In this document: positions 1 through 64,000 of the stretch, one piece after another
Position numbering within the stretch: position 1 is the stretch's first letter
Layout of the letters: each line of letters opens with the position of its first letter
NCBI RefSeq assembly: GCF_007004765.1
Contig: NZ_VIKR01000001.1
Span: 1,426,001 to 1,490,000, forward strand
Source of the DNA: Aliikangiella marina
GTDB lineage: Bacteria; Pseudomonadota; Gammaproteobacteria; Enterobacterales; Kangiellaceae
Direction of reading: 5' to 3'
Length of the DNA stretch: 64,000 bases
The notes under the pieces: model-generated
What the model was told of the DNA's origin: nothing
The model's database searches: none
What the model saw: the letters and a program-made list of their open reading frames with translations, nothing else
Position numbers and translations under genes: made by a program

Positions 1-2
1 AT

Positions 3-110
3 CATTCTTTTGGTATGACAACTTCCCTCGGCATTACATTTCCATTTAACATTCTAGCTGGTATGCCTGTATACTGGCTGTTTGCTCACTGGCTTAGTAA
101 AATAGCCTAA
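3..110 (+). CDS. C-terminal end of a membrane protein (5' truncated)
   Basis: An open frame enters from the left window edge and ends at a TAA 32 bases before purE. The 35 visible residues are hydrophobic, with a short helix-like stretch rich in Phe, Leu, Ile and Trp (ITFPFNILAG, then PVYWLFAHWL), so this is probably the last membrane segment of a transporter or other integral membrane protein. The T-x-P-F-N pattern recalls the end of some sodium-dependent bicarbonate permeases, but that is only a loose resemblance. No function can be assigned from this fragment. It lies on the same strand as purEK but need not be cotranscribed with them. Confidence 0.5.
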   Translation, partial: HSFGMTTSLGITFPFNILAGMPVYWLFAHWLSKIA

Positions 111-142
111 TCTAAAAGCTTCTAATTCAATAAGGAACCTAA

Positions 143-628
143 ATGAACAATGCTCCCGTTGTCAGCATTATCATGGGATCACGCTCTGATTGGCCGACCA
201 TGAAAAAAGCGGCTGAAATGCTTGAGGCCCTTGAAATCAGCTATGAGACGCAAGTTGTTTCTGCCCATCGTACACCAGATAGATTGTCTGAATTTGCAAA
301 ATCCGCTGACGATCGCGGTATAAAAGTCATCATTGCTGGCGCCGGTGGCGCTGCTCATCTGCCCGGTATGTGTGCTGCAATGACCCATATTCCTGTGGTT
401 GCCGTTCCGGTAAAGAGTTCAGCATTAAGTGGCTTAGATAGTTTATTATCGATTGTCCAAATGCCTAAAGGTGTTGCGGTAGCAACCCAAGCTATTGGAG
501 AAGCCGGTGGCGCAAATGCTGGCTTGATGGCGGCTCAAATGCTATCAATTTCAGATGAGTTACTCTGCGAGAGAATTAAACGTTGGCGTAAGGACCAAAC
601 CGACAGCGTACCGGTGGAGGTTGAATAA
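143..628 (+). CDS. purE: N5-carboxyaminoimidazole ribonucleotide mutase PurE
   Basis: Class I PurE moves the carboxyl group of N5-CAIR to C4 to give CAIR in de novo purine synthesis, in the cytosol. The 161-residue length fits the small bacterial enzyme. Visible signatures are the GSRSDWPTM loop at residues 12-20, the SAHRTPDR loop at 40-47 that holds the catalytic histidine, and the glycine-rich [10 protein letters not shown] stretch at 66-75. The gene is followed by purK with a one-base TAATG overlap, the usual translationally coupled purEK arrangement. ATG is preceded by AAGGAACC, a good ribosome binding site. Identification is secure. Confidence 0.98.
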
Positions 629-1728
629 TGCATGTTGTTATTCTTGGCTGCGGGCAACTCTCTCGGTTAATGGCTAGAGAAGGCAAAAAGCTAGGTGTTG
701 ATTTCACTTTTGTCGCAATGGGCGACGAGTCTACTGACTGTGTTAATGGGCTTGGTAAGATTGTGCAGTGGCAAGATTCGATGTCTGCAGAGGCATTATT
801 AGCCGAGACAGGAACTCCCGATGCGCTCACCGTTGAACGAGAAAGCATTGATGTTAAGTTGCTGATAGAATTACAAAAACTATGCAATGTTTGCCCGCCT
901 CCAGAAGCGGTTGCAGCCTGCCAGCACAGACTGAAAGAAAAAATGGCACTGACATCGCTCGATATCCCTGCAACACCTTGGCACCCCATATCGGATGAAG
1001 CTTCTCTTCATAAAGCCGCTGAGATGTTTGGTTACCCCTTAATCGTGAAATCTTTTGAAGATGGCTATGACGGCAAAAACCAATGGCATCTTCAATCTGC
1101 GGATGAACTCGCCGAGCTCGTAAAAACCGAGAAGCCAGAAAACTGGCTCGCAGAACCCAAGATTAATTTCACTCACGAAGTCTCGTTGATTGGCGCAAGA
1201 TCGGTTTCCGGCGAAGTGAAGTTTTACCCTATCACTGAGAACCACCATGAAGGTGGGATCCTGAAACGCTCTATCGCCCCTTACGAATTGCTCGATTCTA
1301 CCAAAATTGACGAAATGCAAGCCAACATGAAGCGGCTTATGGAGTCATGGCAATATGTCGGTGTACTAGCAATCGAAATGTTCGTTACAAAGGACGGTTT
1401 TACGGTTAATGAAATGGCGCCAAGAGTTCACAACAGTGGACATTGGACGCAAAACAATACGATTACTAGTCAATTTGAAAATCACATTAGAGCGATTCTC
1501 GATATGGAGTTAGGCGACACTGAAGTGAACGATTATAGCGGGATGGTCAATATTCTCGGCATGGGAACTCAACAGCCTAAGGTCGATCATGTCGAAGGCG
1601 AAGTATTTTTATACGACAAGACGCCGCGCAATGGTCGAAAACTCGGACACGTCAATTTAAGTGATTCGGATAGAGAAAGTCTCGCCCAAAGAATGAGTGC
1701 GATTGAGTCACAAATCTATTCCAACTAG
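628..1728 (+). CDS. purK: N5-carboxyaminoimidazole ribonucleotide synthase PurK
   Basis: PurK is the ATP-grasp ligase that makes N5-CAIR from AIR, bicarbonate and ATP, the substrate of PurE. At 366 residues it is of normal length. The N-terminal pre-ATP-grasp domain starts with ILGCGQLSRL (5-14), where Pseudomonas-type enzymes have GGGQLGRM. The ATP-grasp core is seen in PLIVKSFEDGYDGK (137-150) and the metal-binding NEMAPRVHNSGHWT near 265-278. The start codon overlaps the purE stop by one base, so the two are coupled. Next on the same strand, nine bases after the stop, is a small CDGSH protein. Confidence 0.97.
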   Translation: MHVVILGCGQLSRLMAREGKKLGVDFTFVAMGDESTDCVNGLGKIVQWQDSMSAEALLAETGTPDALTVERESIDVKLLIELQKLCNVCPPPEAVAACQHRLKEKMALTSLDIPATPWHPISDEASLHKAAEMFGYPLIVKSFEDGYDGKNQWHLQSADELAELVKTEKPENWLAEPKINFTHEVSLIGARSVSGEVKFYPITENHHEGGILKRSIAPYELLDSTKIDEMQANMKRLMESWQYVGVLAIEMFVTKDGFTVNEMAPRVHNSGHWTQNNTITSQFENHIRAILDMELGDTEVNDYSGMVNILGMGTQQPKVDHVEGEVFLYDKTPRNGRKLGHVNLSDSDRESLAQRMSAIESQIYSN

Positions 1729-1736
1729 TTGCAACA

Positions 1737-1946
1737 ATGAATACCGATAAAGATAAGCCCATTCAATCTTCCGTCTCAATTTTTCAAAAGCCGAGTGGGC
1801 CTATTGTAGTAAGCGCTGAGCAAATTGACGTTCAGAAAAATGACGGTGCTAAGCAACAGTTCTTTGGCAAATTGTCACTATGCGGATGCGGCAGGAGCAA
1901 TAACCTGCCGCTGTGTGACGGTAGCCATAAAAACATCGCGTCTTAA
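1737..1946 (+). CDS. Small CDGSH-type iron-sulfur protein
   Basis: This 69-residue protein ends in a single CDGSH zinc-finger-like motif that binds a [2Fe-2S] cluster through three cysteines and one histidine, as in mitoNEET-family proteins. The full consensus C-x-C-x2-S-x3-P-x-C-D-G-S-H is present with ligands C49, C51, C60 and H64. The first 40 residues have a beta-rich pattern (IVVSAEQI) typical of bacterial single-CDGSH proteins. It starts eight bases after purK and so probably rides on the purEK transcript. The actual redox partner is unknown, and nothing here links it biochemically to purine synthesis. Confidence 0.85.
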   Translation: MNTDKDKPIQSSVSIFQKPSGPIVVSAEQIDVQKNDGAKQQFFGKLSLCGCGRSNNLPLCDGSHKNIAS

Positions 1947-2013
1947 AACTCGGTATACCAGTGTTGTTCCCCTTTCTTGAAGCGCTGAAGGTTGAATTAC
2001 ATACTAGCGACTA

Positions 2014-2069
2014 ATTACCGCTGAAATTTAAGTCGTTTTATTTAAGTCGCTTTATTTGAGCCGCTCAAT
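2014..2069 (-). repeat. 14-bp tandem repeat across the stop codon of the KfrA-like gene
   Basis: Four imperfect 14-base units run in phase. The unit at 2056-2069 lies wholly inside the end of the coding sequence. The unit at 2042-2055 (TTAAGTCGCTTTAT on the plus strand) contains the stop codon. The units at 2028-2041 and 2014-2027 are intergenic. The two middle units differ at one position only, and the outer ones are more diverged. The same arrangement recurs at four other gene ends in this window. Confidence 0.8.
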
Positions 2070-2585
2070 TTCAGCCTTTAGTGCCTTTATTTTCTTTGTC
2101 ATTGCTAGCTTGTATTGACGGTAGTCGGATTTAAGTTCTTCATACTCCGCTGATAAATTCGCGAGCTCTGCGCTTCCTTGTTTTCTTAAACGCCGAAGCT
2201 GATCGACTTCTTGTTTTAAGTCATCGTTAGCCTTTAAGGCAAAATTCAATTCGGTCTCAAAATCATCCGTCATAGATTGTAAGGCTTGTTGAGACTTTTG
2301 CCATTCTTCCTGGCGTTCACGGAAACTCGTTTCGGCTTCACTCAAAGCAGTATTCCACAGAGACTCAAAAGTTGGGATTAGCTTTTCGGGCATCTTGTCA
2401 GATAGTAGGTTTTTAGAGCGCTTGTGATTATTTGCCCGCCAAGATTTTAGATGTCTTGATATGGTGGTGTTGCTTCCCGTACCCAAATATTCGCGCACGA
2501 GTGCAACAGTCGGACTCTTTCCGTCAAGCAGTAGTCTTGCTGCTGCATCCGAAACATCTTCTAAGGTTACACCGATCCTTGCCAT
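2052..2585 (-). CDS. KfrA-like DNA-binding protein with long coiled coil
   Basis: The first 60 residues (VTLEDVSDAAARLLLDGKSP then VALVREYLGTGSNTTISRHL) match the KfrA N-terminal helix-turn-helix family, found in plasmid partition-linked autoregulators and in chromosomal relatives. From about residue 80 to the end the sequence is strongly heptad-like and charged (many E, K, Q, L), predicting an extended coiled coil. This is the classic KfrA layout of 177 residues or more. No parA or parB lies nearby, so it is probably a chromosomal regulator rather than plasmid debris. A perfect palindrome upstream (2777-2790) is a candidate operator. The target and the role are unknown. Confidence 0.75.
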   Translation of the reverse strand: MARIGVTLEDVSDAAARLLLDGKSPTVALVREYLGTGSNTTISRHLKSWRANNHKRSKNLLSDKMPEKLIPTFESLWNTALSEAETSFRERQEEWQKSQQALQSMTDDFETELNFALKANDDLKQEVDQLRRLRKQGSAELANLSAEYEELKSDYRQYKLAMTKKIKALKAEIERLK

Positions 2586-2776
2586 GTGATAACTATCCTT
2601 TGTAAATTGTCTCGACTGTTATTGTTTAGCTGTCGAGCCCGTTTCCTTTAGTTGCCAGTTAATCGTCTCTGGTAAACGTTTAACAATGAGCCGTTGCCTC
2701 GAAAAACCTTCTCAGCAGTTTTGAAATTGTAACAATGTTTAGGTTTTACCAGTAAATCGCAGCATTTGGTTTTTTA

Positions 2777-2790
2777 ACGTAATATTACGT
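2777..2790. promoter_or_regulatory. Perfect palindrome, candidate operator
   Basis: ACGTAATATTACGT is a perfect 14-base palindrome about 190 bases upstream of the KfrA-like start and about 310 bases upstream of the TerB-like start. KfrA-type proteins are known to bind palindromic operators in front of their own genes, so autoregulation is a reasonable inference. An AT-rich palindrome of this length could also be chance. Confidence 0.4.
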
Positions 2791-2868
2791 AATTTAAAAT
2801 AATACATTTTACTTTAACCAAAAATATCGTTTCCCTAAAAATTGTTTGGTTTACTCTCAATGACTGTC

Positions 2869-2890
2869 TCTCGATCATAGATCATCGAGA
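2869..2890. repeat. Inverted repeat
   Basis: TCTCGAT and ATCGAGA form perfect 7-base arms around an 8-base spacer. It could be a protein binding site or a hairpin in a leader transcript. There is no T-run after it, so it is not a typical terminator. Confidence 0.4.
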
Positions 2891-3101
2891 TGAGAATTTA
2901 CAAGGATTTCAACCACTTTTCATTGAATATGAAACTAAAATGTAAAGGGGTTCAGTTTAGATAAATTACCGGACTAAAAACTGAGCGGTTATAACCTGCA
3001 ATTCGATCACCGATGAAATTAAACATTAATTATTGACGGCCATCAAAATATTCTGCGCTATTTACCGATACCATAAGCAAAAATGATTTATTGGAGTTAT
3101 T

Positions 3102-3527
3102 ATGTTCGAAGCATTTAAATCGTGGCTCAAACAATCAAATCAGCCACAAAAGCTATTCGATCACCGAGACGAAGAAGAAATCCATGTCGCATTAGCCCAT
3201 CTGCTCTACCACATCATTAGCATCGACAAGATGGAAAGTTCTCGTGAGAAGGAAACCTTTTGCGAAATTATGCGCGAGGAATTCGAACTTAATGATGAGC
3301 AGATTGGCCAACTTTATCATTACGTTGAGTCGCTAAATTCTGATTTTCATAATGACCTACAGACCATTAATGCTCACTTGGTCAAAAACCCTCATTTAAA
3401 AATGGCATTCATGCAAAAACTTATTCATATGATGAGTCTAGATGGTGTCAGTAATGCCGAGCTAGATGTGTTTTACGATGCGATGAGAGTGGTTTTCCCT
3501 GAATTAGAACCAAAGTCGGCTATTTGA
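3102..3527 (+). CDS. TerB-like (tellurite resistance fold) protein
   Basis: A 141-residue, all-helical acidic protein. The DEEEIHVALAHLLYHIISID segment (23-42) and a second metal-site-like segment near 105-118 (KLIHMMSLDGVSNAEL) match the TerB/DjlA N-terminal domain family, in which acidic residues in paired helices are thought to bind divalent metal. There are no other ter genes here, so a tellurite role should not be assumed. Many gammaproteobacteria carry a stand-alone copy of unknown function. The start is preceded by TTGGAGTT, a good ribosome binding site. It appears monocistronic. Confidence 0.75.
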   Translation: MFEAFKSWLKQSNQPQKLFDHRDEEEIHVALAHLLYHIISIDKMESSREKETFCEIMREEFELNDEQIGQLYHYVESLNSDFHNDLQTINAHLVKNPHLKMAFMQKLIHMMSLDGVSNAELDVFYDAMRVVFPELEPKSAI

Positions 3528-3567
3528 GTCCCCAATTTAACTCCACATAGCATCCCTTTAAATCAAT

Positions 3568-4320
3568 TTATAGCCACAAATCGAGGGGGCCATCTTTAAT
3601 CATTGAGCGTAAAATATCGCTTCGGGTGATTATACCTGATACGCCCCCTTCGCTCGAAGTGATCGGCATAGCGCCAATACGTTGCTTAAACATCACATTA
3701 CAAATTTCTTTTATTAATGTTTTCTTACTTGCGGTTAACACGTGATTAGTCATTATGGTTGCTACTGGCTGGCTCAGTTGAGTCGTTGTTAAACTAAATT
3801 GATGGTCACTAAATAAGTTAAGAATATCTCTGTCGGCGACAATTCCAACCAACTGCTTGCGCTCATTAACTACTGTAAAATGTCGATAACGAAACCGTCT
3901 AAAACTAGCCCAAACTTCCCTCAGGCTCATTGTTTCTCGCAGTGAAACCACTTTTGGAGTCATCAGCTGCTCGGCTAGATAAATTCTTTTTTGCCCGTCC
4001 TTGTCACTGTACGGGTTTTGGTGTGCAGATATTATTCTGCTATCTGCTGCTGAGCTTATAGCTGAGCGATTGGCACTCGGTTCTTCCGCTTCTATATTTT
4101 CCTGAGTTGTTGCGCGCTCGTGTTCTTTTTGAGCGTTGTTACTGGTAACGCTTTTGTTGTCCGAGCTATCAGCATTTTGACGAGAGTTTCGATCGCGATT
4201 AGGTCTATGAACTCTCGCGGATTTTGATAGCTCCTCCAATGGTACTGCTTTATCCAGTTGGTATATTCGCTTTTCTGAGATGGGCACCCCCATACCAACG
4301 TTGTAGATCCAAAAACTCAT
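3568..4320 (-). CDS. CBS-domain pair protein
   Basis: The C-terminal half (about residues 115-250) is a tandem CBS pair: LMTPKVVSLRETMSLREVW begins the first repeat and VATIMTNHVLTASKKTLI the second, ending in GIITRSDILRSMI. Such Bateman modules bind adenine nucleotides and act as energy sensors. The N-terminal 110 residues are hydrophilic and low in complexity (many S, N, R, E) and probably disordered. The ATG directly follows the stop codon of the FNT channel gene (TAG-ATG), so the two are cotranscribed and probably translationally coupled. This suggests, but does not prove, regulation of the transporter or of its pathway. Confidence 0.8.
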   Translation of the reverse strand: MSFWIYNVGMGVPISEKRIYQLDKAVPLEELSKSARVHRPNRDRNSRQNADSSDNKSVTSNNAQKEHERATTQENIEAEEPSANRSAISSAADSRIISAHQNPYSDKDGQKRIYLAEQLMTPKVVSLRETMSLREVWASFRRFRYRHFTVVNERKQLVGIVADRDILNLFSDHQFSLTTTQLSQPVATIMTNHVLTASKKTLIKEICNVMFKQRIGAMPITSSEGGVSGIITRSDILRSMIKDGPLDLWL

Positions 4321-5103
4321 CTAATCATCTCGCAAGTAACACAACCAATACACTAACGCCACAAAAACGCTACCACCAACCACATTCCCCAGAGTAACCC
4401 AGGTTAGGTTAGCCAATAAATCAAAAAGTGTAATCTGAATTTCGGATTGCATCATTGCTAAAGGGATAAAGTACATATTGGCAACAGAGTGTTCAAAGCC
4501 TAAAGCGACGAATGCTGAGATTGGAAATATTATCGCCAGAATTTTCCCGGCGACCCTCCTTGCAGAAAAACATAACCAAACGGCTAAACAGACCAGCGCG
4601 TTACACAATATTCCCCTGACAAAAGCTTGCAACGGCTCTAACGACGTTTTTGCCAAGGCAATATTTATTGCGGTTTGGCCAACTGCGCCCTGATTGCTGG
4701 CTAAAATACCGGACAAATCAACCAACAACGCGGTCATTGCTGCGCCGATAAAATTCCCCACATAAACGATTAGCCAATTTCTGAGTAACTGTTGAGTGGT
4801 TACTTTCTTATCAGCCCAAGCAATAACTATTAAGTTGTTGCCAGTGAACAATTCTGCACCTGCAACAACAACTAAAATCAGACCAAGACTAAATGTAACG
4901 CCCCCGAGTAGTTTAGTCGGTCCATAACCAAACTCGCTGCCGGTAATAGTTTGAGTATAAAACATCGCACCAAATGCAATGAATGCACCCGCTAAGATCC
5001 CAAGGGTGATTAATTTGAGAAACGCGCTATTAGCTTTGGTGACTCCGACAGTTTCGGCTATTTTGGCTATTTGGTCGGGTTTATAAGCATCACTCGATTC
5101 CAT
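4321..5103 (-). CDS. Formate/nitrite transporter (FNT) family channel
   Basis: A 260-residue integral membrane protein with six hydrophobic segments. AGAELFTGNNL near residues 82-92 is the FNT signature loop, and NWLIVYVGNFIGA and LCNALVCLAVWL are the family's second and fifth helix motifs, so membership is clear. FNT channels pass formate, nitrite or hydrosulfide across the inner membrane. The substrate cannot be told from sequence alone, and no formate lyase, nitrite reductase or sulfite reductase gene is adjacent. It is the first gene of a two-gene unit with the CBS protein. Confidence 0.9.
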   Translation of the reverse strand: MESSDAYKPDQIAKIAETVGVTKANSAFLKLITLGILAGAFIAFGAMFYTQTITGSEFGYGPTKLLGGVTFSLGLILVVVAGAELFTGNNLIVIAWADKKVTTQQLLRNWLIVYVGNFIGAAMTALLVDLSGILASNQGAVGQTAINIALAKTSLEPLQAFVRGILCNALVCLAVWLCFSARRVAGKILAIIFPISAFVALGFEHSVANMYFIPLAMMQSEIQITLFDLLANLTWVTLGNVVGGSVFVALVYWLCYLRDD

Positions 5104-5250
5104 AATCGGTTTTCCTTCTCAATATGCGCGTTTTAGAGCGGGTTATAAAACTAACGATGTGAGTTTCTTTTGCAGTGTTGTTTAATCTAACAATATCGTG
5201 TTGTAACCGTGTCCTATTGTAACGGTAACCAATTAGCTGAAATATTGACC

Positions 5251-5282
5251 AAAAACAAAAAAAGAGGCTTAACGCCTCTTTT
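5251..5282 (-). terminator. Rho-independent terminator of prc
   Basis: Read on the minus strand, an 8-base stem AAAGAGGC / GCCTCTTT with a 5-base loop is followed by a long T-rich run. It lies 30 bases after the prc stop codon. Confidence 0.85.
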
Positions 5283-5311
5283 AGGTTATTCAAAAGTGTT
5301 TTCCTTGAATA

Positions 5312-7432
5312 TTAATTCGCTTTTTTAGTGACCTCCGCGAGCTTGCCACCGCTCTTTAATGCGATAAAATCCACGAGTATATTAGCCGTTTCAACGAGCT
5401 TGCTGTCATCGGTTTCTGTCAACTCGGTGTTTTCATCAATCTGAAGAATCGGCTTCTTGCCCGTAGCAATACGACGCTCGTTTTCACGGTCTAGCTGTTT
5501 CTGCTTGTCTTTTTTAAGATTCGCTTTACGTTCCGCGAGATTAAGACTGACCGACTTTTCAGCACGTTGCTTGTTGAGTTCCTCAATATCCTTAATTAAG
5601 TAGCCGAACTCTCGATCGGTTTTGATTCTTTCAGAATGCTTTTCTTTTAAGACAGGAATAAATTCACCCAAGTTATCAACCGGCTTGAAGTTAACCGGCG
5701 CAATAACATCCCAAGGTAGCGCAGAATCATAGCTATTCTCACCGAAATCTTCTCTTGAAAATGGGTCCGGGAAGCTGATATCCGGTATCACACCTTTCAT
5801 TTGAGTGCTTTCACCCGTGATGCGGTAAAACTTGTTGATGGTAATCTTTATCGCACCATACACATTACTCTCAGAACGGAACCAGTCATTGAGATCAAGA
5901 ATCCGCTGCACAGTTCCTTTGCCGAAAGTCTGCTCACCGATAATTAATCCTCTACCGTAATCTTGGATCGCTCCAGCAAATATTTCTGAGGCTGAAGCAC
6001 TTGAGCCATTTACTAAAACCGCTAGCGGACCGTCCCATGCGGTTCCTCGTTGGTCATCTGACAATATCTCAAGATTACCACGACTGCTGCGATCTTGAAC
6101 CACTGGACCGGTATCAATAAACAGACCCGTTAACGAAGTCGCCTCTTCTAGCGCGCCACCGCCATTGCGTCTTAAATCAATAATCAAGCCATCGAGCGAT
6201 TTATCTTGTTGCATTTCCTCGATTAAATTTCTGACATCGCGAGTCGTGCTTCTGTAATCTTTTTGTCCTTCGCTTCGTGCTCTGAAATCAAGATAAAACT
6301 TTGGTAGATCGATGACACCAACGCGGAATTGTTTTCCACCAGAGTCGATATCGATAACCTCTGATTTAGCCGCTTGATCTTCAAGCTTCACTTTCTCTCG
6401 GACAATTTCGACAATCTTGGTTTTACCTTTGACACTGTTGTTCGCAGGTTCTATTTTTAAGCGAACAATGCTACCGGCGTCGCCCCGGATAAGGTCGACA
6501 ACATCGTCCAATCGCCAGCCAACGACATCAACCATTGGTTCACTACCTTGGCCTACCGCGATCACTTTGTCATCGACATTGACCGAGCCAGACTTGTCTG
6601 CCGGCCCGCCGGTAACGATGCGGTTGATCTTAGTGTAAACATCATCAGACTGAAGAACCGCACCGATACCTTCGAGCGATAGCTTCATATCGATGCTGAA
6701 ATTCTCTGCGTTTCGAGGCGATAAATAAGAGGTGTGAGGATCAACGGTATTTGCGTAGGCATTCATAAAGTAGCTGAAGACATCTTCGCTGTTGATTTGC
6801 GCGACTCTGCGCATTGCTGCTTTGTAACGTTTTTCTAAAATTTCTTTAGCTTCATCCAATGTCTTATCAGCGAGTACTAAGTTGAGTGCATCGCTTTTGA
6901 CCTTCTTACGCCAAAACTCGTCTAATTCCGCCGAGGACACTGCCCAATTACTCTCTTCTCGGTCATATTGATAGATTTCTTTAGTTGTGAAATCCATCTC
7001 GCCTTTCAGTTGAGATAAGGCAAAATTGTTGCGCTCGGTCCAACGTTTTTGAAAAACACTATAGATATGGAAGGAAGGCTTCAACCAACCCGTTAAAATC
7101 GAGTTATCCATATTATAGCGATACTGCTGAAACTCTTTGATATCTTCGGCCAAGAAATAGGATTTGTTGCCATCGAGCATCTCGATAAATTCATCAAGTA
7201 TTTCCACTGACTGCTCATTGTCTAAACGTGGTTTGGCGTAATGATAGTCATTGATAAACTTTGCAATATAACGGCTGGCTTGATGGTGGGTAGGACTCGG
7301 CGATAAATCCAACATTCTCGGTGCTTCAACGCTCGCTACGTCGACAGAGTCGGTATTAGCAAAGGCGATTAGCGTACTGGACAGGCTTAGGGCGAAAACA
7401 CTAGAGGTGACAAGCGATTTAATTGAAGGCAT
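5312..7432 (-). CDS. prc: Carboxy-terminal (tail-specific) processing protease Prc
   Basis: Prc/Tsp is a periplasmic serine protease that degrades ssrA-tagged proteins and trims penicillin-binding protein 3 and murein hydrolases. The 706-residue protein has an N-terminal signal peptide (about 1-26), a helical N-terminal domain, a PDZ domain near 245-335, an S41 peptidase core and the C-terminal Prc-specific domain with many charged residues. The catalytic dyad is readable as S480 in NGSSASASEI and K505 in TFGKGTVQ, spaced 25 residues apart as in E. coli (452 and 477). Single gene, with a strong terminator just downstream. Confidence 0.96.
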   Translation of the reverse strand: MPSIKSLVTSSVFALSLSSTLIAFANTDSVDVASVEAPRMLDLSPSPTHHQASRYIAKFINDYHYAKPRLDNEQSVEILDEFIEMLDGNKSYFLAEDIKEFQQYRYNMDNSILTGWLKPSFHIYSVFQKRWTERNNFALSQLKGEMDFTTKEIYQYDREESNWAVSSAELDEFWRKKVKSDALNLVLADKTLDEAKEILEKRYKAAMRRVAQINSEDVFSYFMNAYANTVDPHTSYLSPRNAENFSIDMKLSLEGIGAVLQSDDVYTKINRIVTGGPADKSGSVNVDDKVIAVGQGSEPMVDVVGWRLDDVVDLIRGDAGSIVRLKIEPANNSVKGKTKIVEIVREKVKLEDQAAKSEVIDIDSGGKQFRVGVIDLPKFYLDFRARSEGQKDYRSTTRDVRNLIEEMQQDKSLDGLIIDLRRNGGGALEEATSLTGLFIDTGPVVQDRSSRGNLEILSDDQRGTAWDGPLAVLVNGSSASASEIFAGAIQDYGRGLIIGEQTFGKGTVQRILDLNDWFRSESNVYGAIKITINKFYRITGESTQMKGVIPDISFPDPFSREDFGENSYDSALPWDVIAPVNFKPVDNLGEFIPVLKEKHSERIKTDREFGYLIKDIEELNKQRAEKSVSLNLAERKANLKKDKQKQLDRENERRIATGKKPILQIDENTELTETDDSKLVETANILVDFIALKSGGKLAEVTKKAN

Positions 7433-7815
7433 TAATACAGGTTCCTTACACTCTCAAAACAAGCAGATAAGACTACTTTCGGATACAGGCTAACGAAATA
7501 AACGTTCTACTTACCAGAATAAGACCACAAGCGGCTGCCAAAGTTTATATTATTTAGGCTGACAGCGAGCACGCAAGTTAGACGCAAACCCAAGCGGCTT
7601 TCGCTTATAAGACTCAGTCAGGAAATCCTTTTGACCGTTTACTTATTAAATAAATAACCTCTATCGCACAAAAACTCAAGTTAAACCCTTAGAATAATTG
7701 TGTGCATTGTAAAATTATGTGTAATTCGTTGTGTTTTATGAGGATTTTTATAATAAAGCCGCATATGAATGCGGCTTTATTGACGCGAAAAGAATTTCGA
7801 TAGGAGGAGCAAGAA
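7433..7815. other. Intergenic region between prc and gcdH
   Basis: Both flanking genes are on the minus strand, so this holds the end of the gcdH transcript (terminator at 7752-7781) and the prc promoter and leader. GGAA lies about ten bases before the prc ATG. I see no credible small gene. Confidence 0.5.
7752..7781 (-). terminator. Hairpin terminator after gcdH
   Basis: AATAAAGCCGCAT and its exact complement form a 13-base stem with a 4-base loop, 35 bases after the gcdH stop. The T-run on the minus strand is interrupted (TTTATTATAAAAA), so the termination efficiency is uncertain. Confidence 0.65.
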
Positions 7816-8985
7816 TTAGCTGAACGCTTGGATTCCTGTTTGCGCACGGCCCAAAATCAGAGCATGAATGTCATGAGTGCCTTCATAAGTATTCACAGCC
7901 TCCAAATTAATCATATGCCTGATGACATGGAACTCGTCACTAATACCATTCCCACCATGCATATCGCGAGCCGTACGAGCGATTTCGAGCGCTTTACCAC
8001 ACGAGTTGCGTTTGACTAGCGAAATCATCTCTGGCTTGAACTGCTTGGCATCGATTAACTGACCCACTCTCAGTGCCCCTTGTAAGCCTAAAGTAATTTC
8101 TGTTTGCATGTCAGCTAATTTCTTTTGATAGAGCTGGTTAGCCGCAAGTGGTCGACCAAATTGACTGCGGTTTAGGCCGTATTCTCTGGCAGCGTGCCAA
8201 CAGAATTCTGCAGCCCCCATAGCTCCCCAAGCGATGCCGTATCGTGCCATGTTCAAACAACCGAAAGGGCCACCAAGTCCGCGAATGTCAGGAAACATAT
8301 TTTCTTCTGGAACAAAGACTTCATCCATGACAATTTCACCAGTAATCGATGCTCTCAAGGAGAATTTACCCTCGATCTTTGGTGCACTCAGCCCCTGCAT
8401 GCCTTTCTCGAGCACAAACCCACAAATTCTATCTTCTTCATTCTTTGCCCAAACAACAAACACATCTGCCACGGGTGAATTGGTTATCCACATCTTGCTG
8501 CCTGAAATCGAATAGCCTCCATCAACTTTTTTGGCGCGTGTTTTCATTGATGCGGGGTCAGATCCGCTGTCAGGCTCGGTCAAACCAAAACACCCTATCC
8601 ACTCACCGGTCGCCAGTTTCGGAAGATATTTTTCTTTTTGGGCTTCAGAACCATAAGCGTTTATGGGATGCATAACCAAACTTGACTGAACACTCAACGC
8701 GGACCGATAACCACTATCGACTCGTTCCACCTCTCGAGCGACCAGACCATAAGCGACGTAACTGACACCGGCACAACCATATCCTTGAATGGTTGAGCCT
8801 AATAAACCTAATTCACCCATTTCACGCATGATATTGACATCAAACTCTTCGTCTCGGTGAGCTTTTTGCACGCGAGTTTGAAGTTTTTCTTGGCAATAAT
8901 TGCGTGCCATGTCGCGAATCATTCGCTCGTCTTCTGTCAATTGCTCATCAAGTAAAAATAAGTCGTCCCAAATTTCCAGTGTCAT
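7816..8985 (-). CDS. gcdH: Glutaryl-CoA dehydrogenase
   Basis: An FAD acyl-CoA dehydrogenase of 389 residues that oxidises and decarboxylates glutaryl-CoA to crotonyl-CoA in lysine, tryptophan and glutarate breakdown. The C-terminal run [18 protein letters not shown], with the catalytic Glu near residue 368, is distinctive for glutaryl-CoA dehydrogenases rather than other family members. The [16 protein letters not shown] block is the FAD-binding signature, and Gly-Leu-Arg-rich segments for substrate binding are intact. It stands alone here; the usual partner acyl-CoA transferase and LysR regulator are not adjacent. The divergent gene upstream is a lipid-associated protease-like protein. Confidence 0.93.
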
Positions 8986-9062
8986 AATTTTCGCCGTATT
9001 ATCGTTGAAGGGTAAAAAACTGGGCCTAGTCTAGCCAAAATCTCAAACGGTATCTAGTTGTA

Positions 9063-9076
9063 ATATTGAGCAATAT
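9063..9076. promoter_or_regulatory. Inverted repeat in divergent promoter region
   Basis: ATATTG and CAATAT are perfect 6-base arms around two bases, about 80 bases upstream of gcdH. A second palindrome lies 38 bases away. Together they could be a regulator site for gcdH or its divergent neighbour. AT-rich palindromes also occur by chance. Confidence 0.35.
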
Positions 9077-9099
9077 CAACTATACCTAAAAATAAATAA

Positions 9100-9114
9100 G
9101 CTTATAATATAAGC
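9100..9114. promoter_or_regulatory. Perfect palindrome overlapping a TATAAT box
   Basis: GCTTATAATATAAGC has perfect 7-base arms around one base and contains TATAAT, the ideal -10 element. It sits about 75 bases before the plus-strand gene at 9190. Any protein binding here would compete with RNA polymerase. No -35 box of good quality was identified. Confidence 0.4.
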
Positions 9115-9189
9115 GACTGATTTATAATTACTATTTCGCCGCCACTCGGTGGTCTTATGAGTTAACATTAGGTTAAATATCGAAGTAAC

Positions 9190-9999
9190 ATGTCGCTAAA
9201 AAGCCGTATTGAAAAATGGTTAAATCAAGAAACGCCGCCGGCGAGATTTCCGATCTGTGATTTTGAAAAGCTCAGCTACGCCGTGCGCCCAGGCGACGTT
9301 GTTTTAGTCGAGGGCAGAACGCGGGTTTCAGATGTTATCCGAATCATTACCCAAAGCCGCTGGACCCACTCGGCGCTATACATCGGTAGATTGCACGACA
9401 TTCAAAGCCAAGAGTTTCGTGATAAATTAACCACACACTTTAATGCCGAGCCTAATCAACAATTACTTATTGAGGGGATACTTGGTAAAGGAATGATTGT
9501 CACTCCATTAGAAGATTATCAAAAAGACAATTTAAGAATTTGCCGACCTTCGACTTTATCGGCTGCAGATGCACAGAATGTGGTAAATTACGCTATCGGC
9601 AAGTTGGGTGTCGGTTACAACATCCGTCAGTTATTTGATCTCGCCAGGTTCATATTTCCTTGGAGAATATTGCCGCGGAAGTGGCGCTCTAGCCTATTTA
9701 CACGCAACCCAGATGTCGTCACCAAAACGGTTTGCTCTTCGCTAATCGCAGAAGCGTTTTATTCTGTGCAATACCCAATTTTACCGCTGTTTCGCCAAGT
9801 CGGAAAATTGGGCATTGAGTTAATTCCTAGGAATACACGCTTGTATACCCCTGCAGACTTTGATTACTCGCCATATTTCGATATCAAGAAGTTCCCTTTT
9901 ATGGGGCAGTCAAGTCACAGTCCCTACCGAGACTTGCCGTGGAATAAGGATGGCGTCGTTGGGCATGGTGATAAAGATTTTGACTTGTACCATAATTAA
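9190..9999 (+). CDS. Permuted NlpC/P60 (YiiX/YebB-like) cysteine hydrolase-like protein
   Basis: A 269-residue cytosolic protein without signal peptide. PGDVVLVEGRTRVSDVIRII followed by WTHSALYIG (His60) and the later TKTVCSSLIAEAF (Cys182) are the hallmarks of the circularly permuted NlpC/P60 superfamily, where the catalytic histidine precedes the cysteine. Members act on lipids or amide bonds, often near membranes; the hydrophobic FARFIFPWRI-like stretch near 152-161 would suit membrane contact. The exact substrate is unknown. The long untranslated tail before the terminator at 10230 may hold a separate small RNA. Confidence 0.75.
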   Translation: MSLKSRIEKWLNQETPPARFPICDFEKLSYAVRPGDVVLVEGRTRVSDVIRIITQSRWTHSALYIGRLHDIQSQEFRDKLTTHFNAEPNQQLLIEGILGKGMIVTPLEDYQKDNLRICRPSTLSAADAQNVVNYAIGKLGVGYNIRQLFDLARFIFPWRILPRKWRSSLFTRNPDVVTKTVCSSLIAEAFYSVQYPILPLFRQVGKLGIELIPRNTRLYTPADFDYSPYFDIKKFPFMGQSSHSPYRDLPWNKDGVVGHGDKDFDLYHN

Positions 10000-10150
10000 G
10001 CCGCCGATTATTAGCCCTTTCTTTTCAAGTAGTTACTCTAGACCCCAGATGTTCTCTAATTTATAACTAAAAAGCGTCAAAAGTATCTTTTAGAGTCCAA
10101 ACTGTTCTCAAAATAATTTCTAAAAACTGGCAATTCAAAGTGTTTGGACT

Positions 10151-10266
10151 AAGTTTATATATAGCAAGAGCGTTGTTTAATTTTTATTCAATTGTGAAGA
10201 ATCTTAGCTTCTTCTTCTACTTCCCCTACCCCAGGTTATCTGCGAAAGAGCCTGGGATTTTTTTAT
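10151..10266 (+). ncRNA. Candidate small RNA or structured 3' UTR
   Basis: About 80 bases upstream of a strong terminator the plus strand has a TATATA box, then a short hairpin (GAAGAA...TTCTTC), then a single-stranded pyrimidine run CTTCTACTTCCCCTACCCC, then the terminator stem. A hairpin, a C-rich loop able to pair with Shine-Dalgarno sequences, and a Rho-independent terminator with seven Ts is the layout of many Hfq-binding small RNAs. No clear -35 box was found, so it may simply be the processed 3' end of the upstream mRNA. Confidence 0.3.
10229..10266 (+). terminator. Rho-independent terminator
   Basis: CCCAGG and CCTGGG form the stem around a 15-base loop and are followed by ATTTTTTTATTT. 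It closes the transcript from the NlpC-like gene or the candidate small RNA. Confidence 0.75.
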
Positions 10267-10274
10267 TTAGCGAC

Positions 10275-10298
10275 AAAAAAATCCCGGCAAAAACCGGG
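10275..10298 (-). terminator. Rho-independent terminator of uspE
   Basis: On the minus strand CCCGG-TTTTTG-CCGGG is followed by ATTTTTTTG, 50 bases after the uspE stop codon. Confidence 0.8.
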
Positions 10299-10347
10299 CA
10301 ATACGCGATGTAACTTTTTATATTTAGTGAAAGCGCACCGATACGAA

Positions 10348-11295
10348 TTATTCGGACTTTGGTACATTCACCGATAAGATGTCACAGTTAACCGTATCAA
10401 GAATCTTTTCTGCAGTACTGCCGACCAAGCCAGAATGATAAACAGTCCCCAAGACCAAAAGATCGATATTAAATTCATCGACGAGGTCCGGCAGCAACTG
10501 TTCTGGATAACCTTCGACTAAATGGAGTTGCGCTTTCTCAAAATTAAATGGATTAACCACAGCATCGAACTGATCTTGTAATCCCTGCTTTAATTCATTG
10601 ACATAATCGGTGTAGTTATTTTCGCCCATTGTAAAATCAGACGGCCCCATACCAACTCCCATTCCCATGCCAATATCGCTCCATAATTGATACTCAATTG
10701 GCGAGTAACAATGACAGACTCGGTTTTGTCCACCGAGCTTGGCAGCCAGTGTCTGTCCGGTCTTAATGATTTGCGCATCCAGTGTTTCTGGCTTTTGGTG
10801 GTCGTGAGATGGGTCAATGCCACACATAATGTTTTTGTATTCTTGTTTATTGCGCGACTTGGCTAATATTAGCGGCACAGGGCAAGACTTCATCAATTGC
10901 CAATCGTTAGGTGTAAATAATACTTTATTAATTGTAGGATGGTGATGGGTTGATTTTATAACGAGATCAGCTTCAATCGCTGTTGCTTGTTCTATCACCG
11001 CTTCATACAGCGGTTTGTGCCAAACAACATTAACGGTCCGTTTGATGCTTGCGTCATCAGTATCAGATAGAAAGCTCTCTACCCAGCGTCTTTGGGAGTT
11101 GATATATCCTTGCTTGGCAGCCTCTAACTCATCCGAGTTAAAAAATAGATTGGTTAATAAACCGCGATTGTAGACCACTAAAAGCAGTTCGACACTCGCA
11201 TCGTAGACTTTAGATAAATAGAGCGCTTTTTCTAGCGCTGGTTGGTCTTCTCGGTTTGGATCCATCACAACCAAGATTTTATTGATTGATTCCAT
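10348..11295 (-). CDS. uspE: Tandem universal stress protein UspE
   Basis: Two Usp domains in tandem (about 1-145 and 150-315). The opening KILVVMDPNREDQPALEKAL closely follows E. coli UspE (MLVVIDPNQDDQPALRRAV), as do VVWHKPLYEAVIEQA and the final VLGTVYHSGLVGSTAEKIL. UspE proteins bind lipid or act in stress survival, motility and adhesion. I place the start at the ATG of MESINK, eleven codons inside the longest frame, because GAGGT lies eight bases before it and the upstream residues are not conserved in the family. Single gene with its own terminator. Confidence 0.92.
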   Translation of the reverse strand: MESINKILVVMDPNREDQPALEKALYLSKVYDASVELLLVVYNRGLLTNLFFNSDELEAAKQGYINSQRRWVESFLSDTDDASIKRTVNVVWHKPLYEAVIEQATAIEADLVIKSTHHHPTINKVLFTPNDWQLMKSCPVPLILAKSRNKQEYKNIMCGIDPSHDHQKPETLDAQIIKTGQTLAAKLGGQNRVCHCYSPIEYQLWSDIGMGMGVGMGPSDFTMGENNYTDYVNELKQGLQDQFDAVVNPFNFEKAQLHLVEGYPEQLLPDLVDEFNIDLLVLGTVYHSGLVGSTAEKILDTVNCDILSVNVPKSE

Positions 11296-11462
11296 CGCGT
11301 ATACCTCGTCTTTTTTAATTAATATCAATTAACAAATATCGACTAAGGTGCTCAATAATCGTCTCGATTAACCTCTGGGCACAATTTTAGTATATGCGTT
11401 ACAAACACAAACACATTGACGTAAAACAAATAAATTAATGAATATTTGAGATATTTAACGGC

Positions 11463-12233
11463 TTACTTAAGGAATAACTGAGCAAAATTATCCGTTGTTT
11501 GTTGGGCAATTGTTTGTAAGCTTACGTCTCGAATTTCGGCAATACATTTGGCCACATCAAGTACGTGTCGAGGCGAATTCGGTTTGCCTCTAAAAGGTAC
11601 TGGTGTGAGATAAGGACTATCAGTCTCAACTAATATTTTATCCGAAGGCAAGACCTTAGCAACTTCCCTTAATTCTGCAGCATTGCGGAAAGTTACGATT
11701 CCCGAAAACGAAATATAAAAACCCATCTCAATTGCGGCTAAAGCCATCTCAAGAGACTCTGTAAAACAATGTAAGACGCCGCCGACTTTATCTGCTTGGT
11801 TGTCAGCTAGAATTTTAAGTGTGTCTTCGCGAGCATCACGGGTGTGAATAATCAGTGGCTTTTGTGACTCAACCGCTGCAATAACATGAGTTTCAAATAA
11901 AGCGAGTTGCTCTTCTTTGCTCTCTTGCGCGTAGTAATAGTCTAAACCGGTTTCTCCTATTGCGACGATTTTTTCGTGTTGCGCTTGTTCGACCAAATAA
12001 GTTTTGTCAACTTGTTGCCCTTTTGTGTAGAGTGGATGAATACCGACCGAAGCGTATACGTCCTCGTGTTGACTCGCAATATTTAACACATCGGCTTGAT
12101 TATCGACATTAATTGCCACGCAAAGAAACTGATTAACGCCCACTTCTCTCGCTGCCTGAAGCGCAGCATCGAGTGAACCATCAAAAGGAGATAAATCTAA
12201 TCGGTCTAAATGACAATGTGAATCGACAAGCAT
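11463..12233 (-). CDS. TatD-family metal-dependent hydrolase (YcfH type)
   Basis: A 256-residue TIM-barrel protein with the TatD metal-binding motifs: DSHCHLDRL at the N-terminus, GETGLDYYY with the bridging Glu near 94, IIHTRDA near 130, GVLHCFTES near 155 and the C-terminal ETDSPYLTPVPFRGKPNSP. TatD proteins are 3'-5' exonucleases for single-stranded DNA and RNA, or D-aminoacyl-tRNA deacylase-like enzymes. The position at the end of the holB-pilZ block is the conserved place of ycfH in gammaproteobacteria, so this is the YcfH paralogue rather than TatD itself. Confidence 0.92.
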   Translation of the reverse strand: MLVDSHCHLDRLDLSPFDGSLDAALQAAREVGVNQFLCVAINVDNQADVLNIASQHEDVYASVGIHPLYTKGQQVDKTYLVEQAQHEKIVAIGETGLDYYYAQESKEEQLALFETHVIAAVESQKPLIIHTRDAREDTLKILADNQADKVGGVLHCFTESLEMALAAIEMGFYISFSGIVTFRNAAELREVAKVLPSDKILVETDSPYLTPVPFRGKPNSPRHVLDVAKCIAEIRDVSLQTIAQQTTDNFAQLFLK

Positions 12234-12373
12234 GTTAATTTGTTCAAAAAGGCGTATTTATAGAGAGGCAGATTCTAGCGAAAAACCAACAGCGATCGCT
12301 AGGGTGAGTTAATTTAATTTAGCTATAAAGGGATAATCAAAATTGTTGACAGCCTGATAGCGTGTCATATCAC

Positions 12374-12727
12374 CTACATTGTATGAGTGATCCGATCAGA
12401 CTCTAGCGCACCAGCCAAGTGCGTTTCGATTTTGTTACGAGTGACACCCTTGTCTTGTTGACTAAACTGAACGCCTATACCTCTTGCTTTGTTTCCTTGG
12501 GCTCCTTTCGGCGTAATCCAAATAATTTTACCGGCAACCGGCAAGCGATCTTTTTCGTCCATTAAGGTCAACAACATGAACACTTCGTCACCGATATTGC
12601 ATTGCTTGTTGGTCGGAATAAATAAACCACCATTTTGCACAAAAGGCATATAGGCGGCATAAAGCGCGCCTTTGTCTTTTATCGTCAGTTGCATGATTCC
12701 GTGTTTCGGTGATCCGGGTGTAGACAT
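12374..12727 (-). CDS. pilZ: PilZ-domain protein, type IV pilus assembly PilZ
   Basis: A 117-residue single-domain PilZ protein. The family's founder is required for type IV pilus biogenesis through contact with the ATPase PilB, and unlike most PilZ domains it does not bind cyclic di-GMP. Consistent with that, the N-terminal RxxxR and the D/NxSxxG motifs for the nucleotide are missing; what remains is the beta barrel with LLTLMDEKDRLPVAGKIIWITPKG. The place between holB and tatD matches pilZ of Pseudomonas and Xanthomonas. A pilU homologue is present elsewhere in this window. Confidence 0.88.
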   Translation of the reverse strand: MSTPGSPKHGIMQLTIKDKGALYAAYMPFVQNGGLFIPTNKQCNIGDEVFMLLTLMDEKDRLPVAGKIIWITPKGAQGNKARGIGVQFSQQDKGVTRNKIETHLAGALESDRITHTM

Positions 12728-12892
12728 ATCTTTTCTCTCGATTAAAAAATCGTTGCTAACATAAAACCTCGATTAAAACAGCAATGCTAGCGCAATTATT
12801 AGTCTCAAATTACTTGAGTCTTTTGTATTAAACCAACGAAGAATACCCTATCTGGCTTTTTCTGCGAAGATAAATTACTTGAAGTAACTGAT

Positions 12893-13879
12893 TTAACTAT
12901 TTGAATAATGGACTAATTTTTTGCCAAATTCAAACCATTGTATCAATATTACTTCGATTTGTAGACGCGTTTGCAGGTTGCTTCCCGCTTGTTGAGCTCT
13001 TTTTAGCTCTAACAGCTTAGCATATATTTGAAAAATTAACCGATGGGGAATTCTTTGGTATCTGTCTTGGTGCAGTTTGAGCGCTTGACACTTCTCGACA
13101 TGATAAAAATAATTAGTCACTTCATCGATTATCGAGTCGCCAGTACTATCCACTTGGTCCAAAAATTCTACCGGAGTCAATTGGTTTAACAGCACCCTGT
13201 CAAGCTTATCAAAGAATGACTTTACCAGTGAGGCGCCTTCTTCGTTAAGGTATTCCAATGCGGCTAGCGGCGCCCAGTAACTCGTATCGAGTGCATCTTT
13301 TACTTCAATTTCAGGCGCATCTACTTGGCTCTGTAGCCAAGGTATCAAAGTTTCTCCGGTTAATTCAGGCTTGATCAATTGGCAACGGCTTCTAATGGTT
13401 GCCGGAATACTCGCTTGGTTATTCGCCAGTAACACTAAAATCGTGTCTTTACCCGGTTCCTCTAAGGTTTTTAGTAGTGCATTAAATGAGGCCGTTGTCA
13501 TCGCTTCGACCGAATGAACTAAAGCAATACGGAAACCGCCAAGCTGAGCGGTATCCCTGAGATTAGCAGTTAACTCTCGAACTTGTTCTATGCCAATTGA
13601 CTTCTTCTGTTTGCCTTTTGCGTCGACTAATTTATCAACTCCATAAAAGTCTGGGTGAGTGCCTGCATCAAACAATTGGCAGGATTTACACTCGCCACAA
13701 CTACCGGATAAGTCTGCTACTTGAGAACACAACAAAGATTTGGCAAACCCGAAAGCAAAAGCGGCTTTACCACTCTTTGGTGGTGATTGAATCATTAAAG
13801 CATGCGGCATACGCTCATTGAGCAATGCTTGAGAGAGATTCTCGTTAATGTTGTCAAACCAAGGATATTCAGTCAGCAT
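12893..13879 (-). CDS. holB: DNA polymerase III subunit delta prime
   Basis: Delta prime is the stator of the clamp loader that places the beta clamp on DNA. The 328-residue protein has a degenerate nucleotide site (SPPKSGKAAFAFGFAKSLLC), the four-cysteine zinc module CGECKSC with an upstream cysteine near residue 52, and the conserved [20 protein letters not shown] and IRSRCQ segments shared with DnaX. The gene follows tmk on the minus strand, the usual tmk-holB order. The clamp-loader ATPase gene dnaX also lies in this window. Confidence 0.95.
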   Translation of the reverse strand: MLTEYPWFDNINENLSQALLNERMPHALMIQSPPKSGKAAFAFGFAKSLLCSQVADLSGSCGECKSCQLFDAGTHPDFYGVDKLVDAKGKQKKSIGIEQVRELTANLRDTAQLGGFRIALVHSVEAMTTASFNALLKTLEEPGKDTILVLLANNQASIPATIRSRCQLIKPELTGETLIPWLQSQVDAPEIEVKDALDTSYWAPLAALEYLNEEGASLVKSFFDKLDRVLLNQLTPVEFLDQVDSTGDSIIDEVTNYFYHVEKCQALKLHQDRYQRIPHRLIFQIYAKLLELKRAQQAGSNLQTRLQIEVILIQWFEFGKKLVHYSNS

Positions 13880-13946
13880 AAAGGCACTAGTCGCGGCATT
13901 TTAATCTCAGATAATTTAGCGTTGTTCCACTTGAGCAACTTGATAA

Positions 13947-14573
13947 CTAGCAAAACTCGCGCAGGGCAAGCCTCAACGACGCTTGAACCGTCGCTATATC
14001 TGGCGCAGCATCTATCACTTTAATTCTATCCGAATATTTCCGAGCCCGTTGAAGATACGCTGCTCTTATCTTTTCATAAAAGTCCAGTTTTTCAGTTTCG
14101 AAGCGGTCGGGTTTACCTCTTTTTCGAGTTCTTGCCATCCCCTCTTCAACCGACATATCCAATAGTATAGTCATGTCCGGTTCAAACCCCGCGAGCGTCC
14201 ATTGTTCGATTTCAGCAATCCGGTCCACACTAATTCCTCTACCACCGCCTTGATAAGCGAAAGTGGCGTCTGTGAACCGATCGCATAATACCCAGTCTCC
14301 ATTGTCGAGCGCGGGCTTAATCAGAGTATTCACATGCTGGCTGCGAGCGGCAAACATCATCAGTAGTTCTGCATCTGGGTCGACCTGTTCTTGGCGATTC
14401 GACAAAAGGATGTTTCGCAAATCCTCGGCCAGTGGCGTACCGCCTGGCTCTCGGGTTACAACCACTCGATGACCTTGAGACTCGATATATTCTCTAACAA
14501 AATTAAGACTAGTGGTTTTTCCAACACCTTCGCTACCCTCGAGCGAAATGAATTTACCGCGTTGTTTTGACAT
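13947..14573 (-). CDS. tmk: Thymidylate kinase
   Basis: Thymidylate kinase phosphorylates dTMP to dTDP. The 208-residue protein shows the P-loop EGSEGVGKTTSLNF (13-26), the DRF motif in VLCDRFTDATFAYQGGGRGI and the lid region RKRGKPDRFE. Length and motifs are normal. It lies between mltG and holB in the conserved septation and replication block. Confidence 0.97.
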   Translation of the reverse strand: MSKQRGKFISLEGSEGVGKTTSLNFVREYIESQGHRVVVTREPGGTPLAEDLRNILLSNRQEQVDPDAELLMMFAARSQHVNTLIKPALDNGDWVLCDRFTDATFAYQGGGRGISVDRIAEIEQWTLAGFEPDMTILLDMSVEEGMARTRKRGKPDRFETEKLDFYEKIRAAYLQRARKYSDRIKVIDAAPDIATVQASLRLALREFC

Positions 14574-14661
14574 AGTTATTATTCTTCATGAGTTTAAGGG
14601 ATATTTTACGCTATCGCTTCTGTCTCTGTCGAGAATAGAGAATAAGCGAGCATTTTTTCAG

Positions 14662-15678
14662 TTACTTGCGCAGTTGATACTTTCTGACCGCACGGTTGTG
14701 CTCTTCCAGCGTATCACTGAAGTAGTGACCGCCGTTCCCCGTGGCAACGAAATAGAGTGCAGAGCCATCTGCTGGATTGAGTGCGGCATGGATTGCCGCT
14801 CTGCCAGGCATTGCGATAGGTGTAGGCGGTAAGCCTTTGATGACATAGGTATTGTAAGGCGTAGGTGTTCGCAAGTCTTTGAAAGTAATGTCGCCATTGA
14901 AGTCAGGGCCAATGCCATAAATGATTGTCGGATCGGTCTGAAGTCTCATCCGTTTTTCAAGTCGGCGAATAAAAACACCAGCAATCATATCTCTTTCCGA
15001 TGGAATGCCCGTTTCCTTTTCAACAATAGAAGCCATAATTAACGCTTCATAAGGATTTTTGTAAGGTAACCCGACAGCGCGATTTTGCCACTCTTGCTCG
15101 AGTACTTCTCGCATTTTCTGATTGGCTCGCTTCAAGAGCTCTAGCGCACTCGTCCCTTTAGAAAAGTAGTAAGTGTCTGGATAAAACCACCCTTCAATAT
15201 TTGACCAATCCAAATTGAGCTGTTTTATTTGTTCCGCGCTATCCTCTGCTAGGTCAAAGATTAAGTTAGGCTCTTCTTTCAACAAGTCAATTAGCTGCCA
15301 CTTGTTAGTGCCTTCAACGATAGTAAAGGCATATTGAATAACTTTACCTTCCTTGAGTTTGGTTAACAATGTTCGTGGCGTTTCACCATTTTCTATCTGG
15401 TATTCACCCACCTTAACTTGCTTAAATTCGGGATTTAAATAAGCAAAAAGCTTCAGATAAAATTCACTCGTGATGACGTCCTGTTGGTACCATTGACTTG
15501 CGAGTTTGTTAAGGCCATTACCTTTTTCGACAACTAACGCTTGGTTTTTATCCGGCCAGTTTATCGGTGTATCGACAAATCGTTCGAACGACAAACTTTG
15601 CCAATAAAATACGATAAAGCCGATAAAAATCAAACCACCTAAAATAAATCGAATTGAAAATATTCCTTGAAGCTGCAT
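14662..15678 (-). CDS. mltG: Endolytic murein transglycosylase MltG
   Basis: MltG (YceG) cleaves nascent glycan strands and probably terminates their growth. The 338-residue protein has one N-terminal membrane helix (about 8-26), a LysM-like domain and the catalytic YceG domain with the active-site Glu in ASIVEKETGIPSERD and the conserved RLQTDPTIIYG. The C-terminal GRAAIHAALNPADGSALYFV is typical. It sits between pabC and tmk, as in E. coli. Confidence 0.96.
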   Translation of the reverse strand: MQLQGIFSIRFILGGLIFIGFIVFYWQSLSFERFVDTPINWPDKNQALVVEKGNGLNKLASQWYQQDVITSEFYLKLFAYLNPEFKQVKVGEYQIENGETPRTLLTKLKEGKVIQYAFTIVEGTNKWQLIDLLKEEPNLIFDLAEDSAEQIKQLNLDWSNIEGWFYPDTYYFSKGTSALELLKRANQKMREVLEQEWQNRAVGLPYKNPYEALIMASIVEKETGIPSERDMIAGVFIRRLEKRMRLQTDPTIIYGIGPDFNGDITFKDLRTPTPYNTYVIKGLPPTPIAMPGRAAIHAALNPADGSALYFVATGNGGHYFSDTLEEHNRAVRKYQLRK

Positions 15679-15686
15679 ACCGATAA

Positions 15687-16508
15687 CTAACGAGTAAAGT
15701 CTAGCTGTGATTGTAAATGGCGAGCTAAATTGGCATCAAGCTTTTTGTCTTCAATCTGGCTGATTGGCCAAATACCCAACAGACTATTACACACAAATGC
15801 GGCTTGGCTATTCAGTAAGTCAGATTGAGATACTCGAGTCACCGCAAACTGAACGTCTTGTTTTTTCATCGACTCGATGATTCTGGCTCGGGTAATTCCT
15901 TCAATTCCAGCGAGGTCGAGTTCAGGTGTTTTCCAGATATTGTTAATCAAACAAAATAAATTACTTCGACTGCCACAAACAACTTGCTCATCAATACACA
16001 TTATCGATTCACTATTTTCTTGAAGACATTCGTTTGCTGCCAAGACATTATCAAGCCGGTTTAAGTGTTTTATCCCTGCGAGGCGCGGATTGACTGATAC
16101 GGGCGTATCAGCGAAAAAAGCCATGCAATCTTGCTTTAATGGTGACGTCCAAGGCGTGACGACTAATTTAACGCTAATTTGTGTCTGCTTTGAGACCGCG
16201 TAACCTCTTTCAGCTTGAGAGCGTGTTACAGACAAACGGAGAATTCCCTTATCGATCGTCTTTAACGATTCTTTGAGCGTGTTTTTTATTTGTTCGAGGT
16301 CAAAATTTTCAAAAAGTAGCGAGCGAGCCCCTGACTCTAGACGGTCGAAATGATACTCACTGTTCAATAGCTGATGGTTTTCAATGACCCCGGTGGTAAA
16401 AAAGCCATCGCCAAACAGTGAGTCTCGTGCCCACTGCGTGTTGATTGGTCGATTTTCTGACTGATGATGAGAATGACGAAAGTCTATTAGTTCGAAAAAC
16501 AAAGCCAA
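15687..16508 (-). CDS. pabC: Aminodeoxychorismate lyase PabC
   Basis: PabC converts 4-amino-4-deoxychorismate to p-aminobenzoate for folate synthesis. The protein is a class IV pyridoxal-phosphate enzyme of 273 residues: SLFGDGFFTTGVI marks the N-terminus, the catalytic lysine lies in GIKHLNRLDNVLA, and GITRARIIE is the phosphate-binding region. The reading frame opens with TTG three bases after the fabF stop codon and no ATG is available before the conserved region, so the start is uncertain within a few codons. It lies between fabF and mltG as in E. coli. Confidence 0.9.
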   Translation of the reverse strand: MALFFELIDFRHSHHQSENRPINTQWARDSLFGDGFFTTGVIENHQLLNSEYHFDRLESGARSLLFENFDLEQIKNTLKESLKTIDKGILRLSVTRSQAERGYAVSKQTQISVKLVVTPWTSPLKQDCMAFFADTPVSVNPRLAGIKHLNRLDNVLAANECLQENSESIMCIDEQVVCGSRSNLFCLINNIWKTPELDLAGIEGITRARIIESMKKQDVQFAVTRVSQSDLLNSQAAFVCNSLLGIWPISQIEDKKLDANLARHLQSQLDFTR

Positions 16509-16511
16509 TCT

Positions 16512-17753
16512 TTAACCGTTAAATTCAGAAAATAGCAAAGAACCATTCGTACCACCAAAGCCAAATGAATTACACAGTGCGTTTTCTATTTTGGCCTCTT
16601 GCGCCGTGTGCGGAACATAATTAAGGTCGCACTCGTCATCTGGATTATCAAGGTTAATGGTGGGCGGTGCGACTTGGTCGCGTAACGCTAATATCGTAAA
16701 TATGGCTTCGACACTTCCGGCCGCGCCGAGCAAATGGCCTGTCATCGATTTTGTGGAACTGACGCGAATGTCTTTGGCAAATTGACCAAATAAATTTTTA
16801 ACGGCTCGAGTTTCGGCGATATCTCCGGTCGGTGTAGAAGTGCCATGAGCATTCAAATAGTGTATTGATTCCAAGTTTTTACCGGCATCATTGACAGCAT
16901 TTTGCATTGCTAATGCGGCACCCGCGCCATCCTCTGGTGGCGATGTCATATGATAAGCATCACCACTCATCCCAAAACCGGTTAATTCCGCATAGATCTT
17001 AGCGCCGCGCGCCTGAGCACTTTCTAGAGACTCTAAAACCACAACACCCGCACCGTCGCCAAGCACGAAACCATCCCTGTCTTTGTCCCAAGGGCGACTT
17101 GCTGCAGTCGGATCATCATTTCGAGTCGACAGTGCTTTTGCAGAATTAAAACCCGAAATAACCAGCGGGGTCGTTGCCATTTCCGAGCCACCGGCTATCA
17201 TCGCATCGGCATCGCCATAAGCGATCATTCGTGCGGCATGACCGATATTGTGCACTCCCGTCGTACAAGCGGTGACGATGGAAATATTAGGCCCCCGTAA
17301 CCCGTACATGATGGATAACTGACCAGCGACCATGTTAATAATCGAACCCGGTATTAAGAAAGGTGAGACTCTGCGTGGTCCTCGATTGAGTAATGCCTGA
17401 TGGTTTGCTTCAATTGTTTCCATTCCGCCCAAACCAGACGCAATACAAACGCCAATTCGATGGGAATTTTCTTCGGTAACTTCGATACCTGAGTCGTTAA
17501 TGGCTTCGACTGAGGCAGCAATGCCATATTGGATAAACGCATCGAATTTTCGAGCTTCTTTTTTCGGCATCACCGACTCAACATCGAATCCTTTAACACT
17601 GGCTGAAAATTTAGTGGTCAGGGCTTCAGTATCAAAAGCATCTATCGGAGCTACACCACTCTTACCTGCCAAGATAGCAGCCCAAGACGCTTCCACTGAA
17701 TTGCCGACTGGCGATAGCATTCCAAGCCCAGTTACAACGACCCTATTTTTCAT
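16512..17753 (-). CDS. fabF: 3-oxoacyl-ACP synthase II
   Basis: FabF elongates acyl-ACP with malonyl-ACP in type II fatty acid synthesis. The 413-residue protein has the Cys-His-His triad of the condensing enzymes: Cys in [12 protein letters not shown] (about 164), His in [11 protein letters not shown] (about 304) and His in TGHLLGAAG (about 341). The glycine-rich ending [14 protein letters not shown] is standard. It is separated from acpP by a strong hairpin, so part of its transcription may be independent of acpP. Confidence 0.97.
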
Positions 17754-17841
17754 TATTCAATTCCTAGAAATTAACAACAGATATCGACTCAATAGTCCAA
17801 AAATATGCGGTTTAGTTCAAGATTAACGAGATCTTAACAAT

Positions 17842-17880
17842 AAAAAAAGCTGCGATAGTGGAACTATCGCAGCTTTTTTT
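17842..17880 (-). terminator. Strong hairpin between acpP and fabF
   Basis: GCTGCGATAG and CTATCGCAGC form a 10-base stem with a 5-base loop, flanked by A and T runs on both sides that extend the pairing. On the minus strand it follows the acpP stop codon by about 25 bases. It is probably a terminator or attenuator that makes acpP transcripts more abundant than fabF. Confidence 0.8.
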
Positions 17881-17905
17881 TGAATACTTGCAATCAGTAA
17901 CCTGA

Positions 17906-18148
17906 TTACGCGCCTTCTACGTTCGCTTTAATGTAATCAACTGCAGCTTGTACAGTGTTGATTTTTTCAGCTTCGTCATCAGGAATTTCAGTATCGAATT
18001 CTTCTTCTAATAGCATGACCAACTCAACTGTATCTAGTGAGTCTGCTCCAAGATCGTCAACAAAAGATGCTTCTAGTGTAACTGTGTCTTCAGAAACGCC
18101 TAACTGCTCGACAACGATCTTCTTAACGCGGTCTTCAATAGTGCTCAT
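17906..18148 (-). CDS. acpP: Acyl carrier protein
   Basis: An 80-residue acidic protein with the phosphopantetheine attachment serine in [15 protein letters not shown] (Ser about 38). It carries the growing acyl chain in fatty acid synthesis and donates it to lipid A and phospholipid acyltransferases. It sits between fabG and fabF, with its own upstream region of about 240 bases and a strong terminator after it. Confidence 0.98.
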
Positions 18149-18360
18149 GGTGTTTTTTTTCCTCTAAAAATTAATCCAGCAAACGCTGAGGCGTGTAGTT
18201 TATTGATTTTAAGGAAATTTGCAAGTGACAAGCTATTGTTTTCCCATGGTCTGACCACAAAGTAGCCAGTAAAATCTAACCCTCGTACGCCCACTATTCG
18301 GCGAAGCCATATTAAACACAAAAATGATTAAAAAATAAAGAACTTATCCTTGTAAATAAC

Positions 18361-18382
18361 CGCTGGTTATCGGCTACCAGCG
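18361..18382 (-). terminator. Hairpin after fabG
   Basis: CGCTGGT and ACCAGCG pair around an 8-base loop directly after the fabG stop on the minus strand. There is no T-run next to it, so it may be an mRNA-stabilising or attenuating structure rather than a full terminator. Confidence 0.5.
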
Positions 18383-18390
18383 ATTAATTT

Positions 18391-19134
18391 TTACCCCATA
18401 TACATTCCGCCGTTAACGTGAATCGTCTCGCCAGTGATATAATTTGCGCCTTGTGACGCCAGAAAATTAACGGTTTCTGCAATATCTTCAGGGCTGCCAA
18501 GTCTAGCAAGTGGAATCTCTTTAAAAAGTGCTTCTTTTTGAGTGTCATCGAGGGCATCTGTCATATCCGTCGCAATAAATCCCGGCGCAACCACATTCAC
18601 AGTAATTCCTCGAGTACCGACTTCTTTTGCAAGCGATTTACTAAATCCAATGACCGCAGCCTTGGCCGCTGAATAATTGGTTTGGCCAGGATTTCCCGTC
18701 GTTCCAACAACGGAGCCAATGTTAATGATTCTTCCCCACTTGGCTTTCATCATCCCCCTCAAACACGCTTTGGAGAGCCTGAAAATAGAGGTTAAATTGG
18801 TTTGTAAGATGCTATCCCATTCATCGTCTTTCATTCTCATCAATAAGTTATCGCGAGTGATACCGGCGTTGTTTACTAAAACTTCGGGGGTCTTGCCATA
18901 GGTCTCTTTTAAAGCCGCTAACAACTCATCAATAGACTCGGCACTGGAGACGTTAACCACAAAGCCCTGCCCTTCAATTCCAATTTCTTTGAAAGCTTCT
19001 GTAATTCCCTGTGCACCGGCATCAGAAGTTGCGGTTCCCGCAACAATAAACCCTGATTTGCCGAGCGACGCGGCGATCGCTTTTCCAATACCCCTAGATG
19101 CTCCAGTTACCAATGCTAACTTAGCGTCACTCAT
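18391..19134 (-). CDS. fabG: 3-oxoacyl-ACP reductase
   Basis: FabG reduces 3-oxoacyl-ACP with NADPH. The short-chain dehydrogenase motifs are complete: GASRGIG near the N-terminus, NNAGITRD, and the Ser-Tyr-Lys triad in NIGSVVGTTGNPGQTNYSAAK. The start is the ATG of MSDAK, with GGAG seven bases upstream. A TTG four codons earlier overlaps that ribosome site and is unlikely to be used. It is preceded by fabD on the same strand. Confidence 0.97.
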   Translation of the reverse strand: MSDAKLALVTGASRGIGKAIAASLGKSGFIVAGTATSDAGAQGITEAFKEIGIEGQGFVVNVSSAESIDELLAALKETYGKTPEVLVNNAGITRDNLLMRMKDDEWDSILQTNLTSIFRLSKACLRGMMKAKWGRIINIGSVVGTTGNPGQTNYSAAKAAVIGFSKSLAKEVGTRGITVNVVAPGFIATDMTDALDDTQKEALFKEIPLARLGSPEDIAETVNFLASQGANYITGETIHVNGGMYMG

Positions 19135-19192
19135 TTTGTTCTCCAAAAGTCTAATCTTAACTTAAAGTAAATAATGTAATATGTTTTATAAC

Positions 19193-20113
19193 TTATTGAT
19201 TAAATGTATCTTTCTTTGATAATTGCTGTGCAGTTAAGCTGCGATCAATTCTTCTCGCCAAGCCACTTAAAACATTACCTGGACCGCATTCCATTAATTG
19301 GTTTATACCTTGATTGGCCAAGTAGATAACCGATTCTGTCCAACGCACAGGACAATACAACTGACGAATTAATGCGTCTTTAATATCGTCTGCTGACTCA
19401 CACACCGCGACATCAACGTTATTAACGACTGGAATCAAGGGCGTAGCAATTTCAATATTGGCTAACGAGTCTGCAAGCTTCTCCGCCGCAGGCTTCATCA
19501 ATGAGCAATGCGAAGGAACGCTCACCGGCAAAGGTAGTGCCCGTTTTGCCCCTTTATCTTTGCAGGCCACCATTGCTCGCTCAACGGCTTCAGCGTTGCC
19601 CGCAATAACGACTTGTCCGGGAGAATTGAAGTTCACCGGAGAAACCACTTCTGAACCGGCGGCTTCTTGACAGGCCTCAGCTATCAGCTCATCGGCCAAG
19701 CCAATGATCGCCGCCATTTTCCCGGTTCCAGCCGGTACGGCTTGCTGCATAAAATGGCCGCGTTGCTCCACTAGTTTAACACCGTCAGAAAAATTTAATG
19801 CGCCTGCCGCGACTAACGCTGAATACTCACCCAAGCTGTGTCCGGCTAACAACAACGGCTTTGCATGACCCTGCTGTTCCCAGAGGCGCCATAGTGCTGT
19901 ACTTGCGGTTAGTAATGCGGGTTGGGTACGTTGAGTTTCATTCAATGATTCCGCTGGACCTTCGGCGACTAACTTCCACATATCATAGCCAAGCGCATCT
20001 GAGGCTTCTTGAAAGGTATCGGTTACTATTGATTCTTCTACAAAATCAGCCATCATTGCTACTGATTGCGAGCCTTGTCCCGGGAAAACAAACGCAGTTT
20101 TAATATCAGACAT
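19193..20113 (-). CDS. fabD: Malonyl-CoA:ACP transacylase
   Basis: FabD transfers malonyl from CoA to ACP. The 306-residue protein has FPGQGSQ at the N-terminus, the nucleophile serine in LLAGHSLGEYSALVAAG (about 92) and the catalytic histidine in PSHCSLM (about 201). AGGA lies eight bases before the ATG. In E. coli fabH sits between plsX and fabD; here there is only a 116-base gap with no gene. Confidence 0.97.
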   Translation of the reverse strand: MSDIKTAFVFPGQGSQSVAMMADFVEESIVTDTFQEASDALGYDMWKLVAEGPAESLNETQRTQPALLTASTALWRLWEQQGHAKPLLLAGHSLGEYSALVAAGALNFSDGVKLVEQRGHFMQQAVPAGTGKMAAIIGLADELIAEACQEAAGSEVVSPVNFNSPGQVVIAGNAEAVERAMVACKDKGAKRALPLPVSVPSHCSLMKPAAEKLADSLANIEIATPLIPVVNNVDVAVCESADDIKDALIRQLYCPVRWTESVIYLANQGINQLMECGPGNVLSGLARRIDRSLTAQQLSKKDTFNQ

Positions 20114-20229
20114 TCGAAAATCCTAACTATTTATTATGCTTTTAAAAAGTTGGCAGGCATTATAGGCCTTTTTATTGAATAAACCACTCCGAGCAGATAG
20201 ATATTTTATTAATATTTTAGAACAAGAAA

Positions 20230-21270
20230 CTAATGGTCGAGCGTCGCTGCAGCTTGTTCAAGCTTTTCTCGAATTTTATGAGGTAATTTTTGTTTCGACT
20301 GAACGATTGCTTCTTCGATTGCACAGAATGTTGCGAATACGTTCGCCGCACCGTGACTTTTTATTACGATACCTCTGAGGCCGACCAGGCAGGCGCCGTT
20401 GTATTTTTCCGGGTTGACTTCGTGTTTAAAAGTTCTGATGACGGGTTTTGCGAGAAGCCCAGTAAACCGAGTCCACCAATTGCGTTCAAATGCAGCCTTA
20501 ATCTTATGACTTAAATATCGCGTTAGTCCTTCTGAGGCTTTTAAAACGTTGTTGCCGGTAAAGCCGTCAGTCACAATAACTTGGTATTCGCCGCTAAAAA
20601 TCTGGTTACCCTCAACAAAGCCCGCGTAATCAATCGATTCAAGGGAGTTGATCATTTCCGCTGCGCGTTGAAGCTTTTCAGAGCCTTTATTTTCTTCTTC
20701 TCCCACATTGAGCAAAGCCACTTTCGGTGACGGATTGTCATCTAAACATTTTACTAACTCGTTGCCCATTATGGCGAACTGAGTAAGGCGCCTTTCATCG
20801 CAGGACACGTTCGCCCCTAGATCAAGCAAAAATACATGCTCATTAATTAATGTCGGAATTGCCGAAATAATCGCTGGCCGGTCGATTCCCGGAAGCATTT
20901 TAAGGACAAACCGAGAAATCGCCATGAGCGCGCCGGTATTCCCTGCACTGACGCAGGCATGCGCTTGCCCATCTCTTACTGCCTCCAGTGCTAGTCGCAT
21001 AGAGGAGTTTTTCTTGTTTTTGAGTGCGATAATCGGGTTATCATCCATCGTAACATCGTCGCTCGATGCAAAAACCCTGATTCGATCGTGTTTATTAAAT
21101 CGGTGAAGTTTAAGATAGGAATTAATCGTCGCTTCATCACCAAATAGTTGGAATGCAACGTTGGGGTAGGCTTTAAGCGCCTTTTTTACTGCAGGAATTG
21201 TAACTGAGGGGCCGAAATCGCCCCCCATACAATCAATCGCTATGATTATCTCAGTCAAGCTTTGCGACAA
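20230..21270 (-). CDS. plsX: Phosphate acyltransferase PlsX
   Basis: PlsX makes acyl-phosphate from acyl-ACP, the acyl donor for PlsY in phospholipid synthesis. The protein is recognised by IAIDCMGGDFGPSVTIPA at the N-terminus, SAGNTGALMA, and LLNVGEEENKGSE. No ATG precedes the conserved start of the protein: the frame can begin at TTG (21270) or at a second TTG four codons later, and neither has a clear ribosome binding site. I keep the longer form. rpmF lies twelve bases upstream, so coupling to L32 translation may help initiation. Confidence 0.94.
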   Translation of the reverse strand: MSQSLTEIIIAIDCMGGDFGPSVTIPAVKKALKAYPNVAFQLFGDEATINSYLKLHRFNKHDRIRVFASSDDVTMDDNPIIALKNKKNSSMRLALEAVRDGQAHACVSAGNTGALMAISRFVLKMLPGIDRPAIISAIPTLINEHVFLLDLGANVSCDERRLTQFAIMGNELVKCLDDNPSPKVALLNVGEEENKGSEKLQRAAEMINSLESIDYAGFVEGNQIFSGEYQVIVTDGFTGNNVLKASEGLTRYLSHKIKAAFERNWWTRFTGLLAKPVIRTFKHEVNPEKYNGACLVGLRGIVIKSHGAANVFATFCAIEEAIVQSKQKLPHKIREKLEQAAATLDH

Positions 21271-21282
21271 ACGCGACTGGGA

Positions 21283-21453
21283 TTAAAGGATTTTGCGACC
21301 GCGATAGTAACCGTCTTCTGTCATGTGATGACGACGGTGAAGTTCACCGGTAGTTTCGTCTTCTGACAATGAAGAAGTGTTGTCTACTAGCGCATCGTGC
21401 GAGCGTCTCATATCACGCTTTGAACGAGTCTTTTTGTTCTGTTGTACAGCCAT
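21283..21453 (-). CDS. rpmF: 50S ribosomal protein L32
   Basis: A 56-residue basic protein beginning [19 protein letters not shown] and ending GYYRGRKIL, which is the normal gammaproteobacterial L32 without zinc-binding cysteines. The ATG is preceded by TAGGAGTAATACC, a strong ribosome binding site. It lies between yceD and plsX, the conserved yceD-rpmF-plsX order. Confidence 0.98.
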
Positions 21454-21469
21454 GGTATTACTCCTAAAC

Positions 21470-21994
21470 TTAAGTTTTCTTTAAATTCTCTAAAACCGAA
21501 AATGGGTTATCTGCTTTTTCAGCAGCGGCGATTTTTGCTTCATCAAGCTCGCCAAAACTCATCTTCTGTTCAATCTCGTTTAACGGCTTATTGGCCACCA
21601 GTGGCACAGCTAAAATAAGCTCGTCTTCTATCACTTGTTTTATGTCGAGATAACCCTCTTCGACTAAAACAGGTTCGTATTCTTCTTCAACTTCGGCAAA
21701 CTGACTTTCCGCCACAACCGCACAATAAGTCGTCTCGTGGTCAACTTGGTAGTCAATTGGCTCAAAGCTTGTCTGACATTCCAGCGTTAATTGCGCGCTG
21801 ATCTTTGCCACTATCAAACAACGCTTACGGTGGTCATAAAGCCCTTCCAGCTTTACATTGACTTCACCGGTTTCACTCAGCAACATCTCAGATAATCGCT
21901 TAAACTCTGAAACTGGCCATTTAAAGCTTAGTTCGCCTTCTTTATTGGCTAACTTAAACGGCTGTATACTGCTAATTTGCTGGGATTCTCGCAT
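21470..21994 (-). CDS. yceD: YceD/DUF177 family protein, large-subunit rRNA accumulation
   Basis: A 174-residue acidic protein of the DUF177 family. In plants and E. coli relatives it is needed for 23S rRNA accumulation. [20 protein letters not shown] near the middle, the [11 protein letters not shown] core, and the conserved [22 protein letters not shown] segment identify it. A 16-base gap separates it from rpmF, so both are surely cotranscribed. Confidence 0.9.
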
Positions 21995-22206
21995 AGGCGC
22001 GCGATTCTACCCAAAAGAACTAAAAAACGCAAAATAATTCTTGAAAATATCAATGAAAACGGTGATTTAACAAAAGAATCGTCTATTTCTCTGTTTTTAT
22101 ATGACAAAACGCCGGAAACTCATATGCCACTTTAAACAAACGCTGTATTACATTAATAGGCTTATGCATCCTATCTCGCTGTTATAAAGAAACGGCCAAC
22201 AAGCGA

Positions 22207-22572
22207 CTAGTCGTCTTCGTCCAGAACGTCTTCTAATATGACCAGTGGTTCTAGCTCTGGACCAACTAGCTCATCATCCCAGTTAGTACCAACTAAAATT
22301 TCATCTTCGTGCATACCATGCAACCAGTCATCCAAAAACTCCTCTAACGGAATAGGCCTGGGGACATAGTCGGCCCAGTCTCCCGTACAGAGAAGTTTTG
22401 CTAAATGCTCGTTGGACCAGAAAGGGATCGCTTCACGCCCGTCAAAGTCATTTGAATCACACACGGCCCAACCTTCTTCGTTGGCTAATCCCCAAACTAT
22501 CTCTGTACCACATATTTCGTCTAGAAACTCATCATAGAGTTCTTTGACACTCACGCCGAGCTCTTGCGACAT
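22207..22572 (-). CDS. DUF2750 family protein
   Basis: A 121-residue, very acidic protein. EIVWGLANEEGWAVCDSNDF, then IPFWSNEHLAKLLCTGDWADY, then EFLDDWLHGMHEDEILVGTNWD matches the DUF2750 family, small proteins widespread in proteobacteria. The function of the family is unknown. The acidic tail (LEDVLDEDD) is common in the family. It appears monocistronic, between yceD and a divergent ABC exporter. Confidence 0.85.
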   Translation of the reverse strand: MSQELGVSVKELYDEFLDEICGTEIVWGLANEEGWAVCDSNDFDGREAIPFWSNEHLAKLLCTGDWADYVPRPIPLEEFLDDWLHGMHEDEILVGTNWDDELVGPELEPLVILEDVLDEDD

Positions 22573-22802
22573 AAATTTTTTCCAGCTTTAATCGAGGCAT
22601 AGATTATAACCCATTCTGAATGACTTCCAACTCTTAAAAAGTATTCTGCCCCAATAAACCTGGGGAACACGATCTTAGAAATCTTGGCTACAATCGTCTT
22701 AGCGCTTGAAGAAATCAGAGTGAGCAAAATTATTTTGCCGAATAGTCCACTCGTCTAAAGGTTGCTACAATCCCTGCTACCTATCTTCCGGATTATTAAC
22801 TC

Positions 22803-24662
22803 ATGCGCTCAAGCGGACAACAAATAGAAACTCGTTCTCAAATTAATTGGAAAGTTCTCCGTCAACTTTGGCCCTATCTCACCGAATTCAAAGGTAGAAT
22901 CGCTATCGCTTTAATCTTTCTGGTATTGGCTAAAGTGTCTACGATTATTATGCCATTTATTTTAAAGATGATAGTCGACGGCCTCTCGGGGGAAGCATCC
23001 GTTAATGCCCCGGCCTTTTCAGATACTATTCCTATCTGGGCGCTGACACCGATTGCTTTAGTATTTGCTTATGGTCTTTTTCGTTTTAGTACCGTTGTGT
23101 TTGGGGAGTTAAGAGATACTGTATTTAGCCGAGTGACTGAGAGGACTATACGTCGAACGGGACTAAAAGTCTTTAAGCATTTGCATGCATTAGATGTCGA
23201 TTTTCATTTGGAACGTCGGACTGGCGGGCTTGCTCGTGATATCGACCGAGGGACTAATGGTATTAGTTTTATCATGCGCTTTATGGTTTTCAATATCATA
23301 CCAACACTCATCGAAATATCTTTGGTTGTCGGTATTTTACTGACTAGCTATGGTGCCGCTTTTGGTGTAGTGACAGCGGGCTCAATTGTCTTATATATTG
23401 CATTTTCAGTGGTGGTTACTAACTGGCGAAATAAATATGTACGCGCCGCTAACGAAGCCGATTCTACAAGTAATACTCGAGCGATTGATAGCTTATTAAA
23501 TTACGAAACCGTGAAGTATTTTACCAATGAAGATTTTGAAGCACAAAAATATGACAGGGATTTAGCTCAATGGGAACAAGCGAAACAAAAAAATCGCTTA
23601 AGTCTGTTTGTTTTGAATGCAGGTCAGGCATTAATCATTAGTGCAGCAATCACTGCACTCCTCTACTTGGCGGTTACCGAAGTAACTCAAGGTAACATCA
23701 CTGTCGGCGATTTTGTTTTAATCAATGCATTTATGATGCAATTATTTATGCCGTTAAATTTCTTGGGGTTCGTTTATCGAGAGATTAGAGTGGCGTTAGT
23801 TAATATTGAGAAAATGTTCGACCTTCTGGTTAGAGAACCTTTAGTGGTAGATGCACCAAATGCTGGCCCACTGATCAGTGCCGATGCCGAAATTTCATTT
23901 GAAAATGTGGCTTTTCAGTACGCCGCCAACCGACAAATCCTAAAAGAGATTAGTTTTACTATAAAACCAAGGCAGATGGTCGCGGTTGTTGGTAGCAGTG
24001 GTGCTGGAAAATCAACTATCGTTAAATTATTACTCCGTTTTTATGATCCGACAAGCGGCAAAATAACAATCGGTAATCAAAACCTCACCGAGATTGCTCA
24101 ACAATCTCTGCGTGCTCAAATCGGTATCGTTCCACAGGATACGGTTTTATTTAATGATTCAATTCTCGAAAATGTTCGTTACGGTAACCCTGAGGCATCT
24201 GACGAAGACGTATTATTGGCAATTCAAATGGCTCATCTCGATGAGTTTATTAAAACGTTACCCGAAGGAACTAGCACCTTAGTGGGTGAGCGAGGATTAA
24301 AATTATCTGGTGGAGAAAAACAGCGGGTAGCGATCGCCAGAGCATTACTCAAACGACCGCCGATTATGATTTTTGATGAAGCAACTTCGTCGTTAGACAG
24401 TAAGTCAGAGCGGGCAATTTTAAGTGCTATTGAAGAAATAGCGAGTCATTATACCAGTCTTGTAATCGCTCACCGTTTATCCACTGTGATTAATGCGGAT
24501 AAGATTATCGTCCTTGATGCAGGCCTGGTTGTGGAGTCAGGATCGCATGAAGAGTTACTTGCGCGCCAAGGCCTTTATGCTGAGTTGTGGCAAGCCCAAC
24601 AGAAAAACCAAATCGCCAATGATAGCAATCGAGAAATTGATACAGAGACAAACAAAACATGA
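22803..24662 (+). CDS. Atm1-type ABC exporter (fused permease and ATPase)
   Basis: A 619-residue half-transporter with an N-terminal six-helix membrane domain (about 30-330) and a C-terminal ATPase with Walker A GSSGAGKST (about 396), signature LSGGE (about 500) and Walker B IMIFDE (about 521). The membrane domain contains the Atm1/HMT-type run DFHLERRTGGLARDIDRGT, and VKYFTNEDFEAQKYD is likewise typical. Relatives in bacteria export glutathione-bound metals or sulfur compounds and support heavy-metal tolerance. Its stop overlaps the start of the Maf gene, so the two are coupled. Confidence 0.9.
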   Translation: MRSSGQQIETRSQINWKVLRQLWPYLTEFKGRIAIALIFLVLAKVSTIIMPFILKMIVDGLSGEASVNAPAFSDTIPIWALTPIALVFAYGLFRFSTVVFGELRDTVFSRVTERTIRRTGLKVFKHLHALDVDFHLERRTGGLARDIDRGTNGISFIMRFMVFNIIPTLIEISLVVGILLTSYGAAFGVVTAGSIVLYIAFSVVVTNWRNKYVRAANEADSTSNTRAIDSLLNYETVKYFTNEDFEAQKYDRDLAQWEQAKQKNRLSLFVLNAGQALIISAAITALLYLAVTEVTQGNITVGDFVLINAFMMQLFMPLNFLGFVYREIRVALVNIEKMFDLLVREPLVVDAPNAGPLISADAEISFENVAFQYAANRQILKEISFTIKPRQMVAVVGSSGAGKSTIVKLLLRFYDPTSGKITIGNQNLTEIAQQSLRAQIGIVPQDTVLFNDSILENVRYGNPEASDEDVLLAIQMAHLDEFIKTLPEGTSTLVGERGLKLSGGEKQRVAIARALLKRPPIMIFDEATSSLDSKSERAILSAIEEIASHYTSLVIAHRLSTVINADKIIVLDAGLVVESGSHEELLARQGLYAELWQAQQKNQIANDSNREIDTETNKT

Positions 24663-25261
24663 TGAGAAGTTCTTGTGAAGAAAATACTATTGTTCTTGCT
24701 TCTGGTTCGAAATACCGGGCAAACCTCCTAAACCGATTAGGTTTGCCTTTCAAACAGCAAGCGGCGGATATTGACGAATCACCGTTGATGAATGAGCATC
24801 CCTTGAGTTTAGTCGAGAGGCTTAGTGTTGAAAAAGCACTGAGCATCGCCAAACAAATGCCCAACGCCTGGGTGATCGGCTCAGACCAAATCGCCCTATT
24901 TCAAGAATCAATTATTGGTAAACCAGGGGGGTTTGCAGAAGCTAAAAAACAACTCCAACTTTTTTCTGGAAACTGCGTGAAGTTTATGACCGGTCTATGT
25001 CTTTACCAGCACAGTACTCAAACTCGGCGCTATGAACTAGCTAGTGTTGAAGTTCATTTCAAAGACTTATCAGACCTGCTAATCGAAAACTATTTAAAAA
25101 CTGATTCGCCCTACGATTGCGCTGGCAGTTTCAAAGTCGAGTCTTTGGGCGTATGTCTGTTTGACAAAGTTGTCAGCGATGACCCGACGGCGTTAGAAGG
25201 CCTTCCATTAATTTCCCTTTGTAAAATGTTCGAGCAAGTGGGTATTAAATTGTTTGGTTAA
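24659..25261 (+). CDS. Maf-family nucleoside triphosphate pyrophosphatase, YceF type
   Basis: A 200-residue Maf protein. VLASGSKYRANLLNRLGLPF at the start, ADIDES, VIGSDQIALF and IIGKPG are the Maf motifs; SFKVESLGVCLFDKV and LEGLPLISLC place it in the YceF group, which hydrolyses 7-methyl-GTP. In E. coli yceF sits beside yceD-rpmF; here it is about 3 kb away, coupled to the ABC exporter gene by a four-base ATGA overlap. A second in-frame ATG follows immediately. A 14-bp tandem repeat runs across its stop codon. Confidence 0.92.
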   Translation: MMRSSCEENTIVLASGSKYRANLLNRLGLPFKQQAADIDESPLMNEHPLSLVERLSVEKALSIAKQMPNAWVIGSDQIALFQESIIGKPGGFAEAKKQLQLFSGNCVKFMTGLCLYQHSTQTRRYELASVEVHFKDLSDLLIENYLKTDSPYDCAGSFKVESLGVCLFDKVVSDDPTALEGLPLISLCKMFEQVGIKLFG

Positions 25262-25327
25262 AGCCGTTTAATTAAAGTCGTTTGGTTAAGCTCGCTTGAT
25301 TTACGTTATTTGCCTGACGTTGCTAAT
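25244..25327 (+). repeat. 14-bp tandem repeat across the maf stop codon
   Basis: Six units of 14 bases in phase. The first (25244-25257) is inside the coding sequence. The second (25258-25271, TTAAAGCCGTTTAA) begins one base before the stop codon. The third (TTAAAGTCGTTTGG) is closest to it, and the later ones diverge with distance. The final unit is weak. See the nadA, KfrA-like, yjbR-like and ffs ends for the same pattern. Confidence 0.8.
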
Positions 25328-25337
25328 AGTTTGAGCT

Positions 25338-26240
25338 TCACTGCTGTGAGCGTCTCGAAAAGTTTTTAATTTGTACGCAGGAAATACCAATTAACAACAA
25401 TGAAATGCCAGCAACTTGCCTTGCGTTCAATGAGTCACCCAATATCGGGATTGAAATAAGTGCAGTAAAAACAAGGCCAGTGCTAGCCAAAATGCTGGCC
25501 TCAAATGCTTTGAGATGGCGCATAACGAGATTAAACACATTCATAACTAACGCCATGGCGACAATACCATTGGCCGCAATAATCAACCAATCAAATAGTT
25601 TGATGTTGAGTACACTTTGAAAGTCTTGAGAACCGTATAAGACTATCGGCAAGCCGCCGGATATTACCGCAAAGCAAGAGACTAAATTATGCGATACGCT
25701 TTGGGGGTATTTGATGTGCAATAACCGCATTAAAATATTTGTCATGGCCAAAAAGAAAACCGCGAATACGATCAACAAAATACCGGTTAATTGTTCGCCA
25801 CTTGGAAAAATATCAAAGTAAACTTGTATCCCAACAATGGCTACTATTGCGCCAATGAATTGAATAGCGGTCGGTTTTTCTTTAAGAATAATCGCGCTTA
25901 AAAACATTGTCATGATACCGACAAAATTGATGAGGTAGGCATGAGTTGTCACCGACATCATATCTAGCGCAAAAATAAATAGCGTTCTAACCAAAGTGAA
26001 GTTGCAAACACCCATCGCTAATATAATAAGCCAAGCGCGCAACGGAACTTCTTGCGGTAATTTTTCGCGTTGAATCACGAAGGTGTATAGGCTAATCGCG
26101 ACGATCGCAAAAAACATTTGCAACCAAATAAAGTCAAAAGCATCAACAGATTTCAAGCTGTGTTTTGCTAATACGGTAACCAAGGCAACTAGCAGCATTG
26201 TTGCAATCAGTTGAATACTTGCCTTGAGTCGTTCGGACAT
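25338..26240 (-). CDS. EamA/DMT superfamily transporter
   Basis: A 300-residue protein with ten hydrophobic segments in two EamA repeats, typical of the drug/metabolite transporter superfamily (RhaT/YdcZ-like). FVGIMTMFLSAIILKEKPTAIQFIGAIVAIVG marks the end of the first repeat. Members export amino acids, nucleobases or small metabolites; the substrate is not predictable. Its ATG overlaps the stop of the HAD phosphatase gene by one base (TAATG), so it is the last gene of the rluC-HAD-EamA unit. Confidence 0.85.
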   Translation of the reverse strand: MSERLKASIQLIATMLLVALVTVLAKHSLKSVDAFDFIWLQMFFAIVAISLYTFVIQREKLPQEVPLRAWLIILAMGVCNFTLVRTLFIFALDMMSVTTHAYLINFVGIMTMFLSAIILKEKPTAIQFIGAIVAIVGIQVYFDIFPSGEQLTGILLIVFAVFFLAMTNILMRLLHIKYPQSVSHNLVSCFAVISGGLPIVLYGSQDFQSVLNIKLFDWLIIAANGIVAMALVMNVFNLVMRHLKAFEASILASTGLVFTALISIPILGDSLNARQVAGISLLLIGISCVQIKNFSRRSQQ

Positions 26241-26908
26241 TAACTATGCCTAGTTTCTAACCAAGGCTTGAGCTCAACAACGTTTTCAAAAATCGCTATT
26301 GGTGAGAGTGGATCAAGTTCGTGGTGTTGATTAGCACCCGATGTAACGCCAATCGCATCGACACCTGCATTTTTGGCCATATGCAGATCGTGAACAGAGT
26401 CGCCGACCACTAAGGTTTGTAATGGTTTAAAACCCGCACCTTCCATTAAACGTTGGACCATTTCGGGATGCGGCTTACCTGCTGCTTCATCGGCACAGAT
26501 ACTAGAATGGAAATAATTTAACAAGTCAACCTCTCGCAACACCCGTTCGAGACCAACACGAGACTTTCCGGTCGCGACGGCGATAAGGATATCGTGTGAT
26601 TTTAACCACTCCAAAGACTCGATTACGCCCTCAAATAATGGGGTCGGTGTATTATCACCCTCGACATACTGGAAACGATATTCCTCTAGCAACGCTGCTC
26701 TTTCCTCCTCATCTGCTTGAGGGAATAACCGGTCCATACAGGCTTGCATACTCAATCCAATAATTCCTTTAACATCTGATTCACTCGGAATAGTCAAACC
26801 GATATTTTTAGCCGACTTACGCATCGCATTCACTATTCTATCGGTTGAATCCATGATGGTTCCATCCCAGTCAAAAATAACGAATGAATATGGGTTGTGT
26901 AGTTTCAT
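26240..26908 (-). CDS. HAD-superfamily hydrolase, phosphoglycolate phosphatase-like
   Basis: A 222-residue HAD phosphatase, subfamily IA. Motif I is FDWDGTIMDST with the nucleophile Asp, motif II is VATGKSRVGL, motif III lysine is in GKPHPEM and motif IV is VVGDSVHDLHMAKNAG. This matches the Gph-like protein usually found next to rluC in gammaproteobacteria. It probably dephosphorylates a small sugar phosphate or phosphoglycolate. A 35-base gap separates it from rluC. Confidence 0.9.
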   Translation of the reverse strand: MKLHNPYSFVIFDWDGTIMDSTDRIVNAMRKSAKNIGLTIPSESDVKGIIGLSMQACMDRLFPQADEEERAALLEEYRFQYVEGDNTPTPLFEGVIESLEWLKSHDILIAVATGKSRVGLERVLREVDLLNYFHSSICADEAAGKPHPEMVQRLMEGAGFKPLQTLVVGDSVHDLHMAKNAGVDAIGVTSGANQHHELDPLSPIAIFENVVELKPWLETRHS

Positions 26909-26943
26909 AACAGTTAATCGATTAACATGGCATATTGCTGGTC

Positions 26944-27906
26944 TTATTGCTTGGAAAGCCGATTAATTGATTGCTCAAATAATGCTGGCAACGGTGCTTC
27001 ATAAGTTTTGGGTTCTTCTTCATCAGGTGTACTGAAGGTTAACTTTTGTGCATGCAATAAAAAAGTTTTAAGGTTCAGTCGCTGTAAGACTTCACTGTCA
27101 GCGTCCAAATCGCTGTATTTTTCGTCACCAATTAGTGGGCATCCAGCGAATTGCGCGTGGACGCGTATTTGATGCGTGCGTCCAGTTTTCGGTAACGCTT
27201 TGATCAAGCTGAAATCCCCCTTCTCGGTATCGAATCGCTTTAAACACTTGAAGTGCGTTTCCGAGGGTTTACCTTCTTCTGACACTCTAACAATCCTCTC
27301 ACCAGATTTCAGTTTGTTTTTATAGAGCGGTTCGATAATGCGGTTATTGGCGTTGTCCCAATCTCCAGAGACGAGAGCCAAATACTCTTTTCTCATCGTT
27401 TTATAACGCAATTGATCTTGAAAATGGATTAAGTAACTGCGTCGTTTGGCTATTAACAAACAGCCTGAAGTATCCCTGTCCAATCGATGGACTAACTCTA
27501 AAAATTTTTCCCTGGGTCTGAGCGCTCGCAACGCTTCGATGATACCAAAAGAAAGACCACTACCTCCGTGTACCGCGATACCTGAGGGTTTATTGAGTAA
27601 TAGAAACTGTTTAGTCTCGTAGATAATATTCGACTCGAGGCTTTTAACCCGGTCAAATTTTGACAAGTCGAGTTGCTGTTCTTTTTCAGCAACCCGAATT
27701 GGCGGGATCCTAACCTTATCGCCATAACCGAGTTTATATTCTGCTTTGACTCGCTTCTTATTGACCCGCACCTCGCCTTTACGCAATATTCGATAAACTC
27801 TGCTTTTGGGAACACCCTTCAGAAAAGTAAAAAGAAAGTTATCTATTCGCTGCCCTTGATGATCCTGGTCGATATCACAGAATTGCACTTTGTCGAAATT
27901 TGTCAC
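26944..27906 (-). CDS. rluC: 23S rRNA pseudouridine synthase RluC
   Basis: RluC makes pseudouridines 955, 2504 and 2580 in 23S rRNA. The 320-residue protein has an N-terminal S4 RNA-binding domain (SRVYRILRKGEVRVNKKR, about 34-53) and a RluA-type catalytic domain with the Asp in HRLDRDTSGCLLIAKR. The frame opens with GTG; no ATG is available before the conserved QRIDNFL. The orientation with the HAD phosphatase is the usual one. In enterobacteria rne lies divergently upstream, but here the upstream neighbour is a hicB-like gene. Confidence 0.93.
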   Translation of the reverse strand: MTNFDKVQFCDIDQDHQGQRIDNFLFTFLKGVPKSRVYRILRKGEVRVNKKRVKAEYKLGYGDKVRIPPIRVAEKEQQLDLSKFDRVKSLESNIIYETKQFLLLNKPSGIAVHGGSGLSFGIIEALRALRPREKFLELVHRLDRDTSGCLLIAKRRSYLIHFQDQLRYKTMRKEYLALVSGDWDNANNRIIEPLYKNKLKSGERIVRVSEEGKPSETHFKCLKRFDTEKGDFSLIKALPKTGRTHQIRVHAQFAGCPLIGDEKYSDLDADSEVLQRLNLKTFLLHAQKLTFSTPDEEEPKTYEAPLPALFEQSINRLSKQ

Positions 27907-28027
27907 AGCAAGATGGTCATATAGTCAAACAATTGGGGCTCGATTATAGCAGAGTCGCTATAAAGAGATGAGTTTAAAAGATAATTTGTGATACGAAAAA
28001 CACGAAAAAATGGAGAGTTAACTTTGT

Positions 28028-28372
28028 TTACGCGGAACTTGCAAAGTACTCATTGAGATGTGAATCTATTTTTTCGTTCAACCAATGGGAAACGCTCTGA
28101 CCATTTTTGCGCGCCGCTTTTATGACTTTATTTTGCTTTTCAGTTGATAAACACACCGTAAAATTGCCTACAAAGGGAACCGGTTTAACACCGGCCATTT
28201 GCTGTTGCATAACCAAATATTCATCAATAACTTGGTGAAAATCGTCATGAATCTCAGCTGCACTGGTCCCACTGAACTCCAAAAGATCAACCGAATTAAC
28301 CACTTCACCCACTAATTTATTACTCGCGGCATCATAGTCTATCTGACCTATAAAGCCTTTATAAATCAACAT
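28028..28372 (-). CDS. HicB-family antitoxin, without an adjacent HicA
   Basis: A 114-residue protein with the HicB layout: an N-terminal RNase-H-like half (YKGFIGQIDYDAASNKLVGE then ALEFSGTSAAEIHDDFHQ-like core near 35-55) and a C-terminal ribbon-helix-helix DNA-binding half (SVSHWLNEKIDSHL). I use the ATG of MLIYKG because AAGGAAGGCAGG lies just before it; an ATG eleven codons earlier lacks one. No hicA-like frame exists in the 130 bases upstream or downstream. It may be a solitary regulator or a remnant of a toxin-antitoxin pair. Confidence 0.8.
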   Translation of the reverse strand: MLIYKGFIGQIDYDAASNKLVGEVVNSVDLLEFSGTSAAEIHDDFHQVIDEYLVMQQQMAGVKPVPFVGNFTVCLSTEKQNKVIKAARKNGQSVSHWLNEKIDSHLNEYFASSA

Positions 28373-28409
28373 CCTGCCTTCCTTACTTAAAAAGCAATTT
28401 AACACTGCT

Positions 28410-28425
28410 TGCTATAAATATAGCA
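28410..28425. promoter_or_regulatory. Palindrome upstream of hicB-like gene, candidate operator
   Basis: TGCTATAAATATAGCA has perfect 7-base arms separated by two bases and lies 37 bases before the hicB-like start codon, where a promoter is expected. HicB proteins with ribbon-helix-helix domains repress their own promoters at such palindromes. Confidence 0.5.
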
Positions 28426-28536
28426 CTGTGGGTTTGCTTCAGCAGACTTATTTAGCAACGATTTCTTATTAGACGATTGAGGCTTATTAAAATGTTAAAT
28501 ATAAACCCAAAATCTTCACTTAATAGCGATAAATCG

Positions 28537-30582
28537 TCAAATTTTCGCCGCCAATTCGGCTCCTTGGCGTATTGCTCTTTTTGCATCCAATTCCGCAGCA
28601 ATATTCGCTCCACCAATCAAATGGACTGATTGAGACTGAGACTCAAGTTGGTCATAGAGCTCCCTCAAAGGATTTTGACCGGCACAGACGATGATGTTAT
28701 CGACTGCTAATATCTGCTCCTTGCCATCAGCGGTAATGTGCAAGCCTTGGTCGTCGATTTTACGATAAACCACGTTATTTAACGAAACAACACGCTTGTT
28801 TTTGAGACTTGACCGATGTATCCATCCAGTTGTTTTGCCTAGCCCCGCGCCAACTTTTGAAGCTTTTCTCTGTAACAAATAAACTTCTCTTGGGGATGGA
28901 TGAATTTTTGCTTCTTCGAGCAGTCCGCCAGGGCGTTGGTAACTAAGGTCCACTTTCCATTCGTTCGCCCACATTTCAGGATTCAGCGTTAACGATTCTC
29001 CTTCATGAGTTAAATATTCAGCCACATCAAAACCGATACCACCGGCACCAATGATCGCGACTTTTTGACCCACTGGCTTTTTATGTTTGAGAACGTCAAT
29101 GTAACTCATCACTTTTGGATGCTCTATGCCCTCAATGGGCGGCTTTCTCGGAGAAATACCGGTAGCGATGACAATTTCATCAAACTGTTTTTGAGTAAAG
29201 GATTGTTCATCAATGGACGTATTTAACTGCAGCTCCACGCCAGTATCTTTAATTCGCTCGCCAAAATAGCGAATGGTTTCAAAAAACTCTTCTTTACCAG
29301 GAATTTGATTCGCAATATTGAGCTGTCCGCCTATCTTGTCACTCGCATCAAATAAAGTTACTTGGTGGCCCCGTTGCGCCGCGTAGGTGGCGAACGACAT
29401 TCCTGCCGGACCGGCGCCAACTACTGCGAGTTTTTTCGCTTGTTGAGTGGGTTCAAAATTGAGCTCTAACTCATAGCAGGCACGAGGATTAACCATACAG
29501 GTTACTCGTTGATGCTCAAAAATGTGGTCTAAACAAGCCTGATTACACGCAATGCAAGTATTGATTTTATTTGACTGGTTTTTTGCAGCCTTATTCATAA
29601 ACTCGGCATCGGCTAGAAAGGGTCTCGCCATTGAGACCATATCACTTTTGCCACTTTCAAGTATTTCTTCGGCCACTTCTGGCGTATTGATGCGGTTGGT
29701 CGTGACCAAAGGAATGTTAATGTGCGGTTTTATTTTTTCTGTTACCCAGGCAAAATTAGCTCGCGGAACAGATGTCGCGATGGTCGGAACCCGGGCCTCA
29801 TGCCATCCAATTCCGGTATTAATAATTGAAGCACCAGCCTTTTCAATTGCCTTGCCGAGCTCTACGACTTCATCCCAAGTACTGCCCTCATCAACTAAAT
29901 CGAGCATTGAAAGTCGGTAAATAATAATGAAATTATTATCGGTTGCCTCTCTTACTGCTTTGACAACTTCGATCGGGAAACGAATTCTGTTTGCAAAGCT
30001 ACCGCCCCACTCATCAGTCCTTTTATTGGTCTTACTGACGATAAACTGATTGATGAGATAGCCTTCACTCCCCATGATTTCGACCCCATCGTATCCTGCT
30101 TGTTGCGCTTTTTTCGCACAGTTGGCAAAGTCTCGAATGGTTTTGTGTATTCCGCGTTTGCTGAGCGCTCGCGGTTTAAATGGATTAATTGGCGCTTTGA
30201 TTGCTGACGGCGCGACACTCAACGGGTGGTATGCATATCGCCCAGTGTGCAGTATTTGGAGTGCGATTTTTCCGCCTACCGAGTGGACGGCCTCAGTAAC
30301 TTGGCGATGCTTTCCGACATGCCAAAAATGACTCAGTTGACTGCCAAATGGCGCAACTCTTCCAGCAAAATTAGGTGCAATACCGCCTGTCACAATCAAT
30401 CCACAGCCCCCCTCGGCTCGCTCTTTATAAAACTGTGCAAGCTTTTTGAATCCCCCGCGCATTTCCTCCAAACCGGTATGCATGGACCCCATAATGACCC
30501 GGTTGGGCAAAATATGGTTATGGATTTTGAGCGGTTCAAACAGTTTTGGGAAAGGGTTGTTATTAGCTTGAGGAGTCGTCAT
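28537..30582 (-). CDS. fadH: NADPH-dependent 2,4-dienoyl-CoA reductase
   Basis: FadH removes cis double bonds at even positions during unsaturated fatty acid oxidation. The 681-residue protein has an N-terminal Old Yellow Enzyme TIM barrel with FMN, the 4Fe-4S cysteine cluster CIACNQACLDHIFEHQRVTC (about 342-361), and a C-terminal FAD/NADPH domain (KKLAVVGAGPAGM, then KVAIIGAGGIGFDVAEYL). Length is that of E. coli FadH. It is transcribed alone, divergently from sppA. Confidence 0.93.
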   Translation of the reverse strand: MTTPQANNNPFPKLFEPLKIHNHILPNRVIMGSMHTGLEEMRGGFKKLAQFYKERAEGGCGLIVTGGIAPNFAGRVAPFGSQLSHFWHVGKHRQVTEAVHSVGGKIALQILHTGRYAYHPLSVAPSAIKAPINPFKPRALSKRGIHKTIRDFANCAKKAQQAGYDGVEIMGSEGYLINQFIVSKTNKRTDEWGGSFANRIRFPIEVVKAVREATDNNFIIIYRLSMLDLVDEGSTWDEVVELGKAIEKAGASIINTGIGWHEARVPTIATSVPRANFAWVTEKIKPHINIPLVTTNRINTPEVAEEILESGKSDMVSMARPFLADAEFMNKAAKNQSNKINTCIACNQACLDHIFEHQRVTCMVNPRACYELELNFEPTQQAKKLAVVGAGPAGMSFATYAAQRGHQVTLFDASDKIGGQLNIANQIPGKEEFFETIRYFGERIKDTGVELQLNTSIDEQSFTQKQFDEIVIATGISPRKPPIEGIEHPKVMSYIDVLKHKKPVGQKVAIIGAGGIGFDVAEYLTHEGESLTLNPEMWANEWKVDLSYQRPGGLLEEAKIHPSPREVYLLQRKASKVGAGLGKTTGWIHRSSLKNKRVVSLNNVVYRKIDDQGLHITADGKEQILAVDNIIVCAGQNPLRELYDQLESQSQSVHLIGGANIAAELDAKRAIRQGAELAAKI

Positions 30583-30898
30583 ATCAGTCTTTAATATTGT
30601 TATTCAAATGGTTAGTGAGCCTTTATAACAGATTAGACCAGTTGAGTGAATCCAAAATTATTGCCTTAGACAAAATTGTTAACACTTTATTGGCCAGATA
30701 AAATCTATATATTTCAGTAACATACATAATGTTTAAGGTTGTGCTACTTGAAATTGGTGATTTGCACTAACACTTAATAATAGCTTAGTTTATGATAAGT
30801 GGCTTGTGCGCTAAGTGCTTAAATTAATTGAACTATCTCTTGGTAATTATCTTTTTAAATAGATTTTACTCTCATTCGAATTAAATTAAAGGAAGACT
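30583..30898. other. Divergent promoter region fadH/sppA
   Basis: The region is AT-rich and holds both promoters. AAGGAAGA lies just before the sppA ATG. I see no operator I can name and no small gene. Confidence 0.5.
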
Positions 30899-32746
30899 AT
30901 GTCAAAGCTATTTAAGAATCTATGGTACGGGTTAGATCTCTCTCGCAAGATAATCCTGAACCTAGTGTTTTTTCTGATATTGTTTTTTATCATCTCCGCC
31001 ATTATTAGCTCAGATGACAAACCGACCGTCGAGAAAGGTGTAGCACTTGTTCTCCAACCTAACGGTAACATCGTTGAACAGCTCACTTATCGAGACCCTT
31101 TCGAAGCGGCGATGCAAGAAGCGACCGGACAGGAAGACCCTCCAGAAACTTTGATATATGACTTAATCGAAGCCATTGAAAACGCGAAAGATGACAACCG
31201 AATTACCGCACTTGTGATCTCAACCAAATATATGTGGGGCAGCGGCGTAACTAAACTGCAAGATTTGGCCGTGGCAATCGAAGACTTTAAAACCAGTGGC
31301 AAAAAAGTCATTGCATTTGATGACAATTTTTCACAAGCCCAATACTTCTTGGCGAGCCAAGCTGACGAAGTGATTATGAATCCACAAGGTGGCGTTTTCT
31401 TAACCGGTTTTGCGCGAGTTGGAACCTACTTTAAATCGCTGTTAGACAACTTAGAAGTCAGCATGAACGTATTCAAAGTGGGTACCTATAAATCGGCAGT
31501 TGAACCCTACATTAGAGACAACATGTCGGAAGAAGCTAAAGAAGCCAACCGCGCATGGATGGGTGACTTATGGACTGATTTTGTCGCCGATGTTGCTAGC
31601 CGACGTGAAATGACCAGCGACGACATTCTTGCTTACATCAATAGTTATAAAGAATCGATGAGTGAATACAAAGGAGATGCCGCAAAACTGGCACTCGATA
31701 AGGGCCTCGTCGATGGATTAATGACGCGCATTGAGTTCCGCGACAAGATGATCGAGTTAGTTGGTCAAGATGAAAAGCACAAGAGTTACAAACAAATCAG
31801 CCACAAGAATTACTTGCGCGCGATTAAAGGTCCGATGGATTACGTAAACCCTCGAAGTGATAAGGTAGCGGTAATTGTCGCTAAAGGTGCAATCATGGAC
31901 GGTGAGGTGAAAGAAGGTAACATCGGTGGCGATACTGTTGCTCGCAAAATCCGCAAAACGAGAAATAATGACAAAGTTAAAGCAATTGTTCTCCGCGTCG
32001 ACAGTGGTGGTGGTAGTGCATTTGCCTCCGAAATAATTCGTGAAGAGCTGGTAAAAGCCCAAGAACAAGGCATCAAAGTGGTCGTTTCCATGGGTGATGT
32101 CGCGGCTTCTGGCGGTTACTGGATCTCTGCGACTGCTGATGAAATTTGGGCCCACCCGACGACAATTACCGGCTCAATCGGTATCTTTGGAATGCTACCA
32201 ACATTTGAAAAACCAATGAATAAGTATGGCATTTTTAGAGACGGTGTTGGCACAACAAAATATGCGAATCCAGTTGATACTGGCCAAGCGCTGAGCCCTG
32301 ACGTTGCAGAAATCATCCAAACTAGTATCGATTCGGGATATGAAAAATTCTTGGCACTGGTTGCTAAAGGACGAAACATGACTCGTGACGAAGTCGACAA
32401 AATCGCCCAAGGCCGCGTTTGGTCAGGAAAACAAGCGCACGAGTTCGGCTTGGTGGACAAGTTAGGAACCCTTAACGATGCTGTAAAATCAGCTGCTGAA
32501 TTAGCCGGAATCGAAAAGTATGATACTTGGTTTGTGAAACGGGAACTGAGCGAAAAAGAACAACTGATGAAACAATTGTTTGGCAGCGCCAATATGCAAC
32601 AAGAGTTTACTGAAACCGTTAATCAACCACAAAAACCAACGATCAAAACTCAACTGTTGAATGAGTTTTCGGCTGTACTCGGTGAATTGGACAAATGGAA
32701 CGATCCAAATCACGCTTACGCAAAATGTTTTTGTAGCATTAACTAG
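30899..32746 (+). CDS. sppA: Signal peptide peptidase SppA, long form
   Basis: SppA degrades cleaved signal peptides in the inner membrane. The 615-residue, 67K-type enzyme has one N-terminal membrane helix (about 19-40) and two S49 peptidase domains. The split catalytic dyad is visible as K198 in KVGTYKSAVEPYI and S404 in GDVAASGGYWISATA, about as far apart as K209 and S409 in E. coli. A strong terminator follows, then ansA in the same direction, matching the sppA-ansA order of E. coli. Confidence 0.95.
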   Translation: MSKLFKNLWYGLDLSRKIILNLVFFLILFFIISAIISSDDKPTVEKGVALVLQPNGNIVEQLTYRDPFEAAMQEATGQEDPPETLIYDLIEAIENAKDDNRITALVISTKYMWGSGVTKLQDLAVAIEDFKTSGKKVIAFDDNFSQAQYFLASQADEVIMNPQGGVFLTGFARVGTYFKSLLDNLEVSMNVFKVGTYKSAVEPYIRDNMSEEAKEANRAWMGDLWTDFVADVASRREMTSDDILAYINSYKESMSEYKGDAAKLALDKGLVDGLMTRIEFRDKMIELVGQDEKHKSYKQISHKNYLRAIKGPMDYVNPRSDKVAVIVAKGAIMDGEVKEGNIGGDTVARKIRKTRNNDKVKAIVLRVDSGGGSAFASEIIREELVKAQEQGIKVVVSMGDVAASGGYWISATADEIWAHPTTITGSIGIFGMLPTFEKPMNKYGIFRDGVGTTKYANPVDTGQALSPDVAEIIQTSIDSGYEKFLALVAKGRNMTRDEVDKIAQGRVWSGKQAHEFGLVDKLGTLNDAVKSAAELAGIEKYDTWFVKRELSEKEQLMKQLFGSANMQQEFTETVNQPQKPTIKTQLLNEFSAVLGELDKWNDPNHAYAKCFCSIN

Positions 32747-32770
32747 TTAATCGCTTAAAGCAAAAAAATA

Positions 32771-32804
32771 AAAGCGGCGTCTATTGCAGGCGCCGCTTTT
32801 TTTG
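32771..32804 (+). terminator. Rho-independent terminator of sppA
   Basis: AGCGGCG and CGCCGCT form a 7-base GC-rich stem with an 11-base loop, followed by seven Ts. It lies about 25 bases after the sppA stop codon. Confidence 0.88.
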
Positions 32805-32868
32805 TGGCTCAGATTCGATTATCCTTAGGCCTGAAAGTTATAACAACAATTTCGATTGAATCAGGTCT

Positions 32869-33885
32869 ATGAATCACAAAAAAGTTTACGTGGCATACAC
32901 TGGCGGTACTATCGGAATGAAACCGAGCGAAAAGGGTTTTATTCCTGAATCTGGATACTTTGCCGACTTAATATCTTCCTTACCCGAGTTTGAATCTCCG
33001 GAAATGCCCCAGGTAGTGATTAACGAATACGATGACTTAATCGATTCTTCGAATATTACCCCAGAACATTGGTTTCAGATTTCACAAGACATTGCATCGC
33101 GATTTGATGACTATGATGGTTTTGTTGTGCTTCATGGCACAGACACCATGGCTTACACGGCGTCCGCTCTCTCTTTTATGTTAGAAGACCTTTCCAAGCC
33201 AGTAATCGTGACCGGTTCACAAATTCCATGGTCACAAATGCGTACTGACGCCAGAGATAATTTTATTACCTCACTTTTGTTAGCAGGAAACTATGACATA
33301 CCGGAAGTCGGCCTGTATTTCCACAATCGATTATATCGAGGTAATCGCGCAAGGAAGTTAGATGCGAGTGGTTTTCATGCGTTTGAATCGCCTAATTTTC
33401 CTGCCATTGCGGAAGTGGGTACAAAAATAAAACTCAAACAACACTTGTTGTTAAGAGAGCCCGCTGAAACACTTAAAATAAGAAAAATCGCGACACCTCA
33501 AGTGATCATTCTTTCCTTGTTTCCCGGTTTTCCTGCTGAGCTGCTGGATTACGTCTTATCATCATCCGTAAAAGGTCTGGTGCTAATGACTTATGGCATG
33601 GGTAACGCGCCGTGTAATGACAAAGCGATGTTGAAGTCTCTCGAAAAAGCCTCTAATCGTGGTGTAGTGATAGTTAATTGCACTCAGTGCTCAAAAGGTA
33701 GTGTCGATATGAGCGGTTACGAAACAGGACAAGCACTTCTTGATGTAGGCGTTATTAGTGGTTTTGATATGACGCCTGAAGCGACTTTAACCAAACTAAG
33801 TTACTTACTCAGTAGTGAATTGACAGTGGATGAAATAAAGCAACAAATGCACACTAATCTTAGAGGCGAGTTAACGCGATCATAA
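32869..33885 (+). CDS. ansA: L-asparaginase type I (cytoplasmic)
   Basis: A 338-residue enzyme that hydrolyses asparagine to aspartate and ammonia. The first catalytic threonine is in VAYTGGTIGM (near residue 12) and the second active-site block is VLHGTDTMAYTASALSFML (near 88-106). There is no signal peptide, as expected for AnsA rather than the periplasmic AnsB. The gene follows sppA, as in E. coli, but a terminator in between suggests its own promoter. Confidence 0.94.
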   Translation: MNHKKVYVAYTGGTIGMKPSEKGFIPESGYFADLISSLPEFESPEMPQVVINEYDDLIDSSNITPEHWFQISQDIASRFDDYDGFVVLHGTDTMAYTASALSFMLEDLSKPVIVTGSQIPWSQMRTDARDNFITSLLLAGNYDIPEVGLYFHNRLYRGNRARKLDASGFHAFESPNFPAIAEVGTKIKLKQHLLLREPAETLKIRKIATPQVIILSLFPGFPAELLDYVLSSSVKGLVLMTYGMGNAPCNDKAMLKSLEKASNRGVVIVNCTQCSKGSVDMSGYETGQALLDVGVISGFDMTPEATLTKLSYLLSSELTVDEIKQQMHTNLRGELTRS

Positions 33886-33915
33886 TATTTGATTCGCATC
33901 GATAATTATCACAAC

Positions 33916-34542
33916 TCACGAACGAATTTTTTTAAAGCGACAATAAACAAATGCCTGTTCAGTATCGAACGGTGTTTGATGGCTCTCGGTTTTGGTTTCC
34001 AGCAACTCAAAGCTGGGACCAAAGGTTTTTACAAGCCCTTCAACATCGTATCGAACGACCGGGAGTCCACTACATTTTTCAGGCCCGTCCAACGAAAAAG
34101 TAGCGACGATAAATTCACCGTTCTTTTTTAAGCTCGAGTGAAGATTTCTAATATACGCTTGACGCTGCTCGCGCTCTGTTAAAAAGTGAAATACAGCGCG
34201 ATCATGCCACAAGGCGTATTTTTCTATATCAAGGTCTATTTGAGTGATATCGCCTACCAACCATTCAAAAGTATTCACATCACGATGTAGCGATTTCAAC
34301 TGAGCCTTGGCTTTTGCCAAGGCTGCACGAGAAATATCGAGAACGGTTACGTTATAAAAACCTAGTGCTACCAGTTCACTAATCAACCGTGTCGCTCCAC
34401 TCCCCACATCAATAATATTGGCTTCCTTGGGTAGACGCGCATGCTCAATTAACTCAAGTGAGACCTTTGGGTTCTGTTGAAACCAACTCACTTGATTAAC
34501 TGGCTTATTTTGGTAAACGTTCTCCCAATGAGACTGGTTCAT
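33916..34542 (-). CDS. Class I SAM-dependent methyltransferase
   Basis: A 208-residue Rossmann-fold methyltransferase. Motif I is IIDVGSGATRLISELVALG and motif II follows in VTVLDIS; ALWHDRAVFHFLTER carries the family's acidic motif. The N-terminal WENVYQNKPVNQVSWFQ is typical of a small group of bacterial methyltransferases resembling thiopurine methyltransferase and METTL12-like proteins. The substrate is unknown. The stop codon lies 30 bases from the convergent ansA gene. Confidence 0.8.
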   Translation of the reverse strand: MNQSHWENVYQNKPVNQVSWFQQNPKVSLELIEHARLPKEANIIDVGSGATRLISELVALGFYNVTVLDISRAALAKAKAQLKSLHRDVNTFEWLVGDITQIDLDIEKYALWHDRAVFHFLTEREQRQAYIRNLHSSLKKNGEFIVATFSLDGPEKCSGLPVVRYDVEGLVKTFGPSFELLETKTESHQTPFDTEQAFVYCRFKKIRS

Positions 34543-34578
34543 GATATCTTTAGTGTGACTATAACGTTATTTGATTAG

Positions 34579-35187
34579 TTATATGCTTTGTCGGTTAGCC
34601 AGCGAAAGCGCTAACGTCGATGAATCGAGATATTCTAGCTCGCCGCCGATTGGAACGCCTTGCGCCAGTCGACTGACCGACACTTGTTTATCCTTAACGC
34701 CCTGCACTATTGTTGAAATGAAATGTGCGGTCGCTTCCCCTTCAACGGTCGCAGAAGTCGCAACGATTATCTCTTGGCAATCAGTTTGTTCAACCAGCGT
34801 CTTTAATTGGTTTAACCCTATTTCGTCAGGACCAATGCCATCGAGTGGTGACAAGTTCCCCATTAAAACGAAGTATTTACCGGTGTAGCTTCCGGTACTC
34901 TCGATCGCGGCAACATCTGCTGGGGATTCGACTACACACAATGTTTGCTCGTTACGTTTTTCATTCCGACAAATCTCACACAAGCTCGCCTCTGTATAAT
35001 CACGACATCGTTCGCAATTGCCAATTTCATCCATCGCACTTTTTAAATCGTTTGCTAAACGCAACGCGCCCTCTCGATCCTTATCGAGAAGATGATACGC
35101 CATTCGTTGGGCAGACTTACGGCCTACACCAGGCAGGCATTGGAGCGAGAATACAAGCTTATTGAGCAAAGACTTTTCTTGAGACAT
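34579..35187 (-). CDS. recR: Recombination mediator RecR
   Basis: RecR acts with RecO and RecF to load RecA at single-strand gaps. The 202-residue protein has the helix-hairpin-helix LQCLPGVGRKSAQRMAYHLL (17-36), a four-cysteine zinc finger CERCRDYTEASLCEIC (about 57-72), and a Toprim domain with VVESPADVAAIE. It lies after ybaB and dnaX, in the conserved order. Confidence 0.97.
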   Translation of the reverse strand: MSQEKSLLNKLVFSLQCLPGVGRKSAQRMAYHLLDKDREGALRLANDLKSAMDEIGNCERCRDYTEASLCEICRNEKRNEQTLCVVESPADVAAIESTGSYTGKYFVLMGNLSPLDGIGPDEIGLNQLKTLVEQTDCQEIIVATSATVEGEATAHFISTIVQGVKDKQVSVSRLAQGVPIGGELEYLDSSTLALSLANRQSI

Positions 35188-35233
35188 TGATCATTCAACT
35201 ACGGCGTGAAAAACTTTCTAACGGTAATGTTCA

Positions 35234-35554
35234 TCAAAACGGCATTTTAAAGCCAGGAGGTAAAGGAATGCCCGCAGTAACGCCAGCCATTTTGTCTTTG
35301 GATTCTTCTTCAACTTTTCTAACCGCATCGTTAACGGCTGCAGCAATTAAGTCCTCAAGAATTTCTTTGTCTTCTGAGAGGAGCTCATCATTTAACTCAA
35401 CTCGTTTGACATCATGTCTGCCTGTCATCGTGACTTTGACCATTCCAGCGCCGGACTGACCCATGACTTCCATATTAGCCACTTCTTCTTGCGCCTTTTG
35501 CATTTTTTCCTGCATTTCTTGGGCTTGTTTCATCAAGCCACCTAAACCTTTCAT
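35234..35554 (-). CDS. ybaB: YbaB/EbfC nucleoid-associated protein
   Basis: A 106-residue DNA-binding protein that forms tweezer-like dimers. The N-terminal [21 protein letters not shown] helix, the [20 protein letters not shown] core and the Pro-rich [10 protein letters not shown] end are diagnostic. It lies 13 bases after dnaX and 46 before recR, so the three genes form one operon. Confidence 0.96.
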
Positions 35555-35567
35555 AATTACCTCATGG

Positions 35568-37487
35568 TTATTTCTTTAGTTGGATAGATTCTCGCGGCAA
35601 TGTCGCCGAGAGCTTTTCCATTAAAAACTTAATTTGCGGATCGTTTTGCAATTCACTATTCGCTTCATCAATTGCAAGCTCGTGCAATCGAGCGAGTCGC
35701 TCTCGTGGAGTTTCGCTTGTTTGCTCAACAAACTCATAACTGAGTGGTAAGTGATCTTGTTTAAAATAACTTTTCAGCGCACTTAAAATATTGTCTTGTG
35801 CGCTGGGCGTTAGCAAACTTTCAATTCTAGAAAGTGGATTTATAATCAATTTACCGTTTTGATAGTTGGCTGTGGCATTAGAAAGTACTTGCAATCCATG
35901 ACCCGTTAAATTTAATCCTGCGACAACATGAAACCATTCGTTCTCGGTGACGTCCTCAAAGGCAATTGTCTTAACCGTCTCTGATTGCTGACTTTGCGAC
36001 TCAATGCTCGCTAATCTATCTGCTGGTTCAATAGGCTGTTGCGCTTGCCGTTCATTCTTGACTTCGTTATCAACAACCATGGTTAACTTAGCTGGCTGCT
36101 TAATAATTTGTTTAATCTGTTCCGCTTTAGATAGATGAGCCGTAACGTCATTCTCTTGGCTTTTTACATTTTCATCCGCTGACAACTGCGGATGCTCGTC
36201 GTAAGCGAGTGCAACATTGGATTGACTTTTGGAGGCGATGTTAAGTGAAGCAACCGGTTGCGATTCAACCGGATTCATCGCCGAATGAGTGAGATTGTTT
36301 GCACCACTCTCGACATTAACGGATTGATTTTTGCTCGGGCTAGGTCCAGGGTCGGTATCTATTTGAGTCGCTTCAGGCGCTTTATTTTCTGGGCTTTTGT
36401 TTCCGCTACCAGGTGGCTTGGTGGCTGGCTTGAAAGCCATAATTCTTAACATGGCCATCTCGAAACCTTGACGAGGGTGCGGTGCGTAAACAAGATCTCT
36501 TTTAGCTTGCAGTGATAATTGGTAATAAAGCTGCAGATCTGCCGCATTGATCTGATTTGACCAGGAGAGGACCTTGGGATCATCGCTAGACTGAGTCGCT
36601 TGAGAAACTGCAATTTGATGTAACAAGGATAACCAGTCGCCAATGAGTTCATTGAAATCTGGAGAAAATTGAGCAATGTTTTCAATCACTTCAATGAGGC
36701 GCTTAGCATCCCCGCTTTCAATGGCTTCGAGTAACTGAAAGCTGTAATCACGATCCAATGTGCCCAGCATATCAAGCACGACCTGAGCTTTAATATTATC
36801 GCCACAGTAAGCAATCGCCTGGTCTAATAAGCTGAGTGCATCTCGCATACTTCCATCGGCACCTTTGGCGATCGCTGGTAATGCTTCCATTTCGAACGGA
36901 ATATTTTCGGCTTCCAAGATGTGTGATAAATGACTGATTATCTCGGGCTCTTCCATTCTTCGAAGATGAAACTGAAGACAACGAGATAACACGGTTACCG
37001 GCATCTTTTGCGGGTCAGTGGTCGCTAGTAAGAAAATAACATGCGGTGGTGGCTCTTCCAGGGTTTTAAGTAAAGCATTAAAACTATGACCACTCAACAT
37101 ATGCACCTCGTCTATTAGGTAAACCTTATAGCGGCCACGAGTGGGTCGATATTGAACGTTGTCGAGTAATTCTCGCGTATCCTCAACTTTTGTTTTAGAT
37201 GCCGCATCAATCTCCAGTAGGTCAACAAAATTGCCCTGATTTATTTCGACGCAACTCGCACACTCTCCGCAAGGCGTCGAAGTAATTCCCGTTTCACAAT
37301 TTAGACTTTTCGATAAAATCCGAGCAATTGTCGTCTTACCGACACCTCTTGTACCGGTAAACAGATAAGCATGGTGTAACCGTTGACTTTCAAGTGCGTT
37401 GATTAAAGCTTGAGCAGTTTGTTGTTGACCGACTAATTCACTGAAATCTTTTGGGCGCCATTTACGGGCAAGCACCTGATAACTCAT
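35568..37487 (-). CDS. dnaX: DNA polymerase III subunits gamma and tau
   Basis: The 639-residue clamp-loader ATPase. Walker A is [11 protein letters not shown] (about 44-54), the zinc module has four cysteines from [16 protein letters not shown], Walker B is LIDEVHML and the sensor 1 region is LSRCLQFHL. From about 370 to 500 there is a long, hydrophilic, poorly conserved linker before the tau-specific C-terminal domain. In E. coli a slippery A-AAA-AAG in this linker makes gamma; I do not see that heptamer here. The gene is preceded by the 4.5S RNA and a 16-bp repeat array on the same strand. Confidence 0.96.
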
Positions 37488-37637
37488 AAAAAAGGACTCT
37501 TTGGTATCGTTATTTTCGCTGATTATTATAATCGATGAATGCGGGCAGTCACAGGTTTATTTGAGGCTTAGGGAAACAGAGCTGGTCTGGGCGTATTCAG
37601 CTTTAACGATAATTGGCCGCAAGGTATCAAATGCTCG

Positions 37638-37733
37638 AGACAACACTGGTACTAGACAACACTGTTACCAGACAACACTGGTCCGAGACAATACAGGCCC
37701 AAGCTATTCTGGTCCCAAGCTATGACTGAAGAA
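37638..37733 (-). repeat. 16-bp tandem repeat directly after ffs
   Basis: Six in-phase units of 16 bases fill the space just downstream of the 4.5S RNA 3' end. The three at 37638-37685 share AGACAACACTGKTAC-like sequence with only a few differences; the three nearer ffs are more diverged. It lies between ffs and dnaX and so belongs either to the ffs trailer or to the dnaX leader. There are no spacers between units, so it is not a CRISPR array. Confidence 0.85.
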
Positions 37734-37737
37734 TTAT

Positions 37738-37850
37738 GGAGGCGATCCTACCAGCCACATCCCGGCACACGAGTCAATTGCTACCGTTGCTTCCTTCCGG
37801 ACCTGGCGGAGTTCACAACCTATCGTTGCGGGAGGACCAATAGGACCACC
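37738..37850 (-). ncRNA. ffs: 4.5S RNA of the signal recognition particle
   Basis: The RNA component of SRP, which binds Ffh and targets membrane proteins. The tip is unmistakable on the minus strand: CAGGTCCGGAAGGAAGCA holds the GGAA tetraloop and the symmetric internal loop. The flanking arms (CCTCCCGCAACG and CGTGTGCCGGGATG) follow the E. coli sequence closely. The exact ends are estimated from pairing of the terminal helix. It sits between tRNA-Ser and dnaX, all on the minus strand. Confidence 0.97.
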
Positions 37851-37972
37851 ATAATGAGCGGCGTATTGTATACACCTTTAAGTCTTTAAGCCAGCTGTTT
37901 AATCGTAAACTTCGCTCTCACCAAGAACCTCTTAGGACCGAGCTGGGCGTTGCCAACTTGTAGCTTCAAAAC

Positions 37973-38062
37973 TGGCGGTGAGAGAGGGATTCGAACCCTC
38001 GATAGGTGTTAACCTATACACGCTTTCCAGGCGTGCTCCTTCAGCCACTCGGACACCTCACC
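37973..38062 (-). tRNA. tRNA-Ser (anticodon GGA)
   Basis: A 90-base class II tRNA with a long variable arm. The minus strand starts GGTGAGGTGTCCGAGTGG; the anticodon loop is CTGGAAA within CACGCCTGGAAAGCGTG, giving anticodon GGA. The T arm is GGGTTCGAATCCC and the encoded CCA end follows CTCACCG. It is nearly identical to E. coli serX/serW and reads in the same direction as ffs. Confidence 0.98.
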
Positions 38063-38108
38063 GTGTCTATCTTTTGTACTGTCACTATAGGCCAGGGCCT
38101 AGTAACAA

Positions 38109-38150
38109 TAAGGCGCGTAGATTATACAATATCCTTTTAAATGGCAATGC
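38109..38150 (-). promoter_or_regulatory. Promoter of the tRNA-Ser (and perhaps ffs) transcript
   Basis: On the minus strand a perfect TATAAT (38121-38126) is followed by a GC-rich discriminator CTACGCGCC, as in stable-RNA promoters under stringent control. TTGCCA lies 15 bases upstream as a possible -35 box, which is closer than the ideal 17. The spacing is the weak point. Confidence 0.5.
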
Positions 38151-38256
38151 TTTATAAAAGATAATTTTCGGTCTATCATGGCTAAGTTGAATTCATTGTT
38201 CGACCGAATGTTTATAACAATAAAACCTTACCGAGGTTAACTAAATAGGAAGATGA

Positions 38257-39390
38257 ATGGATATTAAATTACTACTTAGGTTGATGGCTGAAAAAAATGC
38301 CTCCGATCTGTTTTTTAGTACCGGCGCACCACCACATATGAAAATCGAAGGTGTATCAACACCGATGGGCCAAGGGCCAATGCCACCTGGCGCGATTAAG
38401 GACATCGCCTATGAACTAATGGATGAGAGCCAAATAGCTGAATTTGAATCTGAGTGGGAGCAAAACTTTGCGATTTCGGTTGACGATATTGGCAGGTTTA
38501 GGGTCAATGTCTTTATGCAACGCGGTGAAGTCGGCATGGTCATGCGCCATATTAAGAGCAATATCCCTAATTTTGAAGAATTAAACTTGCCCGCGGCAGT
38601 GTCTAAGTTAGTTATGGAAAGGACCGGTTTAGTGTTGGTGTGTGGGCCGACGGGAAGCGGTAAATCAACGACCCTAGCAGCAATGATTGATTTCCGAAAT
38701 CGACGCGACACGAGTCATATCTTAACTATTGAAGACCCGATTGAGTTCTTGCATGAGCATAAGCTCTGTATTATCGATCAACGCGAAATCGGCGTAGACA
38801 CCAAGAGCTATCACAATGGCTTAAAAAATGCGATGCGCGAAGCGCCTGATGTAATTCTTATCGGCGAAATTCGAGACGAAGAAGCGATGCAGTATGCGTT
38901 GAGTTACGCACAAACTGGGCACCTTTGCCTGGCGACTATCCATGGTAATAATGCGAAACAAGTTCTCGAACGGATCCGCAATATGATTCCAAGTGAGCAG
39001 CGAGATTCGGTAATGAAGGAACTCTCTTCGGTGTTGAAGGGGATCATATCGCAACGGCTGGTTATGAGTCAGCAAGGTAAACGGGTAGCCGCCCTTGAGA
39101 TACTAATGAAGGCTCCCGATATTCAAGAAATTGTTCAAAAAGGCACGCTGGATGAGCTTAAAAAGGCAATAGAGAAGCACCATATGGATGGCATGATGTC
39201 TTTTGACCAATCATTGTTCAAACTCTATAAAGATGGCGTGATCAGTCGCGAAGACGCACTGAAATTCGCCGAATCCAGGACCGATTTAAATTTACAAATG
39301 CGCTTGTCTGAAAGCGGTGGCAAAACCGCTGCAGGAACTGAGCAGTCTAAAAAGAAGCCTAGCGGTCCAAACTTTTCTACTAAGCTCTAA
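38257..39390 (+). CDS. pilU: Type IV pilus retraction ATPase PilU
   Basis: A 377-residue hexameric ATPase of the PilT/PilU family that assists PilT in pilus retraction. Walker A is GPTGSGKST (about 130-138), the Asp box is around ILTIEDPIEFLHEH, Walker B is APDVILIGEIRDEEAM and the His box is TGHLCLATIHGNNAKQ. The C-terminal region (MDGMMSFDQSLFKLYKDGVI) and the opening LLLRLMAEKNASDLFFSTG match PilU rather than PilT. No pilT gene is adjacent here, unlike in Pseudomonas, so PilT must be encoded elsewhere. Confidence 0.9.
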   Translation: MDIKLLLRLMAEKNASDLFFSTGAPPHMKIEGVSTPMGQGPMPPGAIKDIAYELMDESQIAEFESEWEQNFAISVDDIGRFRVNVFMQRGEVGMVMRHIKSNIPNFEELNLPAAVSKLVMERTGLVLVCGPTGSGKSTTLAAMIDFRNRRDTSHILTIEDPIEFLHEHKLCIIDQREIGVDTKSYHNGLKNAMREAPDVILIGEIRDEEAMQYALSYAQTGHLCLATIHGNNAKQVLERIRNMIPSEQRDSVMKELSSVLKGIISQRLVMSQQGKRVAALEILMKAPDIQEIVQKGTLDELKKAIEKHHMDGMMSFDQSLFKLYKDGVISREDALKFAESRTDLNLQMRLSESGGKTAAGTEQSKKKPSGPNFSTKL

Positions 39391-39423
39391 ACCTTACACT
39401 TATTAATAATCCTAAGTGATACG

Positions 39424-39443
39424 CTCCCCTGTTCTCAGGGGAG
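39424..39443 (+). terminator. Hairpin after pilU
   Basis: CTCCCCTG and CAGGGGAG form a perfect 8-base stem with a 4-base loop, 33 bases after the pilU stop. There is no T-run, so it may be a stabilising hairpin. It lies between pilU and the convergent nadA repeat array. Confidence 0.5.
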
Positions 39444-39456
39444 ACACCGGCTAATT

Positions 39457-39568
39457 GATTGCCAATAGATGTGATTGCCTAAAGATGTGACCGCCTTTAA
39501 TTGCAGCTGTCCTTAAATCAGACTGCTTTAAAAGTTATCGACTTAAAAATCTATCGACTTTGAAAGTT
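39457..39568 (-). repeat. 16-bp tandem repeat across the nadA stop codon
   Basis: Seven exact 16-base periods. The unit at 39553-39568 is almost wholly coding. The unit at 39537-39552 (ATCGACTTAAAAATCT on the plus strand) contains the stop codon's outer bases. The other five are intergenic. Neighbouring units are most alike, for example GATTGCCAATAGATGT next to GATTGCCTAAAGATGT, while the ends of the array have drifted apart, as expected from stepwise duplication with mutation. Confidence 0.85.
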
Positions 39569-40570
39569 AACCATTCTCGTTAATGGTTTAAGTGCTTTTT
39601 CAATTAGCTCAGGCTCGACGATTATTTCGTTATCTTGCTTATCAAAAACTTCGGAAAGCAATATCAAATCGTTCATTTTCATCCATGGACAATGGGCGCA
39701 AGAACGGCAAGTGGCGCCCTCACCTGCAGTTGGCGCAATGATTAACTCTTTTTCCGGTGCAGCTTGTTGCATCTTGTGGAAGATCCCTTTGTCAGTGGCA
39801 ACGATTACTTGCTGATTTTCCACGGTTTGCGCTGCTTTAATTAATTGTGATGTCGAGCCAACATGATCCGCGAGGGCAATGACCGCTTCTGGAGATTCTG
39901 GATGTACCAAGACAGCCGCTTCAGGATAAAGTTTTATCGCCTTTTCTAACGCTTGATATTTGAACTCATCATGAACGATACAATGACCTTGCCACAACAC
40001 CATATCTGCCCCAGTTTGCTTTTGAATGTAACCCCCAAGGTGTCGATCGGGTGCCCATAATATCTTTTCACCTTGTGCGTCCAGGTGTTTGACAACATCG
40101 ACCGCAATACTACTGGTAATCACCCAGTCCGCGAGCGCTTTTACTTCTGCTGAGGTATTGGCGTAAACAACAACAGTTCGGTCTGGGTGTTGCTCAATGA
40201 ACGATTTAAACTCATCAGCCGGGCAACCTAAATCTAATGAACAAGTTGCTTCCAAAGTGGGCATGATCACTTTTTTTTCCGGACTCAACATTTTAGAGGT
40301 TTCACCCATGAATTTTACGCCAGCAACCACCAGTGTGCTTGCTTCATGGGCCGCACCGAACTTCGCCATTTCTAACGAGTCACCAACAAAACCGCCCGTT
40401 TCTTCTGCTAATTTTTGAATAGCCGGATCGGTATAATAATGGGCGATTAATACTGCATTGTGCGCCTTGAGCGCATCTTTACACTTTTGGTTGTAAAATT
40501 CTGCTTCTGAGGAGTCGAGCTCACGAGGCGGTTTAGGAAGTGGAAAATCCTGAATTGGGCTAGCTAACAT
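39551..40570 (-). CDS. nadA: Quinolinate synthase NadA
   Basis: NadA condenses iminoaspartate with dihydroxyacetone phosphate to quinolinate for NAD synthesis. The 339-residue protein carries the three cysteine ligands of its 4Fe-4S cluster, in [29 protein letters not shown] and [33 protein letters not shown] is also typical. No nadB or nadC is adjacent. The coding sequence ends inside a tandem repeat, so the last few residues (MVNFQSR) may be variable between strains. Confidence 0.95.
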
Positions 40571-40876
40571 ATTAATTTAATGAAAATTTCTGGTCCGAGT
40601 ATTATATCAGTCCTCGGTTAATCAAGCATAGAACTATTGGTTTAACCCGATAGTTGCGGACTATGAGAGTTGAGCAAACCATAGCGGCATGGCTGGTACG
40701 AGAATCATTTAATCGACTGAACTCACTAGACCCACTATCTATAACCTTAAAAGAACATCTATCTCCTTGCGCAAAAATAAAAAAAAGCCCTCATTACGAG
40801 GGCTTTTCTGGAGATCCTTTGGCTTTTGGTGCCTGCAGGAGATTGGCTGATTAAGACAATTTGTTTCAGAGTGGGG
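40571..40876. other. Intergenic region between rmf and nadA
   Basis: Both flanking genes are on the minus strand. It holds the rmf terminator (40781-40808) and the nadA promoter and leader. Short frames on the plus strand here lack a ribosome site and overlap rmf. I see no further gene. Confidence 0.55.
40781..40808 (-). terminator. Rho-independent terminator of rmf
   Basis: On the minus strand AAGCCCTC-GTAAT-GAGGGCTT is followed by a long T-rich run. It lies 70 bases after the rmf stop codon. Confidence 0.88.
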
Positions 40877-41050
40877 TCACACAAAATACCCTTTGCTCAC
40901 CTCTTCTCGCGCTTCTCGCCACCCACCGAGCCAATGCTCTTTGGCTTCTAAACTGGAGAATGGACAGGATTCTGGAGATTTACCGTTTACACCCGCTGTG
41001 TATCCCTTTTGATGAGCTCTTTCGACTCGGTCACGCTTTTGTCTTTTCAT
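40877..41050 (-). CDS. rmf: Ribosome modulation factor
   Basis: A 57-residue basic protein that joins two 70S ribosomes into inactive 100S dimers in stationary phase. MKRQKRDRVERAHQKGYTAG and the later HWLGGWREAREE follow E. coli Rmf closely, including the conserved CP in ESCPF. AGAGGT lies ten bases before the ATG, and a strong terminator follows. It is too short to be found by long-frame searches. Expression is probably tied to growth rate or ppGpp, as known for E. coli. Confidence 0.95.
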   Translation of the reverse strand: MKRQKRDRVERAHQKGYTAGVNGKSPESCPFSSLEAKEHWLGGWREAREEVSKGYFV

Positions 41051-41512
41051 ATAGTGTCTTACCTCTAGAGAAAGGTTTAAGGTTGAAACCAGTGATTTAT
41101 TAGGTCGCGAACAAATTCCTTCGTTATTATGTTTGTCCTCTCAAAACCTTAGAAGTTTCACTAATTTACTGCAAATAAAATTTCGCTATTAAAACCACCA
41201 GAATCATTTCGAAAAAATGTTAAAGTTAAAGCTTATTCTAGGCTTTGTTGTTAGCTTATTGATTTTTATAACAATATCAAAATAGTAACAGAGTTCATTC
41301 AATCCAATTTTTGTGCGGTTGTCTTCGATTTTTTTGGACTGGTCGGTCGAGTTTCACTTAGAACTGTTAGTTAGAGCACATTAGCTTTTCAGCGTAAAAT
41401 GCGGTGATTTTTGCATTGACGACTATACTATCAAGCAATTTACATTGACATGATAGGCTTATGCTGTACCATTCGCGCCCTTTAACCCCCTCCTTTACTG
41501 AAGAACTTAGCC
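41051..41512. other. Divergent intergenic region rmf/sulP
   Basis: A 460-base AT-rich stretch between two divergent genes. It holds the promoters of both, including a likely sigma-70 promoter for the SulP gene. No other coding or RNA feature is apparent. Confidence 0.5.
41445..41472 (+). promoter_or_regulatory. Likely sigma-70 promoter of the SulP gene
   Basis: A perfect TTGACA (41445-41450) is followed after 16 bases by TACCAT (41467-41472) and a GC-rich segment. The -10 box is poor, so the assignment rests mainly on the -35 box and its distance of about 40 bases from the start codon. Confidence 0.45.
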
Positions 41513-43069
41513 GTGTTTGATTTATTTAGACGCTCACAATATAGCGTTAAAAATGACGTATTGTCCGGTCTCACAGTTGCTCTTGCCCTCGTCCCTGAAG
41601 CAGTTGCATTTGCCTTCGTTGCCAAAGTCGATCCAATGGTTGGTCTCTATGCAGCCTTTATGGTCGGGTTAATCACCTCAGTACTCGGAGGTCGGCCGGG
41701 TATGATATCTGGCGCAACTGGCGCTATGGCAGTTGTAATGGTCGCGCTGGTTGTTGAACATGGTGTTGAATATTTGTTTGCGGCGGTTGTTCTGACTGGC
41801 GTTATCCAAATACTAGCCGGTGTTTTCAAGCTTGGTATGTTTATCAGAATGGTTCCTTATCCGGTTATGCTGGGTTTCGTTAATGGCTTGGCGATCGTCA
41901 TTTTCCTTGCGCAACTCGGCCAATTTGAAGTTAAAAGCGCCGCTGGGGCTAAAGAGTGGATGTCCGGCCCAATGCTTTATTGGATGCTAGCAATGGTTGC
42001 GCTGACCATGGCAATCATCCATTTTCTGCCCAAATTCACTAAAGCAATCCCAGCGTCATTAGTGGCTATTTTGACGGTAACGGCCATCGTTATTTTCTTG
42101 GATATTCCAATCCCTTCAGTCATTGACTACGTGCGCAGCGAATCAAATGATATGTCGGCAACGTTAGCCGGAGGGCTACCAACTTTTTCAATCCCTGAAG
42201 TGCCGTTCACGTGGGAAACATTTAAGATTATTCTTCCATACTCACTTATTTTGGCCGCCGTTGGACTGATCGAATCCTTACTCACAATGTCTTTAATAGA
42301 CGAAATCACGGAAACTAGAGGACAAGGAAATCGTGAATGTATCGGCCAAGGTTCGGCCAATTTTGTCAATGGCTTTTTCGGAGCGATGGGCGGATGTGCG
42401 ATGATTGGACAAAGCATGATCAATATTAACTCTGGCGGTCGAGGGAGATTATCTGGAATTACCGCAGCCATCGCACTCTTATTGTTTATTCTTGTCGGCT
42501 CAAGCTGGATTGAAAGCATTCCACTGGCTGCACTCGTCGGGGTAATGTTTATGGTTGTACTCGGCACTTTTGAATGGGCTAGTATTCGTATGGTCAATAA
42601 AGTGCCAAAATCTGATGCATTCATCATCGTATTAGTTTCCGCGATCACCGTAATTGCGGATTTGGCGATCGCAGTAATTGTTGGTGTTATCGTATCCGCG
42701 CTGGTTTTTGCGTGGAAACAAGCGAAAAAGATCTATGCCACAAAAACAATCGATGAAAATGGATCGAAAGTCTATAAAGTACATGGTCCGCTGTTTTTTG
42801 GCTCGATACGCAATTTTCAGGATATTTTCGAACCTAAAGATGATCCACAAGATGTCATTGTTGATTTTCTTGACGCAAGGGCTTACGACCACTCAGCAAT
42901 CGAAGCATTGGATGCGCTCGCAGAGCGATATCAAAGACGAGGCAAAACCCTTCATTACCGCCATTTAAGCCCTGAGTGTAAACTCCTTCTCGATAAAGCG
43001 GGCGATTTAGTGGAGGTTAATCTCATTGAAGATCCGGATTACCACGTTGCGGACAGTAAATTAGCCTAG
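41513..43069 (+). CDS. SulP-family anion transporter with STAS domain
   Basis: A 518-residue inner-membrane protein with 10-14 hydrophobic segments (about 10-405) and a C-terminal STAS domain (about 430-510, [18 protein letters not shown] then [13 protein letters not shown]). [20 protein letters not shown] is the SulP signature at the N-terminus. Family members carry sulfate, bicarbonate, dicarboxylates or other anions; the substrate is not evident. The start is a GTG with a weak ribosome site, supported by family alignment of the [15 protein letters not shown] opening. Confidence 0.88.
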
Positions 43070-43340
43070 ATTAGGCCACGCAAAACACTTTGCCGGTCAG
43101 CCAAAACCCGATGAGAGCGCTGGAATATTCAACTTTACGGAGTTAAAAAGTGGTTTGAGGGGTAAGCAGTTATGAGTCGTAGCGAGACGTGCGGCTCAAG
43201 ATCAATGATTTATGATTGACGAATAATGACAAAAGGAAGCATTACTGCCTATAATCTCGCCCCTTGTTTGCGGCTTTTGTGAATACCAATCATCTAATTG
43301 ACCATCGATTCTCACAAATATAATAAAAGACCCGGATCCT

Positions 43341-44264
43341 ATGGCTTTAAAAATCAATCACTTTATCAAACATCCAACTGATCTCGGTGGCTTAATTCTC
43401 GTTGGTTTTGCTTGGCTCCTCGCAAAGCTTCCCTTAACGGTCCAACTACAATTCGCCAATCTACTGGGCAAACTCTTTTATCGCTGTTTACCTAAAAGGC
43501 GGAAAATCGCCGCAACCAATCTAGCACTTTGTTTTCCGGATAAAACAGCGGAAGAGCGGCAATCGATTCTTGAGGAAAACTTCCGTCAGTCTGCTCTCGC
43601 CATGATTGAAGTCGCCGCATGTTGGTTCTCTGACCTTAGCTCGCGAAAAAAATATAGTAGCCTCATCGGTAAAGAACACTTAGACGCTGCGCAAGCTGAG
43701 GGAAATGGTGTGATTCTACTCATTTTTCATTTTACGAGTATGGAACTTGGCGGTTGTTTACTTGGATCGCACGTTGAGTTCAATGCGATGTACAAACCAA
43801 CAAGAAATCGTCTCGTCGAACAAACAATGTGTAAAGGTCGACTTCGGCATATTAAAGGATTAATTACTCAAGATGATGCAAAATCGGCAATCAAAGCGCT
43901 GAGAAATAATGAAATCGTTTGGTATTCTACTGATCAAAACTATGGCAATGATAGTCGCCACAAAAACTCTGTTTTTGTGCCTTTTTTTGATATTCCTGCG
44001 CGTACTATCACCGGGTTAAGCCGTTTCGCAAAGATTTCCGGTGCTAAAGTAGTTCCCCTCACCCATCGCCGGACTCATGAAGGTAAAGGCATTGAACTCG
44101 AACTCTATCCAGCACTCGATAATTTCCCCAGTGACTCCCCAACTGAAGATGCAGCGAAAGTTAATCGGTTTTTAGAGCGATTTCTTAAGAAAGAACCAGC
44201 GAATTATTTGTGGGTGCACAAACGCTTTCGCTCGAGGCCCCCAGGTGCTCCGTCGATCTATTAG
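43341..44264 (+). CDS. LpxL/HtrB-like lauroyl acyltransferase, copy 1
   Basis: A 307-residue inner-membrane acyltransferase of the lipid A late acyltransferase family. It has an N-terminal membrane segment (LILVGFAWLLAKLP), the catalytic His-x4-Glu in HFTSMELG (about 130-137), the FPDKTAEER region and the DQNYG segment of the LpxL active site. It shares the same architecture with the gene at 45632, which is a clear paralogue (for example LALCFPDKTAEER against LTLCFPEKTAEER, and WVHKRF at the end of both). These probably add secondary acyl chains to lipid A with different specificities. Confidence 0.88.
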   Translation: MALKINHFIKHPTDLGGLILVGFAWLLAKLPLTVQLQFANLLGKLFYRCLPKRRKIAATNLALCFPDKTAEERQSILEENFRQSALAMIEVAACWFSDLSSRKKYSSLIGKEHLDAAQAEGNGVILLIFHFTSMELGGCLLGSHVEFNAMYKPTRNRLVEQTMCKGRLRHIKGLITQDDAKSAIKALRNNEIVWYSTDQNYGNDSRHKNSVFVPFFDIPARTITGLSRFAKISGAKVVPLTHRRTHEGKGIELELYPALDNFPSDSPTEDAAKVNRFLERFLKKEPANYLWVHKRFRSRPPGAPSIY

Positions 44265-44429
44265 GACAGAAAATAGATAATTTACGATACTTTCACCAAT
44301 TCCTCTGCCTATCGGCTATATAAACTATTAGCTGAAATGATTTAACGGATGACGATGTAAAAAAAGCTTCTTATAATCAATAGTGATTAATCTATTGGAA
44401 TGTTTTTATCGAAAGGTGTCGACGCTCTG

Positions 44430-45626
44430 ATGAAAAAAATAATACTTAAATCTGTCGCGGTGTTTATGGCCGTCGTGGTGGGCGCTGGATTGCTGTACCA
44501 CAATGAGTTATACCGATTGTACAAAGTCGTATACTTATTCGAGGAATCCAACATCGTCGATAACTTTCAAAATATGACGGAGTTTTTTCCTTATTCTACC
44601 ATCGATAAGGGCAATGCGAAGCACCAATTTGAGATCTCTCCAAAACCATTGATCAAATCAGTGAAATTCCAAGGCGAAGATTTTGACATTGAAACCCTCC
44701 TACAGTCGACTAATACTACCGGATTTATTGTCATTAAAGATGAAAAAATCATCCATGAATATTATGCATTAGGCAACACTATAGACGGTTTAAATATTTC
44801 TTGGTCGCTTAACAAATCCTTTGTATCAGCCTTGATCGGCATTGCACTCGAAGAAGGCTTAATTGCAAGTGTTGAAGATCCAATAACCCTGTATGTCGAA
44901 CAATTAAAAGGTAGCGGATACGACGGTGTTTCGATTAAAAATATTTTGCAAATGAGTTCAGGTGTTGTTTTTAATGAAGATTACGTCGATTTTAATTCTG
45001 ACATTAACCGTATGGGCAGAGTCATCGCACTTGGTTCCTCGATTAATGAATTTGCTGCGACGCTACAGGCAGGTAAACCCGCCGGTCAGTACCACCATTA
45101 TGTCAGCATGGATACCCAAGTTTTAGGAATCCTCTTGAAACAAGTTACCGGTAAAACCCCTTCAGAATATCTTGAAGAAAAAATATGGAGCAAGCTTGGT
45201 ATGCGCTCAAATGCTCGTTGGTTGATTGATGATATGGGCATGGAACTGGTATTTGGAACGCTCAATGCCACCTTAAGAGACTATGCCCGATTTGGTCAGT
45301 TATATCTCAACCAAGGCAATTGGCAAGGACAACAAATCATCCCTGAAAACTGGGTTAAAGACTCTATAACCCCAGATGCTGCCCACTTAATGCCTGGTGA
45401 TAATGAAAAGTCGTCGAGTCGCTTCGGGTATGGTTATCAATGGTGGTTACCGCCCGAACATGAGGGTGATTTCTTAGGCCGCGGTGTTTATGGACAGTAC
45501 ATATATGTCAACCCTGAAAAAAACGTTGTTATAGCAAGAACGGCTGCAAATCCGCACTGGCGCGCTGGTGATAAAACCAGCCAGGTCATGGTTAAAATGT
45601 TTCAAGAAATCGCTAGGAGCTTATAG
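44430..45626 (+). CDS. Serine hydrolase of the beta-lactamase/penicillin-binding fold, membrane anchored
   Basis: A 398-residue protein with an N-terminal membrane anchor or signal (about 4-22) and a class C beta-lactamase-like domain. The active site is readable: Ser-x-x-Lys in SWSLNKSFVSALIG, the Tyr motif in YHHYVSMDTQVLG, and the C-terminal triad region GRGVYGQYIYVNPEKN. Relatives include 6-aminohexanoate-dimer hydrolase and esterases as well as D-amino peptidases. I place the start at MKKIIL; an ATG ten codons earlier has no ribosome site at a normal distance. It lies between two LpxL-like genes, six bases before the second. Confidence 0.8.
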   Translation: MKKIILKSVAVFMAVVVGAGLLYHNELYRLYKVVYLFEESNIVDNFQNMTEFFPYSTIDKGNAKHQFEISPKPLIKSVKFQGEDFDIETLLQSTNTTGFIVIKDEKIIHEYYALGNTIDGLNISWSLNKSFVSALIGIALEEGLIASVEDPITLYVEQLKGSGYDGVSIKNILQMSSGVVFNEDYVDFNSDINRMGRVIALGSSINEFAATLQAGKPAGQYHHYVSMDTQVLGILLKQVTGKTPSEYLEEKIWSKLGMRSNARWLIDDMGMELVFGTLNATLRDYARFGQLYLNQGNWQGQQIIPENWVKDSITPDAAHLMPGDNEKSSSRFGYGYQWWLPPEHEGDFLGRGVYGQYIYVNPEKNVVIARTAANPHWRAGDKTSQVMVKMFQEIARSL

Positions 45627-45631
45627 CCTAT

Positions 45632-46546
45632 ATGAAACAGACTTTAAGCTATTTTATCGTTCGACCTAAATACTGGTTTGGGTTAATTGGGTTTGCTATT
45701 TCTTGGTTAATCGCAAGACTTCCCAGAGCGATGCAAAGAGGCATAGCTCGCGCGCTTGGGTTTGTTATGCTAAAAGTATCTGGTCGACATAAAAAAATCG
45801 TTGATAGAAATTTAACACTTTGTTTTCCAGAGAAAACCGCCGAAGAACGCGAAACAATCATCAAAGAAAACGCTTATCTAACAGGTTATGGCGTTGTCGA
45901 AACCTCAGCGTGCTGGTTCTCTGACCTTTCCAGTTATTTAAAAGATACCAAGGTCCATGGGATTGACAACTTACACGCTGCTTTGGATAAAGGAAAAGGC
46001 GTAATTTTACTGAGTTTTCACACCACTGGACTCGAAATTGGTGCCCAGCTCCTCAGCCATCAAGAGCGAATCTCCGGCATGTACAAACCGGATAAAAATC
46101 CACTCATCGAATATATGATGACCAAGGGACGTTTGCGTCATGTGAATCAATTAGTTCAGCAACAAGATGTTCGGTCTATGCTTAAGGTATTAAAGAATAA
46201 TGGCATCGTGTGGTATGCCGCAGACCAAGATTATGGCCCTAAGCGTTCTGCCGTTTTTGCACCGTTTTTTGGAATTCCAGCAGCCTGTATTACAGCAACA
46301 ACCAAGTTTGCCAAAATGACCGGGGCTGCGGTAATACCCTTTACCCAAACACGAACGAATAAAGCACGAAATTATGAGCTTACCGTATATCCTGCACTGA
46401 AAAACTTTCCAGGGGAAAGCGAACTCGCTGATGCTACCCGGATTAATCAAATTTTAGAAGATATATTGCGCGCAAACCCAGCTGATTATTTTTGGGTTCA
46501 CAAACGCTTTAAGACGCGACCCAACAATGAAGAAAGCCTCTATTAA
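45632..46546 (+). CDS. LpxL/HtrB-like lauroyl acyltransferase, copy 2
   Basis: A 304-residue paralogue of the gene at 43341. His-x4-Glu is HTTGLEIG, and FPEKTAEERETI, WYAADQDYGPKRSAVFAPFF and the closing DYFWVHKRFKTRP are the family blocks. It starts five bases after the serine hydrolase stop codon, so the two are cotranscribed. One of the two copies may act as LpxL and the other as LpxM, but sequence alone does not say which. Confidence 0.88.
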   Translation: MKQTLSYFIVRPKYWFGLIGFAISWLIARLPRAMQRGIARALGFVMLKVSGRHKKIVDRNLTLCFPEKTAEERETIIKENAYLTGYGVVETSACWFSDLSSYLKDTKVHGIDNLHAALDKGKGVILLSFHTTGLEIGAQLLSHQERISGMYKPDKNPLIEYMMTKGRLRHVNQLVQQQDVRSMLKVLKNNGIVWYAADQDYGPKRSAVFAPFFGIPAACITATTKFAKMTGAAVIPFTQTRTNKARNYELTVYPALKNFPGESELADATRINQILEDILRANPADYFWVHKRFKTRPNNEESLY

Positions 46547-46671
46547 ACAATTTCGCTTAAAAACAATCTGACCAGCATTGCTTTTCACTTTCACAAAATC
46601 ACAATGGTTTGTGTTAAGACTTAAACCTGCTTGTTAACCTGTGTATTGACCATAAGTTTTAGACTATGTCT

Positions 46672-46727
46672 GGCATTTTGTTTTGCTCAGTTTGTTTTGC
46701 TCAGTTTGTTTCGGTCAGGTTGTTTCG
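46672..46727 (-). repeat. 14-bp tandem repeat across the yjbR-like stop codon
   Basis: Four in-phase 14-base units. 46714-46727 is coding. 46700-46713 (CTCAGTTTGTTTCG on the plus strand) contains the stop codon, and 46686-46699 and 46672-46685 are intergenic. Neighbouring units differ by one or a few bases. The last residues of the protein (NNLTETN) are encoded by the repeat. Confidence 0.82.
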
Positions 46728-47060
46728 AATTTTTTTAGGTAAGCTCGCGACGATTAGGTCATAAGAGTTGTCAATCATCCGCATTACTTCGCCATCGGGT
46801 ACATCGCCTTCCATTATGACTGTATTCCAGTGCACTTTATTCATATGATAGCCCGGTATGACGTTCTCAAATACATCTCTTAACGCTAGTGCTTCATCAG
46901 GATCACATTTTAAATTGATACTTAATGGATTATTGGCTTCGGCAATAATGCCGAACATTTTATTACCAACTTTATAAACCCTGACTTCAGGCCCGAAAGG
47001 ATAGCTGGCAGACGCACCCAGTTTATTTTGGAAGTAATCGCAAAGCTGACGGTGGTCCAT
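46701..47060 (-). CDS. MmcQ/YjbR family DNA-binding protein
   Basis: A 119-residue protein of the YjbR/CyaY-like fold. MDHRQLCDYFQNKLGASASYPFGPEVRVYKVGNKMF and PGYHMNKVHWNTVIMEGDVPD are the family's conserved blocks. YjbR binds double-stranded DNA in structural studies, but its cellular role is not known. The ATG is 31 bases from the end of astE, on the same strand, so both may share a transcript. Confidence 0.87.
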   Translation of the reverse strand: MDHRQLCDYFQNKLGASASYPFGPEVRVYKVGNKMFGIIAEANNPLSINLKCDPDEALALRDVFENVIPGYHMNKVHWNTVIMEGDVPDGEVMRMIDNSYDLIVASLPKKIRNNLTETN

Positions 47061-47091
47061 ATAATGTTCTTAACCCAAAGCTATAGCGACA

Positions 47092-48108
47092 TTAATCGGG
47101 ATTGACTTCAGTGACCATAATAGCGACTCTTTGGCCTACGGGAACATTGATATTGGGAAAAACCACCGACTCTCGCTCAAACGCAACCCGATAATTATAG
47201 TCGAAGTCTTCCGCAATTAAATACCCTTGCGGGTAAGCAGTAAAATTCTCGACATCATCAGGAACGTAGAACTTAAACTCGTCACTATTTTTCATAATCT
47301 CGGCAACAACTTTATATTCAATCAGGCTATCTGCATTGTGTTCTACAATCGAAGAACTTTGAACGAGATCGTCGAGCGTTTGAATTGCCGCTGAGAAATC
47401 CTCTGGGTTATTTTCGCCAAAAGGCTTTACCTTCCCAAGCTCTAATGTGTAAGCCTCAGCGTTAAATTTCTGTACTGAAAACGCAGAAAAAGTTGTCGAC
47501 GGTTTGTTGTGTTGTAAAACGGCTTCGATACCTAACGCCAACAGTAACCTTTTGGATTGTGGAGAAATTGCAGATTGATGATAGGGTCTAATCGCAAAAG
47601 TTTTGTGGAAAGATGGCTTTATCGCGGTATGTAAGTCAAGATGAATTTTCGTCAGTTGGCTGTTTTCTTCAAAAAATCTTGAAACTAATTCTTCAAGCTT
47701 TTTCGCCCGTTCAATCTCATATTTAGAATCTTCGTTTAATTCATAATTAGCATATGCACCGGCGAATAAACGATTCATATTTAATGATACAAAGCGTTGT
47801 GAAGTTTGCATTGATTCCGGATTACCAAGAATATATAAAAGCTCACAATGAGGTTCGATTGCACCAGTAACGATTCGACTAATTTGATTCGAAATAATTT
47901 CAATCGGCGCCGTCTCATTACCATGAACGCCACATGAGAGCACTAATGCGGTCCCTTTCGCTTTAGCGGGTCGAACTTGCAACACACCACTATCAAGCAT
48001 GCGCAGCGCTACTTGGTTTGGTAGCTCAACCCAGTTTTCAAATTCTGGATTGTGCGGCTTTTTCGAAAGCTCGATAAATCCACTGTTGACTTCAAGAAAA
48101 CTTAACAC
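47092..48108 (-). CDS. astE: Succinylglutamate desuccinylase
   Basis: AstE releases succinate from N-succinylglutamate, the last step of the ammonia-producing arginine succinyltransferase pathway. The 338-residue zinc enzyme has the HxxE motif in CGVHGNETAPIEI (about 62-74) and the third ligand in KIHLDLHTAIKPS. The pathway's other genes astA, astB, astC and astD are not in this window. The family also includes aspartoacylases, but the overall pattern (GNPESM, RFVSLNMNRLF) favours AstE. Confidence 0.9.
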   Translation of the reverse strand: MLSFLEVNSGFIELSKKPHNPEFENWVELPNQVALRMLDSGVLQVRPAKAKGTALVLSCGVHGNETAPIEIISNQISRIVTGAIEPHCELLYILGNPESMQTSQRFVSLNMNRLFAGAYANYELNEDSKYEIERAKKLEELVSRFFEENSQLTKIHLDLHTAIKPSFHKTFAIRPYHQSAISPQSKRLLLALGIEAVLQHNKPSTTFSAFSVQKFNAEAYTLELGKVKPFGENNPEDFSAAIQTLDDLVQSSSIVEHNADSLIEYKVVAEIMKNSDEFKFYVPDDVENFTAYPQGYLIAEDFDYNYRVAFERESVVFPNINVPVGQRVAIMVTEVNPD

Positions 48109-48243
48109 TACATCACCTATTGCTAAATCAGCCTAATGTTCAAAACATTTACCCTTCAATTATCGAGGGCGACTGATTAAAATTTGATTACACTCGCTTG
48201 ATCATTTTATGACTATCTTTCATCGAACGATGCGAGTGATGAA

Positions 48244-49056
48244 TTACTTAATATCAACTAACAACGCTGGATCCAAACGAGTCTGAAACCAATTGAGTCG
48301 CCAATCTAAATGGGGGCCAGTTGCCCGTCCTGTTGCACCGATAGTTGCCACTCTCTGGCCTTGTTTAACGGTCTCGCCCACCTTAACATCAATCGAATTT
48401 AAATGGATATAAGTAGAACTTATACCTCGCCCGTGATCGATTATCAGGGTTCCACCAGAAAAAAACATGTCTTTGTGCGCTAACGTCACGACGCCGCTAG
48501 CGGCAGCAACAACCGGCGTACCTGTCGCATTCGCAACGTCTAAACCATAATGCGGCCTTCTTGGTTCGCCATTTAGAATTCTTTGACTGCCGTAGACGCC
48601 GGAGATACGCCCTTCTGCCGGCATTACAAACGGCTCTCTAAAATGATTGAGTTTAGAAACTAGGTTTCTTGCGGCTCTAACTTGTTTTGATTCCTCAGCA
48701 ATGCGTTTAAGGACTGCAGGCGCTCTTGGTGTCACTTTACTCGGCGGGAGACCATCAACTCGTTCGATTTTCCACTCACGTTGGGCAATCGCGATTGGAA
48801 ACTTTTCGATTTGTTGCTCAGAAGTAACGGTGAGCTCTATTTTAGAAGGAGCCTCTCTGCCTACACCAAATACAAAATAACCTTGCTCATCGACTTCAAT
48901 TGGCGTGGCGCCGAGTGACAGATCACCTTCACCTATGAGCTTACCAATTATCATGCTACCTTGTTGCGGATTAGGAGTAACAATTTCAATGCTTTGCGCC
49001 CAAGCCTTAGTTGTTAACAGGCTGATGGCCAAGGCCAGTATTACTCTTTGTAGCAT
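48244..49056 (-). CDS. M23 family metallopeptidase, secreted
   Basis: A 270-residue protein with a signal peptide (MLQRVILALAISLLTTKAWAQ). The C-terminal LytM domain has the zinc ligands in RRPHYGLDVANATGTPV and TGPHLDWRL, with SSTYIHLNS between. Such enzymes cleave peptidoglycan cross-links, or act as activators when the site is altered; here the ligands seem complete. I choose the ATG of MLQRV because it begins an ideal signal peptide and TGAGGT lies upstream; the frame extends 24 codons further without support. It precedes gltX. Confidence 0.88.
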   Translation of the reverse strand: MLQRVILALAISLLTTKAWAQSIEIVTPNPQQGSMIIGKLIGEGDLSLGATPIEVDEQGYFVFGVGREAPSKIELTVTSEQQIEKFPIAIAQREWKIERVDGLPPSKVTPRAPAVLKRIAEESKQVRAARNLVSKLNHFREPFVMPAEGRISGVYGSQRILNGEPRRPHYGLDVANATGTPVVAAASGVVTLAHKDMFFSGGTLIIDHGRGISSTYIHLNSIDVKVGETVKQGQRVATIGATGRATGPHLDWRLNWFQTRLDPALLVDIK

Positions 49057-49182
49057 AATTTTTGAGACCTCAATTAAGTGTTTGTGTTTAGCCAGATGAT
49101 TTAAGCCAATTTTGGGTTGTAAACGCATCGACCTTGTTGTGAAAATACAATAAGGCCAGCGGCTTGATCACATGCTTTTAGT

Positions 49183-50601
49183 TTATCCCTGTGCGACTCT
49201 TTCGGCAATAAAATTCAATGCCTGATCAATTCTTGCCAGAGTTCTTTCGCGACCTATCCACTCTAGGGTTATGTCCAGACTTGGTGACATTCCTGCGCCA
49301 GTCACTGCGACGCGAAGCGGCATACCAACTTTCCCCATACCGACTTCTAATTCTTCAGCAGTTTGATTAATCGCATCATGAATCGCTTCGGGTTTCCATT
49401 CATCAAGAGAAGAAAGCTTTTCCTTAACTCGCCGCAATGGCTCTTCAGCGACACCGCGCAAGTGCTTTTTAGCAGCCTTTTCTTCGAAACTATCAAAATC
49501 ACAGTAATACGGGCGAACAGCGTTCGCGAGTTCGGTCAAAGTTTGTGCTCTTTCAGCAAACTCCGGTATCAATCGTGAAATATCAGGGCCGTTAGTCAGA
49601 TCAATGCCTAGAGTATCAAGATGCCATTGTAAGTGAGGCAAAACCTCATCGACCGGTAATGATTTGATATATTGCTGATTCAACCAATTCAGTTTTTGGG
49701 TATTAAACGCCGATGCCGCTTTATTGATATTGTTCACATCAAACAGTTCAATCATTTCCGCCACGCTAAAGACTTCCTGGTCACCATGCGACCAGCCCAA
49801 TCTAACCAAATAATTAAGCACGGCTTGTGGTAAATAGCCATCATCACGATATTGCATTACACTCACTGCCCCATGACGTTTTGACAGTTTTTTACCATCA
49901 TCGCCTAGGATCATCGGCACATGCCCATATTCAGGAATGGACGCACCGAGGGCATCAAAAATATTAATTTGTCTCGGCGTATTATTAATATGATCATCGC
50001 CGCGAATAACTTGGGTAATGCCCATGTCCATGTCATCGACGACCACGGTAAAGTTATAAGTTGGAGAACCGTCGGTCCGGGCTATGATCAAGTCATCTAA
50101 TTCGCTATTGGCAATAGTAATCTCACCTTTGACGACATCCTTAAAGGTCACGGCACCCTCTTGAGGATTTTTAAAGCGAATGACATGATCTTGAGTCAAG
50201 TCGACATCGTCTTTAGCTAAATTTCTACAGCGACCATCGTATCGAGGCTTCTGTTTATTCGCCATCTGCTCTTCACGCATGGTATCAAGACGCTCTTTGC
50301 TGCAAAAACACGGATACGCCTTACCCTCATCAACTAACTGCGCAATAACCGCTTTATAGCGGTCAAAGCGTTTTGTTTGATAGAAAGGTCCTTCATCCCA
50401 GTCAAGCTCAAGCCATTTCATGCCATCAAGAATAGCCTCTACAGCTTCAGGCGTTGAGCGCTCGAGATCCGTATCTTCGATTCGCAGTACGAACTTTCCA
50501 TTATTAGCTTTGGCATGCAGCCAGGAATATAAAGCAGTTCTGGCGCCACCAACATGTAAATAACCTGTCGGAGATGGCGCAAAACGAGTTTTAACTGTCA
50601 T
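49183..50601 (-). CDS. gltX: Glutamate-tRNA ligase
   Basis: GltX charges tRNA-Glu. The 472-residue class I synthetase has the HIGH-equivalent in [16 protein letters not shown] (9-24) and the KMSKS-equivalent in [12 protein letters not shown] (about 237-248). It also has the cysteine-rich zinc region near 98-125 ([13 protein letters not shown], with GRC). Its length is normal. It is transcribed divergently from tRNA-Val. Confidence 0.97.
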
Positions 50602-50683
50602 TGGGAATCACTTAAAAATAGGGGTTAGATTTGAGGCGTAAGTTTACCAAATTGCACACTTAAAAAAATAATTAATTTAATTG

Positions 50684-50712
50684 TTGACGTGTAATTCTTT
50701 TGTCACTAGAAT
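50684..50712 (+). promoter_or_regulatory. Promoter of tRNA-Val
   Basis: TTGACG (50684-50689) and TAGAAT (50707-50712) are separated by exactly 17 bases and followed by a GC-rich discriminator GCGCCCC, typical of stringently controlled stable RNA promoters. Each box has one mismatch from consensus. Confidence 0.85.
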
Positions 50713-50745
50713 GCGCCCCAGATTCGACGACGAGTCAACTGACAT

Positions 50746-50821
50746 GGGCGCTTAGCTCAGTTGGGAGAGCATCGCCCTTACAAGGCGAGGGTCGCTGGTT
50801 CGAGCCCAGCAGCGCCCACCA
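50746..50821 (+). tRNA. tRNA-Val (anticodon TAC)
   Basis: A 76-base tRNA starting GGGCGCTTAGCTCAGTTGGG and ending GCGCCCACCA with the CCA encoded. The anticodon loop CTTACAA gives anticodon TAC. It is a single copy with its own promoter. A T-run (50827-50833) right after it may end transcription. Confidence 0.98.
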
Positions 50822-51152
50822 TGTCACATTTTTTTCTCTCACATTAGCCGTTCTGGCACCGACCTCAATACTCTGATTAAACCGCTAAAATTAATACGTT
50901 TATTAATCGACGACAAACAATGCGTTAACTGTCTATGAGCATACAAATTGACTATCAGTTGTTGAGCAATTCAGTCACCAAACATGCAAAACTCAATGGC
51001 CAAAAATATTTTGTCTTATCTTGAGTCCCGCTCATATCAAATGCTTATAGAAAAAGGCTTGAAAGCCACAACAAAACACTTCTCCTAGTAACCTGGACAC
51101 AGTAAAATACCCTGCTCTTCAATAACTTGATTTATCAACTTGAAAACTAGCT
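50822..51152. other. Intergenic region after tRNA-Val
   Basis: Apart from the T-run just after the tRNA and presumably the promoter of the FAD oxidase gene, I see nothing that resembles a gene or a known RNA. Confidence 0.5.
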
Positions 51153-52535
51153 ATGAGTGACTTGATTCGACAACTTAAAGACATTATCGGCGATAATTAC
51201 GTCTTAACAGACAAATCTGATCTGGACAACTATGGCCAAGATTGGAGTCGACTCTATCAACCTGACCCGATAGTTGCGGTTCGACCTGGTTCAAACCAAG
51301 AAGTCGCAGAGATTGTTAAACTGTGTCAAGCAAACAAAGTATCAATCGTCCCATCAGGTGGGCGAACAGGACTTAGCGGCGGCGCGGTCGCGACAAATCA
51401 AGAATTGGTCTTGTCATTAGACCGACTAAATCAGATAGCCAATTTTAACCCAGTCGATCGCACAGTCGAGTGCGGGGCAGGCGTAATCACACAACAGCTG
51501 CAAGACTTTGCCAGTGAAAATGGTCTCTTCTACCCCGTTGATTTTGCCTCTGCAGGTTCAAGCCAGATCGGCGGTAACATCGCTACCAATGCCGGTGGAA
51601 TTAAGGTACTCAAATATGGGCTCACACGTGACTGGGTTGCAGGATTAACAGTCGTGACTAGCGAAGGAGAAATCCTTGAGCTTAATCATGCACTCGTAAA
51701 AAATGCGACCGGCTATGATTTACGCCACTTAATGATCGGCAGTGAAGGTACGCTAGGTATCATAACCCAGGCGACAATGCGTTTAGCTAACCCGCCGCAA
51801 GAACCCACTGTGATGCTACTCGCTGTTAGCGACCTACCCAGCGTGTCTCATTTGTTGGAGCATTTTCAGAGCAATATTGATTTAATGGCATTCGAATTCT
51901 TTTCGCAACAAGCGCTCGAAAAAGTCATGGCACACCGAGAATTAAAAACGCCATTTGCAGACAGCGCTGAATTTTATGTATTGGTTGAATTTGAATGTCC
52001 GGGTGAAGCCGAAATGGAAAAAGCGTTTGCGGCGTTTGAATCGGCTGCTGAAAATGGTTGGTTAGTAGACGGGATTATTAGTCAAAGCAATCAGCAAGCG
52101 GAGGAATTATGGCAATATCGTGAAGGAATTTCCGAATCAATTGCGCATTATCCGCCCTATAAAAATGACATCGCAGTAAAACCATCGCTTGTTGGTGAAT
52201 TCTTGCAACAAGTTGACTCGTTTGTAACGACAAACTACCCTGCTTTTGAAAACATCTGGTTTGGACACATCGGTGACGGCAACCTTCACCTGAATATTCT
52301 CAAGCCGGAAAACATGGACGTAGAAACATTTAAAGAGACTTGCGCCAAGGCAAACCCTGAAATTTTTTCGATTTTAAAAGGATTTAATGGAAGTATTTCA
52401 GCCGAGCACGGTGTCGGATTGCTGAAAAAAGATTATCTAAACTACTCGCGAAGCGATACTGAAATAGCCTTGATGAAGGCAGTTAAAAAAGTTTTTGATC
52501 CAAACAACATTTTAAACCCAGGTAAGCTTCTCTAA
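51153..52535 (+). CDS. FAD-binding oxidase of the GlcD/D-2-hydroxyacid dehydrogenase type
   Basis: A 460-residue flavoenzyme. The N-terminal FAD_binding_4 domain shows SIVPSGGRTGLSGGAVA, DFASAGSSQIGGNIATNAGG and NATGYDLRHLMIGSEGTLGI. The C-terminal FAD-oxidase domain ends FGHIGDGNLHLNI, SAEHGVGLLKKDYL and DPNNILNPGKLL. Family members oxidise D-lactate, glycolate or D-2-hydroxyglutarate, passing electrons to quinone or cytochrome c. The iron-sulfur partner subunits of the glycolate oxidase complex are absent here, which favours a D-2-hydroxyglutarate or D-lactate type enzyme. The stop overlaps the start of the ZIP-like gene by one base. Confidence 0.88.
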   Translation: MSDLIRQLKDIIGDNYVLTDKSDLDNYGQDWSRLYQPDPIVAVRPGSNQEVAEIVKLCQANKVSIVPSGGRTGLSGGAVATNQELVLSLDRLNQIANFNPVDRTVECGAGVITQQLQDFASENGLFYPVDFASAGSSQIGGNIATNAGGIKVLKYGLTRDWVAGLTVVTSEGEILELNHALVKNATGYDLRHLMIGSEGTLGIITQATMRLANPPQEPTVMLLAVSDLPSVSHLLEHFQSNIDLMAFEFFSQQALEKVMAHRELKTPFADSAEFYVLVEFECPGEAEMEKAFAAFESAAENGWLVDGIISQSNQQAEELWQYREGISESIAHYPPYKNDIAVKPSLVGEFLQQVDSFVTTNYPAFENIWFGHIGDGNLHLNILKPENMDVETFKETCAKANPEIFSILKGFNGSISAEHGVGLLKKDYLNYSRSDTEIALMKAVKKVFDPNNILNPGKLL

Positions 52536-53284
52536 TGCTGGCACTAATTGCGTGTATTTTCGCGCTCTTTGTCGGGCCGCTAGTTTATCAAACTTTCGGG
52601 CCACTGCGTCGTACTGACAAAATTGTATCGGGGATCGTCTTAGTAGTGGTTGTCGGTACGATCTTATTTGAGATCATCCCGCAGAGTTACCAAGCAATCA
52701 GTGTTTTTGCGGTGTTGTTGTGCTTAATTGGCTTTGTCGGTCCAACGGTTGTCGAAAAATCGTTTCGCAAAGCCGCTGATACTACTCACAAGTTGACCAT
52801 CTTATTAGGAATCATCGGTCTGCTTTTGCATGCCTTTATTGATGGGATGGCTATCCAAGCGTCAGAGACACCTGAGCTTAATAGTCTTGCGATCGCCATA
52901 ATTCTTCACCGACTTCCAATTGGTTTAACAATATGGTGGCTTTTAAAGCCATTACTTGGAGAGCGTTATGCGCTTGTTACCCTCATTTTAATGGGACTCA
53001 CCACTTTTCTCGGCTATCTATCGAGTCAAGCACTGGATATGATACATAACAGCATGGCGCTTGCTGCCACGCAGGCCTTTATCGCGGGTTCGCTGCTCCA
53101 TGTAGTCATTCATAAACCACATTCTGATGGCTGCATGCACACCTCTCCCGAACATGACCACCATCATCAACCAACCGGTAATGTTAATCAGTCGAAGCAA
53201 GGCGTAATCAAGAATCAATGGGAACTCATTGGTTTTGCACTAGGCGGATTGCTTTTCGCTATGATGTACTTTTATCATCATTGA
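52535..53284 (+). CDS. ZIP-like metal transporter with His-rich loop
   Basis: A 249-residue membrane protein with about seven hydrophobic segments. The metal-binding helices carry LLLHAFIDGMAIQ and IILHRLPIGLTIWW, the HAFIDG/HxxP pattern of the ZIP superfamily. A histidine-rich loop (HKPHSDGCMH and HDHHH near 190-210) is common in zinc and iron carriers. The short length is unusual and family placement is moderate. Coupled to the FAD oxidase gene. It ends just before a kinase/regulator pair, which could hint at metal or redox signalling. Confidence 0.75.
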   Translation: MLALIACIFALFVGPLVYQTFGPLRRTDKIVSGIVLVVVVGTILFEIIPQSYQAISVFAVLLCLIGFVGPTVVEKSFRKAADTTHKLTILLGIIGLLLHAFIDGMAIQASETPELNSLAIAIILHRLPIGLTIWWLLKPLLGERYALVTLILMGLTTFLGYLSSQALDMIHNSMALAATQAFIAGSLLHVVIHKPHSDGCMHTSPEHDHHHQPTGNVNQSKQGVIKNQWELIGFALGGLLFAMMYFYHH

Positions 53285-53391
53285 TATTTCGCTCTCGATC
53301 GATTTCGACCGCTAACCTCTTAGCCTTCGCGGATTGCTGATTAAGCACGCTTGCCATATCATTAGCAATAACATTTTTACTTCAATAATAT

Positions 53392-53407
53392 TGGCATGAT
53401 GTCTGCT
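53392..53407 (+). promoter_or_regulatory. Possible sigma-54 promoter of the sensor kinase gene
   Basis: TGGCAT-N5-CTGCT matches the sigma-54 consensus TGGCAC-N5-TTGCW except for one base in each element, at exactly the right spacing and about 30 bases before the kinase start codon. Confidence 0.5.
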
Positions 53408-53426
53408 TATTTGAAGCTTTACCCTA

Positions 53427-54737
53427 ATGGATTATGCAATGTCGTTTCGTCAACTTAGTTTAATTTTTATTACCGCATTGTTATCAAGCATTATGCTCCT
53501 TCAATGGTGGTCAATAACCTCGTTTAGCCAAGATATTTCTAAGAAGGTTGGTGAGTCAGCCTTTGAAGTCAGTCGAACGACCGCTAAAACTTTAATCTTT
53601 GAACAGCCTAAGGTTGAAGTCGTTTCATATTCCATCGGCAACCAAGTCGTTGAACTCGATACAGCGGTGATGCGTCAGGCGGTATCAAGCATCAAACAAG
53701 ATGTTTTCATTCAGCTCATTGATGAACAAAAGGATGATCATTTAATACTCACCGCTGATCAGCAGCAATGGCAAATACCTATACCTAGAACGGGTATAGA
53801 CGAATCATTAGAGAAGTTTTCACAAAAGGTGTTGTATTCGACGCTAAGTTTTTTAGTCCTCGGCATAGTTTTATCTTTTTTCTTCACATCAAAACTGGCG
53901 ATGCCACTAAAATCACTGCAAGTCGCAGCTCACCAAATCGGCGAAGGTGAATTTGGTACTCAAATAAAAGATGAATCCCGTTGGAACAGTAAAGAAATCA
54001 CCCTGACACTCAATTCCTTTAATCAAATGTCGAAAAAGATCGTAGAACTTCAACAACAAAACGAGACGTTAAAAAACAGAGAACACTTGTATGAAATAAC
54101 CGAAATTTCAAAAGGACTTGCGCACACCATTCGCAATCCATTAAACACACTCAACCTCGCGATAGACGAACTCTCTGAATCGCAGCAAGAAGACAAAAAA
54201 CATGAGTTCACCGTAATCGCTAAAAACCAAATTAAACGCATCGATGGTTGGGTTAAATCACTGATGGATTTGATGACAAGCAAAGACGAGCTGCTTACCC
54301 AGGTTTGTCCTTTAAACATCGTTCAGTCTGTTGTTGATGACTTCAAACTGGCTGACACTAAAGGACTAACATTTGAAATCATCGATAACAACACGCAAGG
54401 GCAGATTAAAGGCGTAGAGAGTGAATTAAAAGGATTAATTCATAGCCTCATTGCTAACGCGGTTGAAGCTTCTCCTAACAAAGAAACAATTCAACTAACT
54501 TTAAGTCAGTCGAATGATAGCTATGAACTTCAAGTAAGAGATCATGGCAGTGGATTTTCTGAAAAAATTCTTAGTAACCTTTTCACACCACACAACACCA
54601 ATAAAACATACGGTGCGGGCATGGGCTTATATTTGGCACATAGAATTAGTAAATATAAATATCAAGGCGACCTCACCGTAGCGAATCAAAAACCACAAGG
54701 AAGCTTAGTAACATTAACTTTCCAGGATAGAGGATAA
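53427..54737 (+). CDS. Membrane sensor histidine kinase
   Basis: A 436-residue kinase with two membrane helices (about 9-30 and 135-155) flanking a 100-residue periplasmic domain, then HAMP-like sequence, a coiled coil, and HisKA with the phospho-accepting H233 in GLAHTIRNPLN. The HATPase domain has the N-box IANAVEAS, G1-box DHGSGFS and G2-box GAGMGLYLAHRI. The periplasmic part is unlike named sensors that I recognise. An ATG four codons later (53439) is an equally good start and would suit the sigma-54-like promoter better. The regulator gene follows four bases after the stop. Confidence 0.88.
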   Translation: MDYAMSFRQLSLIFITALLSSIMLLQWWSITSFSQDISKKVGESAFEVSRTTAKTLIFEQPKVEVVSYSIGNQVVELDTAVMRQAVSSIKQDVFIQLIDEQKDDHLILTADQQQWQIPIPRTGIDESLEKFSQKVLYSTLSFLVLGIVLSFFFTSKLAMPLKSLQVAAHQIGEGEFGTQIKDESRWNSKEITLTLNSFNQMSKKIVELQQQNETLKNREHLYEITEISKGLAHTIRNPLNTLNLAIDELSESQQEDKKHEFTVIAKNQIKRIDGWVKSLMDLMTSKDELLTQVCPLNIVQSVVDDFKLADTKGLTFEIIDNNTQGQIKGVESELKGLIHSLIANAVEASPNKETIQLTLSQSNDSYELQVRDHGSGFSEKILSNLFTPHNTNKTYGAGMGLYLAHRISKYKYQGDLTVANQKPQGSLVTLTFQDRG

Positions 54738-54741
54738 ACAC

Positions 54742-56103
54742 TTGAATAACAGTAGTATAAACCTATTGCTAGTTGAAGATGAAGCAGAACAAAGACTGTT
54801 AATTCGAACCGCTTTAGAGTCGGTAGGCTATCAAGTTGACGATGTTGATTCAGCTGAAGCAGCGCAAAAACAACTCGCTCAAAATAACTACAACATCATC
54901 GTTTCTGACTGGAAATTACCAGGTTTATCCGGCGAAGATTTACTTGAATATGTTAAACAACACTCGCCACAGAGTGGTTTTATTTTGATCACCGCGCATA
55001 GCGATGCTTCACATGCGATAGGAATAATTCGTGCGGGAGCGGATGACTACCTCGCCAAGCCATTTGAAAAGCAAAGTTTACTCTTTGCAATCAATAAACT
55101 GCTGTACACGCAATCGATTGAAGCTGAAAATAATCTACTAAAGAACGAGACAAAACATCGCCAGAAGCTCTTGGAAATGATCGGCCATTCGGCAGCGATG
55201 AATAAGCTATATCAGCGTATAGAAAAAGCGGCTCCAACGTCGGCCACTGTAATGATTACTGGAGAAAGTGGAACCGGTAAAGAACTCGCCGCGAGAGCTA
55301 TTCATCAGCTGTCTAACAGAAAAGATGGTGTATTTCTCCCCGTCAATTGCGCAGCTATCCCGGAGAGTCTTGCCGAAGCAGAATTATTTGGCGCAGAAAA
55401 AGGTGCGTATACGGGTTCTAGTAAAACAAGAATAGGAAAATTTGAAGCTGCTAATCATGGTACAATTTTTCTCGATGAAATTGGCGAGTTACCATTAATC
55501 CTACAAAGTAAACTACTCCGCTTTTTGCAGGAAGGAACAATTACTAGAGTTGGCTCTAACGACGAGATCAAATTAAATGTTCGAGTGGTCACGGCAACCA
55601 ATCGCGATCTCGAAGAAGAGGTGGCGAAGCAAGCTTTTCGTGAAGATCTTTACTATCGACTCAATGTAATTCCGGTAACTATCCCACCACTAAGACATCG
55701 ACAAGATGATTTAGTCCCGCTCATCAATCACTTTATTGAACTGTTTTCTCAACAACACAATGTAACGCCTAAAAAACTTTCCGCGGCAGCTTTCAAAGCC
55801 CTATTGGCCTATGCTTGGCCAGGGAATGTTAGGCAACTTAGAAATGTTATCGAAAGATTAGTGTTACTCTCAATGGATACTGTGATTCAGCTGCAAGATG
55901 TTGAAGACTTAGAACTAAATTCACCTAAAGATATCGATACGTTTTCCCTGCCTGCAAACGGTATCGATTGGGAAAGTCATGAGAAAGATTGTTTGTTACA
56001 AGCGTTAAGTCATTGTAATAATAACCGGACACAAGCAGCTAAACTTTTAAACCTCGGATATAAAGCCTTTCTCTACCGCTTGGAGAAACATGGAATTAAA
56101 TAA
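54742..56103 (+). CDS. Sigma-54-dependent response regulator (NtrC family)
   Basis: A 453-residue regulator: receiver domain with D56 in VSDWKLPG and K107 in LAKPF; AAA+ domain with GESGTGKE (174-181), the sigma-54 contact loop GAYTGS (221-226, usually GAFTGA) and Walker B TIFLDE; and a C-terminal Fis-type helix-turn-helix NRTQAAKLLNLGYKAFLYRL. The start is a TTG with AGGATA upstream; no in-frame ATG precedes the receiver. It forms one operon with the kinase. The only plausible sigma-54 target in the window is the gene right after it. Confidence 0.92.
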   Translation: MNNSSINLLLVEDEAEQRLLIRTALESVGYQVDDVDSAEAAQKQLAQNNYNIIVSDWKLPGLSGEDLLEYVKQHSPQSGFILITAHSDASHAIGIIRAGADDYLAKPFEKQSLLFAINKLLYTQSIEAENNLLKNETKHRQKLLEMIGHSAAMNKLYQRIEKAAPTSATVMITGESGTGKELAARAIHQLSNRKDGVFLPVNCAAIPESLAEAELFGAEKGAYTGSSKTRIGKFEAANHGTIFLDEIGELPLILQSKLLRFLQEGTITRVGSNDEIKLNVRVVTATNRDLEEEVAKQAFREDLYYRLNVIPVTIPPLRHRQDDLVPLINHFIELFSQQHNVTPKKLSAAAFKALLAYAWPGNVRQLRNVIERLVLLSMDTVIQLQDVEDLELNSPKDIDTFSLPANGIDWESHEKDCLLQALSHCNNNRTQAAKLLNLGYKAFLYRLEKHGIK

Positions 56104-56121
56104 TTGCCGAAATCAGTACCC

Positions 56122-56141
56122 ATTTCCCCATATGAGGAAAT
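56122..56141 (+). promoter_or_regulatory. Palindrome, probable binding site of the sigma-54 regulator
   Basis: ATTTCCCCATATGAGGAAAT matches its own reverse complement at 18 of 20 positions. It is centred about 70-80 bases upstream of the sigma-54 -24 element of the secreted-protein gene, the typical distance for an NtrC-type enhancer site. Confidence 0.6.
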
Positions 56142-56199
56142 TACCTGTGATGCGGCAGGCTAAATTACCCGATATACAAGGATTCACCAATTAAAAATG

Positions 56200-56215
56200 T
56201 GGCACGATAATTGAT
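56200..56215 (+). promoter_or_regulatory. Sigma-54 (-24/-12) promoter
   Basis: TGGCACG-ATAA-TTGAT fits the sigma-54 consensus TGGCACG-N4-TTGCW with a single mismatch, at perfect spacing. The start site would be near 56225-56228, leaving a leader of about 45 bases before the ATG of the secreted protein. Confidence 0.75.
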
Positions 56216-56272
56216 AACTTTATATTGAAACCGTTAATCAATATATTTCAATCATATTTTAGGAGCTTTTCA

Positions 56273-56920
56273 ATGATGAAAAAATTAAAAGACACCCTCT
56301 TTGCATTTGCAGTTGGTACCTTTGCAATGTCGAGTTTGGTTATCAGCGCATCCGATCAAGAACCAAAGATGGTGATGATTCAAGTGAATAAATCAAACGA
56401 CGAAAATGCAGTAGTCGACTTAGAAATCGACGGTAACGTCGAAGCGTTTGATTTACCGGAATTGCAAGTTGGAGAGTCTAAATCTATCACGACTCAATCC
56501 GGGAATAATGTTTTGGTCACCAAGACGGAAGAAGGTTTAACCGTTGATGTCGATGGCAAGACGATTAAACTCCCCTCCTTTAGCGGTAATCTTGGTGCTA
56601 GAATTCATGGCTCATCGGCAATCCATCAAATCCACAAAGATACTGTGCAAATTTCTGGCGTTAAGTTAGATGAGACTCAAAAACAAATTATCAAAGACGC
56701 TTTTAAAGCTGCCGGTATTGAGAAAGAACTCTCATTTAATGAACATAGTATCCAATTGGTCAACGTTACTGATGGCTTTCAATTTGTGACTGGTGACAAA
56801 GAATTTGAATGGCATTCAAATGGCGATTCGAATATAGAAGTGATTGTAGAAGGCGATGGAAGCGAAAACGTTGAAAAAATCATAAAAAAGCATATTAAAG
56901 TTAAGAAAAAAGAAGACTAG
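56273..56920 (+). CDS. Secreted protein of unknown function, probable sigma-54 target
   Basis: A 215-residue protein with a signal peptide (MMKKLKDTLFAFAVGTFAMSS, cleavage probably near ISA-SDQ). The mature part is acidic and beta-rich in its first half (VVDLEIDGNVEAFDLPELQV) and ends in a lysine-rich tail (IKKHIKVKKKED). I do not recognise the family. I choose the ATG with AGGAG seven bases upstream; the frame extends 16 codons further but those lie inside the predicted leader. A terminator follows, so it is a single-gene unit driven by the sigma-54-like promoter. Confidence 0.8.
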   Translation: MMKKLKDTLFAFAVGTFAMSSLVISASDQEPKMVMIQVNKSNDENAVVDLEIDGNVEAFDLPELQVGESKSITTQSGNNVLVTKTEEGLTVDVDGKTIKLPSFSGNLGARIHGSSAIHQIHKDTVQISGVKLDETQKQIIKDAFKAAGIEKELSFNEHSIQLVNVTDGFQFVTGDKEFEWHSNGDSNIEVIVEGDGSENVEKIIKKHIKVKKKED

Positions 56921-56946
56921 TCAGTGCTTTTATAGTTAGCAATACA

Positions 56947-56974
56947 AAGCCCGAGATTCTCGGGCTTTTTTTTT
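56947..56974 (+). terminator. Rho-independent terminator, probably bidirectional
   Basis: AGCCCGAG and CTCGGGCT form the stem; nine Ts follow on the plus strand and a weaker T-run exists on the minus strand. It closes the secreted-protein gene and probably also the convergent ggt transcript. Confidence 0.88.
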
Positions 56975-56997
56975 ATATTTTTATTGGATGCTTAACT

Positions 56998-58749
56998 TTA
57001 TTTCTCTTCGACTTTATTGGTTCCTTTAGCCGAAGCTCCAGGACGTCTAGTATCGGCGAAGCCCATAAATACACCACCCTGAAACTCAATTGAATGTGAG
57101 CTTCCCCAAGGTCTTCTGAACTGGACATTATGCCCCATCTCTTGCAGTAACTTTGCGCTATCTTTTGGAAAGCCTTTTTCGACCGAGAGTCTATCAGGAT
57201 ACCACTGGTGATGAATTCGCGGTTGAATAGTCGCTTCGGCAATATTCATATCAAAAACCATTCGATTAATTAAAAAGTTAAAAACAATCGATATAATTCG
57301 GCTACCCCCAGGACTACCAGTCGCCAGCCAAGGCTCATCGTTTTTCAAAACAACAACCGGCGTCATCGAGCTCAAAGGTCTTTTCTCTGGCGCTATAGCA
57401 TTAGCGTCCCCGCCTAAGAGCCCATAACCATTTGGCGTACCAGGCTTAGCAGAGAAGTCATCCATTTCGTTATTTAACAGCATACCGACTGACGGAATAC
57501 TTTTACCATTTCCAAAACTAAAATTTAAGGTATAGGTGTTGGAAACGATGTTGCCATCTTTGTCCATTACCGAGAAATGCGTAGTTTGTGGGCTTTCCGT
57601 ATCAAGATATTGACCGGGCTTAATCGTATCGGTCGGAATCACCTTATCGAGCGAGATTTGTTTTGCAATTGAATCCGCATACTTTGGGTCGATGAGTTTT
57701 TTAACGGGTACTTTAACAAAATCCGGATCGCCTAAATACTCGCTTCTATCTGCATAGGCATGCTTCATCGCTTCAGTTTTGATATGCGTTGTGAAGGCAC
57801 TATTCGGTCCCGCCTTATCAATCGGAAAATTTTGCATTATATTAAGCAATTGAATTAAATGTACTCCACCTGAACTCGGTGGAGGCATTGAGAATACTTC
57901 GTAATCACCGTATTGCGTTGAGACTGGCTCTCGCCACACGGCGCGATAACTGTTTAGATCATCCAACGTTATCAGACCATTGTTCGCTTTAAAGTAATCA
58001 GCAATACGTCGCGCAGTAATGCCTTCATAAAAATCGCGTCCCTTAGTTTCTGCAATAAGTTTTAACGTTTCGGCTAAACGCGGTTGTTGAAACTCATCAC
58101 CAATCTTCCAGTTACTGCCATCAGCTTTGGTAAAAATTGCCTTACTGGCAGGATCGCGCGATAGATATTTTTTTCGAGCATTAAAGGATTGCGACATCGC
58201 TAAAGTCATTTGAGTTGATTGTGCTAGTTTAATGGCGGGCTCAACTAACTTGGCGAAAGGTAACTTCCCATATTTGTTATGTGCCTCAACCATACCCGCG
58301 ACAGTACCGGGAACACCGGTGGAGAATATCGAGTAACGAGCTTTGCGATTATCAACATTGAGTGACTCGTCAAGAAACAAGTCTCTGTAGGCCGCCTTAG
58401 GTGCCTTTTCACGATAATCTAATGCCGACACTTCCTTTTTTTGATTATCGTAAATCATCATAAATCCACCACCGCCGATATTTCCCGCTCTCGGCAGTGT
58501 TACCGCTAAAGCAAAAGAAACAGCAATTGCAGCATCTACGGCATTACCCCCTTGCTCCAAAATTTTAACACCAACTTCCGTCGCTCTTGATTCTTGTGAT
58601 ACAACCATCCCTGCGGTAGCCACCTCAGGAAACATGACAGAGTTAAACTCCAAAAGCGGAAGTTCCTGAGCGTCAGTAGACGAATTTATCAATAGCCCCA
58701 ATGATAGAAAGCTTGAAGTAAAAAGTTTTACAAGACGGATTTTAATCAT
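56998..58749 (-). CDS. ggt: Gamma-glutamyltransferase
   Basis: A 583-residue periplasmic N-terminal nucleophile hydrolase that cleaves gamma-glutamyl bonds in glutathione. It has a signal peptide (about 1-28). The proenzyme is cut before the catalytic threonine in PQTTHFSVMDKDGN (near residue 388; T391 in E. coli). RAGNIGGGGFMMIY and PLSSMTPVVVL are other conserved blocks. The gene starts 18 bases after the propeller sensor gene on the same strand. Confidence 0.95.
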   Translation of the reverse strand: MIKIRLVKLFTSSFLSLGLLINSSTDAQELPLLEFNSVMFPEVATAGMVVSQESRATEVGVKILEQGGNAVDAAIAVSFALAVTLPRAGNIGGGGFMMIYDNQKKEVSALDYREKAPKAAYRDLFLDESLNVDNRKARYSIFSTGVPGTVAGMVEAHNKYGKLPFAKLVEPAIKLAQSTQMTLAMSQSFNARKKYLSRDPASKAIFTKADGSNWKIGDEFQQPRLAETLKLIAETKGRDFYEGITARRIADYFKANNGLITLDDLNSYRAVWREPVSTQYGDYEVFSMPPPSSGGVHLIQLLNIMQNFPIDKAGPNSAFTTHIKTEAMKHAYADRSEYLGDPDFVKVPVKKLIDPKYADSIAKQISLDKVIPTDTIKPGQYLDTESPQTTHFSVMDKDGNIVSNTYTLNFSFGNGKSIPSVGMLLNNEMDDFSAKPGTPNGYGLLGGDANAIAPEKRPLSSMTPVVVLKNDEPWLATGSPGGSRIISIVFNFLINRMVFDMNIAEATIQPRIHHQWYPDRLSVEKGFPKDSAKLLQEMGHNVQFRRPWGSSHSIEFQGGVFMGFADTRRPGASAKGTNKVEEK

Positions 58750-58767
58750 AAATTAACTCGATTGATT

Positions 58768-61700
58768 TTAAACAAAGTGGCCGGTAAGCCAATTTCCCTC
58801 GATAACTAACACTAGGTCTGAATTTGCCTTTAAATTCTTAAACTCTTCTAAACGTCGATTGACATCTATTCTCAATACGCCTGACTTATCACGAGGATTT
58901 TGTTTTTTATGAAATGCGATCAGCAACTCACTGAGCGTCACTAGCAAATCTGCCTCATCTAAAATCTGCGGTAGTAGATCTAAATATGATAGGCCGATAT
59001 TACTACCCACTGTTATGTCGTTAGCGACAACATATTTACTATGTACAATCCGGTTCCGGGCCTGGATCAGCCTAGTTGCTAAACTCTTATCTTTATAACT
59101 ATTTGCTAAGATTAGAAACGCATCATCAGCGACCGAACAGAAATAAGTATCGGATGAAAATTGTCTTTTCAACTCCGTCGCAATCTGATTGGTGACTTCT
59201 GCTGCAGCGACATTACCAAATTTTCGTTTAATTTCATTTAAATCCGAAATATGGATCATAGCGAGTAAACTAAACTCTTTCTCTTCTTCTTTGAAACGTT
59301 TTTCAGCTAATAGATGTTTGATATTTTGAAAGCGATAGAAACCACTGACAGAATCTCTGAATTGGTAGCTATCAACCACTTGAGACGCTTCATTAAGCTT
59401 ATCTGTGATTAAGGTGAGTTCATTTGCTTTTGCTTCAAGTTCGTATTTTAATTCTTCATTTTGCTTTTTAACTTCTTTCAGTCGAACACTTTCTATTTTT
59501 ACCCGGTTTTCGGCCTTGGCAACTCTAGCTCGATAACTACGATTAAAGATATAGGCCAATAGTAATAGTAAACTAACGGAAATGCCCGAAGAAAAATAGA
59601 AAATATCTTCACTTTCCCATAAGCTAGAGGTCACGATCAGATCGATTCGCAAGTTATTTTTTGACCAAGGTTCATTCCCAATTCGAGACTGAATATCGAT
59701 GATATATTTACCTTCGTTTAAACCGGCGAGAATAAAAGTCCTATCTTTATCTAAAAACACCCAGTCTTCGTCGAGTCCTAACAGCCGATAACGATAAGAC
59801 TGGGTACCAAGCTTTCGATAAAATAAATCGGTCACTGATATTTTGAGTGTCGATTCTACTTTCTGCTTTTCAATAAGCGGCGTGCTTGTTTGATTGAGTG
59901 GATAAACATCTAATTGGCGATCACCAATTTTAACTTCACTGAGTAATAGCTTTCGCTTGGCCGGCTCATCAAGAAGAAGTCGGCTATCAACAACAGTGAC
60001 ACCATTAATCGAACCAAAGTAAAGCAGGCCATCACCATCTGCAAAATAGGCAGCAGTGTTAAATTCATCACTCGACAAGCCATCGCGGCGACGGAAAGAC
60101 TGCATACTCTCTGCTTGCCCGGAAAATCTTACTAACCCTAAGTTTGTCGACAACCAAAGCTGTTTAAAGTTATCTTCAAGAATCCCATAAATAGTATTAT
60201 TGGGTAATCCTTGCTCTTTGGTGATTCTCTCAAAATAGACTTCATCATCATCGGTTCGATTGACTTTATTTAATCCGTTGGCAGTACCAACCCACAAAAT
60301 GCCTCGGCTATCTTCAAATAGCACTTGCACATCATCGTGAGAAAGTGACTGCTCATTACCTTTATGGTATTCAAAATGTCGCCAATCTTCTGTTTGTTTT
60401 GAATACCTCAACAAACCGCTGACGCCGCCAAACCACATATTTCCGTCACGAGTTTCAATGATGGTGCTAATTCGACTACTTCTATCGCGAAAACTATAAG
60501 GAACCTCTTGTTGGATATTGAGCAAACTGACTGTAATGACACTCTCCTCTACCAAATACTCTTCCACTTGGAAAAGTCCGTCACGGGTTGCGAGCCAAAT
60601 GACGCCAGAATGGTCTTCATAGATCTGAAAAACAAAAGGGATAAACTCCACGGTCTCCCCTTGCAGTTTCACTTCGGCTTTTAAAAATTTTTGCGAATTA
60701 AGATCGATAACAAAGATACCTTCAAAAGTACCGACCCATAGTCGATTATTGATATCTACCATCAACGAATAAGGATATTCGAAACTATCGCTAACCGCGC
60801 TCGCTTCAGTGAAAAACGGTCGCGAGACTTCGCCCGTCATCAAATCGAGCTTAACAACGCCACCAGGATAAGTTGCTAACCAAAGATTTTCATCTTTGTC
60901 TTTCACAATACTATGAACAGTATTGGATGAGCCAAATTGAGCGACATTAGACTCAGACAGTAGCGACTTAAACCCTGATTGCTGCGGATCTAAAATATTA
61001 ACACCGGCCGCGTAGGTACCAATCCAAATGAGGCCATCCCGATCGACATAGACCGACATGATATCATTTGCCGTTAAGCCTTCCCTCTCCGAAGCCGAGT
61101 AGTTATATCGTTGGAACCGATCTTCAGAATACCAATAAACGTTAAGGCCATCTGCAGTGCCGATCCAAAGGTTATTCTGCTCATCAAAATCCATCCACTG
61201 AATCCAATTAGACGACAAGGTGTCGGGATCGTCTTGCACTGAACGAAATCTCTCTAACGTTTTATCAACTAAATCATATCTGATGAGACCGTTATTAGTG
61301 CCGATCCAAAGGCTTCCTCTTTTAAATATAATGCGGCGAACTCTTTTATCAGCCAGCCAAAATCCCAGCTCTCCATCACAAAGCGAAACAATTTGCCCCG
61401 GCTCTTCGCTGACTTCAAAAATGCACGACTCAGTCGCCACCCAAAGACGATTCTCAAAACTTTCAATGGCGACAATTTCTTCGTCAATTACTTGGCCAGC
61501 TTCGTCAGTAAACGGGCCCACTTGCTGAGTTTGTGTATTTAATAAATACAAGCCATTCTCAGAGCCGATAAATAGATTTCCAGATTGCGGAATGCCAAAT
61601 GAGAGAATTGCGGTTTGAAGGTCGCCTTGGGGATCTTCTATTCGGGTAAATTTTTGAGTCGTCTTGTCAAAGAAACTCACACCATTTTGGGTACCTACCC

Positions 61701-62019
61701 ACAGCCCCTTACCTGGCGCTTCAATAATCTGATGGATATAACTGTCGTGGATTGAATCTGGATTATTATGTTCTTGTTGAAATACGCGAAAATCATAGCC
61801 ATCAAAACGATTTAACCCATCCTCAGTGGCAATCCAAATATAACCGTCTTGGTCTTGGATAATTCTAGTGACAACGCTTTGCGAGAGACCTTCCTCTAGC
61901 GATAAAGATTGCACTCTAAACGCTTCTTGAAAACGGTGGTCATAAATGTTGGCAAACACAAAGCGAGTTTGCGTCAATATCAATACACTAACACTGATAG
62001 CCAACAATCTAAGTAACAT
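58768..62019 (-). CDS. Propeller-type sensor protein with degenerate GGDEF domain
   Basis: A 1083-residue membrane protein. After a signal peptide (about 1-24) come many two-component-regulator propeller repeats (for example GYIWIATEDGLNRFDGYDF and GLWVGTQNGV) forming two beta-propellers, then a Y_Y_Y domain near 710-790, a membrane helix near 800-825, a coiled coil and a GGDEF-like domain. Usual family members end in active diguanylate cyclase. Here the signature GGDEF is replaced by VADDA (about 963-967) and the opening DxLTGLxNR by DSVSGFYRFQ, so cyclase activity is unlikely. It may act as a binding or scaffold sensor. Confidence 0.88.
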   Translation of the reverse strand: MLLRLLAISVSVLILTQTRFVFANIYDHRFQEAFRVQSLSLEEGLSQSVVTRIIQDQDGYIWIATEDGLNRFDGYDFRVFQQEHNNPDSIHDSYIHQIIEAPGKGLWVGTQNGVSFFDKTTQKFTRIEDPQGDLQTAILSFGIPQSGNLFIGSENGLYLLNTQTQQVGPFTDEAGQVIDEEIVAIESFENRLWVATESCIFEVSEEPGQIVSLCDGELGFWLADKRVRRIIFKRGSLWIGTNNGLIRYDLVDKTLERFRSVQDDPDTLSSNWIQWMDFDEQNNLWIGTADGLNVYWYSEDRFQRYNYSASEREGLTANDIMSVYVDRDGLIWIGTYAAGVNILDPQQSGFKSLLSESNVAQFGSSNTVHSIVKDKDENLWLATYPGGVVKLDLMTGEVSRPFFTEASAVSDSFEYPYSLMVDINNRLWVGTFEGIFVIDLNSQKFLKAEVKLQGETVEFIPFVFQIYEDHSGVIWLATRDGLFQVEEYLVEESVITVSLLNIQQEVPYSFRDRSSRISTIIETRDGNMWFGGVSGLLRYSKQTEDWRHFEYHKGNEQSLSHDDVQVLFEDSRGILWVGTANGLNKVNRTDDDEVYFERITKEQGLPNNTIYGILEDNFKQLWLSTNLGLVRFSGQAESMQSFRRRDGLSSDEFNTAAYFADGDGLLYFGSINGVTVVDSRLLLDEPAKRKLLLSEVKIGDRQLDVYPLNQTSTPLIEKQKVESTLKISVTDLFYRKLGTQSYRYRLLGLDEDWVFLDKDRTFILAGLNEGKYIIDIQSRIGNEPWSKNNLRIDLIVTSSLWESEDIFYFSSGISVSLLLLLAYIFNRSYRARVAKAENRVKIESVRLKEVKKQNEELKYELEAKANELTLITDKLNEASQVVDSYQFRDSVSGFYRFQNIKHLLAEKRFKEEEKEFSLLAMIHISDLNEIKRKFGNVAAAEVTNQIATELKRQFSSDTYFCSVADDAFLILANSYKDKSLATRLIQARNRIVHSKYVVANDITVGSNIGLSYLDLLPQILDEADLLVTLSELLIAFHKKQNPRDKSGVLRIDVNRRLEEFKNLKANSDLVLVIEGNWLTGHFV

Positions 62020-62064
62020 TAGGTCCCTAATCGATTTGTGATATTTAGCTGAGTTAATTAATTT

Positions 62065-62622
62065 TTATCGAGTGAACTTTATCTTGCTAAATAACTCTGG
62101 TTTAAATCCTTTAATATCTTTATAAAATTCCTCAAGCTTTTTCGCATCTTCGTCAAGGTCCCCACAAGGTTGAATTAATGGACCAAAGCCGATGTGTTTT
62201 TTCTCTGCATCTAAAAAGGCGAGCTGAATCGGTACTTTCGCCTTCACCGCAATATAATAAAAGCCTGACTTCCAGTGGTCCTTATAACTGCGAGTACCCT
62301 CCGGCGCTAATGCAAATATGAACTCATCACTGGTTTCAAAAATTTCTACGATTGCGTCAACAAGATTTTTCGAACTGTTTCGGTTTACCGGTCGACCACC
62401 AATTTTTCTTAAAAACCATCCAACTGGACCGACAAAAATCGTATGTTTACCAATGAAATTAACCTGTAGCTTTAATGACCACTTTAGCGTAAGAAAAATA
62501 AAGAAATCCCAATTAGAAGTATGTGGTGCTGCGATGATTACATACTTCTTGAGATTCGGTTGTTCGCCAATAACAGTCCATCCGCGCCATTTTAGGATCT
62601 TACTACAAATCCATGATAGCAC
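62065..62622 (-). CDS. PlsC-like 1-acylglycerol-3-phosphate acyltransferase family protein
   Basis: A 185-residue acyltransferase domain. The catalytic His-x4-Asp is APHTSNWDFFIF (about 32-43), and the substrate-binding block is FALAPEGTRSYKDHWKSGF. It lacks the long hydrophobic N-terminus of classical PlsC and resembles the small acyltransferase relatives in marine proteobacteria. The start is a GTG that overlaps the purF stop by one base (TAGTG), so it is coupled to purF. The substrate is unknown. Confidence 0.85.
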   Translation of the reverse strand: MLSWICSKILKWRGWTVIGEQPNLKKYVIIAAPHTSNWDFFIFLTLKWSLKLQVNFIGKHTIFVGPVGWFLRKIGGRPVNRNSSKNLVDAIVEIFETSDEFIFALAPEGTRSYKDHWKSGFYYIAVKAKVPIQLAFLDAEKKHIGFGPLIQPCGDLDEDAKKLEEFYKDIKGFKPELFSKIKFTR

Positions 62623-64000
62623 TAGTGGCCTCCGACATTATGAAGCTCCATAAAGGTCTCATCATTCGACTCTTTGTCATCATCAATGATTTCTACTTTT
62701 TTAGAGTTTTTAGCTAAATCATTTCTTTTGCTATCAAGCGCATTCAAATAGCTCTCATCAATATCACCTGTTACATAATTACCGTCAAAAACCGACGTAT
62801 CAAAGCGCTTAATCTTTGGATTCCCTTCTCGACAAGTCTCTACTAAATCCTCTAAATCTTGATAAATTAGGCCATCTGCACCGATCAGTTTTTCCACTTC
62901 TTTATCACTGCGTCCGTGAGCAATTAATTCCGTTGCCGACGGCATATCAATCCCATAAACATTAGGATAACGAACGGCGGGTGCTGCGGAAGCAAAGTAA
63001 ACCTTACTCGCCCCGGCCTCTCGAGCCATCTCAACAATTTGCTTACTGGTCGTTCCGCGGACAATTGAATCATCAACTAAGAGTACATTTTTGTCCTTGA
63101 ACTCTAAATCAATAGCATTGAGTTTCTGCTTGACCGATTTTTTACGCATCTGTTGCCCCGGCATAATAAACGTACGCCCGATGTATCGGTTTTTAACAAA
63201 ACCATGGCGCATTTTAAGATTGAGCTTGCTGGCTAATTCCATCGCGCTAGTGGTCGAAGTATCGGGGATTGGGATAACAACATCAATATCATGATCCGGC
63301 CATTCACGTAAAATTTTGTCGGCTAACTTTTCACCCATTCTCAAACGCGCTCGATAGACGGAGATGTCATCAATAAATGAATCCGGTCTCGCTAAATACA
63401 CATGTTCAAAAATACATGGCGCTGACTCTAATACCGGCGTGCATTGACGAGTATGGAGGTTCCCCTCGGGATCAATATAGATTGCTTCACCCGGATTGAC
63501 GTCTCGAACAAGCTCAAATTCCAAAGCGTCCAATGCAACACTCTCGGATGCAAACATATACTCCGCTTTACCATTGACTTCTTTTTTACCAAAAACAACG
63601 GGTCTAATCCCATAAGGATCTCGAAAACAAACCATGCCATGATCATTGATCAAAGCAACCGCGGCATAAGCACCGCGTACACGTTTGTATACTTGCTCGA
63701 TTGCCGTAAAAACGTCTTTCTCGGTTAGCTTGTCCTCTGCAACTAACTGCAGTTCATGGGCAAACACATTGAGGAGAATTTCAGAATCTGAACTGGTATT
63801 AATATGCCTTCTGTCAGTTTGATATAACTCTTGCTTGAGCTCGTCTTGGTTAGTTAAGTTACCATTGTGCGCCAATACGATACCGTAGGGAGAATTTACA
63901 TACAGGGGCTGAGCTTCAGCTGAACTCGCGCAGCCGGCAGTTGGATACCTTACGTGAGCGACCCCAATATTTCCTTGTAAGCGTTGCATGTGCCGAGTAT
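62622..64000 (-). CDS. purF: Amidophosphoribosyltransferase PurF (5' end beyond window)
   Basis: PurF makes 5-phosphoribosylamine from PRPP and glutamine, the first step of purine synthesis. The frame is open through the right edge of the window; the N-terminal catalytic Cys and about 60-70 residues are missing. Visible are [20 protein letters not shown], the NGNLTN motif of the glutaminase domain, [12 protein letters not shown], and the PRPP loop [14 protein letters not shown]. It leads a transcription unit with the PlsC-like gene, the propeller sensor and perhaps ggt. Confidence 0.96.

What the first reader, a model, noticed from the sequence alone, without database searches (positions are those of the whole stretch)
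56122..56920. Palindromic enhancer plus sigma-54 promoter in front of an uncharacterised secreted protein
A near-perfect -24/-12 element (TGGCACG-N4-TTGAT) and an 18/20 palindrome upstream sit between an NtrC-type regulator gene and a secreted protein with a well-placed ribosome site and terminator. Together with the kinase this is a complete predicted circuit: membrane sensor, regulator, and one exported effector. The layout resembles ZraSR-ZraP in enterobacteria, but the effector is not ZraP-like.
Basis: partly seen in the sequence, partly recalled or inferred. Interest (0 to 1): 0.65.

Follow-up and report, generated by a model that had tools for sequence, protein, structure and literature searches.

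The report
Sigma-54 circuit driving a secreted protein
In a marine bacterium related to Aliikangiella, a membrane sensor and its partner regulator almost certainly switch on one exported protein of unknown function through a special promoter; the same switch is conserved in many related bacteria, so this looks like an unstudied envelope-response system built like the known Zra system but with different parts.

Summary
The 18/20 palindrome (56122-56141) is the only one of that quality in the window. The -24/-12 element (56200-56215) is unique in the 5.3-Mb genome. Ribosome site and terminator are real. In relatives, a -24/-12 element precedes the effector gene in 26 of 27 loci. In relatives where the effector gene has moved away from the regulator gene, enhancer and promoter moved with it. 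Regulator and effector co-occur in 25 of 27 genomes holding either. A second conserved sigma-54-type promoter (53392-53407) precedes the kinase, so the circuit probably autoregulates. Regulator orthologs in other families of the order keep the same enhancer, mostly between the kinase gene and a divergent gene for another small secreted protein, the zraP/zraSR layout. Kinase and regulator fail the ZraS/ZraR family cut-offs, and the effector matches no Pfam, NCBIfam or PDB entry. Best reading: a single-target, ZraPSR-like sigma-54 envelope circuit with an uncharacterised, fast-evolving exported effector. Signal and effector biochemistry are unknown; no transcription data exist here.

The parts
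53392..53407 (+). Second sigma-54-type promoter (TGGCATGATGTCTGCT) in front of the kinase-regulator operon; probable autoregulation
   Evidence: A -24/-12 score of 14.5 or more within 200 bp upstream of the kinase gene in 23 of 26 loci versus 0.9% of shuffles; controls FAD 0/11, GGT 0/8, GGDEF 0/9, RR 1/27, ZIP 4/19
53439..54737 (+). Sensor histidine kinase: two membrane helices, periplasmic loop of about 104 residues, HAMP, HisKA, HATPase_c. Start at 53439 (MSFRQ) fits the orthologs better than 53427
   Evidence: Pfam; ortholog alignment; loop length
54742..56103 (+). NtrC-type response regulator: receiver, sigma-54 AAA+ domain, Fis-type HTH
   Evidence: Pfam; NCBIfam, below the NtrC, AtoC and ZraR cut-offs; orthologs in 26 of 61 relatives
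56105..56118 (+). Distal enhancer half TGCCGAAATCAGTA, 20 bp centre to centre from the proximal one
   Evidence: Profile score 9.6; tandem spacing of 19-21 bp in 26 of 27 loci; best-scoring pair in the whole window
56122..56141 (+). Proximal palindromic enhancer (core TCCCCATATGAGGA, 56125-56138)
56200..56215 (+). Sigma-54 -24/-12 promoter TGGCACGATAATTGAT of the effector gene
   Evidence: Unique in the genome; conserved in 26 of 27 loci; 28 of 30 versus 0.5% of shuffles
56261..56265 (+). Ribosome binding site AGGAG
   Evidence: Sequence
56273..56920 (+). Effector: 215 aa, N-terminal signal-peptide-like segment without a lipobox cysteine, mature part with predicted beta strands; no known family
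   Evidence: low-confidence models
56946..56975 (+). Intrinsic terminator after the effector gene, so it is probably a single-gene transcript

Best explanation
A dedicated envelope two-component circuit. The kinase senses an unknown periplasmic or membrane cue and phosphorylates the NtrC-type regulator. The regulator binds the tandem palindrome as an oligomer and, over about 70 bp of looped DNA, drives sigma-54 RNA polymerase at 56200-56215 to make one exported effector. A second sigma-54-type promoter before the kinase gene gives positive autoregulation. Inferred only: the effector works in the periplasm as a stress-protective or feedback accessory protein, by analogy with ZraP and CpxP. Supported by sequence and comparison: the pairing of regulator, enhancer, promoter and effector. 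Not shown: the signal, DNA binding, transcription start, or effector biochemistry.
For: Pfam places HAMP/HisKA/HATPase in the kinase and receiver/sigma-54 AAA+/HTH in the regulator, and rpoN is present. Regulator orthologs separate cleanly from paralogs (E at most 1e-127 versus at least 1e-101). They co-occur with the effector in 25 genomes; one has the regulator only and one the effector only (Fisher p 7e-15, ignoring relatedness). Tandem enhancers 19-21 bp apart are found in 26 of 27 loci and the -24/-12 element in 26 of 27. In G005 the effector gene lies on another contig from the regulator gene yet keeps enhancer and promoter, while the old site keeps only the enhancer pair. Regulator orthologs in other families keep the same enhancer before a divergent secreted-protein gene. 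Control genes mostly lack such promoters.
Against: No expression or binding data. The -12 box lacks the usual C. No enhancer lies near the kinase promoter in the window's own genus, so autoregulation there would need action from 2.7 kb away or another activator. The distal enhancer half is weak in the window. Several genomes of the same family lack both genes, so the system is dispensable. The effector's role rests on analogy alone.
Confidence: 0.8

Rival explanations
1. The circuit is real, but the effector is a structural or extracellular protein (adhesin-like, matrix or metal-handling) unrelated to stress protection or feedback on the kinase.
For: The effector has no known family, is predicted beta-rich, evolves fast and stands alone after relocation. 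A ZIP-type transporter gene lies next door in most loci of the family.
Against: The one-to-one tie to the kinase-regulator pair across several families is typical of accessory proteins. The ZIP gene is not near the module outside the family (L047, L126), and the effector has no conserved Cys or His pattern.
Confidence: 0.3
2. The effector is a ligand that docks on the kinase's own periplasmic domain through a shared fold (duplicated sensor domain).
For: Similar beta-hairpin pattern by eye; E/K/R/Q content of loop and effector correlates across 44 loci (rho 0.53), uncorrected for relatedness.
Against: Profile comparison of sensor loop and effector is at noise level (hhalign probability 0.4; controls); lengths do not correlate (rho 0.08).
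Confidence: 0.1
3. The effector gene is read mainly from a sigma-70 promoter or by read-through from the regulator gene, and the -24/-12 element is incidental.
For: Weak sigma-70-like matches overlap the region; the effector gene is co-directional with the regulator gene.
Against: 7 sigma-70-like sites found against 9.5 expected by chance. The -24/-12 element is conserved, also at relocated copies with no regulator gene upstream.
Confidence: 0.05

Closest known systems
ZraS-ZraR-ZraP (E. coli, Salmonella)
   Same: Kinase plus NtrC-type regulator, sigma-54 promoters for both the kinase-regulator operon and one periplasmic protein (PMC4987338), nearly single-target (PMC8249747). In other families of this order the effector gene is divergent as zraP is.
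   Different: Kinase 80 bits against the ZraS cut-off of 479, regulator 328 against the ZraR cut-off of 760. The effector matches no Pfam model above cut-off and has no conserved metal ligands. In this window it lies downstream of the regulator gene, not divergent.
CpxA-CpxR-CpxP
   Same: Envelope two-component system with a small exported accessory protein as target.
   Different: CpxR is an OmpR-type sigma-70 activator (own knowledge); here the regulator is of the NtrC/sigma-54 class.
Vibrio cholerae Zra2 (VC_1314-1316)
   Same: A Zra-like envelope system whose first gene product is not ZraP-like (PMC10848872).
   Different: Its regulator is given as 158 aa with CpxR similarity (PMC10848872), not a 453-aa sigma-54 activator.
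NtrC, AtoC and PEP-CTERM-box regulators
   Same: Best-scoring regulator models (401, 391 and 390 bits).
   Different: All below the curated cut-offs of 559, 714 and 503; gene context differs.

Membership tests
Sigma-54-dependent two-component circuit (NtrC class) | Regulator with receiver, sigma-54 AAA+ and Fis-type HTH domains | tested here: met
   PF00072, PF00158, PF02954 all above cut-off
Sigma-54-dependent two-component circuit (NtrC class) | -24/-12 promoter with an upstream enhancer at the target gene | tested here: met
   By sequence and conservation:
Sigma-54-dependent two-component circuit (NtrC class) | rpoN in the genome | tested here: met
   497 bits, over the cut-off of 277
Sigma-54-dependent two-component circuit (NtrC class) | RpoN- and regulator-dependent transcription | not testable with these tools
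   Needs mutants and start-site mapping
ZraSR-ZraP | Regulator is a ZraR ortholog | tested here: not met
   NF007689 327.6 bits, cut-off 760
ZraSR-ZraP | Kinase is a ZraS ortholog | tested here: not met
   NF007688 80.1 bits, cut-off 479
ZraSR-ZraP | Target is a ZraP-type zinc-binding periplasmic protein | tested here: not met
   No Pfam or NCBIfam match above cut-off; no conserved Cys or His ligands in the alignment
ZraSR-ZraP | Sigma-54 promoters for both the target gene and the kinase-regulator operon | tested here: met
   By sequence only:
ZraSR-ZraP | Zinc response | not testable with these tools
   No expression data

The most novel reading that the evidence does not exclude
A so far undescribed envelope-response system across several families of this gammaproteobacterial order: orthologous kinase-regulator pair, its own tandem enhancer code, autoregulation, and a rapidly diverging family of exported effectors that protects the envelope or feeds back on the kinase.
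Probability: 0.45. Interest if true: 0.6.

Novelty: new variant of a known kind. Interest (0 to 1): 0.5.

Why it matters
It gives a regulon prediction that can be tested at once: one regulator, one tandem enhancer code, one exported target, conserved in dozens of gammaproteobacterial genomes yet absent from the protein-family libraries searched. If the effector proves to be a stress or feedback protein, it is a Zra/Cpx-like system made from different parts, useful for asking which features of such circuits are essential and why the effectors diverge so fast while regulator and enhancer stay fixed.

Tried and rejected
AlphaFold on nine allowed homologs gave mean pLDDT 41 for the whole protein and 53 for the core. 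Foldseek on the core found nothing better than E 0.06 at TM about 0.25, so no fold is claimed. PDB profile search: best E 0.15. Sensor-loop/effector homology: profile comparison at noise level, per-genome alignments mostly at shuffle level, lengths uncorrelated. A wider regulon in the own genome: the seven other palindromes within one mismatch of the consensus lack a well-placed sigma-54 promoter, and the one other match to the looser consensus has none nearby. Zinc sensing through the neighbouring ZIP gene: the gene is not near the module in more distant relatives (L047, L126). V. cholerae Zra2 as the same system: its regulator is of another class. A scan of named genomes with the wide alignment failed for lack of conserved stretches; with close relatives it returned eight loci. 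Literature searches on Kangiella, Kangiellaceae and Shewanella sigma-54 systems gave nothing on this system.

Full report
What is there. The window belongs to a 5.34-Mb genome from the genus that holds Aliikangiella: same-genus handle G003 has a contig of the same length as Aliikangiella coralliicola scaffold 5. Gene order is FAD-linked oxidase, ZIP-type transporter, histidine kinase, NtrC-type regulator, effector, then a gamma-glutamyltransferase-like gene (GGT) and a GGDEF-type gene on the other strand (the FAD, GGT and GGDEF names are from reading the sequence, not from a family search). The palindrome is the only 18/20 one in the window, and the promoter pattern is unique in the genome. 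A terminator closes the effector gene.

Conservation. Effector relatives occur in 26 of the 61 genomes searched, the window's own included, and in only 1 other of 369 genomes drawn across the class. In most loci they lie directly behind an orthologous kinase-regulator pair, including two other families (G049, G039) where most other neighbours are gone. A -24/-12 element lies 54-163 bp before the effector start in 26 of 27 loci. Upstream of it, a profile learned from these regions shows two copies of TCCYSATATSRGGA, 19-21 bp centre to centre, in 26 of 27 loci. In shuffled regions the median best score is 0.4 and the 99th percentile 9.8, against 16 or more for the better copy at every locus. The profile was trained on these regions, so its scores are optimistic; the fixed spacing was not imposed. 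In the window the distal copy is 56105-56118, the proximal 56125-56138, and the -24 box starts 68 bp after the proximal centre.

Natural experiments. In G005 the regulator is on contig C1 and the effector gene on C32, with its own enhancer pair and promoter. The old place behind the regulator gene keeps an enhancer pair but no effector. In G001 an effector copy on C61 carries enhancer and promoter, while the copy behind the regulator gene keeps the enhancer but lacks the promoter. Enhancer and promoter therefore travel with the effector gene, as expected if this regulator acts in trans. Regulator orthologs (E at most 1e-127) are cleanly separated from paralogs (E at least 1e-101) and share 25 genomes with the effector; one genome has the regulator only (G050) and one the effector only (G006, 82% complete).

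Wider family. A search of 394 genomes of the order found regulator orthologs in 48 genomes of several families; most of these families are not named by the tool. Of 23 loci examined outside the effector-downstream group, 22 have the enhancer between the kinase gene and a divergent gene for a small secreted protein (L136 gave no such gene; for L129 the gene was picked by hand). Most show a second enhancer copy at 19-22 bp, and most have a -24/-12-like element leading into the effector gene, some of them weak. This explains G050. Many of these effectors share a beta-hairpin-like stretch near the mature N-terminus and a C-terminal motif like LSxEQxxxIxxAL. Profile comparison with the Kangiellaceae-type effector gives probability 94% over 36 columns and score 54.8, against at most 14.8 in 60 column-shuffled controls; restricted to short mature sequences it is only 25%. 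Common descent is probable, not proven.

Second promoter. A -24/-12 element also precedes the kinase gene in 23 of 26 loci, against 0.9% of shuffles and 0 of 11, 0 of 8, 0 of 9 and 1 of 27 at control genes (ZIP 4 of 19). In six loci, mostly of one genus, an enhancer copy lies between it and the kinase start. In the window it is 53392-53407, with no good enhancer copy nearby. The circuit is thus probably autoregulated, as described for zraSR (PMC4987338).

Mechanism. Supported by sequence and comparison: which regulator, which DNA sites, which target. Inferred from the established behaviour of NtrC-class activators: phosphorylation, oligomer binding to the tandem site, DNA looping to sigma-54 polymerase. 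Inferred by analogy only: a protective or feedback role for the exported effector. The sensor loop (about 104 residues) shows no conserved metal ligands in the alignment, which argues weakly against direct zinc sensing.

Known or new. The parts are of known kinds, and the layout is that of ZraPSR, but kinase and regulator fall far below the ZraS and ZraR cut-offs, and the effector has no match above cut-off in Pfam or NCBIfam and none of significance in the PDB. No paper found describes it; subscription literature was not searched. I rate it a new variant of a known kind.

Noticed in passing
   Followed up: yes
L034 5493-6125 and L083 4950-4990: Effector gene relocated with its enhancer and promoter in one relative, leaving an orphan enhancer pair behind the regulator gene.
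   Followed up: yes
L082 3311-3970 (minus strand): Same enhancer drives a coiled-coil, proline-rich secreted protein divergent from the kinase gene; shows how far the effectors diverge.
   Followed up: partly
52535-53284: ZIP-type transporter gene with a His-rich stretch (HDHHHH), next to the kinase gene in most loci of the family; reason for the link unknown.
   Followed up: partly
L069 1255-1810 (minus strand): Distant effector-like secreted protein in a genome elsewhere in the class, without the kinase-regulator pair beside it in the 3.3 kb seen.
   Followed up: no
L042, L046, L048, L051, L053, L054, upstream of the kinase gene: Enhancer copy lies downstream of the kinase promoter's -24/-12 element, an unusual position.
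   Followed up: no
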